Below are positions 1-41,997 of a DNA stretch of 41,997 nt, piece by piece. The position numbers and the translations under genes were made by a program. The notes beneath the pieces were generated by a model, which made no database searches, was not told the origin of the DNA, and saw nothing but the letters and a program-made list of their open reading frames with translations. Source of the DNA: a virus; IMG/VR virus record IMGVR_UViG_3300005530_000016, positions 1-41,997 of that record. One strand, 5' to 3'. How positions within the stretch are numbered: position 1 is the first letter of the stretch; the number at the start of each line of letters is the position of its first letter.

Positions 1-70
1 AGATTAGTTCGGCGAGAGCATGGAGGGCTATGATAGCACGAGTAGCTGACCAGTGTAATGGCTAGGATAG
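1..70. repeat. 68-bp tandem repeat, left terminal copy
   Basis: Positions 1-70 are identical to 41900-41969. Positions 1-30 are also identical to the final 30 bases, 41968-41997. Joining the contig ends through that 30-base overlap gives two full 68-bp tandem copies, with a degenerate partial third copy just upstream near 41880-41899. The most economical reading is a circular or circularly permuted genome whose assembly broke inside a tandem repeat. Confidence 0.85.
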
Positions 71-212
71 CTGTTTTAAGCCAAAAAACGCGAAAGCATG
101 GAGCGCGTAGATTTCCAAGCGTGGGGCATAGTTTGAGTGTGGGGCATAGTTTGAGTGTGAAGCTGTGGCACTTTATAGTAATCGTAGAAATGCTATAGCA
201 TAGTACGCGACC
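71..212. other. Non-coding, repeat-rich stretch
   Basis: I see no convincing gene here. The stretch holds an 18-bp tandem duplication (121-138 and 139-156, unit beginning GTGGGGCATAG) and a degenerate echo of the terminal repeat near 90-107 (GCGAAAGCATGGAGCGC compared with GCGAGAGCATGGAGGGC). Together with 41835-41997 it makes about 375 bases of repeat-bearing non-coding DNA across the circle junction. This is a candidate packaging, replication or attachment region, but nothing in it identifies which. Confidence 0.5.
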
Positions 213-530
213 TTACGAAGAGTAGTGCGTTGGGGAAAACCCATCAGGTGTAAAAACCTGATGGGTTTTTTTATCGTTGCTACTTTCTAATGCCTCTTTT
301 TTAACATTTAGTTGGGACTGCGCCTGGAGTAATTCATCATCTGTCGCCACATCGAGTCCATCGGAATATTCTTCCGTCATCTCGTCGATGATTTCACATT
401 CCAAATCATAGCGACGCTCGGCGAACGCTTCTTTGAAATCGACAGTATCAGTAACATTTTCTTTGAAATATTCCGCGAGCGACTCGATAATCTGCTCTCT
501 GGTAGCTTGACTTAGACTTTTCTTTTTCAT
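213..530 (-). CDS. Small acidic protein of unknown function
   Basis: The 105-residue acidic protein begins MKKKSLSQATREQ. The start at 530 follows a good ribosome binding site (AAAGGAG) that itself lies right after a small intrinsic terminator hairpin. I do not recognise a family. Its final ~20 residues are encoded by the strong terminator hairpin at 238-272, so the natural stop may have been lost or the hairpin is tolerated as coding sequence. It is the last gene of the leftward small-gene operon starting near 2504 and may be expressed only by partial readthrough of the hairpin before it. Confidence 0.65.
   Translation of the reverse strand: MKKKSLSQATREQIIESLAEYFKENVTDTVDFKEAFAERRYDLECEIIDEMTEEYSDGLDVATDDELLQAQSQLNVKKEALESSNDKKTHQVFTPDGFSPTHYSS
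238..272. terminator. Strong bidirectional intrinsic terminator
   Basis: Perfect 12-bp inverted repeat (AACCCATCAGGT at 238-249, ACCTGATGGGTT at 256-267) with a 6-base loop and a T run on the plus strand. The minus strand has a shorter T run. It ends the leftward operon and overlaps the 3' coding end of the gene stopping at 213. Confidence 0.85.
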
Positions 531-555
531 TTTCGATTCTCCTTTTTCTTTCTTT

Positions 556-591
556 TAAAAAATAAAACCCACTAACACATAGGCGTAGTGG
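556..591 (-). terminator. Small terminator between two operon genes
   Basis: Read leftward, CCACTA (591-586) pairs with TAGTGG (574-569) and is followed by GTTTTATTTTTT, directly before the AAAGGAG of the next gene (start 530). It lies over the 3' end of the gene stopping at 572. Placing a terminator immediately before a ribosome site recurs at 908-927 and 2516-2542. Confidence 0.6.
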
Positions 592-889
592 ACATTTCTT
601 CTTGTTGTGGAGAGGTAATAGGAATCTCAGGGAACAGTTTTTCCACGAATCTACGAAAGCTCTCGCAACGCATAACGAGATGGGCAGAGCGCATAATCTC
701 GCCCTCACGCAATACACCGACATTATGCGCCTGATGCAGCTTGTTGAGGGCGTAGTGGAGGCTCAGCACTTCAAAGAACATATTATTCTCTAGCTTATCT
801 GCGCACCACTCAATCATCTCAGGCAGGCTCATATGGTCGAGCATATGGTCGCCAATCTCCTGCCACTCGTCTTCATTTCTCGTTGACAC
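572..889 (-). CDS. Small protein of unknown function, GTG start
   Basis: The predicted 105-residue protein starts at a GTG (889), because AAAAGGAG sits 6 bases upstream and the longer open frame to 1039 runs through the structured leader. The sequence (STRNEDEWQEIGDHMLDHM...) is helical and acidic with a Pro/Thr tail. I do not recognise a family. It is preceded by its own promoter (1008-1035) and the paired-helix leader at 920-1002, so its expression is probably controlled by attenuation. Confidence 0.7.
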   Translation of the reverse strand: MSTRNEDEWQEIGDHMLDHMSLPEMIEWCADKLENNMFFEVLSLHYALNKLHQAHNVGVLREGEIMRSAHLVMRCESFRRFVEKLFPEIPITSPQQEEMSTTPMC

Positions 890-907
890 TTCTTTCTCCT
901 TTTCTTT

Positions 908-1002
908 CAAAAAAAAAGAACCCCCACCAATCTGAACTAATCCAATGCGGTTGGGATAGTCAGACCGTGGGGGTCTGTTTTTGATTTTTCTTCCCAACCG
1001 CA
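908..1002 (-). promoter_or_regulatory. Structured mRNA leader / attenuator, copy 1
   Basis: In the leftward RNA, four segments occur in the order b-a-b'-a'. Segment b is 1002-992 and b' is 956-946 (11 perfect pairs, TGCGGTTGGGA). Segment a is 974-967 and a' is 927-920 (ACCCCCAC with GTGGGGGT). Segment a lies in the loop of b:b', and a' lies downstream, followed by a T run and then the ribosome site of the gene starting at 889. The two helices can form an H-type pseudoknot or be alternatives, with a:a' acting as a terminator. The same order of elements is found at 2527-2619. Confidence 0.7.
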
Positions 1003-1007
1003 CTATT

Positions 1008-1035
1008 ATCATACCAAAAATTTTTACAGAATCAA
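1008..1035 (-). promoter_or_regulatory. Sigma-70-type promoter of the 889 gene
   Basis: Leftward -35 TTGATT (1035-1030), 16-base spacer, -10 TATGAT (1013-1008) preceded by TTTTTGG. The predicted start falls at about 1002, exactly where leader segment b begins. The -35, spacing, -10 and position relative to the leader are the same as at 2624-2651. Confidence 0.7.
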
Positions 1036-1072
1036 GCATTAGAAGGATGAGCCATGATTTTATCCTTTCTCC

Positions 1073-1315
1073 TTAAAGCGTGTAATACGGTAAATTGTAA
1101 ATGCCTGAAGAGTGTAAATAAGTTCCAGCAGATGGAGCGTTTACTAAATTAATAAAATGAGATTTATCAACTTCATAAACGCAAATGGCACCGTCCTTGA
1201 ATTCTACAAGTAACTCCCCAAACATGTCATCATATGCGCAGCTACGTATCCATCCGCTTGCAGAATTAACACTCTCCCATTGTAAATCATCGACCAAGTT
1301 AGTTCTCTCGTCCAT
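1073..1315 (-). CDS. KTSC-domain small protein
   Basis: 80 residues from the ATG at 1315, chosen because GAGGAG lies 4 bases upstream. The ATG at 1330 has no such site. The core reads W..V.S....IRSCAYDD...LLVEFKDGAICVYEV...FINLVNAPSAGTYL, which matches the KTSC family pattern (S-x-I, sigYD, L.V.F..G..Y.Y..V, A.S.G.y). KTSC proteins are small and common in phages; some are fused to nucleic-acid enzymes, and their role is not established. The gene overlaps the end of its upstream neighbour by 17 bases, which indicates translational coupling. Confidence 0.7.
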   Translation of the reverse strand: MDERTNLVDDLQWESVNSASGWIRSCAYDDMFGELLVEFKDGAICVYEVDKSHFINLVNAPSAGTYLHSSGIYNLPYYTL

Positions 1316-1562
1316 TTCGCTCCTCTTCAATTATTTGCTCGCCCACAGCGATTAGATTATCTAGTTTGTCGATTTTTTCTTTTCGCTCTTGGAGAGGCAT
1401 ACGGCACATAGTTACCGCTTGAGCCACCGTAAGACCCATATGCGAAATTACTCTTTCAAATCGCAGATACAGGCGATAAATTGCCTGTTCTTCATTTGTT
1501 GCTGTGTGTTGAATTACTTTTTGATGTAATTCTTGCATATTCTGAAAAAATTGTTCGGTCAT
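1299..1562 (-). CDS. Small helical protein of unknown function
   Basis: 87 residues, predicted mostly alpha-helical and charged, starting at 1562 with AGGAG 5 bases upstream. No family is recognised. It sits between the 58-residue gene ending at 1572 and the KTSC gene, whose start overlaps its 3' end, so the three are read as one leftward unit. Confidence 0.65.
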   Translation of the reverse strand: MTEQFFQNMQELHQKVIQHTATNEEQAIYRLYLRFERVISHMGLTVAQAVTMCRMPLQERKEKIDKLDNLIAVGEQIIEEERNGREN

Positions 1563-1571
1563 GGTAATCTC

Positions 1572-1748
1572 CTACAAATCTAAGAACCCGTGCGCACTGA
1601 CAAACACATCCCAGAGTCTTTCAGCGGAGAATAGGTGGACTGTAGCATCGTCTATCTCTCGCATTGTGTCTGCACTGACCACGGTAAACATCGAATAGTG
1701 AAGGTCGTCTACGTTCTGCCGTGTATCGTGCCATGTATCGTCGTCCAT
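1572..1748 (-). CDS. 58-residue acidic protein of unknown function
   Basis: A short open frame, MDDDTWHDTRQNVDDLHYSM through SAHGFLDL, fills the gap between two operon genes. Its start at 1748 lies 9 bases after the upstream stop (1758), and its TAG stop overlaps the ribosome site of the next gene. AAGGAG lies about 13 bases upstream, overlapping the previous stop, which is rather far. The tight fit in the operon is the main support; no family is recognised. Confidence 0.5.
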   Translation of the reverse strand: MDDDTWHDTRQNVDDLHYSMFTVVSADTMREIDDATVHLFSAERLWDVFVSAHGFLDL

Positions 1749-1757
1749 CGGCTCTTT

Positions 1758-2180
1758 CTAATCTCCTTCCCAATTAGGCAAATCGTAGATAAACGGAATG
1801 GTTGTGCCATCGACACCATCCCACTCTTCCCAACTTTCGAGACTCTCTTCGCTATTATCCAAAAGTGCCTGCTGTTCATTCCATCGAGTATAGGCGAGCC
1901 AAGCTTCGTGCCTGGGACCAAGCAGACCTGGCACGTCCCAACCTTCGCCATCAACCTCATGCTTGTTAGAAAAATAGCCATTTGCAATCAGGTGAGTCAG
2001 TCCGCCATCAATCGAACGTTGTGGCTTGTTTAGTTTTTGCGCTACGTAGCTGGTGATATCCTTGGTTTCGCCAATACTCCAGCCGATGAAGCCCATGTGG
2101 CAATCTCGTACTACCACATCAAGAATAGTGTCCAGGATTTGCTGTCCCAAAGGGGTGATTTTTTTCATTTTCGTTTGCAT
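1758..2180 (-). CDS. Unknown protein with winged-helix-like N-terminus
   Basis: 140 residues, start at 2180 behind AAAGGAG. Residues about 8-70 (GQQILDTILDVVV ... SYVAQKLNKPQRSIDGGLTHLIANGYF) have the spacing of a winged helix-turn-helix: helices, then a Q-R-S-I recognition-like turn, then L-x-x-G-y-F. The acidic, Trp-rich C-terminus (EEWDGVDGTTIPFIYDLPNWEGD) is unusual. DNA binding is an inference from pattern only. It is the second gene of the leftward operon starting at 2504. Confidence 0.55.
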   Translation of the reverse strand: MQTKMKKITPLGQQILDTILDVVVRDCHMGFIGWSIGETKDITSYVAQKLNKPQRSIDGGLTHLIANGYFSNKHEVDGEGWDVPGLLGPRHEAWLAYTRWNEQQALLDNSEESLESWEEWDGVDGTTIPFIYDLPNWEGD

Positions 2181-2216
2181 TTTTGGTCTCCTTTCTTCCT
2201 CAGGCTTGGGAAAATT

Positions 2217-2504
2217 TCATGCGTCATCAAAGGCGTTTTCATACATCGAGTATGGTAGCCAGCGCGTGTGAGCGTACTCTACATCATCGCCTGAACCAAC
2301 CAAGCGCTCATAATTATTTTCAGCCACAATGTAGCTGACCTTATCTGCTGACGTAAAATGGATGGTGGCTTGGGGATAGCGCTCTTCAGCTGCTATCTTG
2401 AGTTGCTCCCTAAACGAGGCGAGTAGCTCCCCCTCGCAGTCCCACCTCGCGATTTCATTCTCATCCACAAAGATGGCATAGTAGTCCGAGTCTGTGACTT
2501 CCAT
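2217..2504 (-). CDS. Small acidic protein of unknown function
   Basis: 95 residues, MEVTDSDYYAIFVDENEIARWDC..., with an alternating pattern compatible with an alpha/beta fold. The start at 2504 has AAAGGAGAGG directly upstream. It is the first gene after the second copy of the promoter plus paired-helix leader (2516-2651), so it is the gene most directly controlled by that element. No family is recognised. Confidence 0.65.
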   Translation of the reverse strand: MEVTDSDYYAIFVDENEIARWDCEGELLASFREQLKIAAEERYPQATIHFTSADKVSYIVAENNYERLVGSGDDVEYAHTRWLPYSMYENAFDDA

Positions 2505-2512
2505 TTTCCTCT

Positions 2513-2619
2513 CCTTTAAAAAAATAAACCCCCCAATATAGCATGTATCGTCATCGGTGCGACCCAGACGAGCTATATGGGGGGTTCGTGAATTTTTACT
2601 TTCGCCGTCTGAGTCGCAC
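2513..2619 (-). promoter_or_regulatory. Structured mRNA leader / attenuator, copy 2
   Basis: Same b-a-b'-a' order as 908-1002 with unrelated stem sequences. Segment b at 2619-2606 pairs with b' at 2570-2557 (13 of 14 positions). Segment a at 2586-2572 (AACCCCCCATATAGC) pairs with a' at 2542-2527 with one bulge. Then come T-rich bases and the AAAGGAGAGG of the gene starting at 2504. Helix a:a' followed by U-rich RNA is a plausible intrinsic terminator; b:b' encloses segment a. Confidence 0.7.
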
Positions 2620-2623
2620 TTAA

Positions 2624-2651
2624 ATCATACCATAGATTTTTTGCGAATCAA
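2624..2651 (-). promoter_or_regulatory. Sigma-70-type promoter of the 2504 operon
   Basis: Leftward -35 TTGATT (2651-2646), 16-base spacer, -10 TATGAT (2629-2624), with GG before the -10. The predicted transcript begins at or just before leader segment b at 2619. It matches the promoter at 1008-1035 in every element. Confidence 0.7.
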
Positions 2652-2711
2652 GAGCGTTCATTTTTATAAAAATGTTTTTTCAAAAAAAGTTTAAAGCGTT
2701 TGTTCAGTGAA

Positions 2712-2906
2712 CTAATGAATACATTCTTTAAAAAGTAAAAATGCTACTACCTTGGGATTGGTCTCATCAGTCCAGTGTCTCTTTATCCTCTCTAAGTAGA
2801 AGCCCTCATAGGTAGGTAGTGCTTCATCCCGCTCCAAAATACAATCTACCCTCTTGACAATCCAGCCATCTCCATCAAGTTCATTCGTTAATTTAACTAT
2901 TTGCAC
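2712..2906 (-). CDS. 64-residue protein of unknown function, GTG start
   Basis: Reads QIVKLTNELDGDGWIVKRVDCILERDEALPTYEGFYLERIKRHW and so on; Arg/Lys/Glu-rich with several Trp. The GTG at 2906 has TTGGAG 5 bases upstream and overlaps the end of the glycosyltransferase gene (stop at 2893), implying coupled translation. No family is recognised. Confidence 0.55.
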   Translation of the reverse strand: MQIVKLTNELDGDGWIVKRVDCILERDEALPTYEGFYLERIKRHWTDETNPKVVAFLLFKECIH

Positions 2907-3594
2907 GTGTCTCCAATATATTTCTGATTCTGTTGCCCTCTCCTTCCATGCACGCCCTACTCACATTATTCCTGCTGATTGCCCTATACCTATCGTGAAC
3001 TGCATCATTACCTCGTGTACCGCAACAAGGACTAAAGTGAAATACCTCCAATGACGGACAATACACTAATCGACCAGCAGAACTCCATTGACCGTGGTGA
3101 TGAATGTCTTGACAGCTGGTTGTGTTCTCAACGTGTACCAAATAACCTGCGGCGGAATATGCGGGTCTTGTCATGCACGGAAAACAAAAATAACCTGCAT
3201 TGAGATTATCTTTACCGGCGAGAGCAACAGCACCATCAGGAAATTCTTTTTTAATTTCCTCTAGCCGGTTGAGCGTTTCCGTGTCCCATCCCTTGCGAGT
3301 TAGAATTACATCGTCATTTAGGAGCCATAAAATTGAACCGCTAGTAAGTCTGGCGATAGTGTTATAATAATGTGTAAAGTTGGTTTGTCGGTTAAAATAA
3401 CAAAAGCGTAGCCAGGGATATTCTCGCATTAATTTTCCCGATTCACAAACTGTACTATTATCGTCGAAATCTATAGCGATAAAGCATTCAAGACGAGATA
3501 AAACAGAAGTCGTATCTTGTACGGATTGTAAAAACTGTCGCAATAGTGGGATTCTTTCGCGACTAGCCAGAATTAATGAAAAATCTGTGTCCAT
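2893..3594 (-). CDS. GT-A fold glycosyltransferase (family 2-like)
   Basis: 233 residues. The N-terminus (SLILASRERIPLLRQFLQSV) is the first strand and nucleotide-sugar loop of GT-A enzymes. LLNDDVILTRKGWD at about 91-104 supplies the acidic metal-binding motif (NDD in place of DXD). A His/Cys cluster lies near 160-200. The start at 3594 has no Shine-Dalgarno sequence but is preceded by ACTATAATAAAG, as in other virion-region genes. With the GT25-like gene at 5413-4139 and the GT at 24344, it suggests that the phage glycosylates its own proteins or the host surface. The acceptor cannot be read from the sequence. Confidence 0.75.
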   Translation of the reverse strand: MDTDFSLILASRERIPLLRQFLQSVQDTTSVLSRLECFIAIDFDDNSTVCESGKLMREYPWLRFCYFNRQTNFTHYYNTIARLTSGSILWLLNDDVILTRKGWDTETLNRLEEIKKEFPDGAVALAGKDNLNAGYFCFPCMTRPAYSAAGYLVHVENTTSCQDIHHHGQWSSAGRLVYCPSLEVFHFSPCCGTRGNDAVHDRYRAISRNNVSRACMEGEGNRIRNILETRANS

Positions 3595-3608
3595 TACTTT
3601 ATTATAGT

Positions 3609-4190
3609 ATGGGAAATAAGCTTAAAAAGAACCGCTTTGAAACCGTGATTGAGGATGGGATTGTGTATGTGCCGCTAAGTAGAGGATTATTCGCAAAATT
3701 AGATTTAGAAGATTATAACAATTTCAACGTTGGAAATTATAACTGGTATGCCAGAAGAGTACATTATCGTGGACAATATTATTTAAATTTTTACGCCGCC
3801 ACCACAATGGATGGCAAAATCATTTACTTACATTCGTTATTGCGAGGAAAGGGGGCTGACCATGTAGATGGTGATGGACTCAATAATCTCAGTACGAATT
3901 TACGACCTGCCACCCAAAGCCAAAATAATGCCAATCGAAACAAAAGCCCAAATTGTACTTCTAAATATAAAGGTGTGAGCAAAAACAAAAATAAATGGCA
4001 GGCGCAAATAAAGCACAATAAGAAAAAACATTATCTTGGACGTTTTGAAAAAGAATCCGATGCAGCTATTTGTTATGACCGAGAAGCTTGTAAAATATTT
4101 GGTGAGTACGCGAAACCAAACTTTGTAATTCACTACGATTACGAAGCTACTGGAGGCTTTAATAAGTCTTCCACTTCTTCCACCGTATGA
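3609..4190 (+). CDS. HNH homing-type endonuclease with AP2 domain
   Basis: 193 residues from the ATG at 3609. Residues about 74-100 form the HNH core (YLHSLLRGKGADHVDGDGLN, with H75, D84-H85 and N93 as candidate catalytic or metal residues). Residues about 117-171 form an AP2/ERF-type DNA-binding domain (SKYKGVSKNKNKWQAQI ... HYLGRFEKESDAA). This HNH-AP2 arrangement is typical of free-standing phage homing endonucleases. It sits in the opposite strand between two glycosyltransferase genes. Its last ~17 codons overlap the 3' end of the GT25-like gene, so the insertion probably took over that end. Confidence 0.85.
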   Translation: MGNKLKKNRFETVIEDGIVYVPLSRGLFAKLDLEDYNNFNVGNYNWYARRVHYRGQYYLNFYAATTMDGKIIYLHSLLRGKGADHVDGDGLNNLSTNLRPATQSQNNANRNKSPNCTSKYKGVSKNKNKWQAQIKHNKKKHYLGRFEKESDAAICYDREACKIFGEYAKPNFVIHYDYEATGGFNKSSTSSTV

Positions 4191-5413
4191 CACAATTTCA
4201 CATCGTAATCTGTACTATTTCGCACTTCGTCAAAAACTAACTGAGGATGATACAGACATGCTTTTTGTTTTTTTGCGACTGCTTCATATTCTAACGTGTG
4301 TATAATATTACTTAATCGCCAATTTGCATCTCCCATAGTATACAGCCTTAAACCATTATCGAGTCCTGTAATAGGGTCTATCCAATTACCAATATGAACT
4401 TTATCTTTTACCGCATCAAACACTTTTTTATCTTCAACCATAATTACGAAGTGTTTAGGCTTGAGAGAATAATCGTGGATTCGTAATAAAGCATCTACGG
4501 CTTGGGGCAAGGATGTAATTTCAAGAACAGGTCCAGTCCAACATTCTTTTACTAATTGCGTCTCTAACTCAGGATGATAAAGACCCAAAGTCCATTCTTC
4601 CTCACTTGCTACTTCCCACATTAAATCACCAATCCATTTTGTTAATTTAATTTTGTCATTGAAAGAATCTACCAAGCCTGCGTCAATGCCCTGTGAATTT
4701 AATGTGTATCCCAAATGGACATTGTAACTTTCTCTTAGTTCGTTAATTTCTTCTTGACTACATTTTAAAACCAAAATTGTTTCATCGCCATTAGGAGGAC
4801 AGAAAAACTTTTTAGGATTGGTACGATAATTGATGTTTGAGAGAGAATGGGATTGACCACACAAAAAAGGGTCAGGAGCATAAATCTTGAATTTTTTTTG
4901 AACCTCACCCACATGCCAATCACAATGACTATCCACCCTTTGCCACAAATCCAACAGTGCCTTCATATAAGCTCTATTGGCCGAGTAACTGTGAGTACGC
5001 TGCGTATTAGTACAACGCACGACATGCTTATTGATTCTTACTGGTGCTGAAATATGCTGACCGCCTAAACAAACACCATCGAAACGAACGCCATCCGCAT
5101 CTTCTGGCAAATTTTCCAAAAATTCAGCATACTTCACTCTAAAATTGCTTCTAAAACATGCATCGTCCTCGAATACTAAAATGTTCTGCACGTCATCGTT
5201 TAATGCTTCAGCGAGGACTGTACAATGAGAACGAGCGCAACACGCAGCCGGTCCTCCCTCTGTAAACCATTCAGGACAGCCCAGCTTATTGTGGTCGTAG
5301 GCGTTAAAGCGTTTTATATTTTCAAAATCTGTTTTTTTAATTTCGTCATTAAACTCGCGCCATCTATCAGGTCTGCGCAATAAATTGATGCATACAATAC
5401 GGTCAAATTTCAT
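4139..5413 (-). CDS. GT25-like glycosyltransferase with extra C-terminal domain
   Basis: 424 residues. CINLLRRPDRW (8-18), the Cys/His segment PAACCARSHCTVL (about 55-67) and ILVFEDDACF (78-87) match glycosyltransferase family 25 (LPS/procollagen galactosyltransferase-like), which uses the EDD motif for metal and nucleotide-sugar binding. Residues beyond about 235 form an additional domain I cannot assign. AGGAAGG lies just upstream of the ATG at 5413, which overlaps the previous stop by 4 bases. The last 17 codons overlap the HNH gene on the other strand. A virion or host-surface acceptor is inferred. Confidence 0.8.
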   Translation of the reverse strand: MKFDRIVCINLLRRPDRWREFNDEIKKTDFENIKRFNAYDHNKLGCPEWFTEGGPAACCARSHCTVLAEALNDDVQNILVFEDDACFRSNFRVKYAEFLENLPEDADGVRFDGVCLGGQHISAPVRINKHVVRCTNTQRTHSYSANRAYMKALLDLWQRVDSHCDWHVGEVQKKFKIYAPDPFLCGQSHSLSNINYRTNPKKFFCPPNGDETILVLKCSQEEINELRESYNVHLGYTLNSQGIDAGLVDSFNDKIKLTKWIGDLMWEVASEEEWTLGLYHPELETQLVKECWTGPVLEITSLPQAVDALLRIHDYSLKPKHFVIMVEDKKVFDAVKDKVHIGNWIDPITGLDNGLRLYTMGDANWRLSNIIHTLEYEAVAKKQKACLYHPQLVFDEVRNSTDYDVKLCHTVEEVEDLLKPPVAS

Positions 5414-5610
5414 TTTACCTTCCTATTGCCGCCTCCACAACCACAACCTTTTTTTGGCTCAACAACAGTATTATCAGCAGGTCGTGGTTGTCCTTCCCAA
5501 AGTTTGTAATATCGGTCGTCGTTAAACCAAAGCCAACAAATGCGACACTCCCCTTCTACGTAAGGTTGACCCGGTACTAAAACGTCTGGGTGATTACAAG
5601 GTCGTGGCAT
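5410..5610 (-). CDS. Small Cys-rich, zinc-ribbon-like protein
   Basis: 66 residues from the ATG at 5610 (MPRPCNHPDVL...). One Cys-His pair, then CRIC, then a GCGCGGG motif near the C-terminus, suggest metal binding. There is no Shine-Dalgarno sequence; ACTATTATATTATT precedes the ATG, almost identical to the sequence before the chaperone gene at 15956. It lies between a Cys-rich adhesin gene and the GT25-like gene. A similar Cys-rich mini-protein is encoded at 8340. Function unknown. Confidence 0.65.
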   Translation of the reverse strand: MPRPCNHPDVLVPGQPYVEGECRICWLWFNDDRYYKLWEGQPRPADNTVVEPKKGCGCGGGNRKVK

Positions 5611-5623
5611 AATAATATAATAG

Positions 5624-6163
5624 TTAACCTGCGACGATACCCACAGTGCCAACACCACCATTGCACCCAGTTAGGTCCACATTATTAAAGGTCATCGACA
5701 AGGGATTACACTGTATAGGTTGGACTGGAAAATAATTGGACACGTTATTTGCAATATTAAGCCTCCATGCACCAACCTGAGCATCGCAAGTTAAAGAGAC
5801 GGTAAATAAAACATTGCCACCAAAACGCCCAATTCCACCACAAGCACAAGTTCCTACAGTTTGACAAGTTTTCCAAGCATTAACGCCGTCAAAGGTTAAA
5901 GTAACTGAAACATCAATTGCACCTGCTAGAATATTGCAGGTTAAACTAAATGGTATTAGCACTCCAGGGCAAATTGAACAACTTACGCCGCCTTGACTAC
6001 CAGAAGAAGAACTTAACGAACTAGAACTACTTCCTTCAACAAACTGACCACAATTTAGCTGGCACTCTTTTTCATTATCATAGCCTCCTGAAACTAAAGT
6101 ATAACCTGCTGCTAAAAATGCGCTTAATTCGTCAACTGTGAGGAAAAAACATTGTTGTGTCAT
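5624..6163 (-). CDS. Ser-linker Cys-rich virion/adhesin protein
   Basis: 179 residues: a short N-terminal segment (MTQQCFFLTVDELSAFLAAGYTL), a Ser-rich linker near 45-58, and a beta-rich C-terminal domain with regularly placed Cys (C...W..C..C.C...F.VSLTC...VGAWRLN...CNPLSMTF....C.G). The same C-terminal domain occurs in the upstream gene 6899-6165, so these are paralogous domains. GGAG precedes the ATG. A receptor-binding or decoration role is inferred from position among tail genes; the Ser linkers are possible glycosylation targets. Confidence 0.65.
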   Translation of the reverse strand: MTQQCFFLTVDELSAFLAAGYTLVSGGYDNEKECQLNCGQFVEGSSSSSLSSSSGSQGGVSCSICPGVLIPFSLTCNILAGAIDVSVTLTFDGVNAWKTCQTVGTCACGGIGRFGGNVLFTVSLTCDAQVGAWRLNIANNVSNYFPVQPIQCNPLSMTFNNVDLTGCNGGVGTVGIVAG

Positions 6164-6164
6164 A

Positions 6165-6899
6165 TTACTCCGTTATAGTTATGGTTGCCGTACCGCCTAA
6201 ACAATAAGACGGAAACGGGAAACCATTAAAAACTAATAAAAAGGGATTACAAGTGTGCGTAGAGGGATTGGCGGGGATTCCCGTTGGTACAGTCAGTTGC
6301 CATACGCCGACTTGCTGACAGATTAAAACAAATTGTGGCGAAGCGCAAGAGTCATTTGGATTATTCCAAGTCGTTCCACCAGCCCAAATTAACGCTAAAC
6401 TATCAGGTAAACAGGTACAAGCACCAGTTTTATTTGTAATTGAAACATGTAGTGTAGTCGGCAACCCATTGGAACAACATTGCGTATGGATTAATTGTTG
6501 CGCACTACTTGAGCTACTTACACTTGCACCACTTGCACTAGCACTACTTGAACTACTACTACTTGAGGAAACTGGCACTTGTAAACAGTAATATTTGCGC
6601 TGTCCTGGAGGTGGTGGAGGAGTAGGTCCACCACTGCCGCCACCACTACCACCACTTGCTGAGCTACTGGATTGTTGAGACCCAGATTGTTGTGACCCAC
6701 CAGATTGTTGAGAACCACCAGATTGTTGTGAACCACCAGATTGTTGCGATTGCTGAGACTGTTGTGAACCACCAGATTGTTGAGACCCTGATTGTTGAGA
6801 CCCTGACTGCGCACTGGACGCACTGGATACGGAGGCTGAGCTTTGAGAGCTACTGGAGCTACTTGAAGTCGCGCAACAAGGGCAATCAGGATATATCAT
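6165..6899 (-). CDS. Ser/Gln/Gly-repeat adhesin-like protein
   Basis: 244 residues from the ATG at 6899 (MIYPDCPCCA). Residues about 10-95 are almost entirely Ser, Gln and Gly, with tandem SGGSQQ units, followed by a poly-Pro stretch, YYCLQVP, a second Ser/Ala run, and a C-terminal Cys-rich domain (TCLPDSLALIW ... FVLICQQVGVWQLTVP ... CNPFLLVFNG ... YCLGG) paralogous to that of the 6163 gene. It has no Shine-Dalgarno sequence and lies 7 bases after the previous stop. Extended flexible linkers with terminal beta domains suggest a surface-exposed virion fibre; glycosylation is an inference. Confidence 0.65.
   Translation of the reverse strand: MIYPDCPCCATSSSSSSSQSSASVSSASSAQSGSQQSGSQQSGGSQQSQQSQQSGGSQQSGGSQQSGGSQQSGSQQSSSSASGGSGGGSGGPTPPPPPGQRKYYCLQVPVSSSSSSSSSASASGASVSSSSSAQQLIHTQCCSNGLPTTLHVSITNKTGACTCLPDSLALIWAGGTTWNNPNDSCASPQFVLICQQVGVWQLTVPTGIPANPSTHTCNPFLLVFNGFPFPSYCLGGTATITITE
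6663..6806. repeat. Short tandem coding repeats (S/Q/G linker)
   Basis: Imperfect 15- and 18-base units around CCAGATTGTTGTGAACCA encode the SGGSQQ/SQQ repeats of the gene above. Units vary mainly at third positions and lose or gain whole codons, as expected for slippage within a coding repeat. Confidence 0.8.
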
Positions 6900-6906
6900 T
6901 ATTATA

Positions 6907-8307
6907 TTAATCAAAAGGCGTTGTGTTAAAGTTCACCGGCACCTGCACGCCATTAACAATTACAAATCCAGTAAGAGTAACCCTGTTAACCTGTAATCCC
7001 GCATTTGGCAGACAGGTCGTTTGTTGCACCACCACAGCACCATTACCCGGCGCAGCCGATGCCGAAGAAGCTGACGCCGACGAACTACTACTACTTGACG
7101 CCGACGATGACGATACTGGCGGTGCAAGAAAGTGATGCATAAACTCTTCAAAACCTGCATTATAGGGCGAGCGCATCACTCGTGTATTACAGCGACCCTC
7201 TGACCAATACCAACAAATATCGTGCTGTCCTTCAGGAGACCATAAATAAAATGAATAAACAACATCTAAAGTATCTGATGCCCAACCAAAATAATCTGTT
7301 GCCAACTGCTGAGCTAATGCAGAAACCAATCCTTGATTTTGCACGATACCAGCTACCCAAGCTTCGGCAGTCGTATGCATCGTTTTTGTGCCAGCGACTC
7401 CACCAGCCAAAGGCACAGTTATTGACGAACAATCACCTTGAGAACGCAAATAAGGCACATGATGAGGATTATTCTTCTCTCCATCTTGTGGATTCACATA
7501 CGTACCATCAGAAATATTACGCTGAGGAAAAGATACGGTCACTTGTTTCGGCAAAATTGCTAGAAGTCCGTTACCGCCAGCTAATGGAGTCCCTGATGCC
7601 GCCAGATTTGCTGTAACTGTGGCATTAGCTTCTTCAGGTCGTTGCGCAGTATAAGAACCATCCAAATTACGAACTAACACCCGACCCACATTCATCAAAC
7701 ACGCATCAAGCAAAAAAGCCACATTTTCAAAACGAGATGTTAAATCACTTTGAGGATGAGGTTGAGCATATACTGCTTCAATGGGTGACACGAAATTAAT
7801 CGCAATGTTTAAGATACCTGCTAAATTATTAATTAAGGTTGTCCAGTCCGAAGTTTCGGTAATGGTCAGATTATTAGCATTTGAATACTGGAAAAAATAA
7901 CGGTCATCAACAAAGGTAGCTAAATATAGTGCTGGCGTAAAAGGACTTAAAGGTCGTAAAGAAATTAAATAAACATCCTGAATTATAATGGAACCGCCAT
8001 CCTGTAATAACCTAAGCGTACCAATCCCACCAACCGTTAATTGATTCTTCTCCGTTTCAGTAATTAATAAGTTTAATTCCATCCAACGTGAAGCGCCTGT
8101 AGGATACGTAATTTCACCCACACGTACAGGATTTCGTTCTGTTTGTTTTATAGGTGTCGTTAATCCCAATAAATTTGTTTTATTAACTGTAGGTGGATTG
8201 GTGATATGTGTCGAAGGCAAAGGTATGTAATTATTCTGCCATGCCCTTGCTTCAGGAGTATCCAAACACAAAATAACGCCGTTCCAAGATAACTCAAATA
8301 ATGACAT
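6907..8307 (-). CDS. Virion structural/adhesin protein with Ser linker
   Basis: 466 residues beginning MSLFELSWNGVILC. Most of the protein (1-385) looks like a beta-rich structural domain that I cannot assign. A Ser/Ala linker follows at about 395-420, then a short C-terminal beta domain (VNRVTLTGFVIVNGVQVPVNFN). AATAAATA lies 8 bases before the ATG, with no Shine-Dalgarno sequence. It is directly upstream of the two Ser-rich adhesin genes, so it may be a baseplate or tail-tip protein that carries them. Confidence in virion location is moderate; the precise role is unknown. Confidence 0.6.
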   Translation of the reverse strand: MSLFELSWNGVILCLDTPEARAWQNNYIPLPSTHITNPPTVNKTNLLGLTTPIKQTERNPVRVGEITYPTGASRWMELNLLITETEKNQLTVGGIGTLRLLQDGGSIIIQDVYLISLRPLSPFTPALYLATFVDDRYFFQYSNANNLTITETSDWTTLINNLAGILNIAINFVSPIEAVYAQPHPQSDLTSRFENVAFLLDACLMNVGRVLVRNLDGSYTAQRPEEANATVTANLAASGTPLAGGNGLLAILPKQVTVSFPQRNISDGTYVNPQDGEKNNPHHVPYLRSQGDCSSITVPLAGGVAGTKTMHTTAEAWVAGIVQNQGLVSALAQQLATDYFGWASDTLDVVYSFYLWSPEGQHDICWYWSEGRCNTRVMRSPYNAGFEEFMHHFLAPPVSSSSASSSSSSSASASSASAAPGNGAVVVQQTTCLPNAGLQVNRVTLTGFVIVNGVQVPVNFNTTPFD

Positions 8308-8315
8308 AATACCTG

Positions 8316-8323
8316 TATTTATT
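8316..8323 (-). promoter_or_regulatory. Candidate late promoter motif (AATAAATA)
   Basis: Leftward AATAAATA, 8 bases before the ATG at 8307. It belongs to the family of T4-late-like motifs found before virion genes in this genome. Confidence 0.4.
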
Positions 8324-8339
8324 ACTAGTATAAGAGTAT

Positions 8340-8570
8340 ATGGAAAGCGACTTATTACAAAATGGGTGTGATTGTGCTGGTCAAACGATATGGTGTCCTC
8401 ATTTTCGCCGTTCTTTATTAGGTCATGATTTTTTTCTTAGCAAATTAAAGGGCGAAATAGGGGAAACGGTGCGGAAAAAGTGGCTAGAAGAATTGCCTAA
8501 AAGACCGCTTACACGCCCCAATCCTGCCGAAAATTGCTGTGGTGAACCTAAAAAAAGAAAAATTCATTAA
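8340..8570 (+). CDS. Small Cys-rich protein
   Basis: 76 residues (MESDLLQNGCDCAGQTIWCPHFRRSLLG ... NCCGEPKKRK) with C.C, C..H and CC motifs suggesting metal binding. It is divergent from the 8307 gene, with only 32 bases between, and its end overlaps the convergent 9082 gene by 4 bases. The layout resembles the Cys-rich gene at 5610. Function unknown. Confidence 0.6.
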   Translation: MESDLLQNGCDCAGQTIWCPHFRRSLLGHDFFLSKLKGEIGETVRKKWLEELPKRPLTRPNPAENCCGEPKKRKIH

Positions 8571-9082
8571 TAATTGACTGGAACACCTGTAATAAACCAA
8601 TTCAAAGAATATCCTAATCTGGTCAATCCATAACCCACTCCTTCAAAATCTCTATTATCAAATTCTATCCAATCAGACCTCATTGGTTCAACAATTAACA
8701 TATTACCCGCTGAATCCTTGGGCTGAAATAATTGTAACGCATAAATAATTTGCTTTACAGTAGCAATAACACCTAACGATTGGTCTGTTAAATATTGTTC
8801 ATCAGAATTTGAAGTATCTAAATATAATCTAGACCATAAAGTCAGAATAAAGCCACCTCGCAAATATAAAGCATCATTGCCGCCACCAGCCACAAAACGC
8901 TGGTCAACTTGAATGCGCGTCGGAGTCAGAAAAATCCATTGGTCAGAGGGCGGCTTTTGAAGAAAGTTTGGATTTACCGAAATCATAACAGTATTATCAT
9001 CAAATTGATTCGCATTATCAATTATTTGCTGTTTAACAAGTAATAATAACTGGTCAATCCACGTACTAACAGGTAGAGCCAT
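8567..9082 (-). CDS. Probable tail completion/minor tail protein
   Basis: 171 residues, start at 9082 behind AAGGAAAG. Pattern: N-terminal amphipathic helix (STWIDQLLLLVKQQI), beta strands, a variable loop, then LGVIATVKQIIYALQLFQP and a strand-rich C-terminus. Length and secondary structure resemble tail terminator or neck proteins, but I see no diagnostic motif. It sits between two tail-type genes. The assignment is tentative. Confidence 0.45.
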   Translation of the reverse strand: MALPVSTWIDQLLLLVKQQIIDNANQFDDNTVMISVNPNFLQKPPSDQWIFLTPTRIQVDQRFVAGGGNDALYLRGGFILTLWSRLYLDTSNSDEQYLTDQSLGVIATVKQIIYALQLFQPKDSAGNMLIVEPMRSDWIEFDNRDFEGVGYGLTRLGYSLNWFITGVPVNY

Positions 9083-9089
9083 ACTTTCC

Positions 9090-10457
9090 TTAAATTAATG
9101 AATCAGACACATTTTCACTTCCAGCACTTGCAGCATAAGGGAAAATTAAATCGTCCCTTTGATATAGGCGATAAAGTAATGTTTGCCACGTCGAGAGAGT
9201 ACCCGAAGTACCACGACCATTTTGCACATTAACCGTAAAATAATCAGGAACATAAAAAGCACTTGAACCCGAAAACACAGCTAAAGATGGTCCTACTGCA
9301 TATTGTTGAACCATCTGCCCCAAAGCTAAATGGTCAACATATAAGTTCTTATTATTGTCTATAGCGATACTCTGCCTAATACGAATTTTTAAATTAGTTG
9401 GCAGGACATATGGAGTTCTGAAAGCACCGCTGAAAGGTGTCCAACTCGGGCCAATCGTGTTTAAATTGACCGTATAAACATTATTATTTCCTTGCTGGTC
9501 CTTAACAATAACATCATTTTGGTCCACTAAAGCTACTTCTAATTGACCATTGGACGGAGTTACATCCATCTTTATCCAGCAATTAAAAGCATAAAGGGAT
9601 TGGAAATTAAGAACGCCCAAAGTACCAGCCGAACTATTAAAAGTCTGTTCAATCGCTGCTAAGGTCGCACCATCCCCAGCAAATTGTAAAGAAAATGAAC
9701 CCGAATAACTTTGAGTACCTTTTTTAATTTGTGTGCCAGCTAAACCAACAGTAATAGCCCAATTATTAGGCACGTTACTAATCCAATTTTCAAAATCGGA
9801 ATTAGTCAAAACATTACCATTCGTATCATTCGTCGGTGGAATTGCAGTTAAATTAATAGTCGAACCAGAACCTTGAGGAAAATCATAAGCTAGTAAATCT
9901 GGTTCTTGTTGAACTCCTGTACTGGTAAATTGTTCAGCACCTAAAATAGCACCAGAAACGCTATCTGTGGTGCAGGCTACAGTGAGGTGTTCTTGGTAAG
10001 CATTTTGTTGGATAAGCCCATCACTACGATAAGGAGTCGCTACAACCACACCATTTCCTGCGTTATTTGGTCCAGGAGAAGTTGAAGTGGTTACAGAACA
10101 AGGTCGTACTGTAAGTCCTCTTTGCTGTATTTGTTGTAATATTTGATTAATTGACAAAATAACATTAGTATAAGATAATTGGGGATTATCTTGTGTAACC
10201 ATCGTATTGGCAATATTTTGAGCTATAATCTGCAAAAATTGTAAAAAAGCATCATTCTGTTGTTCGGCGGTTAACTGTGGACCAATGCCGTCAATGATGT
10301 TTTCGTCGATAGTGCCGTTAATAAAACCTGTTAACAACGTATTAATGTCGTTTTGCAAAGTGACATTTTTATATGCGGTGTGGTCAGCTATTACCTGACC
10401 AATAAATCCAACTCGATTAAAAAAGGCACTCGTACTGCCTGTAAATGGTATTGCCAT
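9090..10457 (-). CDS. Tail structural protein with carbohydrate-binding-like domain
   Basis: 455 residues from MAIPFTGST at 10457; the frame extends further upstream, but TCTAAATA plus 7 bases immediately precedes this ATG. N-terminal 1-115 is helical. About 215-385 reads NVLTNSDFENWISNVPNNWAI ... YSGSFSLQFAGDG ... DHLALGQ, the layout of CBM4/9-type beta-sandwich domains (N-x-d/g-F-E ... W ... G..S). Such domains often bind glycans in phage tails. Likely a baseplate or fibre component. Confidence 0.65.
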   Translation of the reverse strand: MAIPFTGSTSAFFNRVGFIGQVIADHTAYKNVTLQNDINTLLTGFINGTIDENIIDGIGPQLTAEQQNDAFLQFLQIIAQNIANTMVTQDNPQLSYTNVILSINQILQQIQQRGLTVRPCSVTTSTSPGPNNAGNGVVVATPYRSDGLIQQNAYQEHLTVACTTDSVSGAILGAEQFTSTGVQQEPDLLAYDFPQGSGSTINLTAIPPTNDTNGNVLTNSDFENWISNVPNNWAITVGLAGTQIKKGTQSYSGSFSLQFAGDGATLAAIEQTFNSSAGTLGVLNFQSLYAFNCWIKMDVTPSNGQLEVALVDQNDVIVKDQQGNNNVYTVNLNTIGPSWTPFSGAFRTPYVLPTNLKIRIRQSIAIDNNKNLYVDHLALGQMVQQYAVGPSLAVFSGSSAFYVPDYFTVNVQNGRGTSGTLSTWQTLLYRLYQRDDLIFPYAASAGSENVSDSLI

Positions 10458-10464
10458 AGTGTAA

Positions 10465-10472
10465 TATTTAGA
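10465..10472 (-). promoter_or_regulatory. Candidate late promoter motif (TCTAAATA)
   Basis: Leftward TCTAAATA followed by TTACACT and the ATG at 10457; no ribosome site is present. Transcription initiating 5-7 bases downstream would give a nearly leaderless mRNA. Confidence 0.45.
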
Positions 10473-10494
10473 AGAGTAATTAGTTAAATATATC

Positions 10495-10650
10495 ATGAGC
10501 AATAAAAAGCCAATATTAGTTTACCGAAAGATATTACCTAAAAATTGGGTCGCTGACCTTATTTTAGAATGTACTCAAAGAATAAGGGATGCTATTCACC
10601 TTTACCCTATCTACGATAACGGCAAAAGTAATGTGCCAGTCCCTAAATAA
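10495..10650 (+). CDS. 51-residue basic protein of unknown function
   Basis: A short frame, MSNKKPILVYRKILPKNWVA ... NGKSNVPVPK, starts at 10495 within the spacer of the divergent tail gene and ends 20 bases before the next rightward gene, whose AAAGGAG lies between them. There is no Shine-Dalgarno sequence (TTAAATATATC precedes the ATG). No family is recognised; the operon position is the main support. Confidence 0.5.
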   Translation: MSNKKPILVYRKILPKNWVADLILECTQRIRDAIHLYPIYDNGKSNVPVPK

Positions 10651-10670
10651 GGTTATAAAAGGAGACTAAA

Positions 10671-12503
10671 ATTTACCTATTAGAATACGCTGGAATTGCT
10701 TTTACAGATATTAAAACTCTGACCTTCCGACAAACGCCAGAGTACACTGATGATGGGATAGAGTATAAATGGACACGCTATGATATCGAAATAGAAGCGG
10801 TATGGAATCACGTTCTAGAACCTATCGTTAATAGAGCCAGCACACGACAAAATGTGCCTTTGCTTATTGGTGGACCTGGGGATTGTTTCGTTAATATACG
10901 TTCATGTCTTAGCAAAAAACGCCAAAAACTAATTATCAAGGAAGTAGACCCTGTTTATGCTAATGATTTAACTATCCTGGAATCTCCTCAAGCCGCTAAT
11001 GACGTGATAGGTAGACCTGAAGATGCGACGGTCGATGCTAATTATGGTCCTGAACCAGGTGATTTTTCCGCTATACAAATGCAACCTGACACCTGGATTG
11101 TTCATTTTTCAATTACAACTTGGCTTTACGAATGTTGCCAAAATGAATTAAATACAGGTGATACGCCCAATCCTATTACCAGCAATCGTTGGGCAGATAG
11201 TGTCTCCATAGATGAAAATTTTTACACGACTTATACCCGTAAAGGCACGATGCAATTCCGCGCTGACGCTTTTACAGCCAGAGGAGCAGATATTTGGCGT
11301 AACTTTATTACCGCAAGTTGCCCTCTAAAGACAGGATTTTTAAGAACTAAAAGCGATTATGCACTGGCTTCTGATGGTTTAAGAATTGATTATAATATTG
11401 AAGATAGAGAACAATATGCAATGCCACTCCCGCCAGCAACTAAGTTTGATGGTGATTACAAAATAACAACGAACAAAGGCGTGATTTTTTTCGAGGAAGC
11501 CACTGTGAGAGCCTGGTCAAGCAAAAATCAACAAAAATCGGCTTTAGCACAAATGGCTATTACCGTAATATTACAAAGATTAAGGGGAAATTCGCCTACA
11601 CTTAAAGCTGCTGGCAAAATTATTCGTGACGGCACTTTCAAGGACAAAATCAATGAGAATTATGTTGAAATGTCCATAAAAGTCTTTAATAAAAAAGTAG
11701 CAGGAAATTTATGGGATAATATGTCGGTTCCTTATATTGCTATTCCCAATGGACAATTGACGGTTCCAGACCCTGGCGAACGTGGTACAGCTGGGCTAAT
11801 ATTATTGGCAAGTGTAATAAATGACCCATGTTTAACCGCAAGTCCAGTTTATCAAGAGATTAGAAATCCATCTAAAAATACGCCCAAAGATGCGCCACCA
11901 ATTAATGGAACTACCATTATACCGTCACCTGGGAATAACAATCAGCCACAAGCACCGCCTATTACGAGTTCTATTACCGTCGTCAAGCAAATTATGCCTA
12001 ATACTGCCAGCAATTATAAGGCAGCGGAATTTATTAAAGGTTGGTGGACAGATTATACTATGGACATTGATTACACATGGGATTTCCATATTGCGCAAAT
12101 GCCACAAGGTTCTTCCTCTAGTACCAAATCGTCTATCGCTGTATTGGGCAATCCGACCATGCGAAAAATAGTAAATTGGACGGCTGAAAAATGTGATGAC
12201 CTTCCAACCATGCCTGACCCAAATTCTGGCGACACAAATGAAACTTTATGTCACGCCAAAATAATTGGGACAAGTGCTGATTATGAGGCTGACCATTCCA
12301 CGCCTTGTTTTCGTGTTAGAGGCATTTACGAATATGCAATCGGTGATACAAGCCTCGTCAAACTGTTCGGTGGCATCATCCCCTACACGACACAGACTTT
12401 GGGTCAGAGTGAGCTTATCCCCAGCAAGTTCGTCAAGGGGCTTACTTCTGCCGCACAAGCTCAGGCACCACCAATTATCAAAGGTATTGCCCAAGCTCCT
12501 TGA
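10671..12503 (+). CDS. Large virion-type protein, apparent ATT start
   Basis: The open frame begins right after a stop at 10656-10658 and contains no ATG, GTG or TTG before a GTG at 10854. A strong AAAGGAG at 10658-10664 sits 6 bases before an ATT at 10671, which I take as the start, giving 610 residues. The region before 10854 (YLLEYAGIAFTDIKTLTFRQ ... WNHVLEPIVNR) looks like real protein. The rest is soluble and beta-rich, with a Pro/Asn linker near residues 410-435 and a Pro/Ala tail. It is probably structural, from its length and position. Alternatives are a GTG start or a base error at the start codon. Confidence 0.6.
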   Translation: MYLLEYAGIAFTDIKTLTFRQTPEYTDDGIEYKWTRYDIEIEAVWNHVLEPIVNRASTRQNVPLLIGGPGDCFVNIRSCLSKKRQKLIIKEVDPVYANDLTILESPQAANDVIGRPEDATVDANYGPEPGDFSAIQMQPDTWIVHFSITTWLYECCQNELNTGDTPNPITSNRWADSVSIDENFYTTYTRKGTMQFRADAFTARGADIWRNFITASCPLKTGFLRTKSDYALASDGLRIDYNIEDREQYAMPLPPATKFDGDYKITTNKGVIFFEEATVRAWSSKNQQKSALAQMAITVILQRLRGNSPTLKAAGKIIRDGTFKDKINENYVEMSIKVFNKKVAGNLWDNMSVPYIAIPNGQLTVPDPGERGTAGLILLASVINDPCLTASPVYQEIRNPSKNTPKDAPPINGTTIIPSPGNNNQPQAPPITSSITVVKQIMPNTASNYKAAEFIKGWWTDYTMDIDYTWDFHIAQMPQGSSSSTKSSIAVLGNPTMRKIVNWTAEKCDDLPTMPDPNSGDTNETLCHAKIIGTSADYEADHSTPCFRVRGIYEYAIGDTSLVKLFGGIIPYTTQTLGQSELIPSKFVKGLTSAAQAQAPPIIKGIAQAP

Positions 12504-12526
12504 TGCGGTCCTTTTTCTTGCTATAA

Positions 12527-12934
12527 TTAGGTCAAGCTGAGCTTCGGGGTCACCTGGATTGAGCCTCCAGAAGATGGAAGGGTGAAAGGTCCACCTACGA
12601 AGAGTTCCGCCCACAGTAACGTTCCCTTGTTCGGCGAAGTCACGAAATATCCGTAGATGGTGTCAGCCGCCGAGAAGTTGAAAGCCTGCTGAGCATAGGA
12701 AGCCGTAGCACCAGCAGCACCAGCGGTCGTACATGTCCAAGCAGCACCAACTAACATTACACCCGTATAGTTAGATGCTATGGATTCGGTAAAATTGGTT
12801 AAAACGTCATTGGACGTAGGTGTGTGGTTATTATTATACAAATGCATTTCTTGATTAGCGTTCACATTGGTTTGAAAGCTCAAGAGATATTTTAAAAGTA
12901 ATAAATCACCACTTTGAGAAGCAACTAAAGCCAT
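12527..12934 (-). CDS. Probable minor virion/tail protein
   Basis: 135 residues (MALVASQSGDLLLLKYLLSFQ ... GGPFTLPSSGGSIQVTPKLSLT). It has AAAGGAG before the ATG at 12934. Strand-rich with a G/A-rich middle; the ending G-G-x-I-x-V-T-P-x-L-x-L is typical of small phage structural proteins. Convergent with the large rightward gene. Role uncertain. Confidence 0.5.
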   Translation of the reverse strand: MALVASQSGDLLLLKYLLSFQTNVNANQEMHLYNNNHTPTSNDVLTNFTESIASNYTGVMLVGAAWTCTTAGAAGATASYAQQAFNFSAADTIYGYFVTSPNKGTLLWAELFVGGPFTLPSSGGSIQVTPKLSLT

Positions 12935-12977
12935 ATATTCTCCTTTAGAGTATCTATTTTTAAAATAAGTAAAAAGT

Positions 12978-13011
12978 TGTGTATTTTGTCAACGAATGTG
13001 TAGTTTGTCAA
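12978..13011. promoter_or_regulatory. Twin 15-bp direct repeats with TTGACA boxes
   Basis: Two near-identical 15-mers (TGTGTATTTTGTCAA at 12978-12992, TGTGTAGTTTGTCAA at 12997-13011) lie 19 bp apart between divergent genes. Read leftward, each begins TTGACAAA, giving two -35-like boxes for the gene at 12934; CAAAAT is a weak -10 candidate for one of them. A tandem operator or duplicated promoter is plausible. Confidence 0.45.
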
Positions 13012-13049
13012 TTTTTGCCCAAGCCTTACTGAGCGAAAGGGGAACAAAA

Positions 13050-13343
13050 ATGCATTTTTTCTTTTTAACTAGTCTCGTGTGCAAAATTTGTAGTATTATA
13101 ATGCTCAATAATTATATTAATGATGTAAAGTCAAACCTAGAAGAAAAGTACCAACTAGAACCAGAATCAGAACCTAGTCGTCCGTACAAGAAGCCGCCTC
13201 CTTTGCCTCGTCGTTCCTACAAGAAGCCACCTCCCTTGCCTCCTGGTTTTCGTCCAGTTGAAGAAGATATCCCGTTGGTCTATCCAATCCCAGATATTCG
13301 CTATAATGCGGGCAAAGGATGGAAAAGAGCCAAACTTGATTAA
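13050..13343 (+). CDS. Small membrane-anchored Pro-repeat protein
   Basis: 97 residues from the ATG at 13050, chosen because AAAGGGG lies 6 bases upstream. The N-terminus (MHFFFLTSLVCKICSIIML) is a hydrophobic anchor or signal-like segment. Then comes an acidic helix, then two tandem copies of YKKPPPLP joined by RRS, and a basic tail. Poly-Pro segments of this type can bridge proteins or span an envelope layer. A lysis or envelope role is possible but unproven. Confidence 0.55.
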   Translation: MHFFFLTSLVCKICSIIMLNNYINDVKSNLEEKYQLEPESEPSRPYKKPPPLPRRSYKKPPPLPPGFRPVEEDIPLVYPIPDIRYNAGKGWKRAKLD

Positions 13344-13353
13344 GGAAGGTAAC

Positions 13354-13572
13354 ATGATGACCGCAAAAGCAATTGTGAGAGCAACGAATGCAACTGAATA
13401 TGCAATCGAGAATGCAATTGGGAATGTAATAGAAGCAACTGAAGATGCAATTTGGTATTTTACTTATAATGCAATTATACGTGCAACCAGGGAATCAACT
13501 AAGGATGCAATTGAAATTGCAACTTGGGATGCGACTGAAGATGCAAACCTGATTAAGGTAACACAGGAGTAG
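13354..13572 (+). CDS. Ala-Thr tetrapeptide-repeat protein 1
   Basis: 72 residues from the ATG at 13354 (AAGGAAGG just upstream). Almost the whole chain follows a four-residue period with Ala first and Thr or Ile second: ATNATEYAIENAIGNVIEA... and KDAIEIATWDATEDA. The period is visible in DNA as 12-base units around GCAACTGAAGAT. Three further genes (17139, 17320, 17927) share it. An Ala every four residues fits a close-packed helical coiled assembly, though other folds are possible. Its 3' end overlaps the tape measure gene by 20 bases on the opposite strand. Function unknown. Confidence 0.6.
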   Translation: MMTAKAIVRATNATEYAIENAIGNVIEATEDAIWYFTYNAIIRATRESTKDAIEIATWDATEDANLIKVTQE

Positions 13573-15307
13573 GGAAGAAACTGCCCGATGGAACCTGATA
13601 GCCCTGACGGCCGTCCTTGACACGCTTGTTGTAACCGTCTTCAACACGGTCAAGATATTCGGTCATCTTCTGGTCGCCTGCGCCGTTCCTGAAGTCCTCT
13701 AGTAATGCTAGAATATCAATCGTACCACCAGATATTGCCTTAATAATCGGTGCAAGTTGGTTTTCGAGGAATCTAATTAACTCCGTAATAGCATCAGCAG
13801 CGAATGAGGCAATTTCGTTGACCACTGTTAAAATACCAGCTAAATAAGGATTGAGTGTTGTAATTAAGCGTTCTAGCGATGCTTCTAATTTACCTGCACT
13901 AGGTGCTAATGCTCCTCCTAATTTGATGGATTCTCGAATATTAAATACTTCAAATTTTGCAAAAACCTCGAACAGTTCCCCAGAATATTCAGAAAATTTC
14001 TTCTGATAATCTAACAGGGCTTCGCCAAAATCCTTGATAATAACTGGCAGTCCCAACAATAGCCCACCAGCGGTTGCTACAGCGGCTACCACTGCAAGAA
14101 CCTCACCTACCCCTGGGATGGCTAGAAATTCACCCAAAGTTGAGAGGAATCCTCCACCTGCTGCTGCTGCTTCACCTGCTGCACCTGCTCCTCCTGCTGC
14201 TTCACCAGCCATATCAGCGTTAAATAAATCATTAGCCAAATCAGCATTAAACAAGTCATTGGCTAAATCCTGATTAAACAACTTGTTAGCCAGTGCAGCG
14301 GTATTATTATTACGAGCATCCTTTTCATCCTGCTGAAATAGTAAATTGGCTAACGCTTCCTGTTGTTGTTGGGTCGTAGGAGTGGCTTGGTCTTGTTGAA
14401 ATAATAAATTGGCTAACGCTTCCTGTTGTTTGTCAGAATAAAATGGACCAGCTACATTTTGAAACGGACCCAAAGGCAAAGCTCGATGCTCTAAAAGCGG
14501 TATGAAAGGTTCTACCGTTTCGGGTATCATCCAGTCGGGCAAATTTCTTTGAGCAAGAGCATCTTCAAAAGCATGAATTATGTCTGAACTGTCCATGTCC
14601 GCGAATGCATCTTCAATCACGGATTCAAATATCTCCTTAACTGGTTCAAGTTTACCTGAAGGAGTTATTTTTAAAAGATTGCCCGCAGAATCAAACATCT
14701 CCTCAACGGGGATGGACCCTGCTGGCATTTGCAAAGCTTCGTCAGCTTCCTTCGCAGTGTCAAGAAACCTTTTCAATCCCTTTGCGCCAAAAGTATTGAA
14801 AACTTCAAGTAAGAAACTATTGGCTGCTATAAGGGTAGCATCTTGGTCACCCATGCCCATATATGTTCCAAACTCTTTGCCAAAAACATCAATAAACGCA
14901 TCGACGCTTTTGTTAGTGGGTAGTCCAAGCTTGGCTAATTTTGGTATATCGTAAATTGCTTTAATATTAGCGATATCACCAACAAGCCCAGCACCACGAA
15001 TTAAGGAACCCAAAAAGTTAAGAAGATTGCCTAATGAAGAAACACCCTCTACGATATGCGGTATGTTAGAAGCAAAAGAACGTGACAAATCCACCAAATA
15101 ACGTGGCAAATCGCTCAAAACACGAAAATCACCACGTGCTAATCTCTGTAAATTGCTATTTAACTGGTTAAACGCCCTAAAAGGGTCAGTAGGACCACGA
15201 CCAGTACCACCACGTTGCTGGATTTGTTCCTGCTTCGATAAATGTCCCTCAATCTTTTCAAGGACTTCGTGTAAATCAGCAATCGTAATAGTCGAATAAT
15301 TTGGCAT
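13553..15307 (-). CDS. Probable tape measure protein
   Basis: 584 residues directly after the tail assembly chaperone genes, the classic position of the tape measure gene. Helical throughout, with a hydrophobic Gly/Ala-rich region at about 385-440 (AGEAAAAGGGFL ... AVVAAVATAGGLLLGLPVII) resembling the membrane-active segments of tape measures. It also has internal repeats: QQEALANLLFQQD twice and LANDLFNAD twice, about residues 290-370. ACTAAATA precedes the ATG at 15307 by 5 bases with no Shine-Dalgarno sequence. The length would suit a short tail. Confidence 0.75.
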   Translation of the reverse strand: MPNYSTITIADLHEVLEKIEGHLSKQEQIQQRGGTGRGPTDPFRAFNQLNSNLQRLARGDFRVLSDLPRYLVDLSRSFASNIPHIVEGVSSLGNLLNFLGSLIRGAGLVGDIANIKAIYDIPKLAKLGLPTNKSVDAFIDVFGKEFGTYMGMGDQDATLIAANSFLLEVFNTFGAKGLKRFLDTAKEADEALQMPAGSIPVEEMFDSAGNLLKITPSGKLEPVKEIFESVIEDAFADMDSSDIIHAFEDALAQRNLPDWMIPETVEPFIPLLEHRALPLGPFQNVAGPFYSDKQQEALANLLFQQDQATPTTQQQQEALANLLFQQDEKDARNNNTAALANKLFNQDLANDLFNADLANDLFNADMAGEAAGGAGAAGEAAAAGGGFLSTLGEFLAIPGVGEVLAVVAAVATAGGLLLGLPVIIKDFGEALLDYQKKFSEYSGELFEVFAKFEVFNIRESIKLGGALAPSAGKLEASLERLITTLNPYLAGILTVVNEIASFAADAITELIRFLENQLAPIIKAISGGTIDILALLEDFRNGAGDQKMTEYLDRVEDGYNKRVKDGRQGYQVPSGSFFPTPVLP

Positions 15308-15312
15308 TATTG

Positions 15313-15320
15313 TATTTAGT
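15313..15320 (-). promoter_or_regulatory. Candidate late promoter motif (ACTAAATA)
   Basis: Leftward ACTAAATA, five bases (CAATA) before the tape measure ATG. With T4 late promoter geometry this places the transcript start at or next to the start codon. Confidence 0.45.
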
Positions 15321-15327
15321 GGTGGTT

Positions 15328-15956
15328 TTAAAATAATGGCTCAACAGCCCTGCGGACTGCCTTATCGCCTTTACTTTCTCTCGCTTGACGAACCTTATTA
15401 GACACATCTTCAGCTTTGTCTTTATCTGCCATAATTGCTTGAAACCACTCAGGCGGTACTTTGCCCGAAAAAGCAGCACCAATACCCAAAGTAATCGACA
15501 AACAATCTTTAAAAAAGAAGCGATGCTGATTTAAGCACAATCCAACAATTGCTCGATATCCTTCTTCGTCAATTATGGGCTGGATGGCGGCGATTCCGTA
15601 GGTGTTAGCGGTTTCGGACCAGTAAAAAAATCTTGCTGCACCTCATTTAGCCATTTCGTGAAGTGGAATAATTGTAACATTGCCTCAGCGTCTGTGACAC
15701 CATCTTCAGAGTCTTCAATATCTTTAAAACCAAAAACCTCTTTGGCATATTTACAAATGCGGGTTGCTGCTTCCAAAGCTTCTGGCTTATTGGCAGTTAA
15801 AGCACTAGACATTAGCTTAACATCAGCTTGTAATTGAAAACCTTCGGGATAACACGTTTTTATTTTAGCGTGTAATCTCATCGGGTCTTTACGATACTCT
15901 TTGGCACCAATAGTGATACGATAAATGTGACGTTCTAATTTTTTTGTCTCTTCCAT
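15328..15956 (-). CDS. Tail assembly chaperone, -1 frameshift product (GT-like)
   Basis: Ribosomes on the 15956 gene can slip -1 on the heptamer TTTTTTT (15630-15624, codons GAT TTT TTT). The -1 frame stays open past the stop at 15573, runs YWSETANTYGIAAIQPIID... into KDCLSITLGIGAAFSGKVPPEW, and ends at 15328. The product is about 209 residues, sharing the first 111 with the short form. A G/GT pair made by frameshifting directly before the tape measure gene is the hallmark of long-tailed phages, where it chaperones tape measure assembly. The downstream frame has no start codon or ribosome site of its own. Confidence 0.8.
15573..15956 (-). CDS. Tail assembly chaperone, short form (G-like)
   Basis: 127 residues from the ATG at 15956 (MEETKKLERHIYRITIGAKE...). 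A beta-rich N-terminus is followed by helices and the flexible end FTGPKPLTPTESPPSSP. It ends at 15573 when no frameshift occurs. A longer in-frame extension to 16151 crosses a strong terminator (15981-16010) and was rejected. ACTATAATATTATT precedes the ATG with no Shine-Dalgarno sequence. Lies between the tail tube and tape measure genes, as expected. Confidence 0.75.
   Translation of the reverse strand: MEETKKLERHIYRITIGAKEYRKDPMRLHAKIKTCYPEGFQLQADVKLMSSALTANKPEALEAATRICKYAKEVFGFKDIEDSEDGVTDAEAMLQLFHFTKWLNEVQQDFFTGPKPLTPTESPPSSP
15624..15630 (-). other. -1 frameshift slippery heptamer TTTTTTT
   Basis: Seven T on the coding strand in the phase X-XXY-YYZ (GA[T TTT TTT]ACT), at the point where the chaperone reading frames overlap. 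The downstream sequence is GC-richer and could hold a stimulatory structure, which I did not fold. Confidence 0.75.
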
Positions 15957-15980
15957 AATAATATTATAGTGCCGTAAAAT

Positions 15981-16010
15981 AAAAAACCCCTCATGAAGAG
16001 GGGTTTTAAC
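15981..16010. terminator. Bidirectional terminator after tail tube gene
   Basis: AAAACCCCTC, a 5-base loop, then GAGGGGTTTT; T runs on both strands. It separates the tail tube gene (stop 16027) from the chaperone gene (start 15956), which therefore needs its own promoter. Confidence 0.85.
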
Positions 16011-16026
16011 ACTGACTATTTTAACA

Positions 16027-16572
16027 TCAGACACACGATTGGTTCCACAATTGAAGGCCAAATGTGCTAGATGGTTGGAAGCCTGGAATAGCACGCCAAC
16101 GCAGTCTAAGAGGATTACAAACAGTTCCAACCTTAATTGCGGCAGGTTCAAGTAAGTAACAGTTAAGGAAGTTCCAACAACTTTCTTGACCTGTAAGACC
16201 CGCTGTACCTGCTAAGCCTTGAGGAGTAGCTCTTACAACGAGGCGCTTCGTTAATCCTTGTTGTACAAGTAAACTGCCAGCCGCAGCTTGTGTACCCAGA
16301 GGCACGTTAAGTCCAGGAGCGCCAATAAGCCACTTATTAAGAACTACCCAGTCAAACCATATCAAATCAGCTTGAATAATTGCATCCTGGATGAAATATT
16401 GTACATCGCCGGGAATTAACGGACCATTTGTATCAACGAATACTTCACGATATTTTGTATTAATTTCGACTTCTACGCCATCAACAGAAACGCCAGCTTC
16501 TTCTAATGCGTTGCCAGCCCCAGAACCTGACATTATACTGGCTTCACCGTTCACATGAAAAATTAAACTCAT
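16027..16572 (-). CDS. Probable major tail (tube) protein
   Basis: 181 residues from MSLIFHVNGEAS at 16572, chosen for GAGGAGAGG directly upstream. A strand-rich protein with a GSGAGN loop and sequence compatible with the tail tube fold (VEVEINTKYREVFVDTNGPLIPGDVQYFIQDAIIQADL). It precedes the chaperone pair and tape measure and is followed by a strong terminator, the usual setting for an abundant tube protein. The upstream CCTAAATACTAATAG matches the late motif. Confidence 0.65.
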   Translation of the reverse strand: MSLIFHVNGEASIMSGSGAGNALEEAGVSVDGVEVEINTKYREVFVDTNGPLIPGDVQYFIQDAIIQADLIWFDWVVLNKWLIGAPGLNVPLGTQAAAGSLLVQQGLTKRLVVRATPQGLAGTAGLTGQESCWNFLNCYLLEPAAIKVGTVCNPLRLRWRAIPGFQPSSTFGLQLWNQSCV

Positions 16573-16607
16573 GCCTCTCCTCTTGCTTTTATCGCAAAAA
16601 CTATTAG

Positions 16608-16615
16608 TATTTAGG
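16608..16615 (-). promoter_or_regulatory. Candidate late promoter motif (CCTAAATA)
   Basis: Leftward CCTAAATACTAATAG about 35 bases before the tail tube ATG. Here a normal leader with a strong ribosome site follows. Confidence 0.45.
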
Positions 16616-16662
16616 AGAGAACGAGGCAAAAATGAAAACTTTGAATTGAAAAGGTGCGTGTA

Positions 16663-17139
16663 ATGTCCACGTCAACAGATGCTACTGTTTTTTACGGTTA
16701 TATTTGGAGTGATGAGCTTAAATTGTTTGGCGATGAAGAATGGACGACTATAATTCTCGAAAAGCGAGGGCACCAGAATCCTTGGCAATCGTATCCAGAT
16801 TATTCGCAGTTAAGTTGGGCTGAGAGCGTTCCATTGCGAGAAAAGTGGATTAGTGAGCATGGGACTGAAATAGACGCATGGCATAATCTACAAAAACAAA
16901 TCGAAGAAGAATTTGGTTGCGATGTTGGCTATCATTGTTCTGGTTCATATGCGATACCTTACGTTTATTTAAAAAAGAAACATTGGAGGGCTGTGAGAGG
17001 GTATCCCATAGTTTTGCATCCTGAAAATTTTGTTATTGAAAATGAAGATTGGCGACTTGACAAATTCATGAAAGAGCTTAATATTGAAAAACCTCATGAA
17101 TATCCTAATTGGTGGTTGTGTTCTTATTGGGGCGTTTAA
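16663..17139 (+). CDS. Unknown soluble protein, YGYIW start
   Basis: 158 residues from the ATG at 16663 with AAAAGGTG upstream. Rich in Trp and Tyr (FYGYIWSDELKLFGDEEW ... NPWQSYPDYSQLSW ... NWWLCSYWGV). I do not recognise the family, although small phage proteins with an N-terminal YGY.W are familiar. It is the first gene of a rightward island (16663-18187) inside the leftward tail module. Its stop TAA overlaps the next ATG (TAATG). Confidence 0.6.
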   Translation: MSTSTDATVFYGYIWSDELKLFGDEEWTTIILEKRGHQNPWQSYPDYSQLSWAESVPLREKWISEHGTEIDAWHNLQKQIEEEFGCDVGYHCSGSYAIPYVYLKKKHWRAVRGYPIVLHPENFVIENEDWRLDKFMKELNIEKPHEYPNWWLCSYWGV

Positions 17140-17360
17140 TGCAAATGTTAGTTGAGCATCCAAATTATTATGCAACTGCAATAGAGACTGGAAATTATTA
17201 CTTAGCGTGGGTAGCAACTTTGAATGCAACTGAGGATGCAACCTTGAAAGAAACTGAGAATGCAACTTTGAAAGCAACTGTGAGTATAACCTGGGAAGCA
17301 ACTGTGAATCCAACCAATAGTGCTATTGAGGGGGCAATTGATAATACAATATGCAATTGA
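17139..17360 (+). CDS. Ala-Thr tetrapeptide-repeat protein 2
   Basis: 73 residues; the ATG overlaps the stop of the previous gene, so translation is coupled. After a non-repeat N-terminus (MQMLVEHPNYYATAIETGNYYLAW) the chain is ATxx repeats: ATLNATEDATLKETENATLK and so on, ending AIDNTICN. The ending and the bases after the stop are nearly identical to those of the next gene, so the pair arose by tandem duplication. Function unknown. Confidence 0.6.
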   Translation: MQMLVEHPNYYATAIETGNYYLAWVATLNATEDATLKETENATLKATVSITWEATVNPTNSAIEGAIDNTICN

Positions 17361-17545
17361 GGATGCAATTAGTGGTGTAACCGAAGATGCAACTTTGGAA
17401 GCGATAATGGATGCAACTTGGAAAGCAACTGTATCAGAGGCTTTGAACGCAACTTTGGATGCAACCTGGGAAGTAATTAATAGTCCAACTAATCATGCAA
17501 CTTTAGATGCCACTGAGGAAGCAATTGATAATACAATCTATAATT
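17205..17545 (+). repeat. 12-base coding repeats (GCAACTnnnnnn)
   Basis: A run of imperfect 12-base units beginning GCAACT, GCAATT or GAAACT, in frame with the Ala-Thr repeat proteins. A duplicated block around GCAATTGATAATACAAT occurs near 17334 and 17521. The repeats are coding and have no spacers, so they are not CRISPR. Confidence 0.8.
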
Positions 17546-17547
17546 GA
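17320..17547 (+). CDS. Ala-Thr tetrapeptide-repeat protein 3, start uncertain
   Basis: Up to 75 residues. The frame overlaps the end of the previous gene by 41 bases in another phase and has no ATG before 17408. GTG at 17320 and TTG at 17326 or 17338 are the candidate starts. Body: AIEDAISGVTEDATLEAIMD ... ATWKATVSEALNATLDATWE, ending AIDNTIYN. It may start by coupling, by frameshift from the upstream repeat gene, or be a duplicate that lost its start. I favour coupled initiation at a non-ATG codon but am unsure. Confidence 0.45.
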   Translation: MLLRGQLIIQYAIEDAISGVTEDATLEAIMDATWKATVSEALNATLDATWEVINSPTNHATLDATEEAIDNTIYN

Positions 17548-17558
17548 GGATACAATTT

Positions 17559-17888
17559 ATGTGGATTAGAGTAGAGGTTTGTGATAATCAGTATAGTCCT
17601 TTGGATTACCGAATGCCAGGTAATGAATTGAGAATTGCGGTGTATACGGGCAATAAACAATACAATATCGTTAAACAACTAACTCACGACCCGATGAACT
17701 CCTGGTTTGACCGAATGATACAGGAAGCCGTAGTAGAACTGAAAAATGCTTTTAAAGAAAAGGAAAATGTGCCCGTAAAGACCAAAGAAAATTTGGTGGA
17801 AGAATTAAAAAAGGTAATTGAAGAACATTACGACGATTCACCTATTTTGCGTGACCTTGAAGAAATAGTAGGTGATTATGATGAATAA
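17559..17888 (+). CDS. Unknown 109-residue protein
   Basis: Starts MWIRVEVCDNQYSPLDYRMP at 17559; TTGAGG lies 9 bases upstream, just after the stop of the repeat gene. N-terminal strands are followed by a long charged helix (LKNAFKEKENVPVKTKENLVEEL ...) and an acidic end. No family is recognised. Third or fourth gene of the rightward island. Confidence 0.55.
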   Translation: MWIRVEVCDNQYSPLDYRMPGNELRIAVYTGNKQYNIVKQLTHDPMNSWFDRMIQEAVVELKNAFKEKENVPVKTKENLVEELKKVIEEHYDDSPILRDLEEIVGDYDE

Positions 17889-17926
17889 GGAATAGAAATA
17901 ATTACGAATGATTGCTACGAAGAATT

Positions 17927-18187
17927 ATGACACTAGGATATAGAACTTTGAAAGCATCTTTTTGGGCAACTGAGAAAGCAATTGATTGGGATACAAATTA
18001 TAATGTAAACAGGGAAACTACTGTCGCAGTGAATGCTGCAACTGAGGAATTAATTTCGGATTTTCGAGAAGCTATTGAGGAGGCAATAATATTATACCTG
18101 CAAGAATTACAAAAAAACGTAATTGATTATGAGCTATTGCCCGACCGCTTCTTCACCGTGAAATTAATTGCTTTCGACCTGGAATGA
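17927..18187 (+). CDS. Degenerate Ala-Thr repeat protein 4
   Basis: 86 residues from the ATG at 17927 (MTLGYRTLKASFWATEKAID). The four-residue period is visible but decayed, then gives way to an unrelated helix (FREAIEEAIILYLQELQKN). The last residues (KLIAFDL) are encoded by an 18-base sequence repeated exactly at 18287-18304, the end of the convergent connector gene, so the tail seems to come from copying that end in the opposite sense. Confidence 0.5.
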   Translation: MTLGYRTLKASFWATEKAIDWDTNYNVNRETTVAVNAATEELISDFREAIEEAIILYLQELQKNVIDYELLPDRFFTVKLIAFDLE

Positions 18188-18304
18188 ATTTTTAAAGCTG
18201 TATCATCATAACAATTTCTAAAATTAGGCAACGACGAAGTTCTTCAGCCTCGTCGTTGTACTCATACTCGCACGTCCCTATCATGTTAATTGCTTTCGAC
18301 CTGC
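18164..18304. repeat. 18-bp direct repeat flanking a spacer
   Basis: TTAATTGCTTTCGACCTG occurs at 18164-18181 and 18287-18304. Between them lies an inverted repeat (CAACGACGA at 18229-18237, TCGTCGTTG at 18251-18259) without a clear U run. Both copies lie at the 3' ends of convergent genes, suggesting a short duplication or insertion event. Confidence 0.7.
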
Positions 18305-18789
18305 TGAATGCGGCGGGTCACAAAGGCACGTGAACAAGCATCTCGTAACTGATTGATACCACGATACGCAGCCATTGACGGAAAATTAATAGTCGCATTA
18401 CCATCGGCTACATCTCCTGCCACATTGAAAATTAACGTACCCAACCTTAACTGGTCCAAAAACTTATTAGATTCTTCTTCAGCCCTGGTAAACTCTTTAG
18501 GATAAATGCCACGACGATTACACAAATAAACAAAAGCTAATTTCGCCGTGTATCTCCTTAAAATTGCTGCATCGTCACCTGTAAGTGCCTGTAGTTGCGC
18601 CACTGTGTAACGACCACCAATCAACGCCGCCTGATTGATGCCACCAGACGCCTGCGATATCATCTCATTCAACACAGGGTCATTCAATAACTGATTGGGA
18701 GTTGCACGTATCCCAGCGTCGTTAACCAAATCACCTGTAGAACGGGCATCATAAGACATCAAAAATTGAGCATTCGTTAAGTATGGCAT
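18286..18789 (-). CDS. Head-tail connector (DUF1320 / Mu gp36-like)
   Basis: 167 residues from MPYLTNAQF at 18789. An upstream in-frame start at 18813 lies inside a terminator and was rejected. The layout (Y-L-T-x-x-x-F, acidic turn, LNEMISQASGGINQAALIGGRYT, AILRRYTAKLAFVYLCNRRG, then EEESNKFLDQLRLGTLIF) fits DUF1320 head-completion adaptors that join portal and tail. It follows the major capsid gene, as in Mu-like heads. ACTAAATA lies 4 bases before the ATG; there is no Shine-Dalgarno sequence. Confidence 0.7.
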   Translation of the reverse strand: MPYLTNAQFLMSYDARSTGDLVNDAGIRATPNQLLNDPVLNEMISQASGGINQAALIGGRYTVAQLQALTGDDAAILRRYTAKLAFVYLCNRRGIYPKEFTRAEEESNKFLDQLRLGTLIFNVAGDVADGNATINFPSMAAYRGINQLRDACSRAFVTRRIQQVESN

Positions 18790-18793
18790 GTAA

Positions 18794-18801
18794 TATTTAG
18801 T
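18794..18801 (-). promoter_or_regulatory. Candidate late promoter motif (ACTAAATA)
   Basis: Leftward ACTAAATA, then TTAC, then the ATG at 18789. A terminator (18811-18846) isolates this gene from the capsid gene upstream, so a promoter is needed exactly here, which strengthens the motif assignment. Confidence 0.55.
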
Positions 18802-18810
18802 CAAGTAAAA

Positions 18811-18846
18811 CAAAAACCCTTCAGAAAATTAATCCTGAAGGGTCTT
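18811..18846 (-). terminator. Terminator after the major capsid gene
   Basis: Leftward ACCCTTCAG (18843-18835), 10-base loop, CTGAAGGGT (18824-18816) followed by TTTTG. It closes the capsid transcript. Confidence 0.85.
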
Positions 18847-18864
18847 TGAATAGTGTAATTTGTT

Positions 18865-19893
18865 TTAGCTGTTGGTCGCAATATAGCAAGCACTTTCAGG
18901 AGCAAAGTAAGTCTCCGTATCAACATTCTCCACAACCTGCAAGTCGTACAATCTATCCTTTGGATTGTTAAACACGAAGGTACTTAAATCTTCATGTACG
19001 AAAGCATTGTAAGAGGAGAACGCTGGTCCTGCGGCTGGTGCAATAGCTCGTTTCTTAGTCATCACAACTGCCACATTATCAGGGAAGGAGAACACCTCAG
19101 TAGGAGTGTTCGTCAAAGATGGCTGACTATTCTGATAAACTGTATCATCTACTGTTACGTTCAATCCGAATAATTCAGGAGGAATGTTATACTTCACGAA
19201 TTGTTCGGTGCCCATCCACACAGCCAGCGAAGTTGGACTTTGTTTCAAGAAGTCAATAAATTCTTGACTGGTCGCGATTACTTTAGCATTGTTGGGATTT
19301 ATTACAACACACAAATCCTTCAATTTAACACTTCCCAAAGTGTTTAATTGAATTTGAATTGCAGCGGCCATCAGCGTCTTGCGGATAGATGGAGTGGTGC
19401 TAGTAGCGTTAGCCCAAGTTGCACCGCCAGTAGCAACAGCAGCCAGGTTATTGCCAGCAGTGTAGTTGCCAGTGGTAGTAATCGTAGTGTGAACACGACG
19501 ACTACGGAATGTCATAGCATCCATAGCTAACAATCGTGCCGCCTGGTCGAGTACGTCCCAACTGCCCTGCTCTACGCTCAAATACCCTATCTTTTTCGTG
19601 TAAGCTCTACGAGTACAAGAATATTGTGGGAACTCGAATGGATCATTACCATAAAGTAAGTCTGGGGCTGGATTACCATCAGGCCAAATTGCGTCCTGAG
19701 AATTGATAAAACGATTCTGCTGGTCGTTTTTCATGCGGACATAGTAGCCCTTCATTTTATCGACTGGACGATAATCAATATATTGCGCTATCGGGAACGA
19801 ATCGGGATTACGACTGTACTCGATAATCAGACCTTCAGTTAAGGTCGGTACATAAGTATTAACATTTCCTGGGAAAGTATAATTATTGGCCAT
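18865..19893 (-). CDS. Major capsid protein (HK97-like)
   Basis: 342 residues, AGGAG before the ATG at 19893. The sequence has the features of HK97-fold capsid proteins: an N-terminal arm, an extended E-loop region with F.INSQDAIWPDGNPAPD, a long spine helix segment (LDQAARLLAMDAMTFRSRRVH), P-domain strands ending in LCVVINPNNAKVIA, and a C-terminal LSTFVFNNPKDRLYDLQVVENV. No long N-terminal delta domain is present, consistent with a separate scaffold (20908-20288). Neighbours are decoration and protease/scaffold genes upstream and the connector downstream. Confidence 0.8.
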   Translation of the reverse strand: MANNYTFPGNVNTYVPTLTEGLIIEYSRNPDSFPIAQYIDYRPVDKMKGYYVRMKNDQQNRFINSQDAIWPDGNPAPDLLYGNDPFEFPQYSCTRRAYTKKIGYLSVEQGSWDVLDQAARLLAMDAMTFRSRRVHTTITTTGNYTAGNNLAAVATGGATWANATSTTPSIRKTLMAAAIQIQLNTLGSVKLKDLCVVINPNNAKVIATSQEFIDFLKQSPTSLAVWMGTEQFVKYNIPPELFGLNVTVDDTVYQNSQPSLTNTPTEVFSFPDNVAVVMTKKRAIAPAAGPAFSSYNAFVHEDLSTFVFNNPKDRLYDLQVVENVDTETYFAPESACYIATNS

Positions 19894-19901
19894 CTAGCTC
19901 C

Positions 19902-20288
19902 TTATCTTTTACCTATTACAACCAATACACGACCTAAACCTAAGCCTGTCATAGTGGTTAACGCCCTAGCACCATAAAAATCGCCAGAGGTTGCTGTTAC
20001 ACCATTACCATTTAAATCTGGCTTCAACCAATCTCCAGCAGTCCATCCTGCGGACGTAGCATTTAATAGTGTAACCTCATTAGGCGTATAAACCATAATA
20101 GGGTCATTAACGTCAGCCGCTTCGGAAGTAGCACCCGGAATTGGGGCGAGTTTAGAATATTGTGAGCTAACGCCAATTGGTTGGTCGCCGCTCACCGATT
20201 GATTAACTGTGTTGTCAACACTTGTGGAAGGTGTTACGAAGACGCTGGTGTTGATTGTTCCACCAGCTTGAAAATTTGCACGAGCCAT
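19902..20288 (-). CDS. Head decoration / capsid cement protein
   Basis: 128 residues, start at 20288 behind GGGAGG, overlapping the scaffold stop by 1 base. Beta-rich with a flexible Thr/Ser N-terminus, an LLNATSAGWTAGDWLKPDLN segment and a Gly-rich end, in line with DUF2190-type or lambda gpD-type decoration proteins that sit between scaffold and capsid genes. The call rests mostly on position, size and composition. Confidence 0.6.
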   Translation of the reverse strand: MARANFQAGGTINTSVFVTPSTSVDNTVNQSVSGDQPIGVSSQYSKLAPIPGATSEAADVNDPIMVYTPNEVTLLNATSAGWTAGDWLKPDLNGNGVTATSGDFYGARALTTMTGLGLGRVLVVIGKR

Positions 20289-20908
20289 TATTTACCTCCC
20301 TTACTGTTCACTTTTTCATAAGTCTTAAGCATTAAGTCATAAGGGTTATCTTGGGTCTCAGCGTCTTTTCTTTCTGCTGGAACAATATGAACACCAATTG
20401 GTGCGCGAGAATAACGCTTACGCATTTTTTCAACATGCTTTGTATAATTTTTCGCATCCAGGTCGGCAACCGTTTCAAGTTCTTCCGCGAGTTCAAAAAC
20501 AATGCCCTCTTGTTCAAGTCCAAGCAAATCTGCACGTCGGTCGGCAATGCGTTCCTTACGTTCAAGAGTTGCAACTTGGGATTTAAGAGTCTTGTGTTCT
20601 TCAGCTAATTTGGAGTAACGACGAAGCGATTGGTCGTACTGGTAGCGTAACTTTGCTGGCGACAATTCTTCCTCCTCTTTAGGGTCATGACGTTCGCCAT
20701 CCTTTAGTTCATCTTTTTCATCTTCACGTTCATGTTCCGTTTCATCTTTCTCGTAAACATCAACGTGTTCTTTATCGTGTTCACCATCCACGCCATCCTT
20801 TTCATAACTTTCCTTTTTGTGTTGTTCAACCAACTCGCGAAGGTAAGCCATCTCAGGTAAAGCCTGAATTGCTTCGACACAACTTTTTAACATTTCTTCT
20901 GGAGTCAT
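20288..20908 (-). CDS. Internal start: scaffold protein
   Basis: Inside the protease/scaffold gene, an in-frame ATG at 20908 (MTPEEMLKSCVEAIQ) is preceded at 8 bases by AGGAG, a good ribosome site. The resulting 206-residue protein is highly charged and helical (repeated Glu/Asp/Lys/His, then YDQSLRRYSKLAEEHKTLKS coiled coil), as scaffolding proteins are. Making scaffold from an internal start of the protease gene is the known plan in lambda (C/Nu3) and Mu (I/Z). Confidence 0.65.
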   Translation of the reverse strand: MTPEEMLKSCVEAIQALPEMAYLRELVEQHKKESYEKDGVDGEHDKEHVDVYEKDETEHEREDEKDELKDGERHDPKEEEELSPAKLRYQYDQSLRRYSKLAEEHKTLKSQVATLERKERIADRRADLLGLEQEGIVFELAEELETVADLDAKNYTKHVEKMRKRYSRAPIGVHIVPAERKDAETQDNPYDLMLKTYEKVNSKGGK

Positions 20909-21598
20909 GTGTTTTTCTCCTACTGTCTTGGAGTATCTATACTTTTTGCTTTGATTTTTTCCTAGCATTCCTAAATCTCGTAGTGGTCTGACGGCACCCA
21001 ATATTGCTATACTGTCAATGGGTATCTTCTCACTAACCAATACAACAGGGTCCACTACACCGTCATCCCATAACTCAATACTCTTGCGATAAAACTTGTA
21101 TTCTGGCTTCCATAATTCCCTGGGAATGTGTAAGGTCGAATAAATAGCTGTCCTATCCTCAAAGGGTTCTACTCCGAATTCGTCCGCCACACCTACAACA
21201 TCAGGTTGTTTATCGTCGGGATTATCGGAAGTATGTCCCAAAGTAATAGGACTTAAATCATCACTTTCAGCAATTCTTTTATTACAAGCTTCCGCAATCG
21301 TCCTTAATCTTGCTTCGTCAAAAACTTCACCATCTTCGTCTACATGTTCATCAAAAATAGGTGTGCGAATATTAATATAATCTTCATCGCTATATCTCTT
21401 CTTACCTTCAATGGTCGCTACGGAAGTGTTGGTGCCGCCAGGAGTGGAAACTTGTCCCGACGAAGGTGCAGCATTCTTTTTTTTTCTTTTTAGGTTCAGA
21501 CTGATAGCCACGGCTTGTTTCTGTGGATAACCTTCACCAGTTAATTTCTTTATGTTTTTTCCTACTGCTTCTTTAGAACCTGACTTATCCAGTGGCAT
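20288..21598 (-). CDS. Capsid maturation protease/scaffold (Mu gpI-like)
   Basis: 436 residues. 1-40: SGSKEAVGKNIKKLTGEGYPQKQA, a small basic domain seen at the N-terminus of phage proteins. About 65-215: protease-like region (IRTPIFDEHVDEDGEVFDEARL ... SPITLGHTSDNPD ... GVADEFGVEP ... YKFYRKSIELWDDGVV), with GHT and the later Ser as candidate catalytic residues by analogy with Mu gpI. 230-436: charged scaffold coil with its own internal start. The start at 21598 follows TAGGAGTAACG. Flanked by portal and capsid genes; cleaved and lost during head maturation, if the analogy holds. Confidence 0.65.
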   Translation of the reverse strand: MPLDKSGSKEAVGKNIKKLTGEGYPQKQAVAISLNLKRKKKNAAPSSGQVSTPGGTNTSVATIEGKKRYSDEDYINIRTPIFDEHVDEDGEVFDEARLRTIAEACNKRIAESDDLSPITLGHTSDNPDDKQPDVVGVADEFGVEPFEDRTAIYSTLHIPRELWKPEYKFYRKSIELWDDGVVDPVVLVSEKIPIDSIAILGAVRPLRDLGMLGKNQSKKYRYSKTVGEKHMTPEEMLKSCVEAIQALPEMAYLRELVEQHKKESYEKDGVDGEHDKEHVDVYEKDETEHEREDEKDELKDGERHDPKEEEELSPAKLRYQYDQSLRRYSKLAEEHKTLKSQVATLERKERIADRRADLLGLEQEGIVFELAEELETVADLDAKNYTKHVEKMRKRYSRAPIGVHIVPAERKDAETQDNPYDLMLKTYEKVNSKGGK

Positions 21599-21620
21599 CG
21601 TTACTCCTATAAAGTGTAAT

Positions 21621-21628
21621 TATTTATG
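21621..21628 (-). promoter_or_regulatory. Candidate late promoter motif (CATAAATA)
   Basis: Leftward CATAAATA 22 bases before the protease/scaffold ATG. The 41-base spacer to the divergent gene is symmetrical at its ends (ACTCCTA at 21603-21609, TAGGAGT at 21629-21635), each end providing one gene's ribosome site. Confidence 0.4.
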
Positions 21629-21642
21629 TAGGAGTATTAAAA

Positions 21643-21909
21643 ATGTCTGAAGTATTTGTTAATGGTTATATGAGATTAAAATTCCCGAAAAGCTTTTTGG
21701 GCATAGGCGAAGTGGAATATCTAATGCCCTACAAAAATCCAACAATTGACATTAACCTCGATATGATTTTAGAAAATGTAGAACTGGATATGGGAAGCAT
21801 GGGGAAAATAGTCATCAAACAATTACATATAAAACACATTAAAGGTGAAATGGAACCTGTGTGGGACGGAAACAAAGATACTATGATTCTCTTTGATAAA
21901 ATAAATTAA
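21643..21909 (+). CDS. Unknown 88-residue protein
   Basis: Strand-rich (MSEVFVNGYMRLKFPKSFLG ... MGKIVIKQLHIKHIKGEMEPVWDG). TAGGAG lies 7 bases before the ATG. Divergent from the scaffold gene; its stop overlaps the convergent sigma gene by 4 bases. No family is recognised. Confidence 0.6.
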   Translation: MSEVFVNGYMRLKFPKSFLGIGEVEYLMPYKNPTIDINLDMILENVELDMGSMGKIVIKQLHIKHIKGEMEPVWDGNKDTMILFDKIN

Positions 21910-22352
21910 TCTTCATCGTGATAGCCTAATTTTTCCGCAGCCAAATTAACTAGAAAATCCGTATTATTCTTGGTGAGAAAATCATAAAAGCGTTCTTTAA
22001 GTTGCTTGTACATTTTGGCAGTACGGTACTGTTGGCGAAAATGATTAAGGATACAAGTAGTGAAGTAATTGAAACCTTTGCTACGAATGCCCGAAGCAGA
22101 AACATAATTAGGGTCAAAACAATCAATCTTTTCAAAACAAATCATGACGCCTTCCTGTAACATGTCGTCGTCGTCAATCAACTGAAAATGAAAGGCACGA
22201 ATAATATTGCCTGCCAGAATGTAAAATGCTTCTACCAATTCATTCTCAGCTATACGATAAGCTTCAGGCTTTTTCTTGCGTGAATGCTTGGCTTTTTTAA
22301 AAGTAGCAATTACCTCTTCAAACTTTTTGTTATTTAAATATTCAATTCCCAT
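21906..22352 (-). CDS. gp55-like late sigma factor (inferred)
   Basis: 148 residues. Begins GIEYLNNKKFEEVI and contains a sigma-region-2-like block at about 37-115: LVEAFYILAGNIIRAFHFQL, DDDDMLQEGVMICFEKIDCFDP, FNYFTTCILNHFRQQYRTAKMYKQLKE. The N-terminal Y-[LV]-N-N-K, the acidic D-M-L-Q-E-G-x-x-x-C turn, F-x-P, and F-x-Y-F-T then R-x-Q are what I know from T4 gp55, which directs RNA polymerase to TATAAATA late promoters. No region 4 is visible, also as in gp55. ACTAAATA-like motifs before virion genes support the role. A terminator precedes the gene. Confidence 0.6.
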   Translation of the reverse strand: MGIEYLNNKKFEEVIATFKKAKHSRKKKPEAYRIAENELVEAFYILAGNIIRAFHFQLIDDDDMLQEGVMICFEKIDCFDPNYVSASGIRSKGFNYFTTCILNHFRQQYRTAKMYKQLKERFYDFLTKNNTDFLVNLAAEKLGYHDED

Positions 22353-22401
22353 ATTTTAGTTACGGTAAGTTACTATAATTAAAGTAGCATTCTTTCTAAA
22401 C

Positions 22402-22434
22402 AAAAAACCTGGACTTTGTGGGTCCAGGTTTTTT
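22402..22434. terminator. Bidirectional terminator before the sigma gene
   Basis: AAAAAACCTGGAC, loop TTTGTGG, then GTCCAGGTTTTTT. Strong on both strands; it ends the portal transcript leftward. Confidence 0.9.
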
Positions 22435-22466
22435 GCGTTTTAAGGAGATGCTACGATTCATCCTTA

Positions 22467-22682
22467 TTAGAGTAAGGGTTCACTATAATGCGAAAGAGTT
22501 AATTGTGTAATTTCTCCATTATACAAATCACTCAGCCATTCCTTAGTGTCTTCGTCGTCGAAATCAACTTGGAATAATTCATCAGGTGTGCCAAAACCCG
22601 AATCGTAACACCAAGCCAATCCATACTTGTCAACTAAATCTGCATACTCCTTCAGAAAATCTTTTTTTAATTTATTCATCAT
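22467..22682 (-). CDS. Small acidic protein after the portal
   Basis: 71 residues (or 70 from the second ATG at 22679): N-terminal basic helix KLKKDFLKEYADLVDKYGLAW, then acidic (FQVDFDDEDTKEWLSDL). Its start overlaps the portal stop by 11 bases, implying coupling. No family is recognised. Confidence 0.55.
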   Translation of the reverse strand: MMNKLKKDFLKEYADLVDKYGLAWCYDSGFGTPDELFQVDFDDEDTKEWLSDLYNGEITQLTLSHYSEPLL

Positions 22683-24309
22683 TATCTTTTTCTTTGTTTT
22701 CTTTATTAGGGTTCATCGAGAAATTAAAAGCTTGCTGTGCCATTTTGCTTAAAACCTTGTCACCCTGTTGTGGCTGATTCAAACCCAAAACACTCCTGAC
22801 CTGTTCCTCATCCAAATCAGCACCCATTTCAAACGCATTTTTAGCCGCGCTCATCCATTCCATTGGGTCGTTCTTGTCAACTACCAACTTATAAGTACAG
22901 TAAAATCTCGTTTCAGGGAATGTCCACTTTTGAATAACACTAACCAAATCTCGCGTAATCGTTTCCTGTAAATTAATAGCATCGAACTTTACAATACGAT
23001 GGAAAGTTTCTCCATGTTGTTGACCTACACCACTATTCATGCCAGAAGTAGTAGGATGTGAAGTTGCATCTTGACCCTGAATGTAACGGCGAATCTGTCC
23101 ACCAAAATAATCATCCAAGACCTTCAATAAGTTATCAACACCCACTGGACTTGGTTCAATCCTTTCAATATCCTCAGTGCTTTTTGGGTCGCTGGGGTCT
23201 TTCGGGAATAGTAAAACACCTTGGAACGATTCACTCTCTGCAATAGCTTTAGCAGCATTATAACTCTCTGAATTATTACGAATATAACGTATAATGGTTA
23301 ATCCCGTTCCAATACGTTCCATTAACTCAATTAACCAACCCGTCAATTCGTTCTGTAAATACCATGTCCAATATAATACTGACCTAATTCCAAGACCCTT
23401 TACTCCACCTGCGGACTCTGCTTCAAAGAAATCACCAGGCATCAATTCGTGCTGATGTAGAACCAAAGCTTCTCGTTCGTGGAAAGCTAACTGACGAATA
23501 CCTCCTTCCATGCCCGTATCGCCTAAAACGTGTGCCCTGCTGACATCTGTAGGTTGAGTGCTTAGTTTCTTGGTTCCTTGTGCGCCTGTGAAGATACCAA
23601 CCAAAATACCTACATCTTCGGAAGTGTATTTAAATTCCAAAGAGTCACCTTGCACTGGAGTCCAATCCTTAACCATCAATCGCTTAAAAGATTTTCGCCA
23701 GTCCCAATAAAAGTTATTAATGACAGCAAAACGACCAAACCAAATAGCATAAAGTAAAGCATATTTGTATTTTAAGAAATAAGGAACGCAATCAATGATA
23801 TTTTGAATTTCACTGGCTACCTTTAATTGTTCGGGGTCAGTTTTATCCTCTGGCTCTACATGTCCTTCTAATTCTGCCGTAGCTAACATTCTTGCCTGTA
23901 ATGGTGTACGAATGCTTAAATTACGCATCATGTTTCGCGCATTGGTACGAGAGTTTCTTATAGCTTCGTCAGGATTTAAATAGAAGTGACGAAAAGCGTT
24001 AATTAGACCAGCATATTGTTGGGCGGCTGGTACGATGATTGTTCCACCACCAGGAGGGATTTTATATTCTAAAAAATTACCTGTAGGCGTTTCTTTAATA
24101 GTGGAAATATTATTTAAAAAAGGACTTTCATTTAAAAAGTTATTGCCTCTATCAAAGGGCGTATTCATGGGATTAGCTGGCATGGCATAGCGTTTACGTC
24201 CGCCAGGCGTTTTATCGGCTGTTAATTTGCCAGATTTTTCCCACCTTGTGATGGTACTTGCAGACACTTTAAAGTGTGTCGCTGCTTCTTTTTTGCTCCA
24301 GTTTGACAT
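22672..24309 (-). CDS. Portal protein (DUF935-like) with N-terminal MerR-type HTH
   Basis: 545 residues. Residues 1-45 (WSKKEAATHFKVSASTITRW then TADKTPGGRKRY) are a textbook MerR/excisionase helix-turn-helix with its wing. From about 100 on the protein resembles DUF935 (Mu gp29-type) portals: RMLATAELEGHVEP, YALLYAIWFGRFAVI, HQHELMPGDFFEAE, LYWTWYLQNELTGWLIELMERIG, DDYFGGQIRRYIQGQDATS, then a helical tail. The two parts are in one uninterrupted frame. ACTAACTA lies 4 bases before the ATG with no Shine-Dalgarno sequence. A portal beginning with a DNA-binding domain is unexpected; it might touch packaged DNA or double as a regulator. Confidence 0.75.
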   Translation of the reverse strand: MSNWSKKEAATHFKVSASTITRWEKSGKLTADKTPGGRKRYAMPANPMNTPFDRGNNFLNESPFLNNISTIKETPTGNFLEYKIPPGGGTIIVPAAQQYAGLINAFRHFYLNPDEAIRNSRTNARNMMRNLSIRTPLQARMLATAELEGHVEPEDKTDPEQLKVASEIQNIIDCVPYFLKYKYALLYAIWFGRFAVINNFYWDWRKSFKRLMVKDWTPVQGDSLEFKYTSEDVGILVGIFTGAQGTKKLSTQPTDVSRAHVLGDTGMEGGIRQLAFHEREALVLHQHELMPGDFFEAESAGGVKGLGIRSVLYWTWYLQNELTGWLIELMERIGTGLTIIRYIRNNSESYNAAKAIAESESFQGVLLFPKDPSDPKSTEDIERIEPSPVGVDNLLKVLDDYFGGQIRRYIQGQDATSHPTTSGMNSGVGQQHGETFHRIVKFDAINLQETITRDLVSVIQKWTFPETRFYCTYKLVVDKNDPMEWMSAAKNAFEMGADLDEEQVRSVLGLNQPQQGDKVLSKMAQQAFNFSMNPNKENKEKDNDE

Positions 24310-24313
24310 GTAA

Positions 24314-24321
24314 TAGTTAGT
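24314..24321 (-). promoter_or_regulatory. Candidate late promoter motif (ACTAACTA)
   Basis: Leftward ACTAACTATTAC directly before the portal ATG; compare ACTAAATATTAC before the connector gene. One mismatch from the family consensus. Confidence 0.4.
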
Positions 24322-24343
24322 TTTGCACTATGATAATTATACC

Positions 24344-25393
24344 ATGAATAAAAATAGCAAGAAAAGATTCTTTTTCCAAACAGAAGACATGTTAGGGCAG
24401 TCTTTTTATCGTTCTCTCCTACCTGGTGGTCACTTACAGGAAGACGGAGTAGCTGATATTGACCTCTATTCCACTCCCAATGATTTTAATTACGATGGCT
24501 ACGTTTACCATCGGTTAGTCAGTCCTGGTCAATTGAATGTAATCGAAATGGAAAGAATGAAAGGTAAAATCATCCTCTGGGAGACGGATGATGACATTTT
24601 TCACGTTCCTCATTGGAATCCTTGTGCGCCACAATATAACCGCTTTGAAAATCAGTCCATGAACAAATATATGGCTGAATGTTCATCACATATCATGGTG
24701 TCTACTAATTATCTGAAAAGCGTGATTGTTAGTGAAACGGGCGTCAATGGAGATAAGATTGTTGTATTACCTAATTTCCTCGATACTGAAGCATGGCCCA
24801 AACCAGCTAAAGACCATGATAAGATTCGACTCCTATGGGCTGGTAGTGGTTGTCATCTTCGCGACCTTGACCAGCTAGTAACACCATTAGAGCGAATTCT
24901 TGATGAATATGGCGACCAAATTCAAATAATCTTTATGGGCGACATTCCTGAAGGTATGTGCGAATATGTCAGAATTCAAGGTAATACATTTGGTTTTGCA
25001 GTTCCAGCCAAACGTTACAAAGGTCGTGTTGGTTACGTGCCACCTGTAACCGTTAGCGAATATGCCCAAACTTTATCTGATTTGGACTGTGATATTGCTT
25101 TTTGTCCTTTAACTGACGAACCCTTTAATCGTAGCAAAAGTAACTTGAAACAGTTGGAATATACGATGGCTGGTTGTACTTGCATTTGTACTGACCTGGA
25201 ACCCTATCATGACTTTCCTTGCTTATTAGTTAAACCAGGTGATGGCGAAGGTTGGTATAACGCCACCAAAACACTAATTGATAATGTTGCTAAGCGTGAC
25301 GATTTGTATACTAATGCCAGGGCTATGGTTGAGAGTAAGTATAGTTGGCGGGGAGTTGGTCAGGATTGGAAGAGATTTTTTGAATCTTTATGA
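24344..25393 (+). CDS. GT-B fold glycosyltransferase (GT4-like)
   Basis: 349 residues from the ATG at 24344. The C-terminal half has the GT4 layout: IVVLPNFLD, IRLLWAGSGCHLRDL at the start of the second Rossmann domain, IIFMGDIPEG, then NRSKSNLKQLEYTMAGCTCICTDLEPY, where the E lies in the nucleotide-sugar pocket region, and SWRGVGQDWKRFF at the end. The first domain has the W.TDDDIFHVP segment. It is divergent from the portal and heads a five-gene operon with the candidate anti-defence gene. Target glycan unknown; virion glycosylation is one option. Confidence 0.75.
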   Translation: MNKNSKKRFFFQTEDMLGQSFYRSLLPGGHLQEDGVADIDLYSTPNDFNYDGYVYHRLVSPGQLNVIEMERMKGKIILWETDDDIFHVPHWNPCAPQYNRFENQSMNKYMAECSSHIMVSTNYLKSVIVSETGVNGDKIVVLPNFLDTEAWPKPAKDHDKIRLLWAGSGCHLRDLDQLVTPLERILDEYGDQIQIIFMGDIPEGMCEYVRIQGNTFGFAVPAKRYKGRVGYVPPVTVSEYAQTLSDLDCDIAFCPLTDEPFNRSKSNLKQLEYTMAGCTCICTDLEPYHDFPCLLVKPGDGEGWYNATKTLIDNVAKRDDLYTNARAMVESKYSWRGVGQDWKRFFESL

Positions 25394-25405
25394 TTGGGGG
25401 ACTGA

Positions 25406-25603
25406 ATGGATAGTAAAGAGAAAGAAAAAGGGTGTTGTGTATTTTGTGCCTCAGTTGCATTATTTGTTGTATTGGCATTATTGTCCTGGTGGTGGTATAA
25501 GGCAGGAGTCCAATCAGACGTATACCAACGGCAAGGTATACACATGACACAGTGGGAGACTTTTATTGGTACAAAGCCTGCTCAGATAGTAAAAGGGGAT
25601 TGA
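25406..25603 (+). CDS. Small single-pass membrane protein
   Basis: 65 residues: charged start with CC..C, one transmembrane segment at about 14-31 (SVALFVVLALLSWWWYKAG), then a polar tail ending KPAQIVKGD. GGGGG precedes the ATG. It might be a holin or spanin-like component, as no other lysis protein is recognisable, but there is no specific evidence. Its TGA overlaps the next ATG (TGATG). Confidence 0.6.
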   Translation: MDSKEKEKGCCVFCASVALFVVLALLSWWWYKAGVQSDVYQRQGIHMTQWETFIGTKPAQIVKGD

Positions 25604-25884
25604 TGGACATTACAATCGACAATTGGAAAGAAAATCAAGAGATTGCTTTAACGGTTCGAGAGCTTATGGAAAGATTAAAGTATGCGCCACTCGATGCGAA
25701 AGTTTTCATTGATTTCAGCTTTCCTCATGTAGCAATAACTGATACCACTATTACAGAAAGTATATGGATACCATCAGGCGCAAATAAAGACGAACCAGGT
25801 TATCATGTCATTAGATTCATGTTACAGCCAGAGAAAAAATACATGAAGATGGCATTAGCTTTTTTGATGAGAGAGGTTCAATGA
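25603..25884 (+). CDS. Unknown 93-residue protein
   Basis: MDITIDNWKENQEIALTVRELMERLKYAPLDAKVFIDF... The ATG overlaps the previous stop, with AAAAGGGG upstream. The TVRELMERLKYAPLDAKVFI segment has the look of small phage proteins in which a helix is followed by P-x-D-A-x-V and a strand. No firm family. Coupled (ATGA) to the Acb2-like gene. Confidence 0.55.
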   Translation: MDITIDNWKENQEIALTVRELMERLKYAPLDAKVFIDFSFPHVAITDTTITESIWIPSGANKDEPGYHVIRFMLQPEKKYMKMALAFLMREVQ

Positions 25885-26285
25885 AGAAACATAAAATAAG
25901 TGCTAATTACAGGTTAAACCCTGATTTATTGAAATATGCACGTTCGATTAGCAAAGAAGAATGTATTTCCGTTACTCGCTTGGTTGAGGACGGATTACGA
26001 AATGAAATAGAAAATTGGCTTGCAAGGAGAAGAATGAACATCAATCAAAAGAACAATAATCAAGGCGATGTAATTAATAATGTAGTTGATAATCTTAATC
26101 CAGCAATTAAACAAGTCCTCAAATACTTTGATTACAAACATCTGCCTGAACAATTACAAATTGTCTCCAAAAAGTTTCACGACCTAGCACACGAGATTGC
26201 TGTAATTGGTAATAATCCTGAAGTGACTGTATCATTGAGGAAATTATTGGAAGCAAAGGATGCGGCGGTTAGGAGCCAATTATGA
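25881..26285 (+). CDS. Acb2-like (anti-CBASS) protein with ribbon-helix-helix-like N-terminus
   Basis: 134 residues in two parts. Residues about 4-47 (ISANYRLNPDLLKYARSISK, then SVTRLVEDGLRNEIENW) look like a ribbon-helix-helix DNA-binding domain. After an Asn-rich linker (48-75), residues 83-133 read FDYKHLPEQLQIVSKKFHDL, then NPEVTVSLRKLLEAKDAAVR. This is the two-helix hairpin pattern I associate with Acb2/Tad1 hairpin proteins (H-L-P-x-x-L-Q ... F-x-x-L-A ... LRKLLEAKDAAVR). Acb2 is a sponge for cyclic oligonucleotide signals and blocks CBASS. The fusion to a DNA-binding domain is unexpected. Identification is from memory of the motif. Confidence 0.6.
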   Translation: MKKHKISANYRLNPDLLKYARSISKEECISVTRLVEDGLRNEIENWLARRRMNINQKNNNQGDVINNVVDNLNPAIKQVLKYFDYKHLPEQLQIVSKKFHDLAHEIAVIGNNPEVTVSLRKLLEAKDAAVRSQL

Positions 26286-26470
26286 ATATAGAATCACGCC
26301 TTAAACAATATCGACGAGCCAAACACAAATTAGCATGGGAGAAACTTCATAGACCGCACAGTTGGAACGCAGAACGTCGTCATATCATTACAATAGTTAA
26401 CAAATTGTGCCAGAATGATAAGAAACGAAAAATGCTTTTAACGGTGGTAGAGGAAATGAATAATCAATAA
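26282..26470 (+). CDS. 62-residue basic protein
   Basis: MNIESRLKQYRRAKHKLAWEKLH..., Arg/Lys/His-rich and helical. Coupled by ATGA overlap to the Acb2-like gene and convergent with the terminase gene (7-base overlap). No family is recognised; its coupling suggests a role together with the Acb2-like protein. Confidence 0.55.
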   Translation: MNIESRLKQYRRAKHKLAWEKLHRPHSWNAERRHIITIVNKLCQNDKKRKMLLTVVEEMNNQ

Positions 26471-27849
26471 GGACAACGATTTTTCTTTTCTATCTTCTTA
26501 ATTGGTTCTAAGCGTTGAGTTGTGAGAACTTTTTGTGAATGGCAGAGATATCTTAAACAATCCGTGAGGTCTTGTGGGCGTTGTTCGCTTTCTCTTACAG
26601 GTTCGCCATACCGTTTCTTATCATACGTATAAAAACGTATTTGGCTAATCAATTGTTGACATGTATTAAAAATCTGTAACATGGGACGGTCATCAGTTCC
26701 TTTTGCCATCAAGGTTCTTACACTGGCATGACCTGCTTCCACATCCTTAATGGCATTAGTATAATTAAAATTTCGTATGCGAAATTCATTTAAAATTGCA
26801 GCATTGGCAGGGTCAGCGTATGTGTTTCCTTTCACTAATACTTCTTGCCAATCGTCGTTTATTTCCTTAATGTGTTCTTCGACGCTGGTTTTGTTTTTGT
26901 TATATTCACGGTAAATGTAATAACGACCTTGTAAATCAATTGCCGCCCATAAACAAGCGGTGCTGTGAACGTGTCCTGTATCAAATCCTCTTATCCTCAT
27001 CCAATTCTTGTTTATCTCAAAAGGTTCTATGACATGTTCCTTACCGAATGAATTATAGATTAAACCTTCATAAACAGCAAAAGCACCTGTCAGACGAGTT
27101 TCAATTAGTTCGGGAGTTTCGGCTTTTTCTATATTTTTAATAAACTCTGGGTCAAGAGTTTTATTACAACGGGTATTCATGCGTAAGAAAAGATAAAGCG
27201 GGTTTTTCTCTTCAAATAACTTTTCCAGCGTTAAGTCCGGTTCGACCGGAGTAAGCGTGTATAATTGTAGCGGGGCTGACCATTTACGAGTTCGTCCGAT
27301 TAATTCGGTTATAATACTCATGTCCCTTACTTGTTCATCACACCACCATCCTCGAATGCTACGTGCCTGTAATGCGCTTCTACCCTGGTCATAACTCTTT
27401 AATTCAATCACGTAATTGTTGCCGTTAGCATGAGGTTTTAATATGACTTTTTTTGGTAATTGTGCTAGTTCGCTGTACCAAGAAACGCCTTCAATTTGGT
27501 CAGGTGTAATAAAGTTGGCTAAGTTTTGTTGCCATAGGCTTTCTGTCACCATTGGCATTGTTTCGCTGAGAATCCAAAAAGGTGTATTCTTTTCGGGTGG
27601 TGGAGTATCTTTTAAATATTTGGCTACTTTAGCTGCGCCGACGTATGATTTGCCGGCACCCGTTCCCGCTAAACAACAAATAATACCATTGTGAGTTGCA
27701 TTAAAAAATTTTGTTTGTTGGTCGAGTTGCGCATCGTCATCTAATCGGGGTTCAAAAAGATTTAAAGGCGTTGCCAATTGTTTTGCTAATTGTAACGCCT
27801 TAAAGTTTTTAGATTGAATTGCACGTTTTAATAATTCACGCATTGGCAT
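26464..27849 (-). CDS. terL: Terminase large subunit
   Basis: 461 residues from the ATG at 27849. Walker A at 61-68 (AGTGAGKS), Walker B at about 167-172 (GWWCDE), a C-motif-like TLTP at 198-201, and an RNase H-like nuclease with Asp at 290 (RGFDTGHVHST), 346 (TYADPAN) and about 427-430 (DLTD). It packages DNA by ATP hydrolysis and cuts concatemers. The start lies inside the end of the coiled-coil gene. Comparing the ATPase and nuclease with headful and cos groups would show the packaging mode. Confidence 0.9.
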   Translation of the reverse strand: MPMRELLKRAIQSKNFKALQLAKQLATPLNLFEPRLDDDAQLDQQTKFFNATHNGIICCLAGTGAGKSYVGAAKVAKYLKDTPPPEKNTPFWILSETMPMVTESLWQQNLANFITPDQIEGVSWYSELAQLPKKVILKPHANGNNYVIELKSYDQGRSALQARSIRGWWCDEQVRDMSIITELIGRTRKWSAPLQLYTLTPVEPDLTLEKLFEEKNPLYLFLRMNTRCNKTLDPEFIKNIEKAETPELIETRLTGAFAVYEGLIYNSFGKEHVIEPFEINKNWMRIRGFDTGHVHSTACLWAAIDLQGRYYIYREYNKNKTSVEEHIKEINDDWQEVLVKGNTYADPANAAILNEFRIRNFNYTNAIKDVEAGHASVRTLMAKGTDDRPMLQIFNTCQQLISQIRFYTYDKKRYGEPVRESEQRPQDLTDCLRYLCHSQKVLTTQRLEPIKKIEKKNRCPY

Positions 27850-28048
27850 TTTCAAGAGCCACTTCTCTTATTCCCCTTACTTCAAGCAACATTTGATATG
27901 CCTGTTCGTAACCTTGGTAGGCAATTTCTTCCTGACGAGTTATTTCTTCACGTAATTTGATATTTTCAGCTTGAAGTTCCGTTAACATGGACTGTAATTT
28001 CTCGATAAGCCAGTCTTTCACTTCAATTGTTTCGGTCACTTGCATCAT
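27836..28048 (-). CDS. Small coiled-coil protein between terminase genes
   Basis: 70 residues from the ATG at 28048 with GAGG upstream: a heptad-like helix, WLIEKLQSMLTELQAENIKL and onward. It overlaps both the preceding small gene (stop 28023) and terL. It may assist the terminase complex, but this is inferred from position only. Confidence 0.55.
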   Translation of the reverse strand: MMQVTETIEVKDWLIEKLQSMLTELQAENIKLREEITRQEEIAYQGYEQAYQMLLEVRGIREVALENANA

Positions 28049-28235
28049 ACACCTCAAGATAAAATAAGCCCTTATCTATATTAACTTTCTTTAATTTACA
28101 CTTATAAGGATAAAAACTACCATTAATAAAGCACAATAAGGCGTCTCCTAAATAATCTTTCTCAACAATAATAATGCCTGGATGGATATCAATAATGTAA
28201 CCATCATGACACTTTTCAAGCTTTAATATCCTCAT
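28023..28235 (-). CDS. 70-residue strand-rich protein
   Basis: MRILKLEKCHDGYIIDIHPG then VEKDYLGDALLCFINGSFYP; likely a small beta barrel. The start at 28235 overlaps the end of the small terminase gene by 20 bases in another frame and has no Shine-Dalgarno sequence, so translation is probably coupled. A longer frame to 28376 only shadows terS. Confidence 0.5.
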   Translation of the reverse strand: MRILKLEKCHDGYIIDIHPGIIIVEKDYLGDALLCFINGSFYPYKCKLKKVNIDKGLFYLEVYDASDRNN

Positions 28236-28641
28236 AGTTAAGCAGTTTTTGTAATTCCTCAGTAACTTCTTCTTCGGACTGTTGTTGCATAATTTCAATT
28301 TTCTTTGGTGCTTCCATTCCAGTAATACGGATGATACGGTCGATGGTACTATGCACGACCCTAGCCGCTTTTTCATCCCCTTCCCTCGCCTTGGGCAAAA
28401 ATGCTTTTATAATTTCATATAATTGCTTTAAGGTAATATTAGCCAGCTTTTCAATGGTCGTGTTTTGAATCTCTTCGCGCCAAATTTGATAGGCATGTTC
28501 TACATCTCTACATGAAGTCGAAACATTAACACCAGTAGCAAGCGCAATTTCAGACAAATTATAACCCAGAATCTTCATATCCCATGCTTTCTTTCTTCGC
28601 ATTCGGGTTCGCATTTTTCTTGCTGAATTTTTACTTTCCAC
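28216..28641 (-). CDS. terS: Terminase small subunit (probable)
   Basis: 141 residues, GTG start at 28641 with GAGGC upstream. Basic N-terminus (RKMRTRMRRKKAWDMK), then a helix-turn-helix (LGYNLSEIALATGVNVSTSC) that would bind the packaging site, then helices for oligomerisation and an acidic end that could contact TerL. Size and position upstream of terL fit. It is divergent from the giant adhesin gene with 77 bases between. Confidence 0.7.
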   Translation of the reverse strand: MESKNSARKMRTRMRRKKAWDMKILGYNLSEIALATGVNVSTSCRDVEHAYQIWREEIQNTTIEKLANITLKQLYEIIKAFLPKAREGDEKAARVVHSTIDRIIRITGMEAPKKIEIMQQQSEEEVTEELQKLLNYEDIKA

Positions 28642-28703
28642 TTTTTTGCCTCAAATAGTTTGCCCCTATATCTATAATGGTTTCCTAGGGTTTTTCTTTT
28701 CCT

Positions 28704-28711
28704 ACTAAATA
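28704..28711 (+). promoter_or_regulatory. Candidate late promoter motif (ACTAAATA), rightward
   Basis: ACTAAATA followed by ATAAGAT and the ATG at 28719; no Shine-Dalgarno sequence. This is the rightward member of the motif family. Confidence 0.5.
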
Positions 28712-28718
28712 ATAAGAT

Positions 28719-31700
28719 ATGGCAATAAGTTTAGTCAATGGTGGGGCAATAGCTCGTAATGCGGGAAATGGTGGCGACGTGACCATAACTTTGCCAACTT
28801 TACAGCAAGGCGACGTTGTATATCTTTTTGGCGGTTCCACTGCAAATTCAGGATACACTCCAGGCGATTCATTAGGTGCTTACACTACCGTGGTTTCTCC
28901 CTTTACGTCTGGTGGCACAGGAACGGCTAACGGAATATTTGGTGTCTGGCGCAAGGTGATGGGCGCAACTCCAGATACTCAAGTTATCGGTTTAGGGACG
29001 GGTAATCTTGCTGATGTCGTTGTGTACGGCGTTTATTGTTTAAGAGGCGTTGATACAACTGTATTTGAAGATGCAACGCCGACAACCACAACGGGCACTG
29101 GCACCACTCCTAATTGTCCCTCCATAACTTTCTCAACTCCTCAAGCTTGGATGTTGGCAGTAGCTCTTAATCGCGTAAACGATGCCTCTATTACTGCTCC
29201 TACGGGATGGCTAAACTTGATTCAGGGGACGGGGAACGACACTCAAGATAGTTCTTTAGCTGGCGTGACTCTAGTAGGCAATCCTACCCTAGTAGACCCT
29301 CCCGCTTATGGAACATGGTCGGTCAGCAATTGGTGTGCTGCAACTTTAGCGATTCGTCCTGCTGACGTAAATCCTGGTTCGGGAGGCGAAGCGTTAGGGG
29401 GAACAGCAAATGTTACCTTTACACCTTTAATAGTCAGTTTCCCTTATACTGCTTCGGGAGGTTTGAGTTTAGGTAATAGTGCAACAGCAAAATCAAAGTT
29501 TATTGCTAAGGCGAGTGGTGGTTTATCTCTTGGTGGTACTGCTCCAGTTACATTCACTTCGAGTATTCCAACCTTTACTTACACGGCTTCTGGTGGTTTA
29601 AGTTTAGGTAATTCGTCGCCTGCTTCTCTGGTACTTGCTCCGTTTACGTACACGGCTTCTGGTGGTTTGGCAGTTGGTGGTTCCTCGCCATTAGGTAGCA
29701 ACGCAGTTATTATTGGCTCAGTCATCGCTGGTACAGTAATTTCCCCAACTGGAACAGGTACACAATCTCACTTAATTTGGGCAGTCAATGACGCTGCTTG
29801 GTGGTTATTCTATATCAGTTCTACTTCCAATACGACGGTCCTTACTTATCGTTCTCCTGATGGTGTAAATTGGACAGCGAAAACAGCAAGCGGAGCATTT
29901 GCAAATGCCGACGTTAGCCTTAACGCTGGAGAATCTTTAGGGGTTATCTACAAGAACATTTCTAGTAATGATGTCGTGCATTGTTCCATGTTGTGTCGTG
30001 GAACCGTAGACGAAAATCAACACGCCAGGGCGACAATTTCTGGCGGGTCAATCACCTGGGGGTCTTGGGCTGTTGTTGGTACTTCCCCCTCCCGCTCAAT
30101 ATCATCTTTCCCTGGAGGTTGTAATTCTGTTATAGACTCCAATAATACAATTGTTGACCTTGGAAATATGCAAGGTGCCACAGTTGGTAAAGGTTACGCT
30201 TCCAGGTCAACAAATACTGACAGTGGCACAAGCTGGACGGCAGGATTTAATGCAGCAACGCAAATATTTTCCGTCACTAATTTTATTAATGCCTTTGCTG
30301 CATTCGACACGGGTGGCGGTAACGTTCTTGCTTTGGGTGAGAATGCCAGCACAACCGAAGCGAACTCGATGACCAATGTGTTGTGGAGTCAATGGACTGG
30401 AGCATCCTGGTCAGCTTCGGCGAATGTTTTTACGAGTAATCTTTCTTCTGGCGTTGACCCTAATAACTTTGGTGCAGTAGCAAGAACGACGAGTGATGTC
30501 CATTGTGTAATTTTTGATGGCACTTCCACTTTCACTCATCGTAGATTTAATGGTACGAGTTGGAGTGCTGGTGATAGTATTCAGAGCGAATCTGCCAAGC
30601 CAGCTGCTGGTTTATTTATGGCAACGGACGGCTCTAATGTTTGGTTGTTCGTAATTGATAATGCATCTGGGAATGTAGTCAGGTATAACAAATGGACGAG
30701 TGGTTCGGGTTGGAGTGGTTGGCAAGGTTTAGAGCTTTCTTCCGCAACACGAAATAACATTGATGGCTACAATCAGGTAGTTAATAATCAGATTGGTATT
30801 GTTTGGACGCAGACGAATGGCAGTGATTTTGACGTAGCATTTGAGACATTATCAATAGGACAACAACAAAGTTCTTTCACATATACGGCAAGTGGTAATT
30901 TAAGTTTAGGTAATAGTGCATCGGTAACATTCACTCCCAACGGTACAACATTTACTTACGCAGCTTCAGGTGGATTAAGTTTAGGTAACTCTTCGCCTGC
31001 ATCTCAATCACCGTTTGCTTATACTGCTAGTGGTAGTTTGAGTTTAGGCAATAGTTCTACTGTTGTTCCAAAATATATTTACAATGCTTCAGGAAGTTTA
31101 ACTCTCAGTGGTAATGCGTCAGTTATTGCTCCTTCTGCATTCCTTTACACTGCTTCGGGAGGGTTGGCTTTAGGCAATACTTCTCCTGTTGTTCCAAAAT
31201 ATGTTTATAATGCTTCTGGTGGATTATCTTTAAGTAATAGTTCTTCTGCTTCCTTGACGGTAACTTACAATGCTTCGGGAACATTAAGTTTAGGTAATAG
31301 TTCACCCGTTACACCAAGATATCTTTATAATGCTTCAGGCGGATTAAGTTTAGGTTCTAGTGCTTCGGTTCAAGGTCCATCATCTTTTACTTATAATGCA
31401 ACTGGTGGATTAAGTTTAGGTAATAGTGCATCAGTTACACAATCATCGTTTACTTACTCGGCTTCAGGTGCCTTATCATTAGGCAGTAGTTCGCCCAATG
31501 TTCTTGCACCCTTTGTTTACAATTCTAGTGGCGGGGTATCTCTTGGTAATAGTTCTTCTGCTGTACCACATTATTTGTATGTTGCTTCTGGCGGATTATC
31601 GTTAACTGGTGTTGCTGGAGTTAGTACCACCATCCCTATTCATGTGGTGGCTTCTGGAGGGTTATCTTTAGGTAATACTTCTCCTGTAATAGCGAAGTAC

Positions 31701-32366
31701 CTTTATGCAGCTTCTGGTGGATTATCTTTAAGTAACTCTTCACCTAATTCGATTACTGCTTTTACTTACAATGCTTCGGGTGGTTTAACTTTAAGTGGTT
31801 CTGCTAATGTTACACCACGTTATCTTTATAATGCCTCTGGCGGATTATCTTTAAGTAATAGTTCGATAGTCAAGGATAGGTTCACTTATACTGCTTCGGG
31901 CGGTTTAAGTCTGAATAATTCTGCTCCAGTGCAAGCGTTTTATACTTACACTGCCAGCGGCGGACTATTTATAAAAAATGCTGCATTAAAACAGATTACT
32001 TTCAGTTATAATTCCGCTGGTGGATTATCTTTAGGTAATAGTGTTAATTTCAGTACGAATTACAATTACACATCTTTTGGAGGATTGGGCTTAAGTGGTA
32101 CGGTTAATCTCAGTACGAATTATAGTGTTGTAGCTTCTGGAGGATTATCTTTAGGTGGTATTGTTACAGCCACTTTATCTCAGGTTCATCCTACGGGTGT
32201 CACGGTGATTATTGTGCCATCCAGAATTAGAGATATTGTGGTTGTTCCTCGTAGGCGTGAATTTGTTGTTCCGGCACGTCAAACTCACTTTGTTGTGCCA
32301 ATTCGTAAAAAGTATATTAATGTGCCATCAAGAATTCGTAATATTACGGTAGTGCCTCGTAAATAA
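28719..32366 (+). CDS. Giant repeat adhesin / tail fibre
   Basis: 1215 residues. 1-220: a beta-sandwich-like N-domain (AISLVNGGAIARNAG ... VWRKVMG ... LAIRPADV) of the kind found in tail-fibre and lectin-like proteins. From about 240 come four copies of a ~20-residue unit, F-x-Y-T-A-S-G-G-L-S-L-G-N-S. At about 330-715 is a propeller-like domain (HLIWAVNDAAWWLFYIS, TYRSPDGVNWTAK, repeated W-T/S-A-x motifs) similar to sialidase-type folds. Then about 21 more repeat units, then a basic tail of VP(S/A)R-type repeats (about 1160-1215). ACTAAATA lies 7 bases before the ATG. It probably forms a long receptor-binding fibre. Confidence 0.75.
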   Translation: MAISLVNGGAIARNAGNGGDVTITLPTLQQGDVVYLFGGSTANSGYTPGDSLGAYTTVVSPFTSGGTGTANGIFGVWRKVMGATPDTQVIGLGTGNLADVVVYGVYCLRGVDTTVFEDATPTTTTGTGTTPNCPSITFSTPQAWMLAVALNRVNDASITAPTGWLNLIQGTGNDTQDSSLAGVTLVGNPTLVDPPAYGTWSVSNWCAATLAIRPADVNPGSGGEALGGTANVTFTPLIVSFPYTASGGLSLGNSATAKSKFIAKASGGLSLGGTAPVTFTSSIPTFTYTASGGLSLGNSSPASLVLAPFTYTASGGLAVGGSSPLGSNAVIIGSVIAGTVISPTGTGTQSHLIWAVNDAAWWLFYISSTSNTTVLTYRSPDGVNWTAKTASGAFANADVSLNAGESLGVIYKNISSNDVVHCSMLCRGTVDENQHARATISGGSITWGSWAVVGTSPSRSISSFPGGCNSVIDSNNTIVDLGNMQGATVGKGYASRSTNTDSGTSWTAGFNAATQIFSVTNFINAFAAFDTGGGNVLALGENASTTEANSMTNVLWSQWTGASWSASANVFTSNLSSGVDPNNFGAVARTTSDVHCVIFDGTSTFTHRRFNGTSWSAGDSIQSESAKPAAGLFMATDGSNVWLFVIDNASGNVVRYNKWTSGSGWSGWQGLELSSATRNNIDGYNQVVNNQIGIVWTQTNGSDFDVAFETLSIGQQQSSFTYTASGNLSLGNSASVTFTPNGTTFTYAASGGLSLGNSSPASQSPFAYTASGSLSLGNSSTVVPKYIYNASGSLTLSGNASVIAPSAFLYTASGGLALGNTSPVVPKYVYNASGGLSLSNSSSASLTVTYNASGTLSLGNSSPVTPRYLYNASGGLSLGSSASVQGPSSFTYNATGGLSLGNSASVTQSSFTYSASGALSLGSSSPNVLAPFVYNSSGGVSLGNSSSAVPHYLYVASGGLSLTGVAGVSTTIPIHVVASGGLSLGNTSPVIAKYLYAASGGLSLSNSSPNSITAFTYNASGGLTLSGSANVTPRYLYNASGGLSLSNSSIVKDRFTYTASGGLSLNNSAPVQAFYTYTASGGLFIKNAALKQITFSYNSAGGLSLGNSVNFSTNYNYTSFGGLGLSGTVNLSTNYSVVASGGLSLGGIVTATLSQVHPTGVTVIIVPSRIRDIVVVPRRREFVVPARQTHFVVPIRKKYINVPSRIRNITVVPRK
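29438..32178 (+). repeat. About 25 coding repeats of ~60 bases
   Basis: Two blocks, about 29438-29700 (4 units) and about 30875-32178 (about 21 units), split by the propeller-like domain. Protein consensus about YTASGGLSLGNSSPV. Units differ at many synonymous positions, so the array looks old rather than freshly expanded. Confidence 0.85.
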
Positions 32367-32369
32367 TAC

Positions 32370-32666
32370 ATGAGCTTACCAGTATTACCCATTCCAAATG
32401 TACCGAAATTTGCTGCCGACCTAAGAAACTATCAGTGGGATTGGAGCAATTGGGATGAAATAAAAGCAGGTGATACGATTACAGCCATTACAAGTATTAC
32501 CTCAACTCCTCCTGGTTTGTCTTTTGGCACACAAACTATTCTTACACCTTTGGTGGAAACTGTAATCTCTTCGGGCACGTCAGGCGTATCATATGTAGTT
32601 TCGCTTATAATTCAAACGTCATCTGGAGCTTCTCTTGAGGGTCAGATTAATATGCCAGTTTATTGA
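32370..32666 (+). CDS. Probable fibre/tail adaptor protein
   Basis: 98 residues. NYQWDWSNWDEIKAGDTITA ... PPGLSFG ... VISSGTSGVSYVVSLIIQTSSGASLEGQINMPVY matches small Ig-like phage proteins with the pattern Y-x-W-D-W-S-x-W ... G-D-T-I ... P-G-L ... S-G-G-T-x-G-x-Y ... T-S-x-G, often annotated as fibre-tail adaptors. It begins 4 bases after the giant adhesin and presumably links or chaperones it. Confidence 0.65.
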   Translation: MSLPVLPIPNVPKFAADLRNYQWDWSNWDEIKAGDTITAITSITSTPPGLSFGTQTILTPLVETVISSGTSGVSYVVSLIIQTSSGASLEGQINMPVY

Positions 32667-32693
32667 TAATTTTAGTAGTCTTTAATTTTTCTC

Positions 32694-32720
32694 TTGACAT
32701 TACAAAAAAAATGTTACAAT
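32694..32720 (+). promoter_or_regulatory. Strong sigma-70 promoter with extended -10
   Basis: TTGACA (32694-32699), 15-base spacer, TGTTACAAT (extended -10; TACAAT at 32715-32720). The spacing is shorter than optimal, but the TGn element compensates. It drives the gene at 32758. Unlike the virion genes, this looks like a host-polymerase (early or lysogenic) promoter. Confidence 0.75.
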
Positions 32721-32757
32721 TATTACAGGTAACTTTTTTCTTTTAAAGGAGAGAGTC

Positions 32758-33249
32758 ATGGGACGTAAAAAGGCGCAAACCAGTGAGCAGACAGCGGTTG
32801 AGGACGGGACTGTAACGGAGCAAGTGCCACAGGAAGAGGTTGTCACGGAGACAGCAGCTGCGAGCGTTAACAAGAGCCAGGCTATCAAGGAATTGTTGAC
32901 TGAATGGCACACGGCAGGAAAATCCATCAAGAGTAACCAGGAAATACTTGCGGAACTTGCCCTGCGCTATCCTGGTGTGGAGTTTAGCCAGGGGGATGTG
33001 GGCAACTCTAAAACGGCGTTCAAGAAGTCCCTGGGCATCACCAGCACGCCACGGTCTATTACACCCGTCGCATCCTCATCGCCCACTTTGGATGATTTGA
33101 TGAAGGTCAAGGAGATGGCTGAGGAGGACTCCTTGGGCGTTGAGGGTGTGATTGCTAGGATGAATGAACTAAAGGTGTTTGCGCGCGAGGTTGGTTCCTG
33201 GGAAAAGCTTGGTGCAATTTTGGAGGCACTGGAAAAATTGGGTTTGTAA
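32758..33249 (+). CDS. Regulatory-type protein with KSQAI-like helical domain
   Basis: 163 residues, AAAGGAGAGAG before the ATG. A low-complexity acidic N-terminus (1-40) is followed by NKSQAIKELLTEWHTAGKSI ... EFSQGDVGNSKTAFKKSLGI, a helical domain resembling DNA-binding-like domains I associate with planctomycete proteins. The C-terminal part is helical, with LDDLMKVKEMAEEDSLGVEG and a closing LGAILEALEKLGL. Base composition looks more GC-rich than its neighbours. With its own promoter and terminator it is a single-gene unit, plausibly expressed in the lysogen or early. Confidence 0.55.
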   Translation: MGRKKAQTSEQTAVEDGTVTEQVPQEEVVTETAAASVNKSQAIKELLTEWHTAGKSIKSNQEILAELALRYPGVEFSQGDVGNSKTAFKKSLGITSTPRSITPVASSSPTLDDLMKVKEMAEEDSLGVEGVIARMNELKVFAREVGSWEKLGAILEALEKLGL

Positions 33250-33281
33250 TCTAAATAGGATGTAAAATCATAAACGCGGAA

Positions 33282-33316
33282 AGGACCAGCTAAATCGTTT
33301 TTGGCTGGTCTTTTCA
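33282..33316. terminator. Terminator between convergent genes
   Basis: GACCAGC (33284-33290), 13-base loop, GCTGGTC (33304-33310) then TTTT. It ends the 32758 gene; xis ends at 33314 on the other strand. Confidence 0.8.
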
Positions 33317-33544
33317 TTTTAAATACCTTTTTTTTGGTAGCGTTATTACAGGCAATTTTCTTTTTATAATTAATGGTTCCTTGACAACCTTGCTATTTTT
33401 TAAAATAAATGCTTCCACAGCTTCAGGTGTAATTCTCTTCAACCTACCTATTTCTATACTGGCAATTTGTTCACTATCAATGAGTTTATAGACGAGGGAG
33501 AGGGAACAGTTGAGTCGCACGGCTACTTGTTTTACTGTCAACAT
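33314..33544 (-). CDS. xis: Excisionase-like HTH protein
   Basis: 76 residues: MLTVKQVAVRLNCSLSLVYK, then IGRLKRITPEAVEAF, a MerR/HTH_17 helix-turn-helix as in phage excisionases, with a basic C-terminal tail (LPVITLPKKRYLK). It lies near the integrase on the same strand. An excisionase or directionality role is inferred; it could instead be a small regulator. A CCCCC/GGGGG inverted repeat (33551-33567) just before its start may be an operator. Confidence 0.65.
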   Translation of the reverse strand: MLTVKQVAVRLNCSLSLVYKLIDSEQIASIEIGRLKRITPEAVEAFILKNSKVVKEPLIIKRKLPVITLPKKRYLK

Positions 33545-33550
33545 GTTTTA

Positions 33551-33567
33551 ACCCCCATTTTAGGGGG
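33551..33567. promoter_or_regulatory. Palindrome upstream of the excisionase-like gene
   Basis: ACCCCC, loop ATTTTA, then GGGGGT, 7 bases before the start at 33544. It could be an operator or a weak hairpin limiting readthrough. Confidence 0.4.
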
Positions 33568-33652
33568 TGTACACTGAGGTAAGGCACAAAAAGGCATCTT
33601 GGGTCGGTTTTAGGTGCTGCGCTCGTACAGAGGGGCTTCTGTGCAATTTAAA

Positions 33653-34315
33653 TTATGGTATATTAACTTTCTGTCCAGCTTTACGGTTAGCATCTTTCTT
33701 AATAGGTTCGGTAAGCATCCTTTCGACACTCCATTTTAAATCGCGCCGCGCTCTAAGCACTTGGTAGGATAATCCAACTATATCGCCCCATTGTCGTAAA
33801 GTTAATCTCCTGCCTTGATGCTCATAAAAATTATTTCTTCTTTTATTATTACCTTGTTCGATTGGTGTTGCCCAACGACAATTTTCGAGGCAATAATTGC
33901 CATCCGTATCAATTCTGTCAATAGAATGGCTTTTACTTGGTCGTTCTCCCATATCCGCTAAGAAGTTTTCAAAAGAATGTAGCCATCGGTCACAAACTGT
34001 AATGCCTCTTCCACCATAATTGGGATAACCTTTACTTTTTGAATAATAACATCTTTCTTTCATTGCCTTCCAGATTCTATATTCTCCAGCTTTGTCTTGT
34101 CCTCTTCCATGTTTAAACATTCGCTTTGAAGTTGTTTCTCTGCTCAAACATCCACAACTTTTTGAACGTCCACCTTTTACGTTGTGTGCATCAAATTCTC
34201 TGATGGTTCCACAATCGCATTGCATTTCCCAACAATGACGCCAATGATTCTTTGTTTTTTTATGCCAGCCTAAATCTCTTAAGAAGGTTAATCTGTGATA
34301 TTTTATTATCTCCAT
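33653..34315 (-). CDS. HNH endonuclease with zinc ribbon
   Basis: 220 residues. N-terminal zinc ribbon (WEMQCDCGTIREFDAHNVKG ... SCGCLSRE; C-x-C ... C-G-C). Central HNH-like nuclease: YRIWKAMKERCYYSKSKGYP, NYGGRGITVCDRWLHSFENF, HSIDRIDTDGNYCLENCRWA. The C-terminal part (HQGRRLTLRQWGDIVGLSYQ) is a helix-turn-helix-like DNA-binding domain. This is the common phage homing-endonuclease type. It sits between xis and int. CTATAATTATGTA precedes the ATG with no Shine-Dalgarno sequence. Confidence 0.8.
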   Translation of the reverse strand: MEIIKYHRLTFLRDLGWHKKTKNHWRHCWEMQCDCGTIREFDAHNVKGGRSKSCGCLSRETTSKRMFKHGRGQDKAGEYRIWKAMKERCYYSKSKGYPNYGGRGITVCDRWLHSFENFLADMGERPSKSHSIDRIDTDGNYCLENCRWATPIEQGNNKRRNNFYEHQGRRLTLRQWGDIVGLSYQVLRARRDLKWSVERMLTEPIKKDANRKAGQKVNIP

Positions 34316-34351
34316 TACATAATTATAGCGTGCTTTAACTGAATGGCAATA

Positions 34352-35392
34352 TCACTTTCTGTTAATAACCTTGTTTAGTTCTTCGGCTATGTCCTTGATG
34401 TTGTTAGTTAAATGACTGTAATGGTGGAACAACATCCTTGTGTTAGCGTGCCCAAGTATTACAGCCACTTTCGCTGGTGAGACATTTTCTTGTAATAAGT
34501 GAGTTGCTAGGCTATGGCGTAGGGCATATACCGTCAATTTTTCAGATAATCCAGCTTTTCGTCGTAAATTACGAAATCGCTCACAAATACCGCAACTATC
34601 GTAAGCGTTGCCGTGAATTGTTCTAAAAAGTGGTCCCTCTGGAAATTTAGCCATTAACGGCTTTAAAATTTCAATGGCCACTGATGTTAATGGGATGAGC
34701 AGTGGCTTTTTGGTGGTTTGCATGGTTTTGTGTTTGTCCAAGCGAATGCAATTATTATTTAAATTAACTGTAGCAGCTGTAATGTACTCAATGTTACCCT
34801 CTCTGGTCCCTGTTTGCCTCATAAACGCCAGAACGTCCTTAAAGGGGCTTCTAGCTAAATTATAAATAATCTGGTACTCTTCTTCAGTGATTAGACACTC
34901 TGCGCCTCTGGAAGTTGTTAGGGGGCGTTTCATGCGTCTTAAAGGGTTGCTCTCGATTAGCCGGTTGTGTGGTTCAGCTGCCCAATTTAAAGCAGCAATT
35001 AATCGTCCAATGTTCGTTGATTTTGTGTTGTGGTTCCATTCGGGTCGATTTATCCAGTCGTCCACCATTTGTGCCGTTAGATTTCGTACTGAAACGTCAC
35101 CCAATTTATTTTTAAAATCCTGAAAGAGGGTAACGCATTGCTTAAAGGAGCGTTTTTTTGTGCTGTCCATGTAGGCGAGGTATTTTTCGAGGATGACCCA
35201 GACGGGATTGGCGCTCATTTTGGCTTCAGCGTCAGCAATCTTCAAACGGCGAACCCATTCTTCCCGTACTTCCTCGGAAGTGCAGGGTTCTCGAAGAATC
35301 TTGACCTTTTGTCCACGGATGGTAGCGTACCACCATTGGTCCTGGGTGCGTAGCCAAGGGAAACCGTACCTCTGGCGCTTGTTCGTGTTCAT
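34352..35392 (-). CDS. int: Tyrosine recombinase (integrase)
   Basis: 346 residues. N-terminal arm-binding segment (WWYATIRGQKVKILREPCTS), core-binding SAM-like domain (about 62-150), and a catalytic domain with R197 (TGTREGN), a Lys near 222-229, ALRHSLATHLL with R292, GH at 314-315 and the nucleophile Y325 (HHYSHL). The first His of the usual H-x-L-R-H box is Tyr (YALRH), seen in some relatives. It integrates the phage at attP, probably in the repeat-rich non-coding DNA at 35393-35650. It is the strongest evidence for a temperate life cycle. Confidence 0.9.
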   Translation of the reverse strand: MNTNKRQRYGFPWLRTQDQWWYATIRGQKVKILREPCTSEEVREEWVRRLKIADAEAKMSANPVWVILEKYLAYMDSTKKRSFKQCVTLFQDFKNKLGDVSVRNLTAQMVDDWINRPEWNHNTKSTNIGRLIAALNWAAEPHNRLIESNPLRRMKRPLTTSRGAECLITEEEYQIIYNLARSPFKDVLAFMRQTGTREGNIEYITAATVNLNNNCIRLDKHKTMQTTKKPLLIPLTSVAIEILKPLMAKFPEGPLFRTIHGNAYDSCGICERFRNLRRKAGLSEKLTVYALRHSLATHLLQENVSPAKVAVILGHANTRMLFHHYSHLTNNIKDIAEELNKVINRK

Positions 35393-35650
35393 GGCGTTCT
35401 CTGGTTCATCAGTGCATTATCAGAGCATCAAGATTACACAAGTAATTGTAACAGTTGGAGTTACAAAAACAAGCCTAAATCTAGGTCAGACTGCACCACA
35501 AATTACAAAAAACCGTAAATCCTTTTGTTACAAATAGTTGCGAATTATTATACAAATGCGTAATTCCTCTAATTCTGTCAATTTCAGGGCGTTTGGTGCA
35601 TAGTCAGTGCATAATCAGTGCATGATTTTTCGCTCTTTTTCGTGGAGGTA
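35393..35650. other. Non-coding region beside int: candidate attP / operator region
   Basis: No gene. It contains four GTGCAT boxes (35412, about 35597, 35608 and 35618, the last two in 10-bp phase) and a cluster of TTACA boxes (about 35436, 35462, 35502 and 35529), some followed by AAA. The first GTGCAT box lies beside the int start and the others just before the 35654 gene. Repeated short sites of two kinds flanking a core are what integrase/Xis arm sites or operators look like. No core sequence can be identified without the bacterial attachment site. Confidence 0.5.
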
Positions 35651-35653
35651 AAC

Positions 35654-35857
35654 ATGCGAGCAGAACTTCGTAAGGCCGTCAGAGATATGGCTGTTAAGTT
35701 AGGTAAAGTGGATAGGATGCGTAAAACAGGTTGTTCAGAGGAGGAAGCTGAGCGTTGGGCTGTATTACATCGGGGAGATTACATGGAGAGGGCTTTTATG
35801 GCGTTAGCGTTGTTACTAGGCAAGGAAGAGGGGGAGATGGGCGATTCTCCCCCTTGA
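35654..35857 (+). CDS. 67-residue helical protein
   Basis: MRAELRKAVRDMAVKLGKVD ... ERAFMALALLLGKEEGEMGDSPP; GGAGG lies 5 bases before the ATG. Basic N-terminus, helical, acidic end. Divergent from int and just downstream of three GTGCAT boxes, so it may be a lysogeny-control gene, but no DNA-binding motif is evident. Convergent with the sigma-like gene. Confidence 0.55.
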   Translation: MRAELRKAVRDMAVKLGKVDRMRKTGCSEEEAERWAVLHRGDYMERAFMALALLLGKEEGEMGDSPP

Positions 35858-35861
35858 GTGT

Positions 35862-36353
35862 TTACCAGCGCTCTCTGAGGCGTTTCTTGATAGCCATTAC
35901 GGTGCTTGGGGAAATCCCAAGTTGACGGGCGATGTCTTTTTGGGACACACCGTCAAGAATCAGGTCGATTACGTTCCGTTCTAGTTCGTCATGAGTCAGA
36001 GAAATTAGCTTGGCTACCATCTCCCTGAGCATGGCGACCTTATCGGGAAGAGGTTGACGGTCCCTAACCTCCTTCATGCCTGCACCTTGCCAGCAATGCT
36101 CCATTGCGTCTTGTTGGGTACTGTGAGGATAAAGGCGGGGTAAATCACGGCCAGCCCTAATGGCGATTACAGCGGCTCTGGGGATGTTTGTCGCTTTGCC
36201 GCACTTGTACAGGTGCCAGGAGTACACTAACGCCAGGGCTTGCCGTTCCTCATCGAGAGGAAATACCTTTTGAAAGTAACGGCACAGAGAAGGATACAGG
36301 TCGTCAAAACTTCCCATCTCAGACTCCTTGTGGGCGAAAGTTAATTGGTACAT
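35862..36353 (-). CDS. Sigma-region-4-like HTH regulator
   Basis: 163 residues. The C-terminus (ELERNVIDLILDGVSQKDIARQLGISPSTVMAIKKRLRERW) is a sigma-70 region 4 / LuxR-like helix-turn-helix. The N-terminal ~115 residues (LYPSLCRYFQKVFPLDEERQ ... IRAGRDLPRLYP) resemble regulators common in planctomycete genomes. There is no region 2, so it is more likely a DNA-binding regulator than a full sigma factor. Given its location it is a candidate for lysogeny or early-gene control. Confidence 0.65.
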   Translation of the reverse strand: MYQLTFAHKESEMGSFDDLYPSLCRYFQKVFPLDEERQALALVYSWHLYKCGKATNIPRAAVIAIRAGRDLPRLYPHSTQQDAMEHCWQGAGMKEVRDRQPLPDKVAMLREMVAKLISLTHDELERNVIDLILDGVSQKDIARQLGISPSTVMAIKKRLRERW

Positions 36354-36538
36354 TTAAATTATAAATGCGTTAATTTAAAAAGCAATGCTTTTTGTAATTT
36401 AATGGAAAAATAATTGAGAAATTAATTGCTCAAAATGTTCTTAAAAGTGGGAAGTAAAATAGCGTGCCAAAAGTTATTAAAATTACTCTCTGCGAGTTTC
36501 CTACACTAATAAGTAATACAAGGGAGAGAGGAAAAGAA
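36354..36538. other. Short AT-rich non-coding gap with repeat
   Basis: No gene is seen. It contains one copy (36491-36530) of an imperfect ~40-bp repeat whose other copy lies inside the adjacent coding region (36841-36881). Very AT-rich; a replication origin with binding sites is one possibility. Confidence 0.4.
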
Positions 36539-36881
36539 TTAGCTAAAAAATGAAAGACAAAAAGCTGATAGCATGTATCTCTTGCTCTTATAGCCCTTGG
36601 AATAACCCGTTCTTTGCTCTTTGTCCCATATTATTAAATTGCCTAACCTTTTCTTATAATTATTAACTTGCTTCATGTCATGATAACCCAAGAATTCACA
36701 AAACGTCTCTTGAGAGATATTGCTTGGACCATTCTTTAAAAACTTAATAACTTCAATAGCAAAATTAACGAATGATTTTGGTTTACGTCCCCCTCTTTCT
36801 TTTAATTCTTTTAATAGTGTCTCAGGTATTCTCTCCGGTTGCGAATCTCCTACACTAATATAAGTAATACAAGGAGAGAGG
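36491..36881. repeat. Imperfect ~40-bp direct repeat, one copy intragenic
   Basis: CTACACTAAT, AAGTAATACAAG and GAGAGAG are shared in the same order at 36491-36530 and 36841-36881 (the second has two extra bases). One copy is downstream of the 36539 stop; the other encodes part of the C-terminal region of the same protein. Confidence 0.75.
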
Positions 36882-38338
36882 GAACCTTTAGAAGAACAAA
36901 AGGGGTTTAATATCTCTTTATAAAGACCCTTTTCTTTCTTTAATCTCATTTTTGAAAAAATATCATTTTTATTATTAGCTGTTTTAGCTTTTTCAATAGC
37001 ATCATTGATTTGTCGTTCTATTTCTTCGATTTGACCATTAATAATTCTTTTGCTAAGATTATTATGTTTTGTGAATAGCCAATTGAGAAGCCATTCTTTT
37101 AAAAATGCACTACAGTCTTCAGGATGGTACAAATAATGAAAAGCGTATTTAGAAAATTCATAAGCACAGGTGTAAATGATATCTTTGCAGGGGATGTTAA
37201 GAAGCAAATTTTCTTTAGGAATTAAACCTACTTCGCTTAATCTACAAAGACCCTTTGCGTAATTTTGGTTTCTTAAATCAATTACATCAAAGTTTACATT
37301 AGGTTTCTTCTCCAAACTTAAGCATTTCGAGTCATTTGGTTCTGACACTATTTGCTTAATTATTAATTGCTCAGATTTTGGCTCTGACTGCTTAATAGTT
37401 AGGCAAACTGAAACAGATACAGGTATGTCCGGGGGACAACCTTTATCTAACCAATCATAAATTTCTTCTTCTTCATGTAGGAAGGGCTTAATGAGATGAG
37501 GACAGTTGTATTCATTCCATGCTGTGTGCTTTTCATTAATAAGCGCATTAACAATAAAATCAAAAGATGGTGTTTGAGCATCATAGGTACAAAAATCAAG
37601 TTGTTCACGCCAATCGCTAATAACTTTACCAGGTGCTATGGTTTTGTAATCCCGTCCACCAAAAGCGCGTAAACATCTACCTCCTTCAACATACGTGCCT
37701 TTTTCGTCTCTAAGAGTTTTACAAGGAAAAGGATGCGCTTCAAGTTTTGGACTGATTAATTTAAGTTGGTCGGATAATTCATGATAAGTTTTAAGAACGT
37801 TGGTAAGTGGTATTTTCTTTCTAATGTGTAATCCAAGCGATTGACTGCTAATGTGCCATGTGTAACCAGGAAATGCATCATAGACTCTTTTAGCTGTTTG
37901 AAAGAATTCTAGAGGTTGAGAAACTATTACAAGCTCTGGAACGGTTTTTTTAATACTGATAATTCTCTTACCGCCCGCTGGGTAAGAATTGTCATGGTCA
38001 ATTATTTTTTGGTCATAAAGAGAATTTTCGTCAATGAGTAGTCCAAGCCAACCAGGAATAGGTGTCATGCCAAGATGGCGGCGAATCAGTCCTGTGTTTT
38101 TCGTGATGTATCCTGCTTCTTTTTTGAAAAGACAATGATAGCTGCGATTGAAACCAAGTTCATATTTAGTTTTTAGATGATAAGGATATGTCTTAAAGGG
38201 CAAAATGTAATCTTCAATGTAACGTTGGAGATAATCTCTATTATCCCTTTCTTCCTGTTCAAAATCTTCTTCAAAAGAAAAAACTTCAAAATCTACTTGC
38301 GAAAATGATTCTTCGAGACTATAATTACTTACGTGCAT
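36539..38338 (-). CDS. Probable replication protein, AEP primase-like (tentative)
   Basis: 599 residues. The segment PGWLGLLIDENSLYDQKIID ... HDN (about 95-115), the later TWHISSQSLGLHIRKKIPL (about 158-176) and RCLRAFGGRDYKTI (about 217-230) follow the order of archaeo-eukaryotic primase motifs: an acidic pair, S-x-x-x-G-L-H, then a basic R-L-P-x-G-x-D-like segment. A variable middle and a C-terminal winged-helix-like region (FAIEVIKFLKNGPSNISQET ... MKQVNNYKKRL) follow. AAGGAG precedes the ATG. It is the only replication candidate seen. Identification is tentative. Confidence 0.45.
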   Translation of the reverse strand: MHVSNYSLEESFSQVDFEVFSFEEDFEQEERDNRDYLQRYIEDYILPFKTYPYHLKTKYELGFNRSYHCLFKKEAGYITKNTGLIRRHLGMTPIPGWLGLLIDENSLYDQKIIDHDNSYPAGGKRIISIKKTVPELVIVSQPLEFFQTAKRVYDAFPGYTWHISSQSLGLHIRKKIPLTNVLKTYHELSDQLKLISPKLEAHPFPCKTLRDEKGTYVEGGRCLRAFGGRDYKTIAPGKVISDWREQLDFCTYDAQTPSFDFIVNALINEKHTAWNEYNCPHLIKPFLHEEEEIYDWLDKGCPPDIPVSVSVCLTIKQSEPKSEQLIIKQIVSEPNDSKCLSLEKKPNVNFDVIDLRNQNYAKGLCRLSEVGLIPKENLLLNIPCKDIIYTCAYEFSKYAFHYLYHPEDCSAFLKEWLLNWLFTKHNNLSKRIINGQIEEIERQINDAIEKAKTANNKNDIFSKMRLKKEKGLYKEILNPFCSSKGSLSPCITYISVGDSQPERIPETLLKELKERGGRKPKSFVNFAIEVIKFLKNGPSNISQETFCEFLGYHDMKQVNNYKKRLGNLIIWDKEQRTGYSKGYKSKRYMLSAFCLSFFS

Positions 38339-38402
38339 GTAACTCCTTGGTCGGGGTTATTTCTGGTTTGGTAGTGGCTGGTTACCATTACCTCTTATTT
38401 AG

Positions 38403-38442
38403 GACGGTCGAGAGAAACACTACTCTCGACCGTCTTTTTTTT
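38403..38442 (+). terminator. Strong rightward terminator in a divergent spacer
   Basis: GACGGTCGAGAG (38403-38414), 8-base loop, CTCTCGACCGTC (38423-38434), then eight T. It is upstream of both flanking divergent genes, so it either attenuates the rightward operon or blocks rightward transcripts coming from the left. A second hairpin, GGTAGTGG with CCATTACC at about 38371-38393, precedes it. Confidence 0.85.
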
Positions 38443-38503
38443 ATACCGAAAATATTATAGCGTTACGTGTTGTAATTTAGAAGGCTAAGAGTATACTATT
38501 TCT

Positions 38504-38791
38504 ATGCTAATGCCATTTGGAAAACACAAAAATAAAAATGTTAATGCCCTTGATGCACATTATTGTATTTTTCTTTTAGAAAGATGGGATGCTGATAGAG
38601 ATAGACTTTATCCTCGATTACGTGCAGAGCTAGAAGAAAGGGCTTATGGTTTTAGAAGCGAACGCCAAAAAGAAATAGACCGTTTGGAGCATGAATTAAT
38701 GTTATCAGAAATGGCTAATAGAAATTTGAAACAAGAAAATTATGACTTAACAATTCTCTGTTTGAAACTAAAGAAAATGCTAAAATTATGA
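38504..38791 (+). CDS. DUF3820-like protein with coiled-coil tail
   Basis: 95 residues (93 from the second ATG at 38510). MPFGKHKNKNVNALDAHYCI resembles the DUF3820 core (M-P-F-G-K-x-K-x-K ... L...Y...L), followed by a heptad-rich coil (RQKEIDRLEHELMLSEMANR). No clear Shine-Dalgarno sequence; TATACT (38492-38497) lies 6 bases before the first ATG, suggesting a leaderless start. A paralogue lies at 41158-40910. Function of the family is unknown to me. Confidence 0.6.
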   Translation: MLMPFGKHKNKNVNALDAHYCIFLLERWDADRDRLYPRLRAELEERAYGFRSERQKEIDRLEHELMLSEMANRNLKQENYDLTILCLKLKKMLKL

Positions 38792-39138
38792 AAGGAGAAA
38801 ATGGAATGTCGTTTAATTAATAACGCAATTTCTGGCGATACTGAGGAGTCCATCTTTGATGCAGTGAAGATATTTTCTATGACTGAAGAATTAATTGCAA
38901 GAAGCATCAAAGCGTATCGTCGGCGGTTTTTGCGACAACGTGACTACAAAAATCCATCTTTAATAAAGTCATTTGTAACATATGACTGCGACAAAGACCA
39001 ATGGTTTGTTCATCTTCGCTGTAGAAAAAAAGGGAATAAAAGCGGGGAAAAATTGGCTCTATACAAATTGAAAAACAATAGATTAACTCTGTTTGAAACT
39101 AAAGAAAATGCTAAAATTATGAAAGGAGAAAATGGAAT
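38756..39138 (+). repeat. Exact 52-bp direct repeat spanning two gene junctions
   Basis: 38756-38807 and 39087-39138 are identical. Each copy covers the end of one gene, the GAAAGGAGAAA ribosome site and the first bases of the next gene. The two copies are read in different frames by the upstream genes. The 331-base period suggests a recent duplication or a recombination that inserted the gene between them. Confidence 0.9.
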
Positions 39139-39145
39139 ATTATAA
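38801..39145 (+). CDS. Unknown basic protein between duplicated junctions
   Basis: 114 residues starting MECRLINNAISGDTEESIFD; AAAGGAG is 4 bases upstream. Very basic middle (SIKAYRRRFLRQRDYKNPSL), then strand-rich. Its last ~18 residues (LFETKENAKIMKGENGIL) are encoded by the second copy of the 52-bp repeat, so the natural C-terminus was probably replaced. It overlaps the next gene by 14 bases. No family is recognised. Confidence 0.55.
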   Translation: MECRLINNAISGDTEESIFDAVKIFSMTEELIARSIKAYRRRFLRQRDYKNPSLIKSFVTYDCDKDQWFVHLRCRKKGNKSGEKLALYKLKNNRLTLFETKENAKIMKGENGIL

Positions 39146-39341
39146 AAGAAGAGTATGGCTGGTTGATGCTGAAGATGAAGATTTTGAAACAGCTGTTGAT
39201 TTGTTACGTGGAAGAATATATGGCTATTTTCCTTTAGAAGATGATAGAACACAAAATATACTATCCTGTCAAACAGTAGTGAATAACAGTAATGGCAATT
39301 ATCAATTATTAGCAACTATTATGTACGAATACTTGGAGTAA
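39132..39341 (+). CDS. 69-residue acidic protein
   Basis: MEYYKRRVWLVDAEDEDFET ... YQLLATIMYEYLE; it starts behind the second copy of the duplicated GAAAGGAGAAA. It begins ME, like the gene at 38801, because of the duplication. No family is recognised. Confidence 0.55.
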   Translation: MEYYKRRVWLVDAEDEDFETAVDLLRGRIYGYFPLEDDRTQNILSCQTVVNNSNGNYQLLATIMYEYLE

Positions 39342-39361
39342 CATATTTAATATTGGTTTCC

Positions 39362-39408
39362 GACACGAGTCCCCTCCAGGGCGTTCCTGAAGGGCACTTG
39401 TGTTTTTG
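39362..39408 (+). terminator. Terminator placed just before a ribosome site
   Basis: ACACGAGT (39363-39370) pairs with ACTTGTGT, with an inner CCAGG/CCTGA-type hairpin, then TTTTT. The next gene's GAAAGG follows at once. This is the same terminator-then-ribosome-site layout as in the leftward operon at 556-2542. Confidence 0.7.
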
Positions 39409-39425
39409 GTGAAAGGATAATTAAA

Positions 39426-39713
39426 ATGGACGATTATACAGCTAAAGTTCAAAAAGCTTACGAATTGAAGGAATCAGGTGGCAGTGCCGTCAAGTGGCTT
39501 GGCAAAATTGTTAAGCGAGGATTTCCTTGTTGTCCGATGATTAAAGATGGACCTGAAATGGAGCATATGTGGTGTCTGGTCAGCTTTGTACCTTGTGAAG
39601 ACACTGAGGTAGTAGAAGGAGTTATTTTAAACGAATCTTTCTATTGCGATTATCTTGTAAGAGGCATGAAGGTGCTAGTGCCAATTGATACTATTGAAGC
39701 GGTAGAATTATGA
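39426..39713 (+). CDS. Unknown protein, possibly DUF2314-like
   Basis: 95 residues: SAVKWLGKIVKRGFPCCPMI ... EHMWCLVSFVPCEDTEVVEG ... LNES ... VRGMKVLVPIDTIEAVEL. The M-E-H-M-W ... G-x-x-x-N ... V-x-V ... I pattern resembles DUF2314 domains, which are small and of unknown function. Gene control may run through the terminator just upstream. AAAGG precedes the ATG at some distance. Confidence 0.5.
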   Translation: MDDYTAKVQKAYELKESGGSAVKWLGKIVKRGFPCCPMIKDGPEMEHMWCLVSFVPCEDTEVVEGVILNESFYCDYLVRGMKVLVPIDTIEAVEL

Positions 39714-39877
39714 ATGCCTGTAGCACCGAAACTTTAATGGCTACAAATAAATTAGACACGGATTTACTTGCCGCCTTGATAAAAATAATAGACTCCCAAT
39801 CTTGCACTATAATATTACAGATGGTGGACACTACACGATGGAACTTATACAGCGTCTTTGACATTGACTTTGAATAA
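39710..39877 (+). CDS. 55-residue protein of unknown function
   Basis: Reads MNACSTETLMATNKLDTDLL ... TTRWNLYSVFDIDFE. The ATG overlaps the previous stop (ATGA) and the stop precedes the next ATG by one base, so it fits tightly in the operon. No family is recognised. Confidence 0.5.
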   Translation: MNACSTETLMATNKLDTDLLAALIKIIDSQSCTIILQMVDTTRWNLYSVFDIDFE

Positions 39878-39878
39878 C

Positions 39879-40127
39879 ATGCCCAGCCACAATAAAAGAG
39901 ATTACAAAAATCAAATAGTAAATAACTATGTTTATATCGTCAAGGAGGCGGGCCGCAACAGTAGAGGATTGGTAATGTGGCAAGCAATTTGTTTGTTTAA
40001 TAATTGCCAAAAAGTGTTCAATATCTCCAGTGAATTAATCAGAAAAGGGACATCTTCGTGCGGTTGTTTAAGGAGTTTTTTAAGAACAAAAAAGAATAAC
40101 GAAAAGTGGAACATTTACTATGAATGA
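39879..40127 (+). CDS. Truncated HNH-endonuclease relative (zinc ribbon only)
   Basis: 82 residues from MPSHNKRDYKNQIVNNYVYI. WQAICLFNNCQKVFNISSEL ... SCGCLRSFLRTKKN has the zinc-ribbon layout of the N-terminal part of the HNH gene at 34315-33653 (C-x-x-x-x-x-C ... S-C-G-C-L), but the nuclease core is missing. It is probably a remnant; alternatively it is a small DNA-binding protein. It ends overlapping the 40120 gene. Confidence 0.5.
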   Translation: MPSHNKRDYKNQIVNNYVYIVKEAGRNSRGLVMWQAICLFNNCQKVFNISSELIRKGTSSCGCLRSFLRTKKNNEKWNIYYE

Positions 40128-40761
40128 AATAATTAATCCTCCAGCCATCGTAGCTACCAAATATACAATCTCCGAACAATCCAGAGAACTTTGGCGCAAG
40201 GCTATCTGGACCATTAAACAAGCACAAAAAAGATTCGTTAGAGCTTATGACAGCACTTTAAGAGATACTCTAGGCGACGATTACAAGAACAAGTGGAAGA
40301 AAGATTCACACTTTATGGACACCATATCGGAAATAGAAAAAGACATTCAGAAATTGTGCCGCGAAGCGGGAATGTCTCTGACTACTTTTAATCGTTACCG
40401 TTCCGCTGCCAGAAAATGTGTCCTTCTTGATGTACCTTTTTCGATGGCTGGTCACTTATCTCTTAAAGAAATTAGGGAATGTGCGGGAATACCAGGCGAC
40501 GACTTACAAGCAGCCCAGCACGCCATTCGAGAAAAAAAGATAGCCCAGTGGAATATTAATCGTGCAGCCAAAGTAGCCACCGTTCTTCCTCTACCTGAAA
40601 AAAGCCAACATCCCGACACTTATTTGCAAGAATTAACGCCTAAAATTATTGAACATTTAAAGAGAGTAACATGGGAATATGGGGCAGCTGCTGGGAACAA
40701 AATGATTAAAGATTTAACTAGAGCATTATTAGAGGCAAAAATTGATGAAGAGATTACTTGA
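40120..40761 (+). CDS. Unknown helical protein with HTH-like middle
   Basis: 213 residues, helical throughout. CREAGMSLTTFNRYRSAARKC (about 80-100) has the spacing of a helix-turn-helix, and LSLKEIRECAGIPGDDLQAA is another helical pair. I do not recognise a family; a DNA-binding or ParB-like role is possible. It overlaps both neighbouring genes. Confidence 0.55.
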   Translation: MNEIINPPAIVATKYTISEQSRELWRKAIWTIKQAQKRFVRAYDSTLRDTLGDDYKNKWKKDSHFMDTISEIEKDIQKLCREAGMSLTTFNRYRSAARKCVLLDVPFSMAGHLSLKEIRECAGIPGDDLQAAQHAIREKKIAQWNINRAAKVATVLPLPEKSQHPDTYLQELTPKIIEHLKRVTWEYGAAAGNKMIKDLTRALLEAKIDEEIT

Positions 40762-40930
40762 ACTTGGGTTAGCTGAACTTTGTCCTACTTGTAAAGGTGA
40801 GCAGATGGTAACAAGATATGACCCGATTATCGTTCAAACTGTAAAAACTTATTGTTGGTGCTGTAAAGGTGGTATTGTGTTATCAGAAGCTGGAAAAGAA
40901 CTAGGGGAATTACTTGAATTCAGGCGTTAA
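40745..40930 (+). CDS. Small zinc-finger protein
   Basis: 61 residues from the ATG at 40745: LCPTCKGEQMV ... YCWCCKGGIV, a C-x-x-C ... C-x-x-C zinc ribbon, with a Glu/Arg-rich end. It starts inside the 40120 gene (17-base overlap). Role unknown; it overlaps the convergent DUF3820-like gene. Confidence 0.6.
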   Translation: MKRLLELGLAELCPTCKGEQMVTRYDPIIVQTVKTYCWCCKGGIVLSEAGKELGELLEFRR

Positions 40931-41158
40931 ATCCGTAGCTAATATCCCATCTGGCTCTCTTCTTAATCTTTCATATTCCAAAGCACGTCTTGTTGAATTA
41001 GTCAAATTATATTCCAGAAGACATTTCCGCAGATAGAACCACGGCACATTTCTTATTAATTTGTTTTTGTACTTACCGAAGTGCATTACCGTTTCTATGC
41101 CATTTACACGACACCATTCCATCTCGAAAAGTTGTAAATCTAAATCGTAAGCACTCAT
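40910..41158 (-). CDS. DUF3820-like small protein
   Basis: 82 residues: HFGKYKNKLIRNVPWFYLRK (about 26-45) is the DUF3820-type core (F-G-K-Y-K-x-K-x-x-x-x-x-P-x-x-Y-L). The N-terminal half is acidic and the end is Arg-rich then acidic. Divergent from the RAMP-like gene with a 34-base spacer. Paralogous to 38504-38791. Confidence 0.6.
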   Translation of the reverse strand: MSAYDLDLQLFEMEWCRVNGIETVMHFGKYKNKLIRNVPWFYLRKCLLEYNLTNSTRRALEYERLRREPDGILATDLTPEFK

Positions 41159-41192
41159 TTACTGTTATATAGTCTTATTATAAAAGGAAAAT

Positions 41193-41834
41193 ATGGCATT
41201 AGATATTACACTCTACGATGTTACTTTAAGATACAACGCACCACTTTTAGCTTCACAACCAAGTAATCCAGATTTATTCGACCGTTTTATAGCCAGTAAG
41301 CAACCAGAAGATTTAAGTGACGAACAGAGAGATGAGGAAAAAGCTTGTTCGCCGAAGGAAGGTGAAGGTCAAGCGGGATATACTGTATTTAGTAAAGATT
41401 CGGACGGCAGCAATTTTCTTTGGGCATTTTCTATAAAAGGATATTTGAAGGAGGCGGCACGAACCATAAAATCGCATTCTGGATTAAAAAATTTGCGCGA
41501 CCGGATAAATCGTTACGTTACTGTAATTCCTCCCAAGATTCGATTGCCTGAAGTTGCTGGAACAATTCAACGACCTCTTTTAACGAATTCAATGGGTTTC
41601 CCAAGGGTCTGCTTAGCGAAGTCAGATTTCGTACCAGAGGGAACGGAGGTATCTTTTACATTGCGGGTAATGGATGGTGGTGGTGTAACTGAGGAATTGT
41701 TACGTGATGTTTTGGAATATGGTGAAAATTTTATAGGTATGGGATGCTGGAGAACGACTGGCTATTATGGGCAATTTTCTGTAATTAAATTCGTCAAAGT
41801 TAAAAACAAGAAGAAAAAATTATTACAAGATTAA
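41193..41834 (+). CDS. Stand-alone RAMP-like protein
   Basis: 213 residues, AAAGGAAAAT before the ATG. FSIKGYLKEAARTI at 79-92 resembles the S-x-K-G-x-L-R-x-x helix entry of Cas7/RAMP proteins. RPLLTNSMGFPRVCLAKSDF (127-146), then FTLRVM, then IGMGCWRTTGYYGQFSV at 181-197 resembles the Gly-rich loop (G-x-G-x-x-R-x-x-G-Y-G-x-F) that closes RAMP/ferredoxin-like RNA-binding folds. No other CRISPR gene is nearby. It may be an RNA-binding phage protein, or possibly interfere with type III effectors; both are inference. Confidence 0.5.
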   Translation: MALDITLYDVTLRYNAPLLASQPSNPDLFDRFIASKQPEDLSDEQRDEEKACSPKEGEGQAGYTVFSKDSDGSNFLWAFSIKGYLKEAARTIKSHSGLKNLRDRINRYVTVIPPKIRLPEVAGTIQRPLLTNSMGFPRVCLAKSDFVPEGTEVSFTLRVMDGGGVTEELLRDVLEYGENFIGMGCWRTTGYYGQFSVIKFVKVKNKKKKLLQD

Positions 41835-41997
41835 CTCTTATAAATCGCATAGACAAGAACCGACACGTTATTCAATGACAGTAATGTAATGGCTATGACA
41901 GATTAGTTCGGCGAGAGCATGGAGGGCTATGATAGCACGAGTAGCTGACCAGTGTAATGGCTAGGATAGATTAGTTCGGCGAGAGCATGGAGGGCTA
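41835..41997. repeat. Non-coding right end with 1.4 copies of the 68-bp repeat
   Basis: After the RAMP-like gene there is no gene. From 41880 a degenerate partial unit (GTAATGTAATGGCTATGACAG) leads into a full 68-bp unit at 41900-41967 and a partial one at 41968-41997, identical to the left end. Confidence 0.85.

Follow-up and report, generated by a model that had tools for sequence, protein, structure and literature searches.

Background

In most textbook transcription attenuators, the strand captured by the antiterminator is one arm of the terminator's base. In plasmid attenuators controlled by antisense RNAs, and likewise in the P4 immunity RNA, an alternative upstream pairing decides whether the terminator of the leader forms. 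Type III toxin-antitoxin systems, such as ToxIN, arrange a promoter, a pseudoknot-capable RNA, a terminator and then a gene in series. In the expression platforms of the ZTP/pfl, fluoride crcB and yxjA riboswitches, an early fold resists strand displacement by the terminator (PMC10085676, PMC11077080). In the Salmonella prophage Gifsy-1, one promoter gives rise both to IsrK, a terminated small RNA, and to a read-through mRNA (PMC4825925), while the put RNAs of HK022 consist of two stem-loops which make the polymerase ignore distant terminators (PMC9378689).

The locus analysed here comprises two leftward modules of a phage genome, each composed of a promoter and a leader of approximately 95-100 nt in which two helices (b with b' and a with a') are interleaved and a:a' forms an intrinsic terminator. 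As in the riboswitch platforms, an early helix or pseudoknot is set against a later terminator between the promoter and the first gene, and the outcome, which in those platforms is set while the polymerase moves, is predicted to be set in the same way in the modules. Unlike these platforms, the modules have neither a conserved ligand pocket nor an Rfam match, b lies at the 5' end of the RNA, and the contested strand is found at the apex of the terminator and not at its base. Compared with textbook attenuators, the G-C-rich base of a:a' here escapes direct competition. A leader-peptide attenuator was also considered, and no Shine-Dalgarno-led frame occurs in either leader.

Further likenesses are partial. 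An alternative upstream pairing which competes with a leader terminator is shared with the antisense-controlled plasmid attenuators and the P4 immunity RNA, and a search for an antisense promoter or an RNA partner of the leaders gave no convincing candidate within the window. The serial arrangement of promoter, pseudoknot-capable RNA, terminator and gene recalls ToxIN; tandem repeats of the ToxIN type are absent from positions 900-1010 and 2515-2620, and the products of the first genes have no match to toxins of the ToxN, TenpN or CptN type in Pfam, PHROGs or PADLOC. As with IsrK, a promoter is followed by a short RNA ended by a terminator, and a downstream mRNA would arise by read-through, a succession deduced here from the architecture. 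IsrK, however, is a single locus whose regulation is translational and in trans, whereas two paired-helix copies are present here. Like the modules, the HK022 put RNAs come as a pair of comparable size, each downstream of a phage promoter, but the modules contain their own terminator and interleaved helices. The chances are marginally better than even that the modules are transcription attenuators, with a putative regulatory response.

Results

Genomic setting

The window, that is, the whole stretch of DNA analysed, is a virus record of IMG/VR of 41,997 bases with a G+C content of 40%. Its terminase and portal genes identify a tailed phage and, given that a phage-type integrase is also encoded, the phage is probably temperate. 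Both modules are located at the left end of the window, behind a long leftward block of structural genes.

Several other features of the window were recorded. An 18-base direct repeat (GTGGGGCATAGTTTGAGT, 2.2 copies, 121-159, plus strand) lies near the left end of the record. Structural-looking proteins with long low-complexity stretches, rich in Ser/Ala and in Gln/Ser, are encoded at 6165-8307 (minus strand). The gene at 2893-3594 has a weak match to glycosyltransferase family 2, and the products of 4139-5413 (minus strand) and 24323-25393 (plus strand) look like glycosyltransferases, judged by appearance. A portal protein candidate (22672-24309, minus strand) carries an N-terminal helix-turn-helix similar to those of MerR and excisionases (PHROG matches, residues 3-42). 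A small protein encoded at 21906-22352 (minus strand) has weak similarity to sigma-factor region 2, and another, at 35862-36353 (minus strand), resembles helix-turn-helix domains of the region 4 type; judging from such similarities, the two products are possibly phage-specific sigma-like factors.

Layout of the two modules

The order proposed in the preliminary description, namely b-a-b'-a', a U-run and then the first gene's ribosome site, is present in both leaders. The features of module 1 and of the genes downstream are as follows.

1008-1035, minus strand: promoter, TTGATT, 16 bp, TATGAT, with extended -10 TGG
992-1003, minus strand: segment b, GTGCGGTTGGGA, likely transcript 5' end
960-975, minus strand: segment a, GACCCCCACGGTCTGA, 5' arm of the terminator
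945-956, minus strand: segment b', TCCCAACCGCAT, partner of b or part of the terminator apex
919-935, minus strand: segment a', TCAGATTGGTGGGGGTT, 3' arm of the terminator
909-917, minus strand: U-run, 9 T
about 901-896 and 889, minus strand: Shine-Dalgarno site and GTG start
572-889, minus strand: first gene, 105 aa, GTG start, Shine-Dalgarno site AGGAGA
544-591, minus strand: third terminator-then-ribosome-site junction, CCACTA..TAGTGG, TTTTATTTTTT, AGGAG
213-530, minus strand: second gene, 105 aa, plain terminator directly before its Shine-Dalgarno site

The corresponding features of module 2 are listed below.

2624-2651, minus strand: promoter, TTGATT, 16 bp, TATGAT, with extended -10 TGG
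2606-2619, minus strand: segment b, GTGCGACTCAGACG
2572-2587, minus strand: segment a, GAACCCCCCATATAGC
2557-2570, minus strand: segment b', CGTCTGGGTCGCAC
2526-2542, minus strand: segment a', GCTATATTGGGGGGTTT
2518-2524, minus strand: U-run, 7 T
2515-2508 and 2504, minus strand: Shine-Dalgarno site, AGGAGAGG, and ATG start
2217-2504, minus strand: first gene, 95 aa, ATG start, Shine-Dalgarno site AGGAGAGG
1073-2180, minus strand: further small leftward genes, 140, 58, 87 and 85 aa

The promoter shared by the modules had been given as a -35 TTGATT, a 16-base spacer and a -10 TATGAT, and this pattern was retrieved exactly twice in the window, both times on the minus strand, against 0.14 occurrences expected by chance; no shuffle reached two. 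In both promoters, a TG one base ahead of the second hexamer makes an extended -10 element (TGnTATGAT). From the -35 element to where b begins, the two copies have largely similar sequences, so that the modules look like duplicates. With the start site inferred from promoter spacing, b is the likely 5' end of the transcript in both modules.

In both copies, the intrinsic terminator (a:a' followed by 9 or 7 T) stands directly before the Shine-Dalgarno site. Segment a of module 1 contributes, in addition, to a local hairpin of 6 bp, CAGACC-CCCAC-GGTCTG. On the plus strand, terminator-like hairpins with T-rich tails are found inside both modules (961-977 and 2568-2589), built from the same hairpin and the A-rich linker; as read from these motifs, the modules might stop transcription in both directions.

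The junction at 544-591 overlaps the stop of the preceding gene and has neither a promoter nor b and b' segments. From this arrangement, terminators followed directly by a ribosome site seem to be a recurrent feature of the left arm. The products of the two first genes (572-889 and 2217-2504) belong to no family known to Pfam, PHROGs or PADLOC. A single-sequence structure model of the former is all-helical, with a mean pLDDT of 75 and no match in the PDB, and that of the latter is poor. The sole family match among the downstream proteins is the 85-aa product of the last gene of 1073-2180, a KTSC-domain protein.

Complementarity, compensation and significance

The pairing of b is complete in both copies. 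In copy 1, for which 11 of 11 pairs had been reported, 11 Watson-Crick pairs and one G-U pair were counted, in a run which can be extended into the presumed start region. In copy 2 all 14 positions pair, one of them as G-U, the 13 of 14 counted earlier being the Watson-Crick pairs only. The figures for a required revision: the 8 pairs attributed to copy 1 became 9 at the base and, beyond a one-base bulge, another 7, and the approximately 15 of copy 2 became 16, again with a one-base bulge.

The preliminary description held that the stems differ between copies while remaining complementary, which is accurate for about half of each stem; the other half is alike. When the twelve b pairs are placed in a common register, 4 are changed on both sides (pairs 6, 7, 9 and 10, doubly compensated), 2 on one side (pairs 1 and 8) and 6 are unchanged. 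The first five pairs (GUGCG) are alike in both copies, pair 1 being G-U in one and G-C in the other. Similarly, the copies agree in the C-run and G-run at the base of a, and the upper parts of a are unrelated between them, yet still complementary. The strong selection on RNA structure asserted from these data is a fair reading as regards the existence of the pairing, and its basis is two related copies, not a family.

A descriptor of the interleaved layout (b-a-b'-a'-T5) had 2 matches in the window, searched on both strands, 0 in 20 dinucleotide shuffles and none in a control set of 225 kb, taken from other phages and E. coli. When the terminator was kept fixed and the 5' segment was shuffled, an equally good helix to the terminator loop arose in 4 of 20,000 trials for copy 1 and in none of 20,000 for copy 2. 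The absence of the descriptor from shuffles and controls, together with the rarity of such helices, indicates that the layout is not due to chance.

Folding and competition between the helices

Folding draws b' into the apex of the a:a' terminator hairpin in both copies, through CCAA/UUGG together with CUA/UAG in copy 1 and UCGUC/GACGA together with GGU/ACC in copy 2. Barring b and b' from pairing cost the terminator 6.3 kcal/mol in copy 1 and 10.7 kcal/mol in copy 2, energies which, like all those given here, leave out pseudoknots, magnesium and the polymerase. Because b' is within the terminator apex, b:b' and the complete terminator compete directly for it, and in the folding model the two are mutually exclusive not only topologically but also through the bases they pair. 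The folding z-scores were -3.2 and -3.9 for the leaders and -5 to -6 for the two halves.

In stepwise folding, b:b' is stable from a length of approximately 56-60 nt (-27.3 and -27.8 kcal/mol). It gives way to the terminator at 84 and 92 nt, once a' is complete, at -30 to -35 kcal/mol and ending at -33 and -35 kcal/mol. The b:b' helix arises about 25-30 nt before the terminator in the course of transcription, and the probability of its core falls from 1.0 to less than 0.01 at the takeover. Refolding of b:b' into the terminator has to surmount 24 to 28 kcal/mol along the lowest path found, a barrier overstated by a model without pseudoknots. With such a barrier, refolding would be far slower than the transit of the polymerase through the U-run, and b:b', once formed, would act as a kinetic trap.

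A pseudoknot combining both helices was also considered. The summed energies of b:b' and a:a' are -38.1 kcal/mol in copy 1 (basal a stem only) and -50.3 kcal/mol in copy 2, before any pseudoknot penalty, which makes such a fold competitive, and the loops (L1 of 16-18 nt, L3 of 14-17 nt) look sufficiently long in both copies. The 9-10 G-C-rich basal pairs of a:a' could still form despite b:b'. With its 3' end held by the polymerase, a long a:a' helix may be hard to wind into a loop closed by b:b', a consideration which would favour the switch. Of the switch between b:b' and the a:a' terminator foreseen in the preliminary description, the RNA-structure signal, the terminator and the earlier competing b:b' were all recovered; the pseudoknot, its other option, is energetically allowed as well.

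Relatives and partners of the leaders

Two relatives of the phage were retrieved. One is a 2-kb viral fragment with a capsid protein identical to that of the window. The other (L007) is a distant phage relative whose head genes are 32-51% identical (42-51% for the main head genes); it has neither the left arm nor a b-a-b'-a' leader. Its match to the portal candidate begins only at residue 84, and it has a relative of the 24323-25393 protein. No relative carrying the leader region was found among viral contigs, which were queried with five proteins or alignments from the window as well as two DNA patterns built on the promoter, or among genome contigs, queried with two, in scans which rely on short exact peptide matches and which relatives below about 60% identity can escape. 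Three matches to the promoter patterns (L004-L006) were rejected as homologous leaders and are considered chance matches because the helices are absent from them. BLAST of the leaders against phages returned only chance matches, and the covariance models of Rfam 15 had no match at the gathering score in the window, with only chance hits in the leader region. A conserved unpaired core of the kind that binds a ligand was not found between the two leaders, which have only the A-rich linker in common.

Complementarity to b, b' or the linkers elsewhere in the window was at chance level only. One identity of 15 nt, GAAAGTAAAAATTCA, connects the first linker of module 2 (2589-2603, minus strand) with 28624-28638 (minus strand), in the first codons of the 28216-28641 gene. 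The start of this gene was dropped as a target, as such a match occurred in 1 of 25 shuffles and is probably due to chance.

Discussion

We lean, if only slightly, towards the view that each module consists of a promoter and, downstream of it, a transcription attenuator in which b:b' and the terminator compete, the regulatory response being putative. The layout unique in the window, a helix beyond chance, the early formation of b:b' and the four doubly compensated b pairs argue for it. Against it stand the lack of a conserved unpaired core and of homologues in the searches described above, as well as the basal part of a:a', which has no direct competitor and could therefore pair within a pseudoknot and terminate anyway.

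Under this attenuator model, if b:b' forms first, the terminator could not nucleate at its apex and would require either the opening of b:b' or the threading of a pseudoknot. The polymerase would then tend to proceed past the U-run, and the cluster of small genes would be transcribed. Conversely, if b is tied up, or if the polymerase is slow enough for the switch to take place, the terminator would form and transcription would stop after approximately 95-100 nt. The modules would thus amount to one gate in duplicate, whose state depends on base pairing and the kinetics of folding and not on a small-molecule pocket. Candidates for shifting the balance are the speed of the polymerase, an RNA-binding or antitermination protein, and an RNA acting in trans, for example the terminated leader. 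As an elaboration of the latter, which we consider improbable, the 5' terminus would pair into the terminator apex and a terminated leader with exposed b or b' would act in trans on nascent leaders, so that each cluster of small genes would restrain its own transcription through b:b' sequences particular to its copy.

In the main alternative, the terminator would be constitutive and the modules would produce two small RNAs of about 95-100 nt, folded as long H-type pseudoknots (b:b' with a:a') with a protected 5' end and possibly acting in trans, with the genes expressed through leaky read-through. The full pairing of b and its position, beginning at the likely 5' end, agree with this explanation, as does the fact that the helices can coexist only as a pseudoknot, which the summed energies permit and for which L1 and L3 look long enough in both copies; IsrK provides a prophage precedent, in which a single promoter serves both a terminated small RNA and a read-through mRNA (PMC4825925). 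A fixed pseudoknot, however, would have no use for the apex pairing which engages b' (CCAA/UUGG in one copy, UCGUC/GACGA in the other), and no target of the leaders stands out within the window. We regard this alternative as possible but rather unlikely. It appears far less plausible that the helices bind the polymerase after initiation, as the put RNAs of HK022 do, and render it resistant to terminators of the operon, including the one before the 213-530 gene. The number of copies and promoters, the size of approximately 70-100 nt and the terminators preceding left-arm genes would suit such a function, and HK022 likewise has two put RNAs (PMC9378689); nevertheless, put consists of two stem-loops which are similar between copies, whereas here the helices interleave, the stems are unrelated over half of their length, the element includes a terminator of its own and Rfam gives no match.

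The early fold, the overlapping terminator and the possible pseudoknot could also belong to a small-molecule riboswitch that has so far escaped recognition and whose pseudoknotted sensor overlaps the terminator, as in the fluoride and guanidine-IV classes; in the fluoride riboswitch, the pseudoknot overlaps the terminator base (PMC11077080). Such a sensor is very unlikely here, given that only the A-rich linker is alike between the copies, with no conserved unpaired core, that Rfam has no match and that the small phage proteins downstream have no metabolic theme. There is a similarly slim chance that the modules function at the DNA level, or in a mixed manner, with the inverted repeats serving as operators or as a two-strand terminator and the interleaving as a by-product. 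The plus-strand hairpins at 961-977 and 2568-2589 fit a terminator of this kind, but no evident plus-strand gene runs into either module, and the differences in b between copies are matched by its complement, a correspondence that an operator for a single protein would not require. Least credible is ribosome-controlled attenuation through a leaderless peptide for which b would supply the GUG start codon (VRLRRRK-stop in copy 2, VRLG.. in copy 1). Both b segments begin with GTG-CG- and copy 2 offers a 7-codon, arginine-rich frame ending in TAA. The GTG is, however, only 5 nt past the -10 element, which places the start codon at or before the usual start site, and copy 1 has no stop and continues in frame into the gene; neither frame has a Shine-Dalgarno site. 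The peptide was rejected on the grounds of this spacing and of the stopless copy 1.

Conclusions

Both modules are a testable element in an otherwise unannotated phage. As the source of a terminated pseudoknot RNA, they would constitute a pair of phage small RNAs. Should the switch prove real, the phage would carry, in duplicate, a ligand-free attenuator of about 100 nt that is set by nothing but base pairs. The locus would then be a compact natural test case for pseudoknot topology and 5'-end pairing in intrinsic termination, with two sequence-divergent versions ready for mutational swaps.

Follow-up and report, generated by a model that had tools for sequence, protein, structure and literature searches.

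The window analysed here, a single virus record of 41,997 bases, derives from an uncultured phage whose closest relatives are found in planctomycetes. Its minus strand carries an open reading frame of 545 amino acids, with an ATG at 24309 and a stop at 22672, in which a short helix-turn-helix (HTH) segment is followed by a phage portal (Table 1). The two parts already share one frame with zero internal stops, while the plus strand at the same coordinates is crowded with stops. This in-frame HTH-portal open reading frame is real in the sequence, and it is one case. The head operon is interrupted between terminase and portal by a glycosyltransferase-like gene that diverges from the portal. A candidate small terminase subunit (TerS), so named from its position and sequence, adjoins the large subunit gene (TerL) and carries an HTH-like stretch of its own.

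Table 1. Features of the portal locus, in window coordinates
Feature	Coordinates	Strand	Evidence or remark
Next head gene, scaffold/protease position	20288-21598	-	
HTH-portal gene, 545 aa, single open frame	22672..24309	-	ORF translation
Residues 85-545: portal core (conserved to ~512; ~85-510) and C-terminal tail	22675..24057	-	PF06074, Foldseek/8RKA
Residues 43-84: leader/linker from Met43, the probable ancestral portal start	24058..24183	-	coding score, leader length
Residues 1-42: MerR/BldC-type HTH and wing, lacking the third helix	24184..24309	-	profiles, BldC 6AMA/6AMK
Perfect 14-bp palindrome	24263-24280		inside HTH codons
34-bp gap to divergent glycosyltransferase gene	24310..24343	.	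no Shine-Dalgarno before portal ATG
Glycosyltransferase-like gene	24323-25393	+	
Large terminase, TerL	26464-27855	-	phrog_2, 5e-26
Small-terminase candidate	28216..28641	-	phrog_645, 5.5e-19

The larger part of the protein is a Mu-type portal. Residues 124-510 match PF06074 (Portal_Mu, DUF935) over profile positions 4-336 of 336 (E 2e-29), and the score of 103 bits stands well above the cut-off of 23.9. This bears out the preliminary description, in which the HTH frame continued into a DUF935-like portal. A structure model built from a 23-sequence alignment reached a pLDDT of about 80-94 in the best parts of the core (an earlier model from two sequences only, at pLDDT 32, was useless). The predicted core matches the portal fold (wing, stem, clip) and resembles the JBD30 portal gp32 (8RKA; Foldseek 5e-13, Z 22.4, 326 residues aligned, rmsd 10.7), the Mu portal gp29 (9KHX/9KNU; Z 20.9), which shares the DUF935/PF06074 family, and the G20c portal (Z 20, rmsd 5). 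The gene also lies where a portal is expected, with terminase, scaffold/protease and capsid genes, and the next head genes and the capsid are syntenic with those of L001 (IMG/VR 3300044653_000072). Residues 1-118 of the model are of low confidence and leave the N-terminus undefined, so neither the fold nor the place of the HTH is predicted directly; no sequence in the alignment is related to the HTH residues, and the fold is thus unconfirmed by prediction.

The HTH segment itself is recognised by profiles well beyond chance. Residues 7-42 match NCBIfam HTH_BldC (E 4e-10), and Pfam MerR is found both in the whole protein (E 4.6e-6) and in the N-terminal 173 amino acids scanned alone (9.5e-7; 29.0 bits, above the cut-off of 28.2). 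Helix 1, the recognition helix and the TPGG-type wing of MerR/BldC-type winged HTH domains are all present, the wing as TPGGRKRY at residues 34-41, as the preliminary description had it (T-P-G-G-x-R-x-Y). The closest solved structure is BldC (6AMA/6AMK, E 2-3e-7). The HTH_BldC score of 39.2 bits falls short of the curated BldC-family cut-off of 77 (NF033787). All HTH profile matches also stop early (MerR_1 38/69, HTH_17 38/51, HTH_BldC 41/49). Since every one ends at or before residue 42, we regard the segment as HTH-like rather than as a complete winged-HTH member. The third helix of the fold (BldC 51-60) has no counterpart here, and MPANPMNTPF (residues 43-52) occupies its place.

BldC, a stand-alone MerR-like HTH protein of 68 residues, offers a residue-by-residue comparison, with DNA-contact positions numbered as in PMC5859096 and mapped through the alignment of the window protein with BldC. 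Six contacts are identical (Thr27, Thr29, Arg30, Trp31, Lys33 and Arg48, corresponding to T19, T21, R22, W23, K25 and R40), and three are altered (Arg47 to K39, His46 to R38 and Lys26 to Ser18). The residues through which BldC molecules meet head to tail are partly kept (Phe21, Val23, Trp31, Thr42, Gly44 and Glu16), whereas two at that interface are changed (Ile40 to Asp32 and Leu43 to Pro35). The window segment thus shares with BldC helices 1-2, the wing and most DNA-contact residues, but differs in its missing third helix, its fusion to a portal and its altered interface. Judged from these residues, the DNA-facing surface is kept in an incomplete fold, which may still bind DNA. Among HTHs encoded by phages, the N-terminal HTH of a cyanophage IS607-family transposase comes closest in coverage and identity (46.5% over 43 residues); in cyanophages that HTH heads a recombinase, whereas here it heads a portal. 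An IS607 insertion was considered and rejected, as the window showed no remnant of a recombinase or of IS607.

Related portals were collected with an alignment built from three members of the subfamily. They came from 25 viral contigs, from 13 genomes belonging to a single planctomycete order and from a later set of 80 viral contigs, some of which were already among the 25. The planctomycete genomes had been chosen as survey centres through a 16S pattern. An initial scan of genomes, for which the portal alignment held two sequences only, had returned nothing, and the terminase used as bait in viral contigs found no relatives. The comparison set comprised 111 portals with an intact core start (63 clusters at 95% identity). 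The MerR-type wing motif was absent from all 111, and Pfam scans of the 63 N-termini (in sets of 30 and 33) gave no HTH except that of the window. Among 50 wider DUF935 portals, none had an HTH-type domain, and no portal-HTH fusion was found in the literature searched. These results agree with the earlier remark that no canonical portal is known to have this architecture. Compared with known phages, the whole portal had no match at 1e-5, and under a lax threshold the matches were confined to distant portals of the Mu-like type and to separate HTH proteins. At the sampled depth, then, the fusion reads as a singleton.

What varies among the relatives is the leader that precedes the conserved "PPxxGxxxxP" core start, both in sequence and in length (the anchor proline follows after a median of 41 aa). 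The L001 portal, about 41% identical to that of the window and encoded in the same head-gene order, lacks the HTH and begins with MARNKNN at the leader. A glycosyltransferase-like gene likewise lies directly upstream of the L001 portal and diverges from it (4753-5793, minus strand). One small leader module, APKGGxRxxGxxYxxGxxLPxRYR-like, recurs in nine clusters by pattern, and a "YLV...GV.EIPGMPPG" leader type occurs in seven. The first of these was seen in L198, L199, L203, L204, L245, L252, L255, L286 and L290. By these comparisons, the N-terminal leader of the subfamily appears to be a hypervariable slot that accepts different small modules. Additions at the other end were seen as well: the portals of L190, L193, L198, L199 and L204 extend into open reading frames of 1231-1848 aa that encode further domains after the portal, among them NUDIX (L190), inorganic pyrophosphatase PF18823 (L198, L199) and a sigma70 region 4-like domain (L193).

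In the window, residues 43-545, read from Met43, already look like a full ordinary portal, which suggests that the HTH was added exactly in front. The distance from Met43 to the anchor Pro94 is 51 aa, inside the range of the relatives. Residues 43-84 score best for coding when read in the portal frame, and the other frames hold many stops; by shuffling, the chance of this stretch being open in the portal frame is 0.022, and that of residues 1-84 together is 0.0026. The single frame, the significant HTH match, the portal core, the hypervariable leader and the HTH-less L001 with the same divergent neighbour all support an in-frame joining. The HTH is most likely an N-terminal accretion in this leader, placed precisely ahead of the probable ancestral start.

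We consider it improbable that the fusion is an artefact of a single metagenome assembly, in which a lost stop codon, a frame error or a chimeric join merged the portal with a small gene encoding an HTH. The independent contig L004 is identical over the capsid gene but ends short of the portal, so that the HTH region is represented in one assembly only. The HTH segment also differs from the leader in GC content (45% versus 29%), and because the other frames hold early stops, a one-base shift past the wing would end the HTH within about ten codons. Yet HTH and portal share a frame in which the leader is open and coding-like, and a sequence error would have to consist of a lost stop or of an indel that happened to align both parts. 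The preliminary description had pointed to a separate HTH gene in relatives as the sign of a local frame error; no relative in the surveyed loci has one beside or before its portal, and the window HTH used as a direct query found nothing significant in any open reading frame there. This removes one argument for a frame error, though the error itself keeps its small probability, since one assembly carries the region. The next head gene gives a further reason to think such joins real in this lineage. It too bears an N-terminal add-on: residues 1-47 of its product match the 52-aa phage protein family phrog_2423 (2.5e-12), with up to 61% identity to phage-encoded proteins, and the add-on is missing from every homologue found in related loci.

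A real fusion need not reach the virion. In the main rival reading, to which we give a considerable, if less than even, chance, translation of the portal found in virions begins at Met43 (or Met48), close to the internal start near residue 50 raised in the preliminary description. The HTH segment would then be a relic or a leader, or would be made only in a minor long form, possibly one that regulates its own divergent promoter region. The portal read from Met43 resembles a complete relative of ordinary length, and the HTH lacks helix 3. A strong Shine-Dalgarno precedes neither start (none at ATG1, a weak one at Met43), whereas good ones precede about half of the window genes checked, the next three head genes among them; the sequence favours neither ATG1 nor Met43. 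Self-regulation would also fit the perfect palindrome ACACTTTAAAGTGT, which may be due to chance, and the mere 34 bp to the divergent gene. However, promoter-like sites near the portal start are not in excess (2 found against 1.9 expected), and an operator search of 24270-24400 reported one 7-nt direct repeat and no separated inverted repeat. As for a relic, the DNA-contact residues and the wing are kept, and the segment is not visibly decayed.

If the HTH is translated with the portal, its likely position bears on its role. Terminase docks at the portal clip, outside the head. In JBD30, by contrast, the wing lies inside the head, and Arg13, Arg18 and Arg146 form a rim on its upper part that contacts the DNA wrapping the portal (PMC11445458). 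The model aligns over residues 112-514 with residues 43-409 of the JBD30 chain, and by a simple offset JBD30 positions 13 and 18 would fall near window residues 82-87, just past the linker. By homology to JBD30, the N-terminus would thus sit within the capsid, on the upper rim of the wing and away from the channel and the terminase side.

This placement disfavours the proposal in the preliminary description that the HTH touches the packaged DNA end or helps TerS to select the packaging site. We consider such a role very unlikely. It draws on a match of the HTH to PHROG 57 (terminase small subunit, 5.4e-5) and on the use of HTH domains by packaging proteins, but the JBD30 N-terminal residues lie away from the clip (PMC11445458), and a separate TerS candidate adjoins TerL in the window, which leaves site selection unsupported. 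A displacement of TerS into the portal was rejected on the same candidate.

Our best functional guess, held tentatively and at somewhat below even probability, is that the HTH, translated from ATG1, serves as an auxiliary contact with DNA at the rim of the wing. A short BldC/MerR-type HTH coding segment would have been joined in frame before Met43, the old start of an ordinary Mu-type portal gene. Translation from ATG1 would give every portal ring HTH units inside the head, tethered to the upper rim of the wing by flexible linkers of about 40 residues. There they may add a low-specificity grip on the DNA that winds about the portal, which JBD30 contacts through Arg13 and Arg18. The role would be to hold or order packaged DNA, not to choose the packaging site. 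This reading is supported by the BldC contact residues, which are mostly kept, and by the JBD30 arginines, which map right after the linker. It is weakened by the occurrence of the fusion in no second genome, by the missing Shine-Dalgarno at ATG1, by the replacement of helix 3, by the change of Lys26 to Ser18 and by the altered Ile40/Leu43 interface. Given the missing third helix and a single known genome, weak or no HTH function is a real possibility.

The JBD30 and Mu portals share the core fold with the window protein but have only about 42 residues ahead of the aligned core, and to our knowledge no HTH domain is found at their N-termini. Portals are usually viewed as DNA channels with no dedicated DNA-binding domain. 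It is conceivable, though we think it unlikely, that this phage has a portal ring with an HTH array facing the packaged genome, which organises or holds DNA around the exit channel. If the HTH is made and lies on the wing rim, a phage would be able to decorate its portal with a DNA-binding module, and the role of portal-wrapped DNA would become testable by a simple deletion.

Follow-up and report, generated by a model that had tools for sequence, protein, structure and literature searches.

Our analysis of a 41,997-base virus sequence (the whole record, hereafter the window) revealed a 134-aa open reading frame in which a small helical hairpin follows a short N-terminal unit with a weak resemblance to Arc-like repressors. 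The hairpin belongs to a large phage protein family and, although it scores below the Pfam cut-off, very probably represents a divergent offshoot of the Acb2/Tad1 hairpin superfamily. As a whole, the gene is best explained as a moron in which a small repressor is coupled to a nucleotide sponge of the Acb2/Tad1 kind, and which probably also yields the sponge in free form; we assign this reading a probability of roughly 0.45.

The fusion gene and its N-terminal head

The features on which the analysis is based are the following:

22672-24309, - strand: portal, flanking the cluster
24344..25393, + strand: glycosyltransferase heading the + strand cluster (phrog_7162, 2.3e-29, moron category)
25406..25603, + strand: small 65-aa ORF with a membrane segment (hydrophobic segment CCVFCASVALFVVLALLSWWWY), first of the overlapping small genes
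25603..25884, + strand: 93-aa ORF coupled to the fusion gene from upstream (ATGA overlap)
25881..26285, + strand: fusion gene, 134 aa, open frame with ATG and ATGA overlaps with both neighbours
25881..26033, + strand: putative Arc-like ribbon-helix-helix head, residues 1-51 (phrog_3180, AF2 helices)
26024..26029, + strand: Shine-Dalgarno sequence AAGGAG, four bases before an internal ATG (-8.5 kcal/mol)
26034..26285, + strand: candidate second product, 83-aa free hairpin from the in-frame ATG at codon 52 (relatives are similar-sized)
26097..26282, + strand: hairpin domain, residues 73-134, N-terminal edge approximate (phrog_1761, phrog_5120, AF2 helices, phrog_1454 link)
26282..26470, + strand: downstream coupled ORF, 62 aa, basic, ATGA overlap
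26464-27855, - strand: terminase large subunit, flanking the cluster
34352-35392, - strand: integrase

The cluster runs from the glycosyltransferase through the 65-aa membrane ORF, the 93-aa ORF and the fusion gene to the 62-aa ORF; it is flanked by portal and terminase, both of which lie on the other strand. Its last four ORFs overlap by one to four bases: the stop codon of the membrane ORF shares one base with the next ATG, and four-base ATGA overlaps (25881-25884 and 26282-26285) link the fusion gene to its neighbours on both sides, so that the original prediction was right in describing it as coupled to small unknown genes. Upstream of the fusion gene start, the pairing to 16S rRNA amounts to -9.7 kcal/mol. 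The 93-aa ORF had no relatives in INPHARED and no Pfam match, and the 62-aa ORF likewise had no relatives in INPHARED. Promoter and terminator scans gave nothing above chance, no operator-like repeat was convincing among the repeats examined, and Rfam and tRNA scans were empty.

Residues 1-51 weakly resemble a complete Arc-type ribbon-helix-helix protein. Residues 1-37 align without gaps, starting at residue 1, to positions 1-37 of the 50 positions of phrog_3180, a profile of Arc-like repressors; the unit shares with these repressors its size and differs from them in the weakness of the match (E=0.0011) and in the C-terminal hairpin added here. DUF6364 was below the cut-off (0.0095), and the head had no PDB match. 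AlphaFold2 (AF2) placed helices at residues 14-20 and 25-36, after coil. In ribbon-helix-helix proteins the strand forms only in the dimer, and coil followed by helices is thus what would be expected of a monomer. A ribbon-helix-helix-like domain before the hairpin had been proposed from the sequence, and the profile search lends this proposal weak support; the Asn-rich linker described along with it does follow residues 1-51. No relatives of the head were found in IMG/VR or INPHARED, and a simple motif scan detected a ribbon-helix-helix-like extension in none of the other loci among 151 of the hairpin family. The fusion thus appears so far to be unique rather than recurrent.

The hairpin family and its relation to Acb2/Tad1

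Residues 73-134 are full members of phrog_1761 (1.9e-23) and phrog_5120 (3.6e-16), neither of which has an assigned function, with 46-62% identity to typical members. These are 60-80 aa long and consist of the hairpin domain alone, whereas the protein described here carries an extra head. The family motif of phrog_1761, HLPxxLQ...FxxLA...LRKLLEAKDAAVR, corresponds to H87-L-P-E-Q-L-Q, F99-H-D-L-A and L119-R-K-L-L-E-A-K-D-A-A-V-R131. The three elements are present where the original prediction had seen them; however, they define the phrog_1761/5120 family and not PF24729, and are therefore not the Acb2/Tad1 signature for which they had been taken. With 333 INPHARED records matching at E<=1, at least 586 IMG/VR stretches encoding a relative and members on contigs from many bacterial phyla, the hairpin is, as judged by homology searches, a very common and so far unnamed phage family. 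Invariant positions (in the numbering of the 134-aa protein) are Phe83, His87, Leu88, Lys121, Leu122, Glu124, Lys126, Asp127 and Arg131. The conservation near 120-127 is overstated, since KLLEAKDA was one of the seeds of the collection scan; even so, the region is also kept in the five INPHARED members of the alignment, which tblastn had picked up without seeds of this kind.

Family members are annotated as 'hypothetical', 'occludin homology domain', 'anti-TRAP' or endopeptidase 'Rz' (INPHARED hits H20, H23 and H231), and the names Rz, anti-TRAP domain and occludin homology domain are misleading for this family. One Silvania contig encodes copies of the hairpin family (L185, L192, L206) as well as a clear PF24729 Acb2 gene.

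The AF2 prediction, run with 55 sequences, places hairpin helices at residues 74-83, 90-109 and 113-133, with a pLDDT >95 for the hairpin in the full protein; modelled by itself, the domain averages 97. Acb2 consists of a short helix and an antiparallel two-helix hairpin (PMC12043709, PMC10419184), and the model has the same layout; the two-helix hairpin, on which the original prediction depended, is thus predicted with very high confidence. A Foldseek search against BFVD returned the protein's own family first and then, at ranks 7 and 15, two predicted proteins named after the Acb2/Tad1 hairpin, with probabilities of 0.89 and 0.69 but E-values of 0.63 and 1.6 for what is a small helical domain. 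Against the PDB, neither the full protein nor the isolated domain had Acb2 or Tad1 among the best 50 matches, all of which had E>0.5.

Direct sequence comparison gave no significant link. The Acb2/Tad1 hairpin profile PF24729 (curated Pfam cut-off, 27 bits), which had been proposed as a check, did not match the 134-aa protein at E<=10, and detected the positive control, T4 Vs.4 (T4 Acb2), with 71.4 bits (7.1e-20). The best relative reached 18 bits (L209, E=0.0034), below the cut-off, and a Leptolyngbya member was the top PF24729 match in its own 8.1 Mb genome (0.048; 0.0034 alone). BLASTP against T4 Vs.4 gave E=4.4, and direct hhalign comparisons were not significant either with T4-type (P=0.13) or with P. 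aeruginosa-type Acb2 (P=0.075). Direct searches of Pfam, NCBIfam and PDB sequences with the whole protein returned only noise; a match to the anti-CRISPR 9wa8, which starts on the Asn-rich stretch, was dismissed.

The relation to PF24729 becomes apparent through an intermediate branch, phrog_1454, which occurs in Paenibacillus, Gordonia and Mycobacterium phages and of which a few members are annotated as 'cyclic nucleotide sequestering protein'. In a search of 38,880 PHROG families, 35 of 55 hairpin family members matched phrog_1454 (best 1.7e-4); it was the only recurrent non-self PHROG, the eight remaining hits being single. One genome locus scored 1.9e-24 on phrog_1454 and 5.2e-19 on PF24729, and seven further phrog_1454 members scored between 3e-13 and 2e-24 on PF24729; phrog_1454 is therefore a PF24729 family. 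T4 Vs.4 itself matched phrog_1454 at 7e-4. An hhalign comparison of 141 hairpin family sequences with 13 phrog_1454-type sequences gave a probability of 81.6% and a score of 31.2 (P=1.1e-5, to be multiplied by about five, as roughly that many branches, phrog_1454 among them, were compared), while 60 column shuffles scored no higher than 19.3 and the reversed profile 9.6. This makes phrog_1454 the closest verified PF24729 branch. Both share a F-x-Y-x(0,1)-H-x-P start, an R/PxREK/ERTxALxxLE helix and the hairpin length, whereas phrog_1454 ends in MWANASIA, the protein described here ends in KDAAVRA, and the latter stays below the Pfam cut-off. Had this branch not been available, we would have rejected homology; with it, we regard membership of the hairpin in the Acb2/Tad1 superfamily as very probable. 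Of the original designation as Acb2-like, a probable distant homology and the predicted hairpin remain, without a PF24729 match.

We compared the domain with Acb2 of phage T4 (Vs.4, PDB 7uq2) and Pseudomonas phage p26 (PDB 8h2j, 8ixz) and with Pfam PF24729. Shared with Acb2 are the short N-terminal helix before the antiparallel hairpin (here predicted), the positions of Tyr8, Glu72 and Arg79, and the small size of a phage protein with varied gene neighbourhoods; apart from the direct alignments, the differences lie in a shorter inter-helix loop and the attached head. A precedent for the hairpin as C-terminal part of a larger sponge is Tad1 (Thoeris anti-defence 1; PMC12043709), in which, however, an N-terminal antiparallel beta-sheet helps to bind the ligand, in place of the Arc-like unit found here. 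In an unsupervised joint alignment with T4 Acb2, Tyr8 corresponds to Tyr85, Leu70 to Leu122, Glu72 to Glu124, Ala73 to Ala125 and Arg79 to Arg131, whereas Lys23, Trp76 and Phe82 are replaced by Ser96, Ala128 and Leu134, respectively. Tyr8 and Phe82 matter for dinucleotide binding in T4 Acb2 (PMC12657218). Of these two and Lys23, which was included by its position, two of three (Lys23 and Phe82) are changed. The known Acb2 pocket, as far as the alignment tells, is thus kept in part, and since Lys23 and Phe82 are replaced, no ligand can be named. Because the domain neither reaches the Pfam cut-off nor retains these pocket residues, it is not filed as Acb2 itself.

Helical hairpins are common oligomerisation modules. 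Taken together with the Arc-like head and the partly kept pocket, this would fit an ordinary phage repressor whose head binds an operator of the cluster and whose hairpin merely oligomerises or binds a partner protein, with no nucleotide ligand. We consider such a repressor unlikely, as nearly all relatives are hairpins without a DNA-binding head, which argues for a function of the hairpin itself, and as the invariant charged residues Lys121, Glu124, Lys126, Asp127 and Arg131 exceed the needs of oligomerisation alone.

A putative internal start at codon 52

An in-frame ATG at 26034, missed in the original prediction, is preceded by a ribosome-binding site and falls, as codon 52, at the end of the Arc-sized unit. 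Its pairing to 16S rRNA ranks in the top 2.9% of the 1399 ATGs of the window, and none of the 95 in-frame internal ATGs of 13 large ORFs matches it in strength. The gene may therefore yield both the fusion and a free hairpin. However, AAGGAG also encodes an Arg-Arg-Arg tail, and for this reason the Shine-Dalgarno sequence may be incidental.

Two other loci carry the hairpin at the end of a longer frame. At one of them (L071:2795-4201), the frame of a D12-class adenine DNA methyltransferase (1.9e-49) reads on into the hairpin; an internal ATG with a Shine-Dalgarno sequence lies 23 residues before HLP, in parallel to the fusion gene. At the other, on a further phage contig (L001:3557-4264), a HAD-type hydrolase (PF00702, 4.3e-8) has the hairpin as its C-terminal part and no well-placed start codon near it, and this is apparently a true enzyme-hairpin fusion.

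The internal start also allows the opposite view of the locus, namely that it is a stand-alone hairpin gene translated from codon 52, to which a separate repressor gene became joined by loss of its stop codon in this genome or assembly only, the two having no joint function. The run-on with an internal start in the methyltransferase frame is similar, the Shine-Dalgarno sequence is as strong as those of real starts, and the head is about as long as an entire Arc-type protein, with no relative of it joined to a hairpin. Yet no stop codon interrupts the junction, which has an Asn-rich linker, AF2 predicts one continuous helix (40-70) across it, and the Shine-Dalgarno sequence is open to the reservation about the arginine tail. 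An incidental head thus also appears to be an improbable explanation, much like the ordinary repressor.

Proposed function and phage context

The presence of portal, terminase, integrase and glycosyltransferase genes gives the virus the look of a temperate-type tailed phage, in which the fusion gene, on the strand opposite to portal and terminase, would be a moron. The neighbours of its relatives are varied and include methyltransferases, a helicase and an endolysin, which supports this assignment. A housekeeping role of the family, such as one in packaging, head assembly or lysis, with a remote and functionally irrelevant likeness to Acb2/Tad1, is the least probable alternative and rates low because, although some relatives adjoin portal, major head, terminase or lysin genes, no family accounts for more than two of the 84 neighbour proteins scanned, and only a small fraction of the phages in INPHARED carries the gene, as for a moron.

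For the moron that couples repressor and sponge, the following mechanism can be proposed. The Arc-like repressor of residues 1-51 would be joined to a distant Acb2/Tad1-superfamily hairpin (residues 73-134), which most likely forms oligomers and captures a nucleotide second messenger of host defence; the protein would thus probably work like Acb2 and Tad1, to both of which it appears distantly related. The fusion probably arose when a repressor gene lost its stop codon and read on into a sponge gene behind it, and the strong Shine-Dalgarno sequence at codon 52 points to the continued production of two proteins. One, the DNA-binding fusion, could regulate its own cluster, perhaps in a nucleotide-dependent manner, while the other, the free hairpin, would be the bulk sponge. 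In a more far-reaching version, which we consider quite doubtful, an immune nucleotide would lift the repression of a counter-defence cluster and at the same time be soaked up by the free hairpin, and phrog_1761/5120 would be an unrecognised branch of sponges; de-repression by the nucleotide, which the original prediction had put forward, is conceivable. We found no earlier report of the motif, of these PHROGs or of Acb2 joined to a DNA-binding domain in the literature searched, which was poor in subscription papers.

If phrog_1761/5120 proteins are sponges, a candidate immune-evasion gene would be present in hundreds of phages with widely differing hosts; it would have gone unnoticed because the branch escapes the present Pfam and NCBI models. 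Moreover, a DNA-binding head on such a hairpin leads to the concrete idea that some phages might sense host immune nucleotides besides absorbing them.

Features were also noted in other genes of the window. Unusually for a portal, the portal protein opens with some 40 residues that resemble the helix-turn-helix of excisionase/MerR proteins; phrog_57 and phrog_66, among others, match its residues 3-42. Adjoining the packaging genes, a 1215-aa protein (28719-32366, + strand), in which a degenerate repeat of the type FTYTASGGLSLGNSS recurs many times, is probably a fibre or adhesin. Furthermore, an ORF at 3576-4190 (+ strand) resembles homing endonucleases of the HNH/AP2 type, with matches to AP2 (5.4e-4) and HNH_3 (5.6e-3) that are both below the cut-off.
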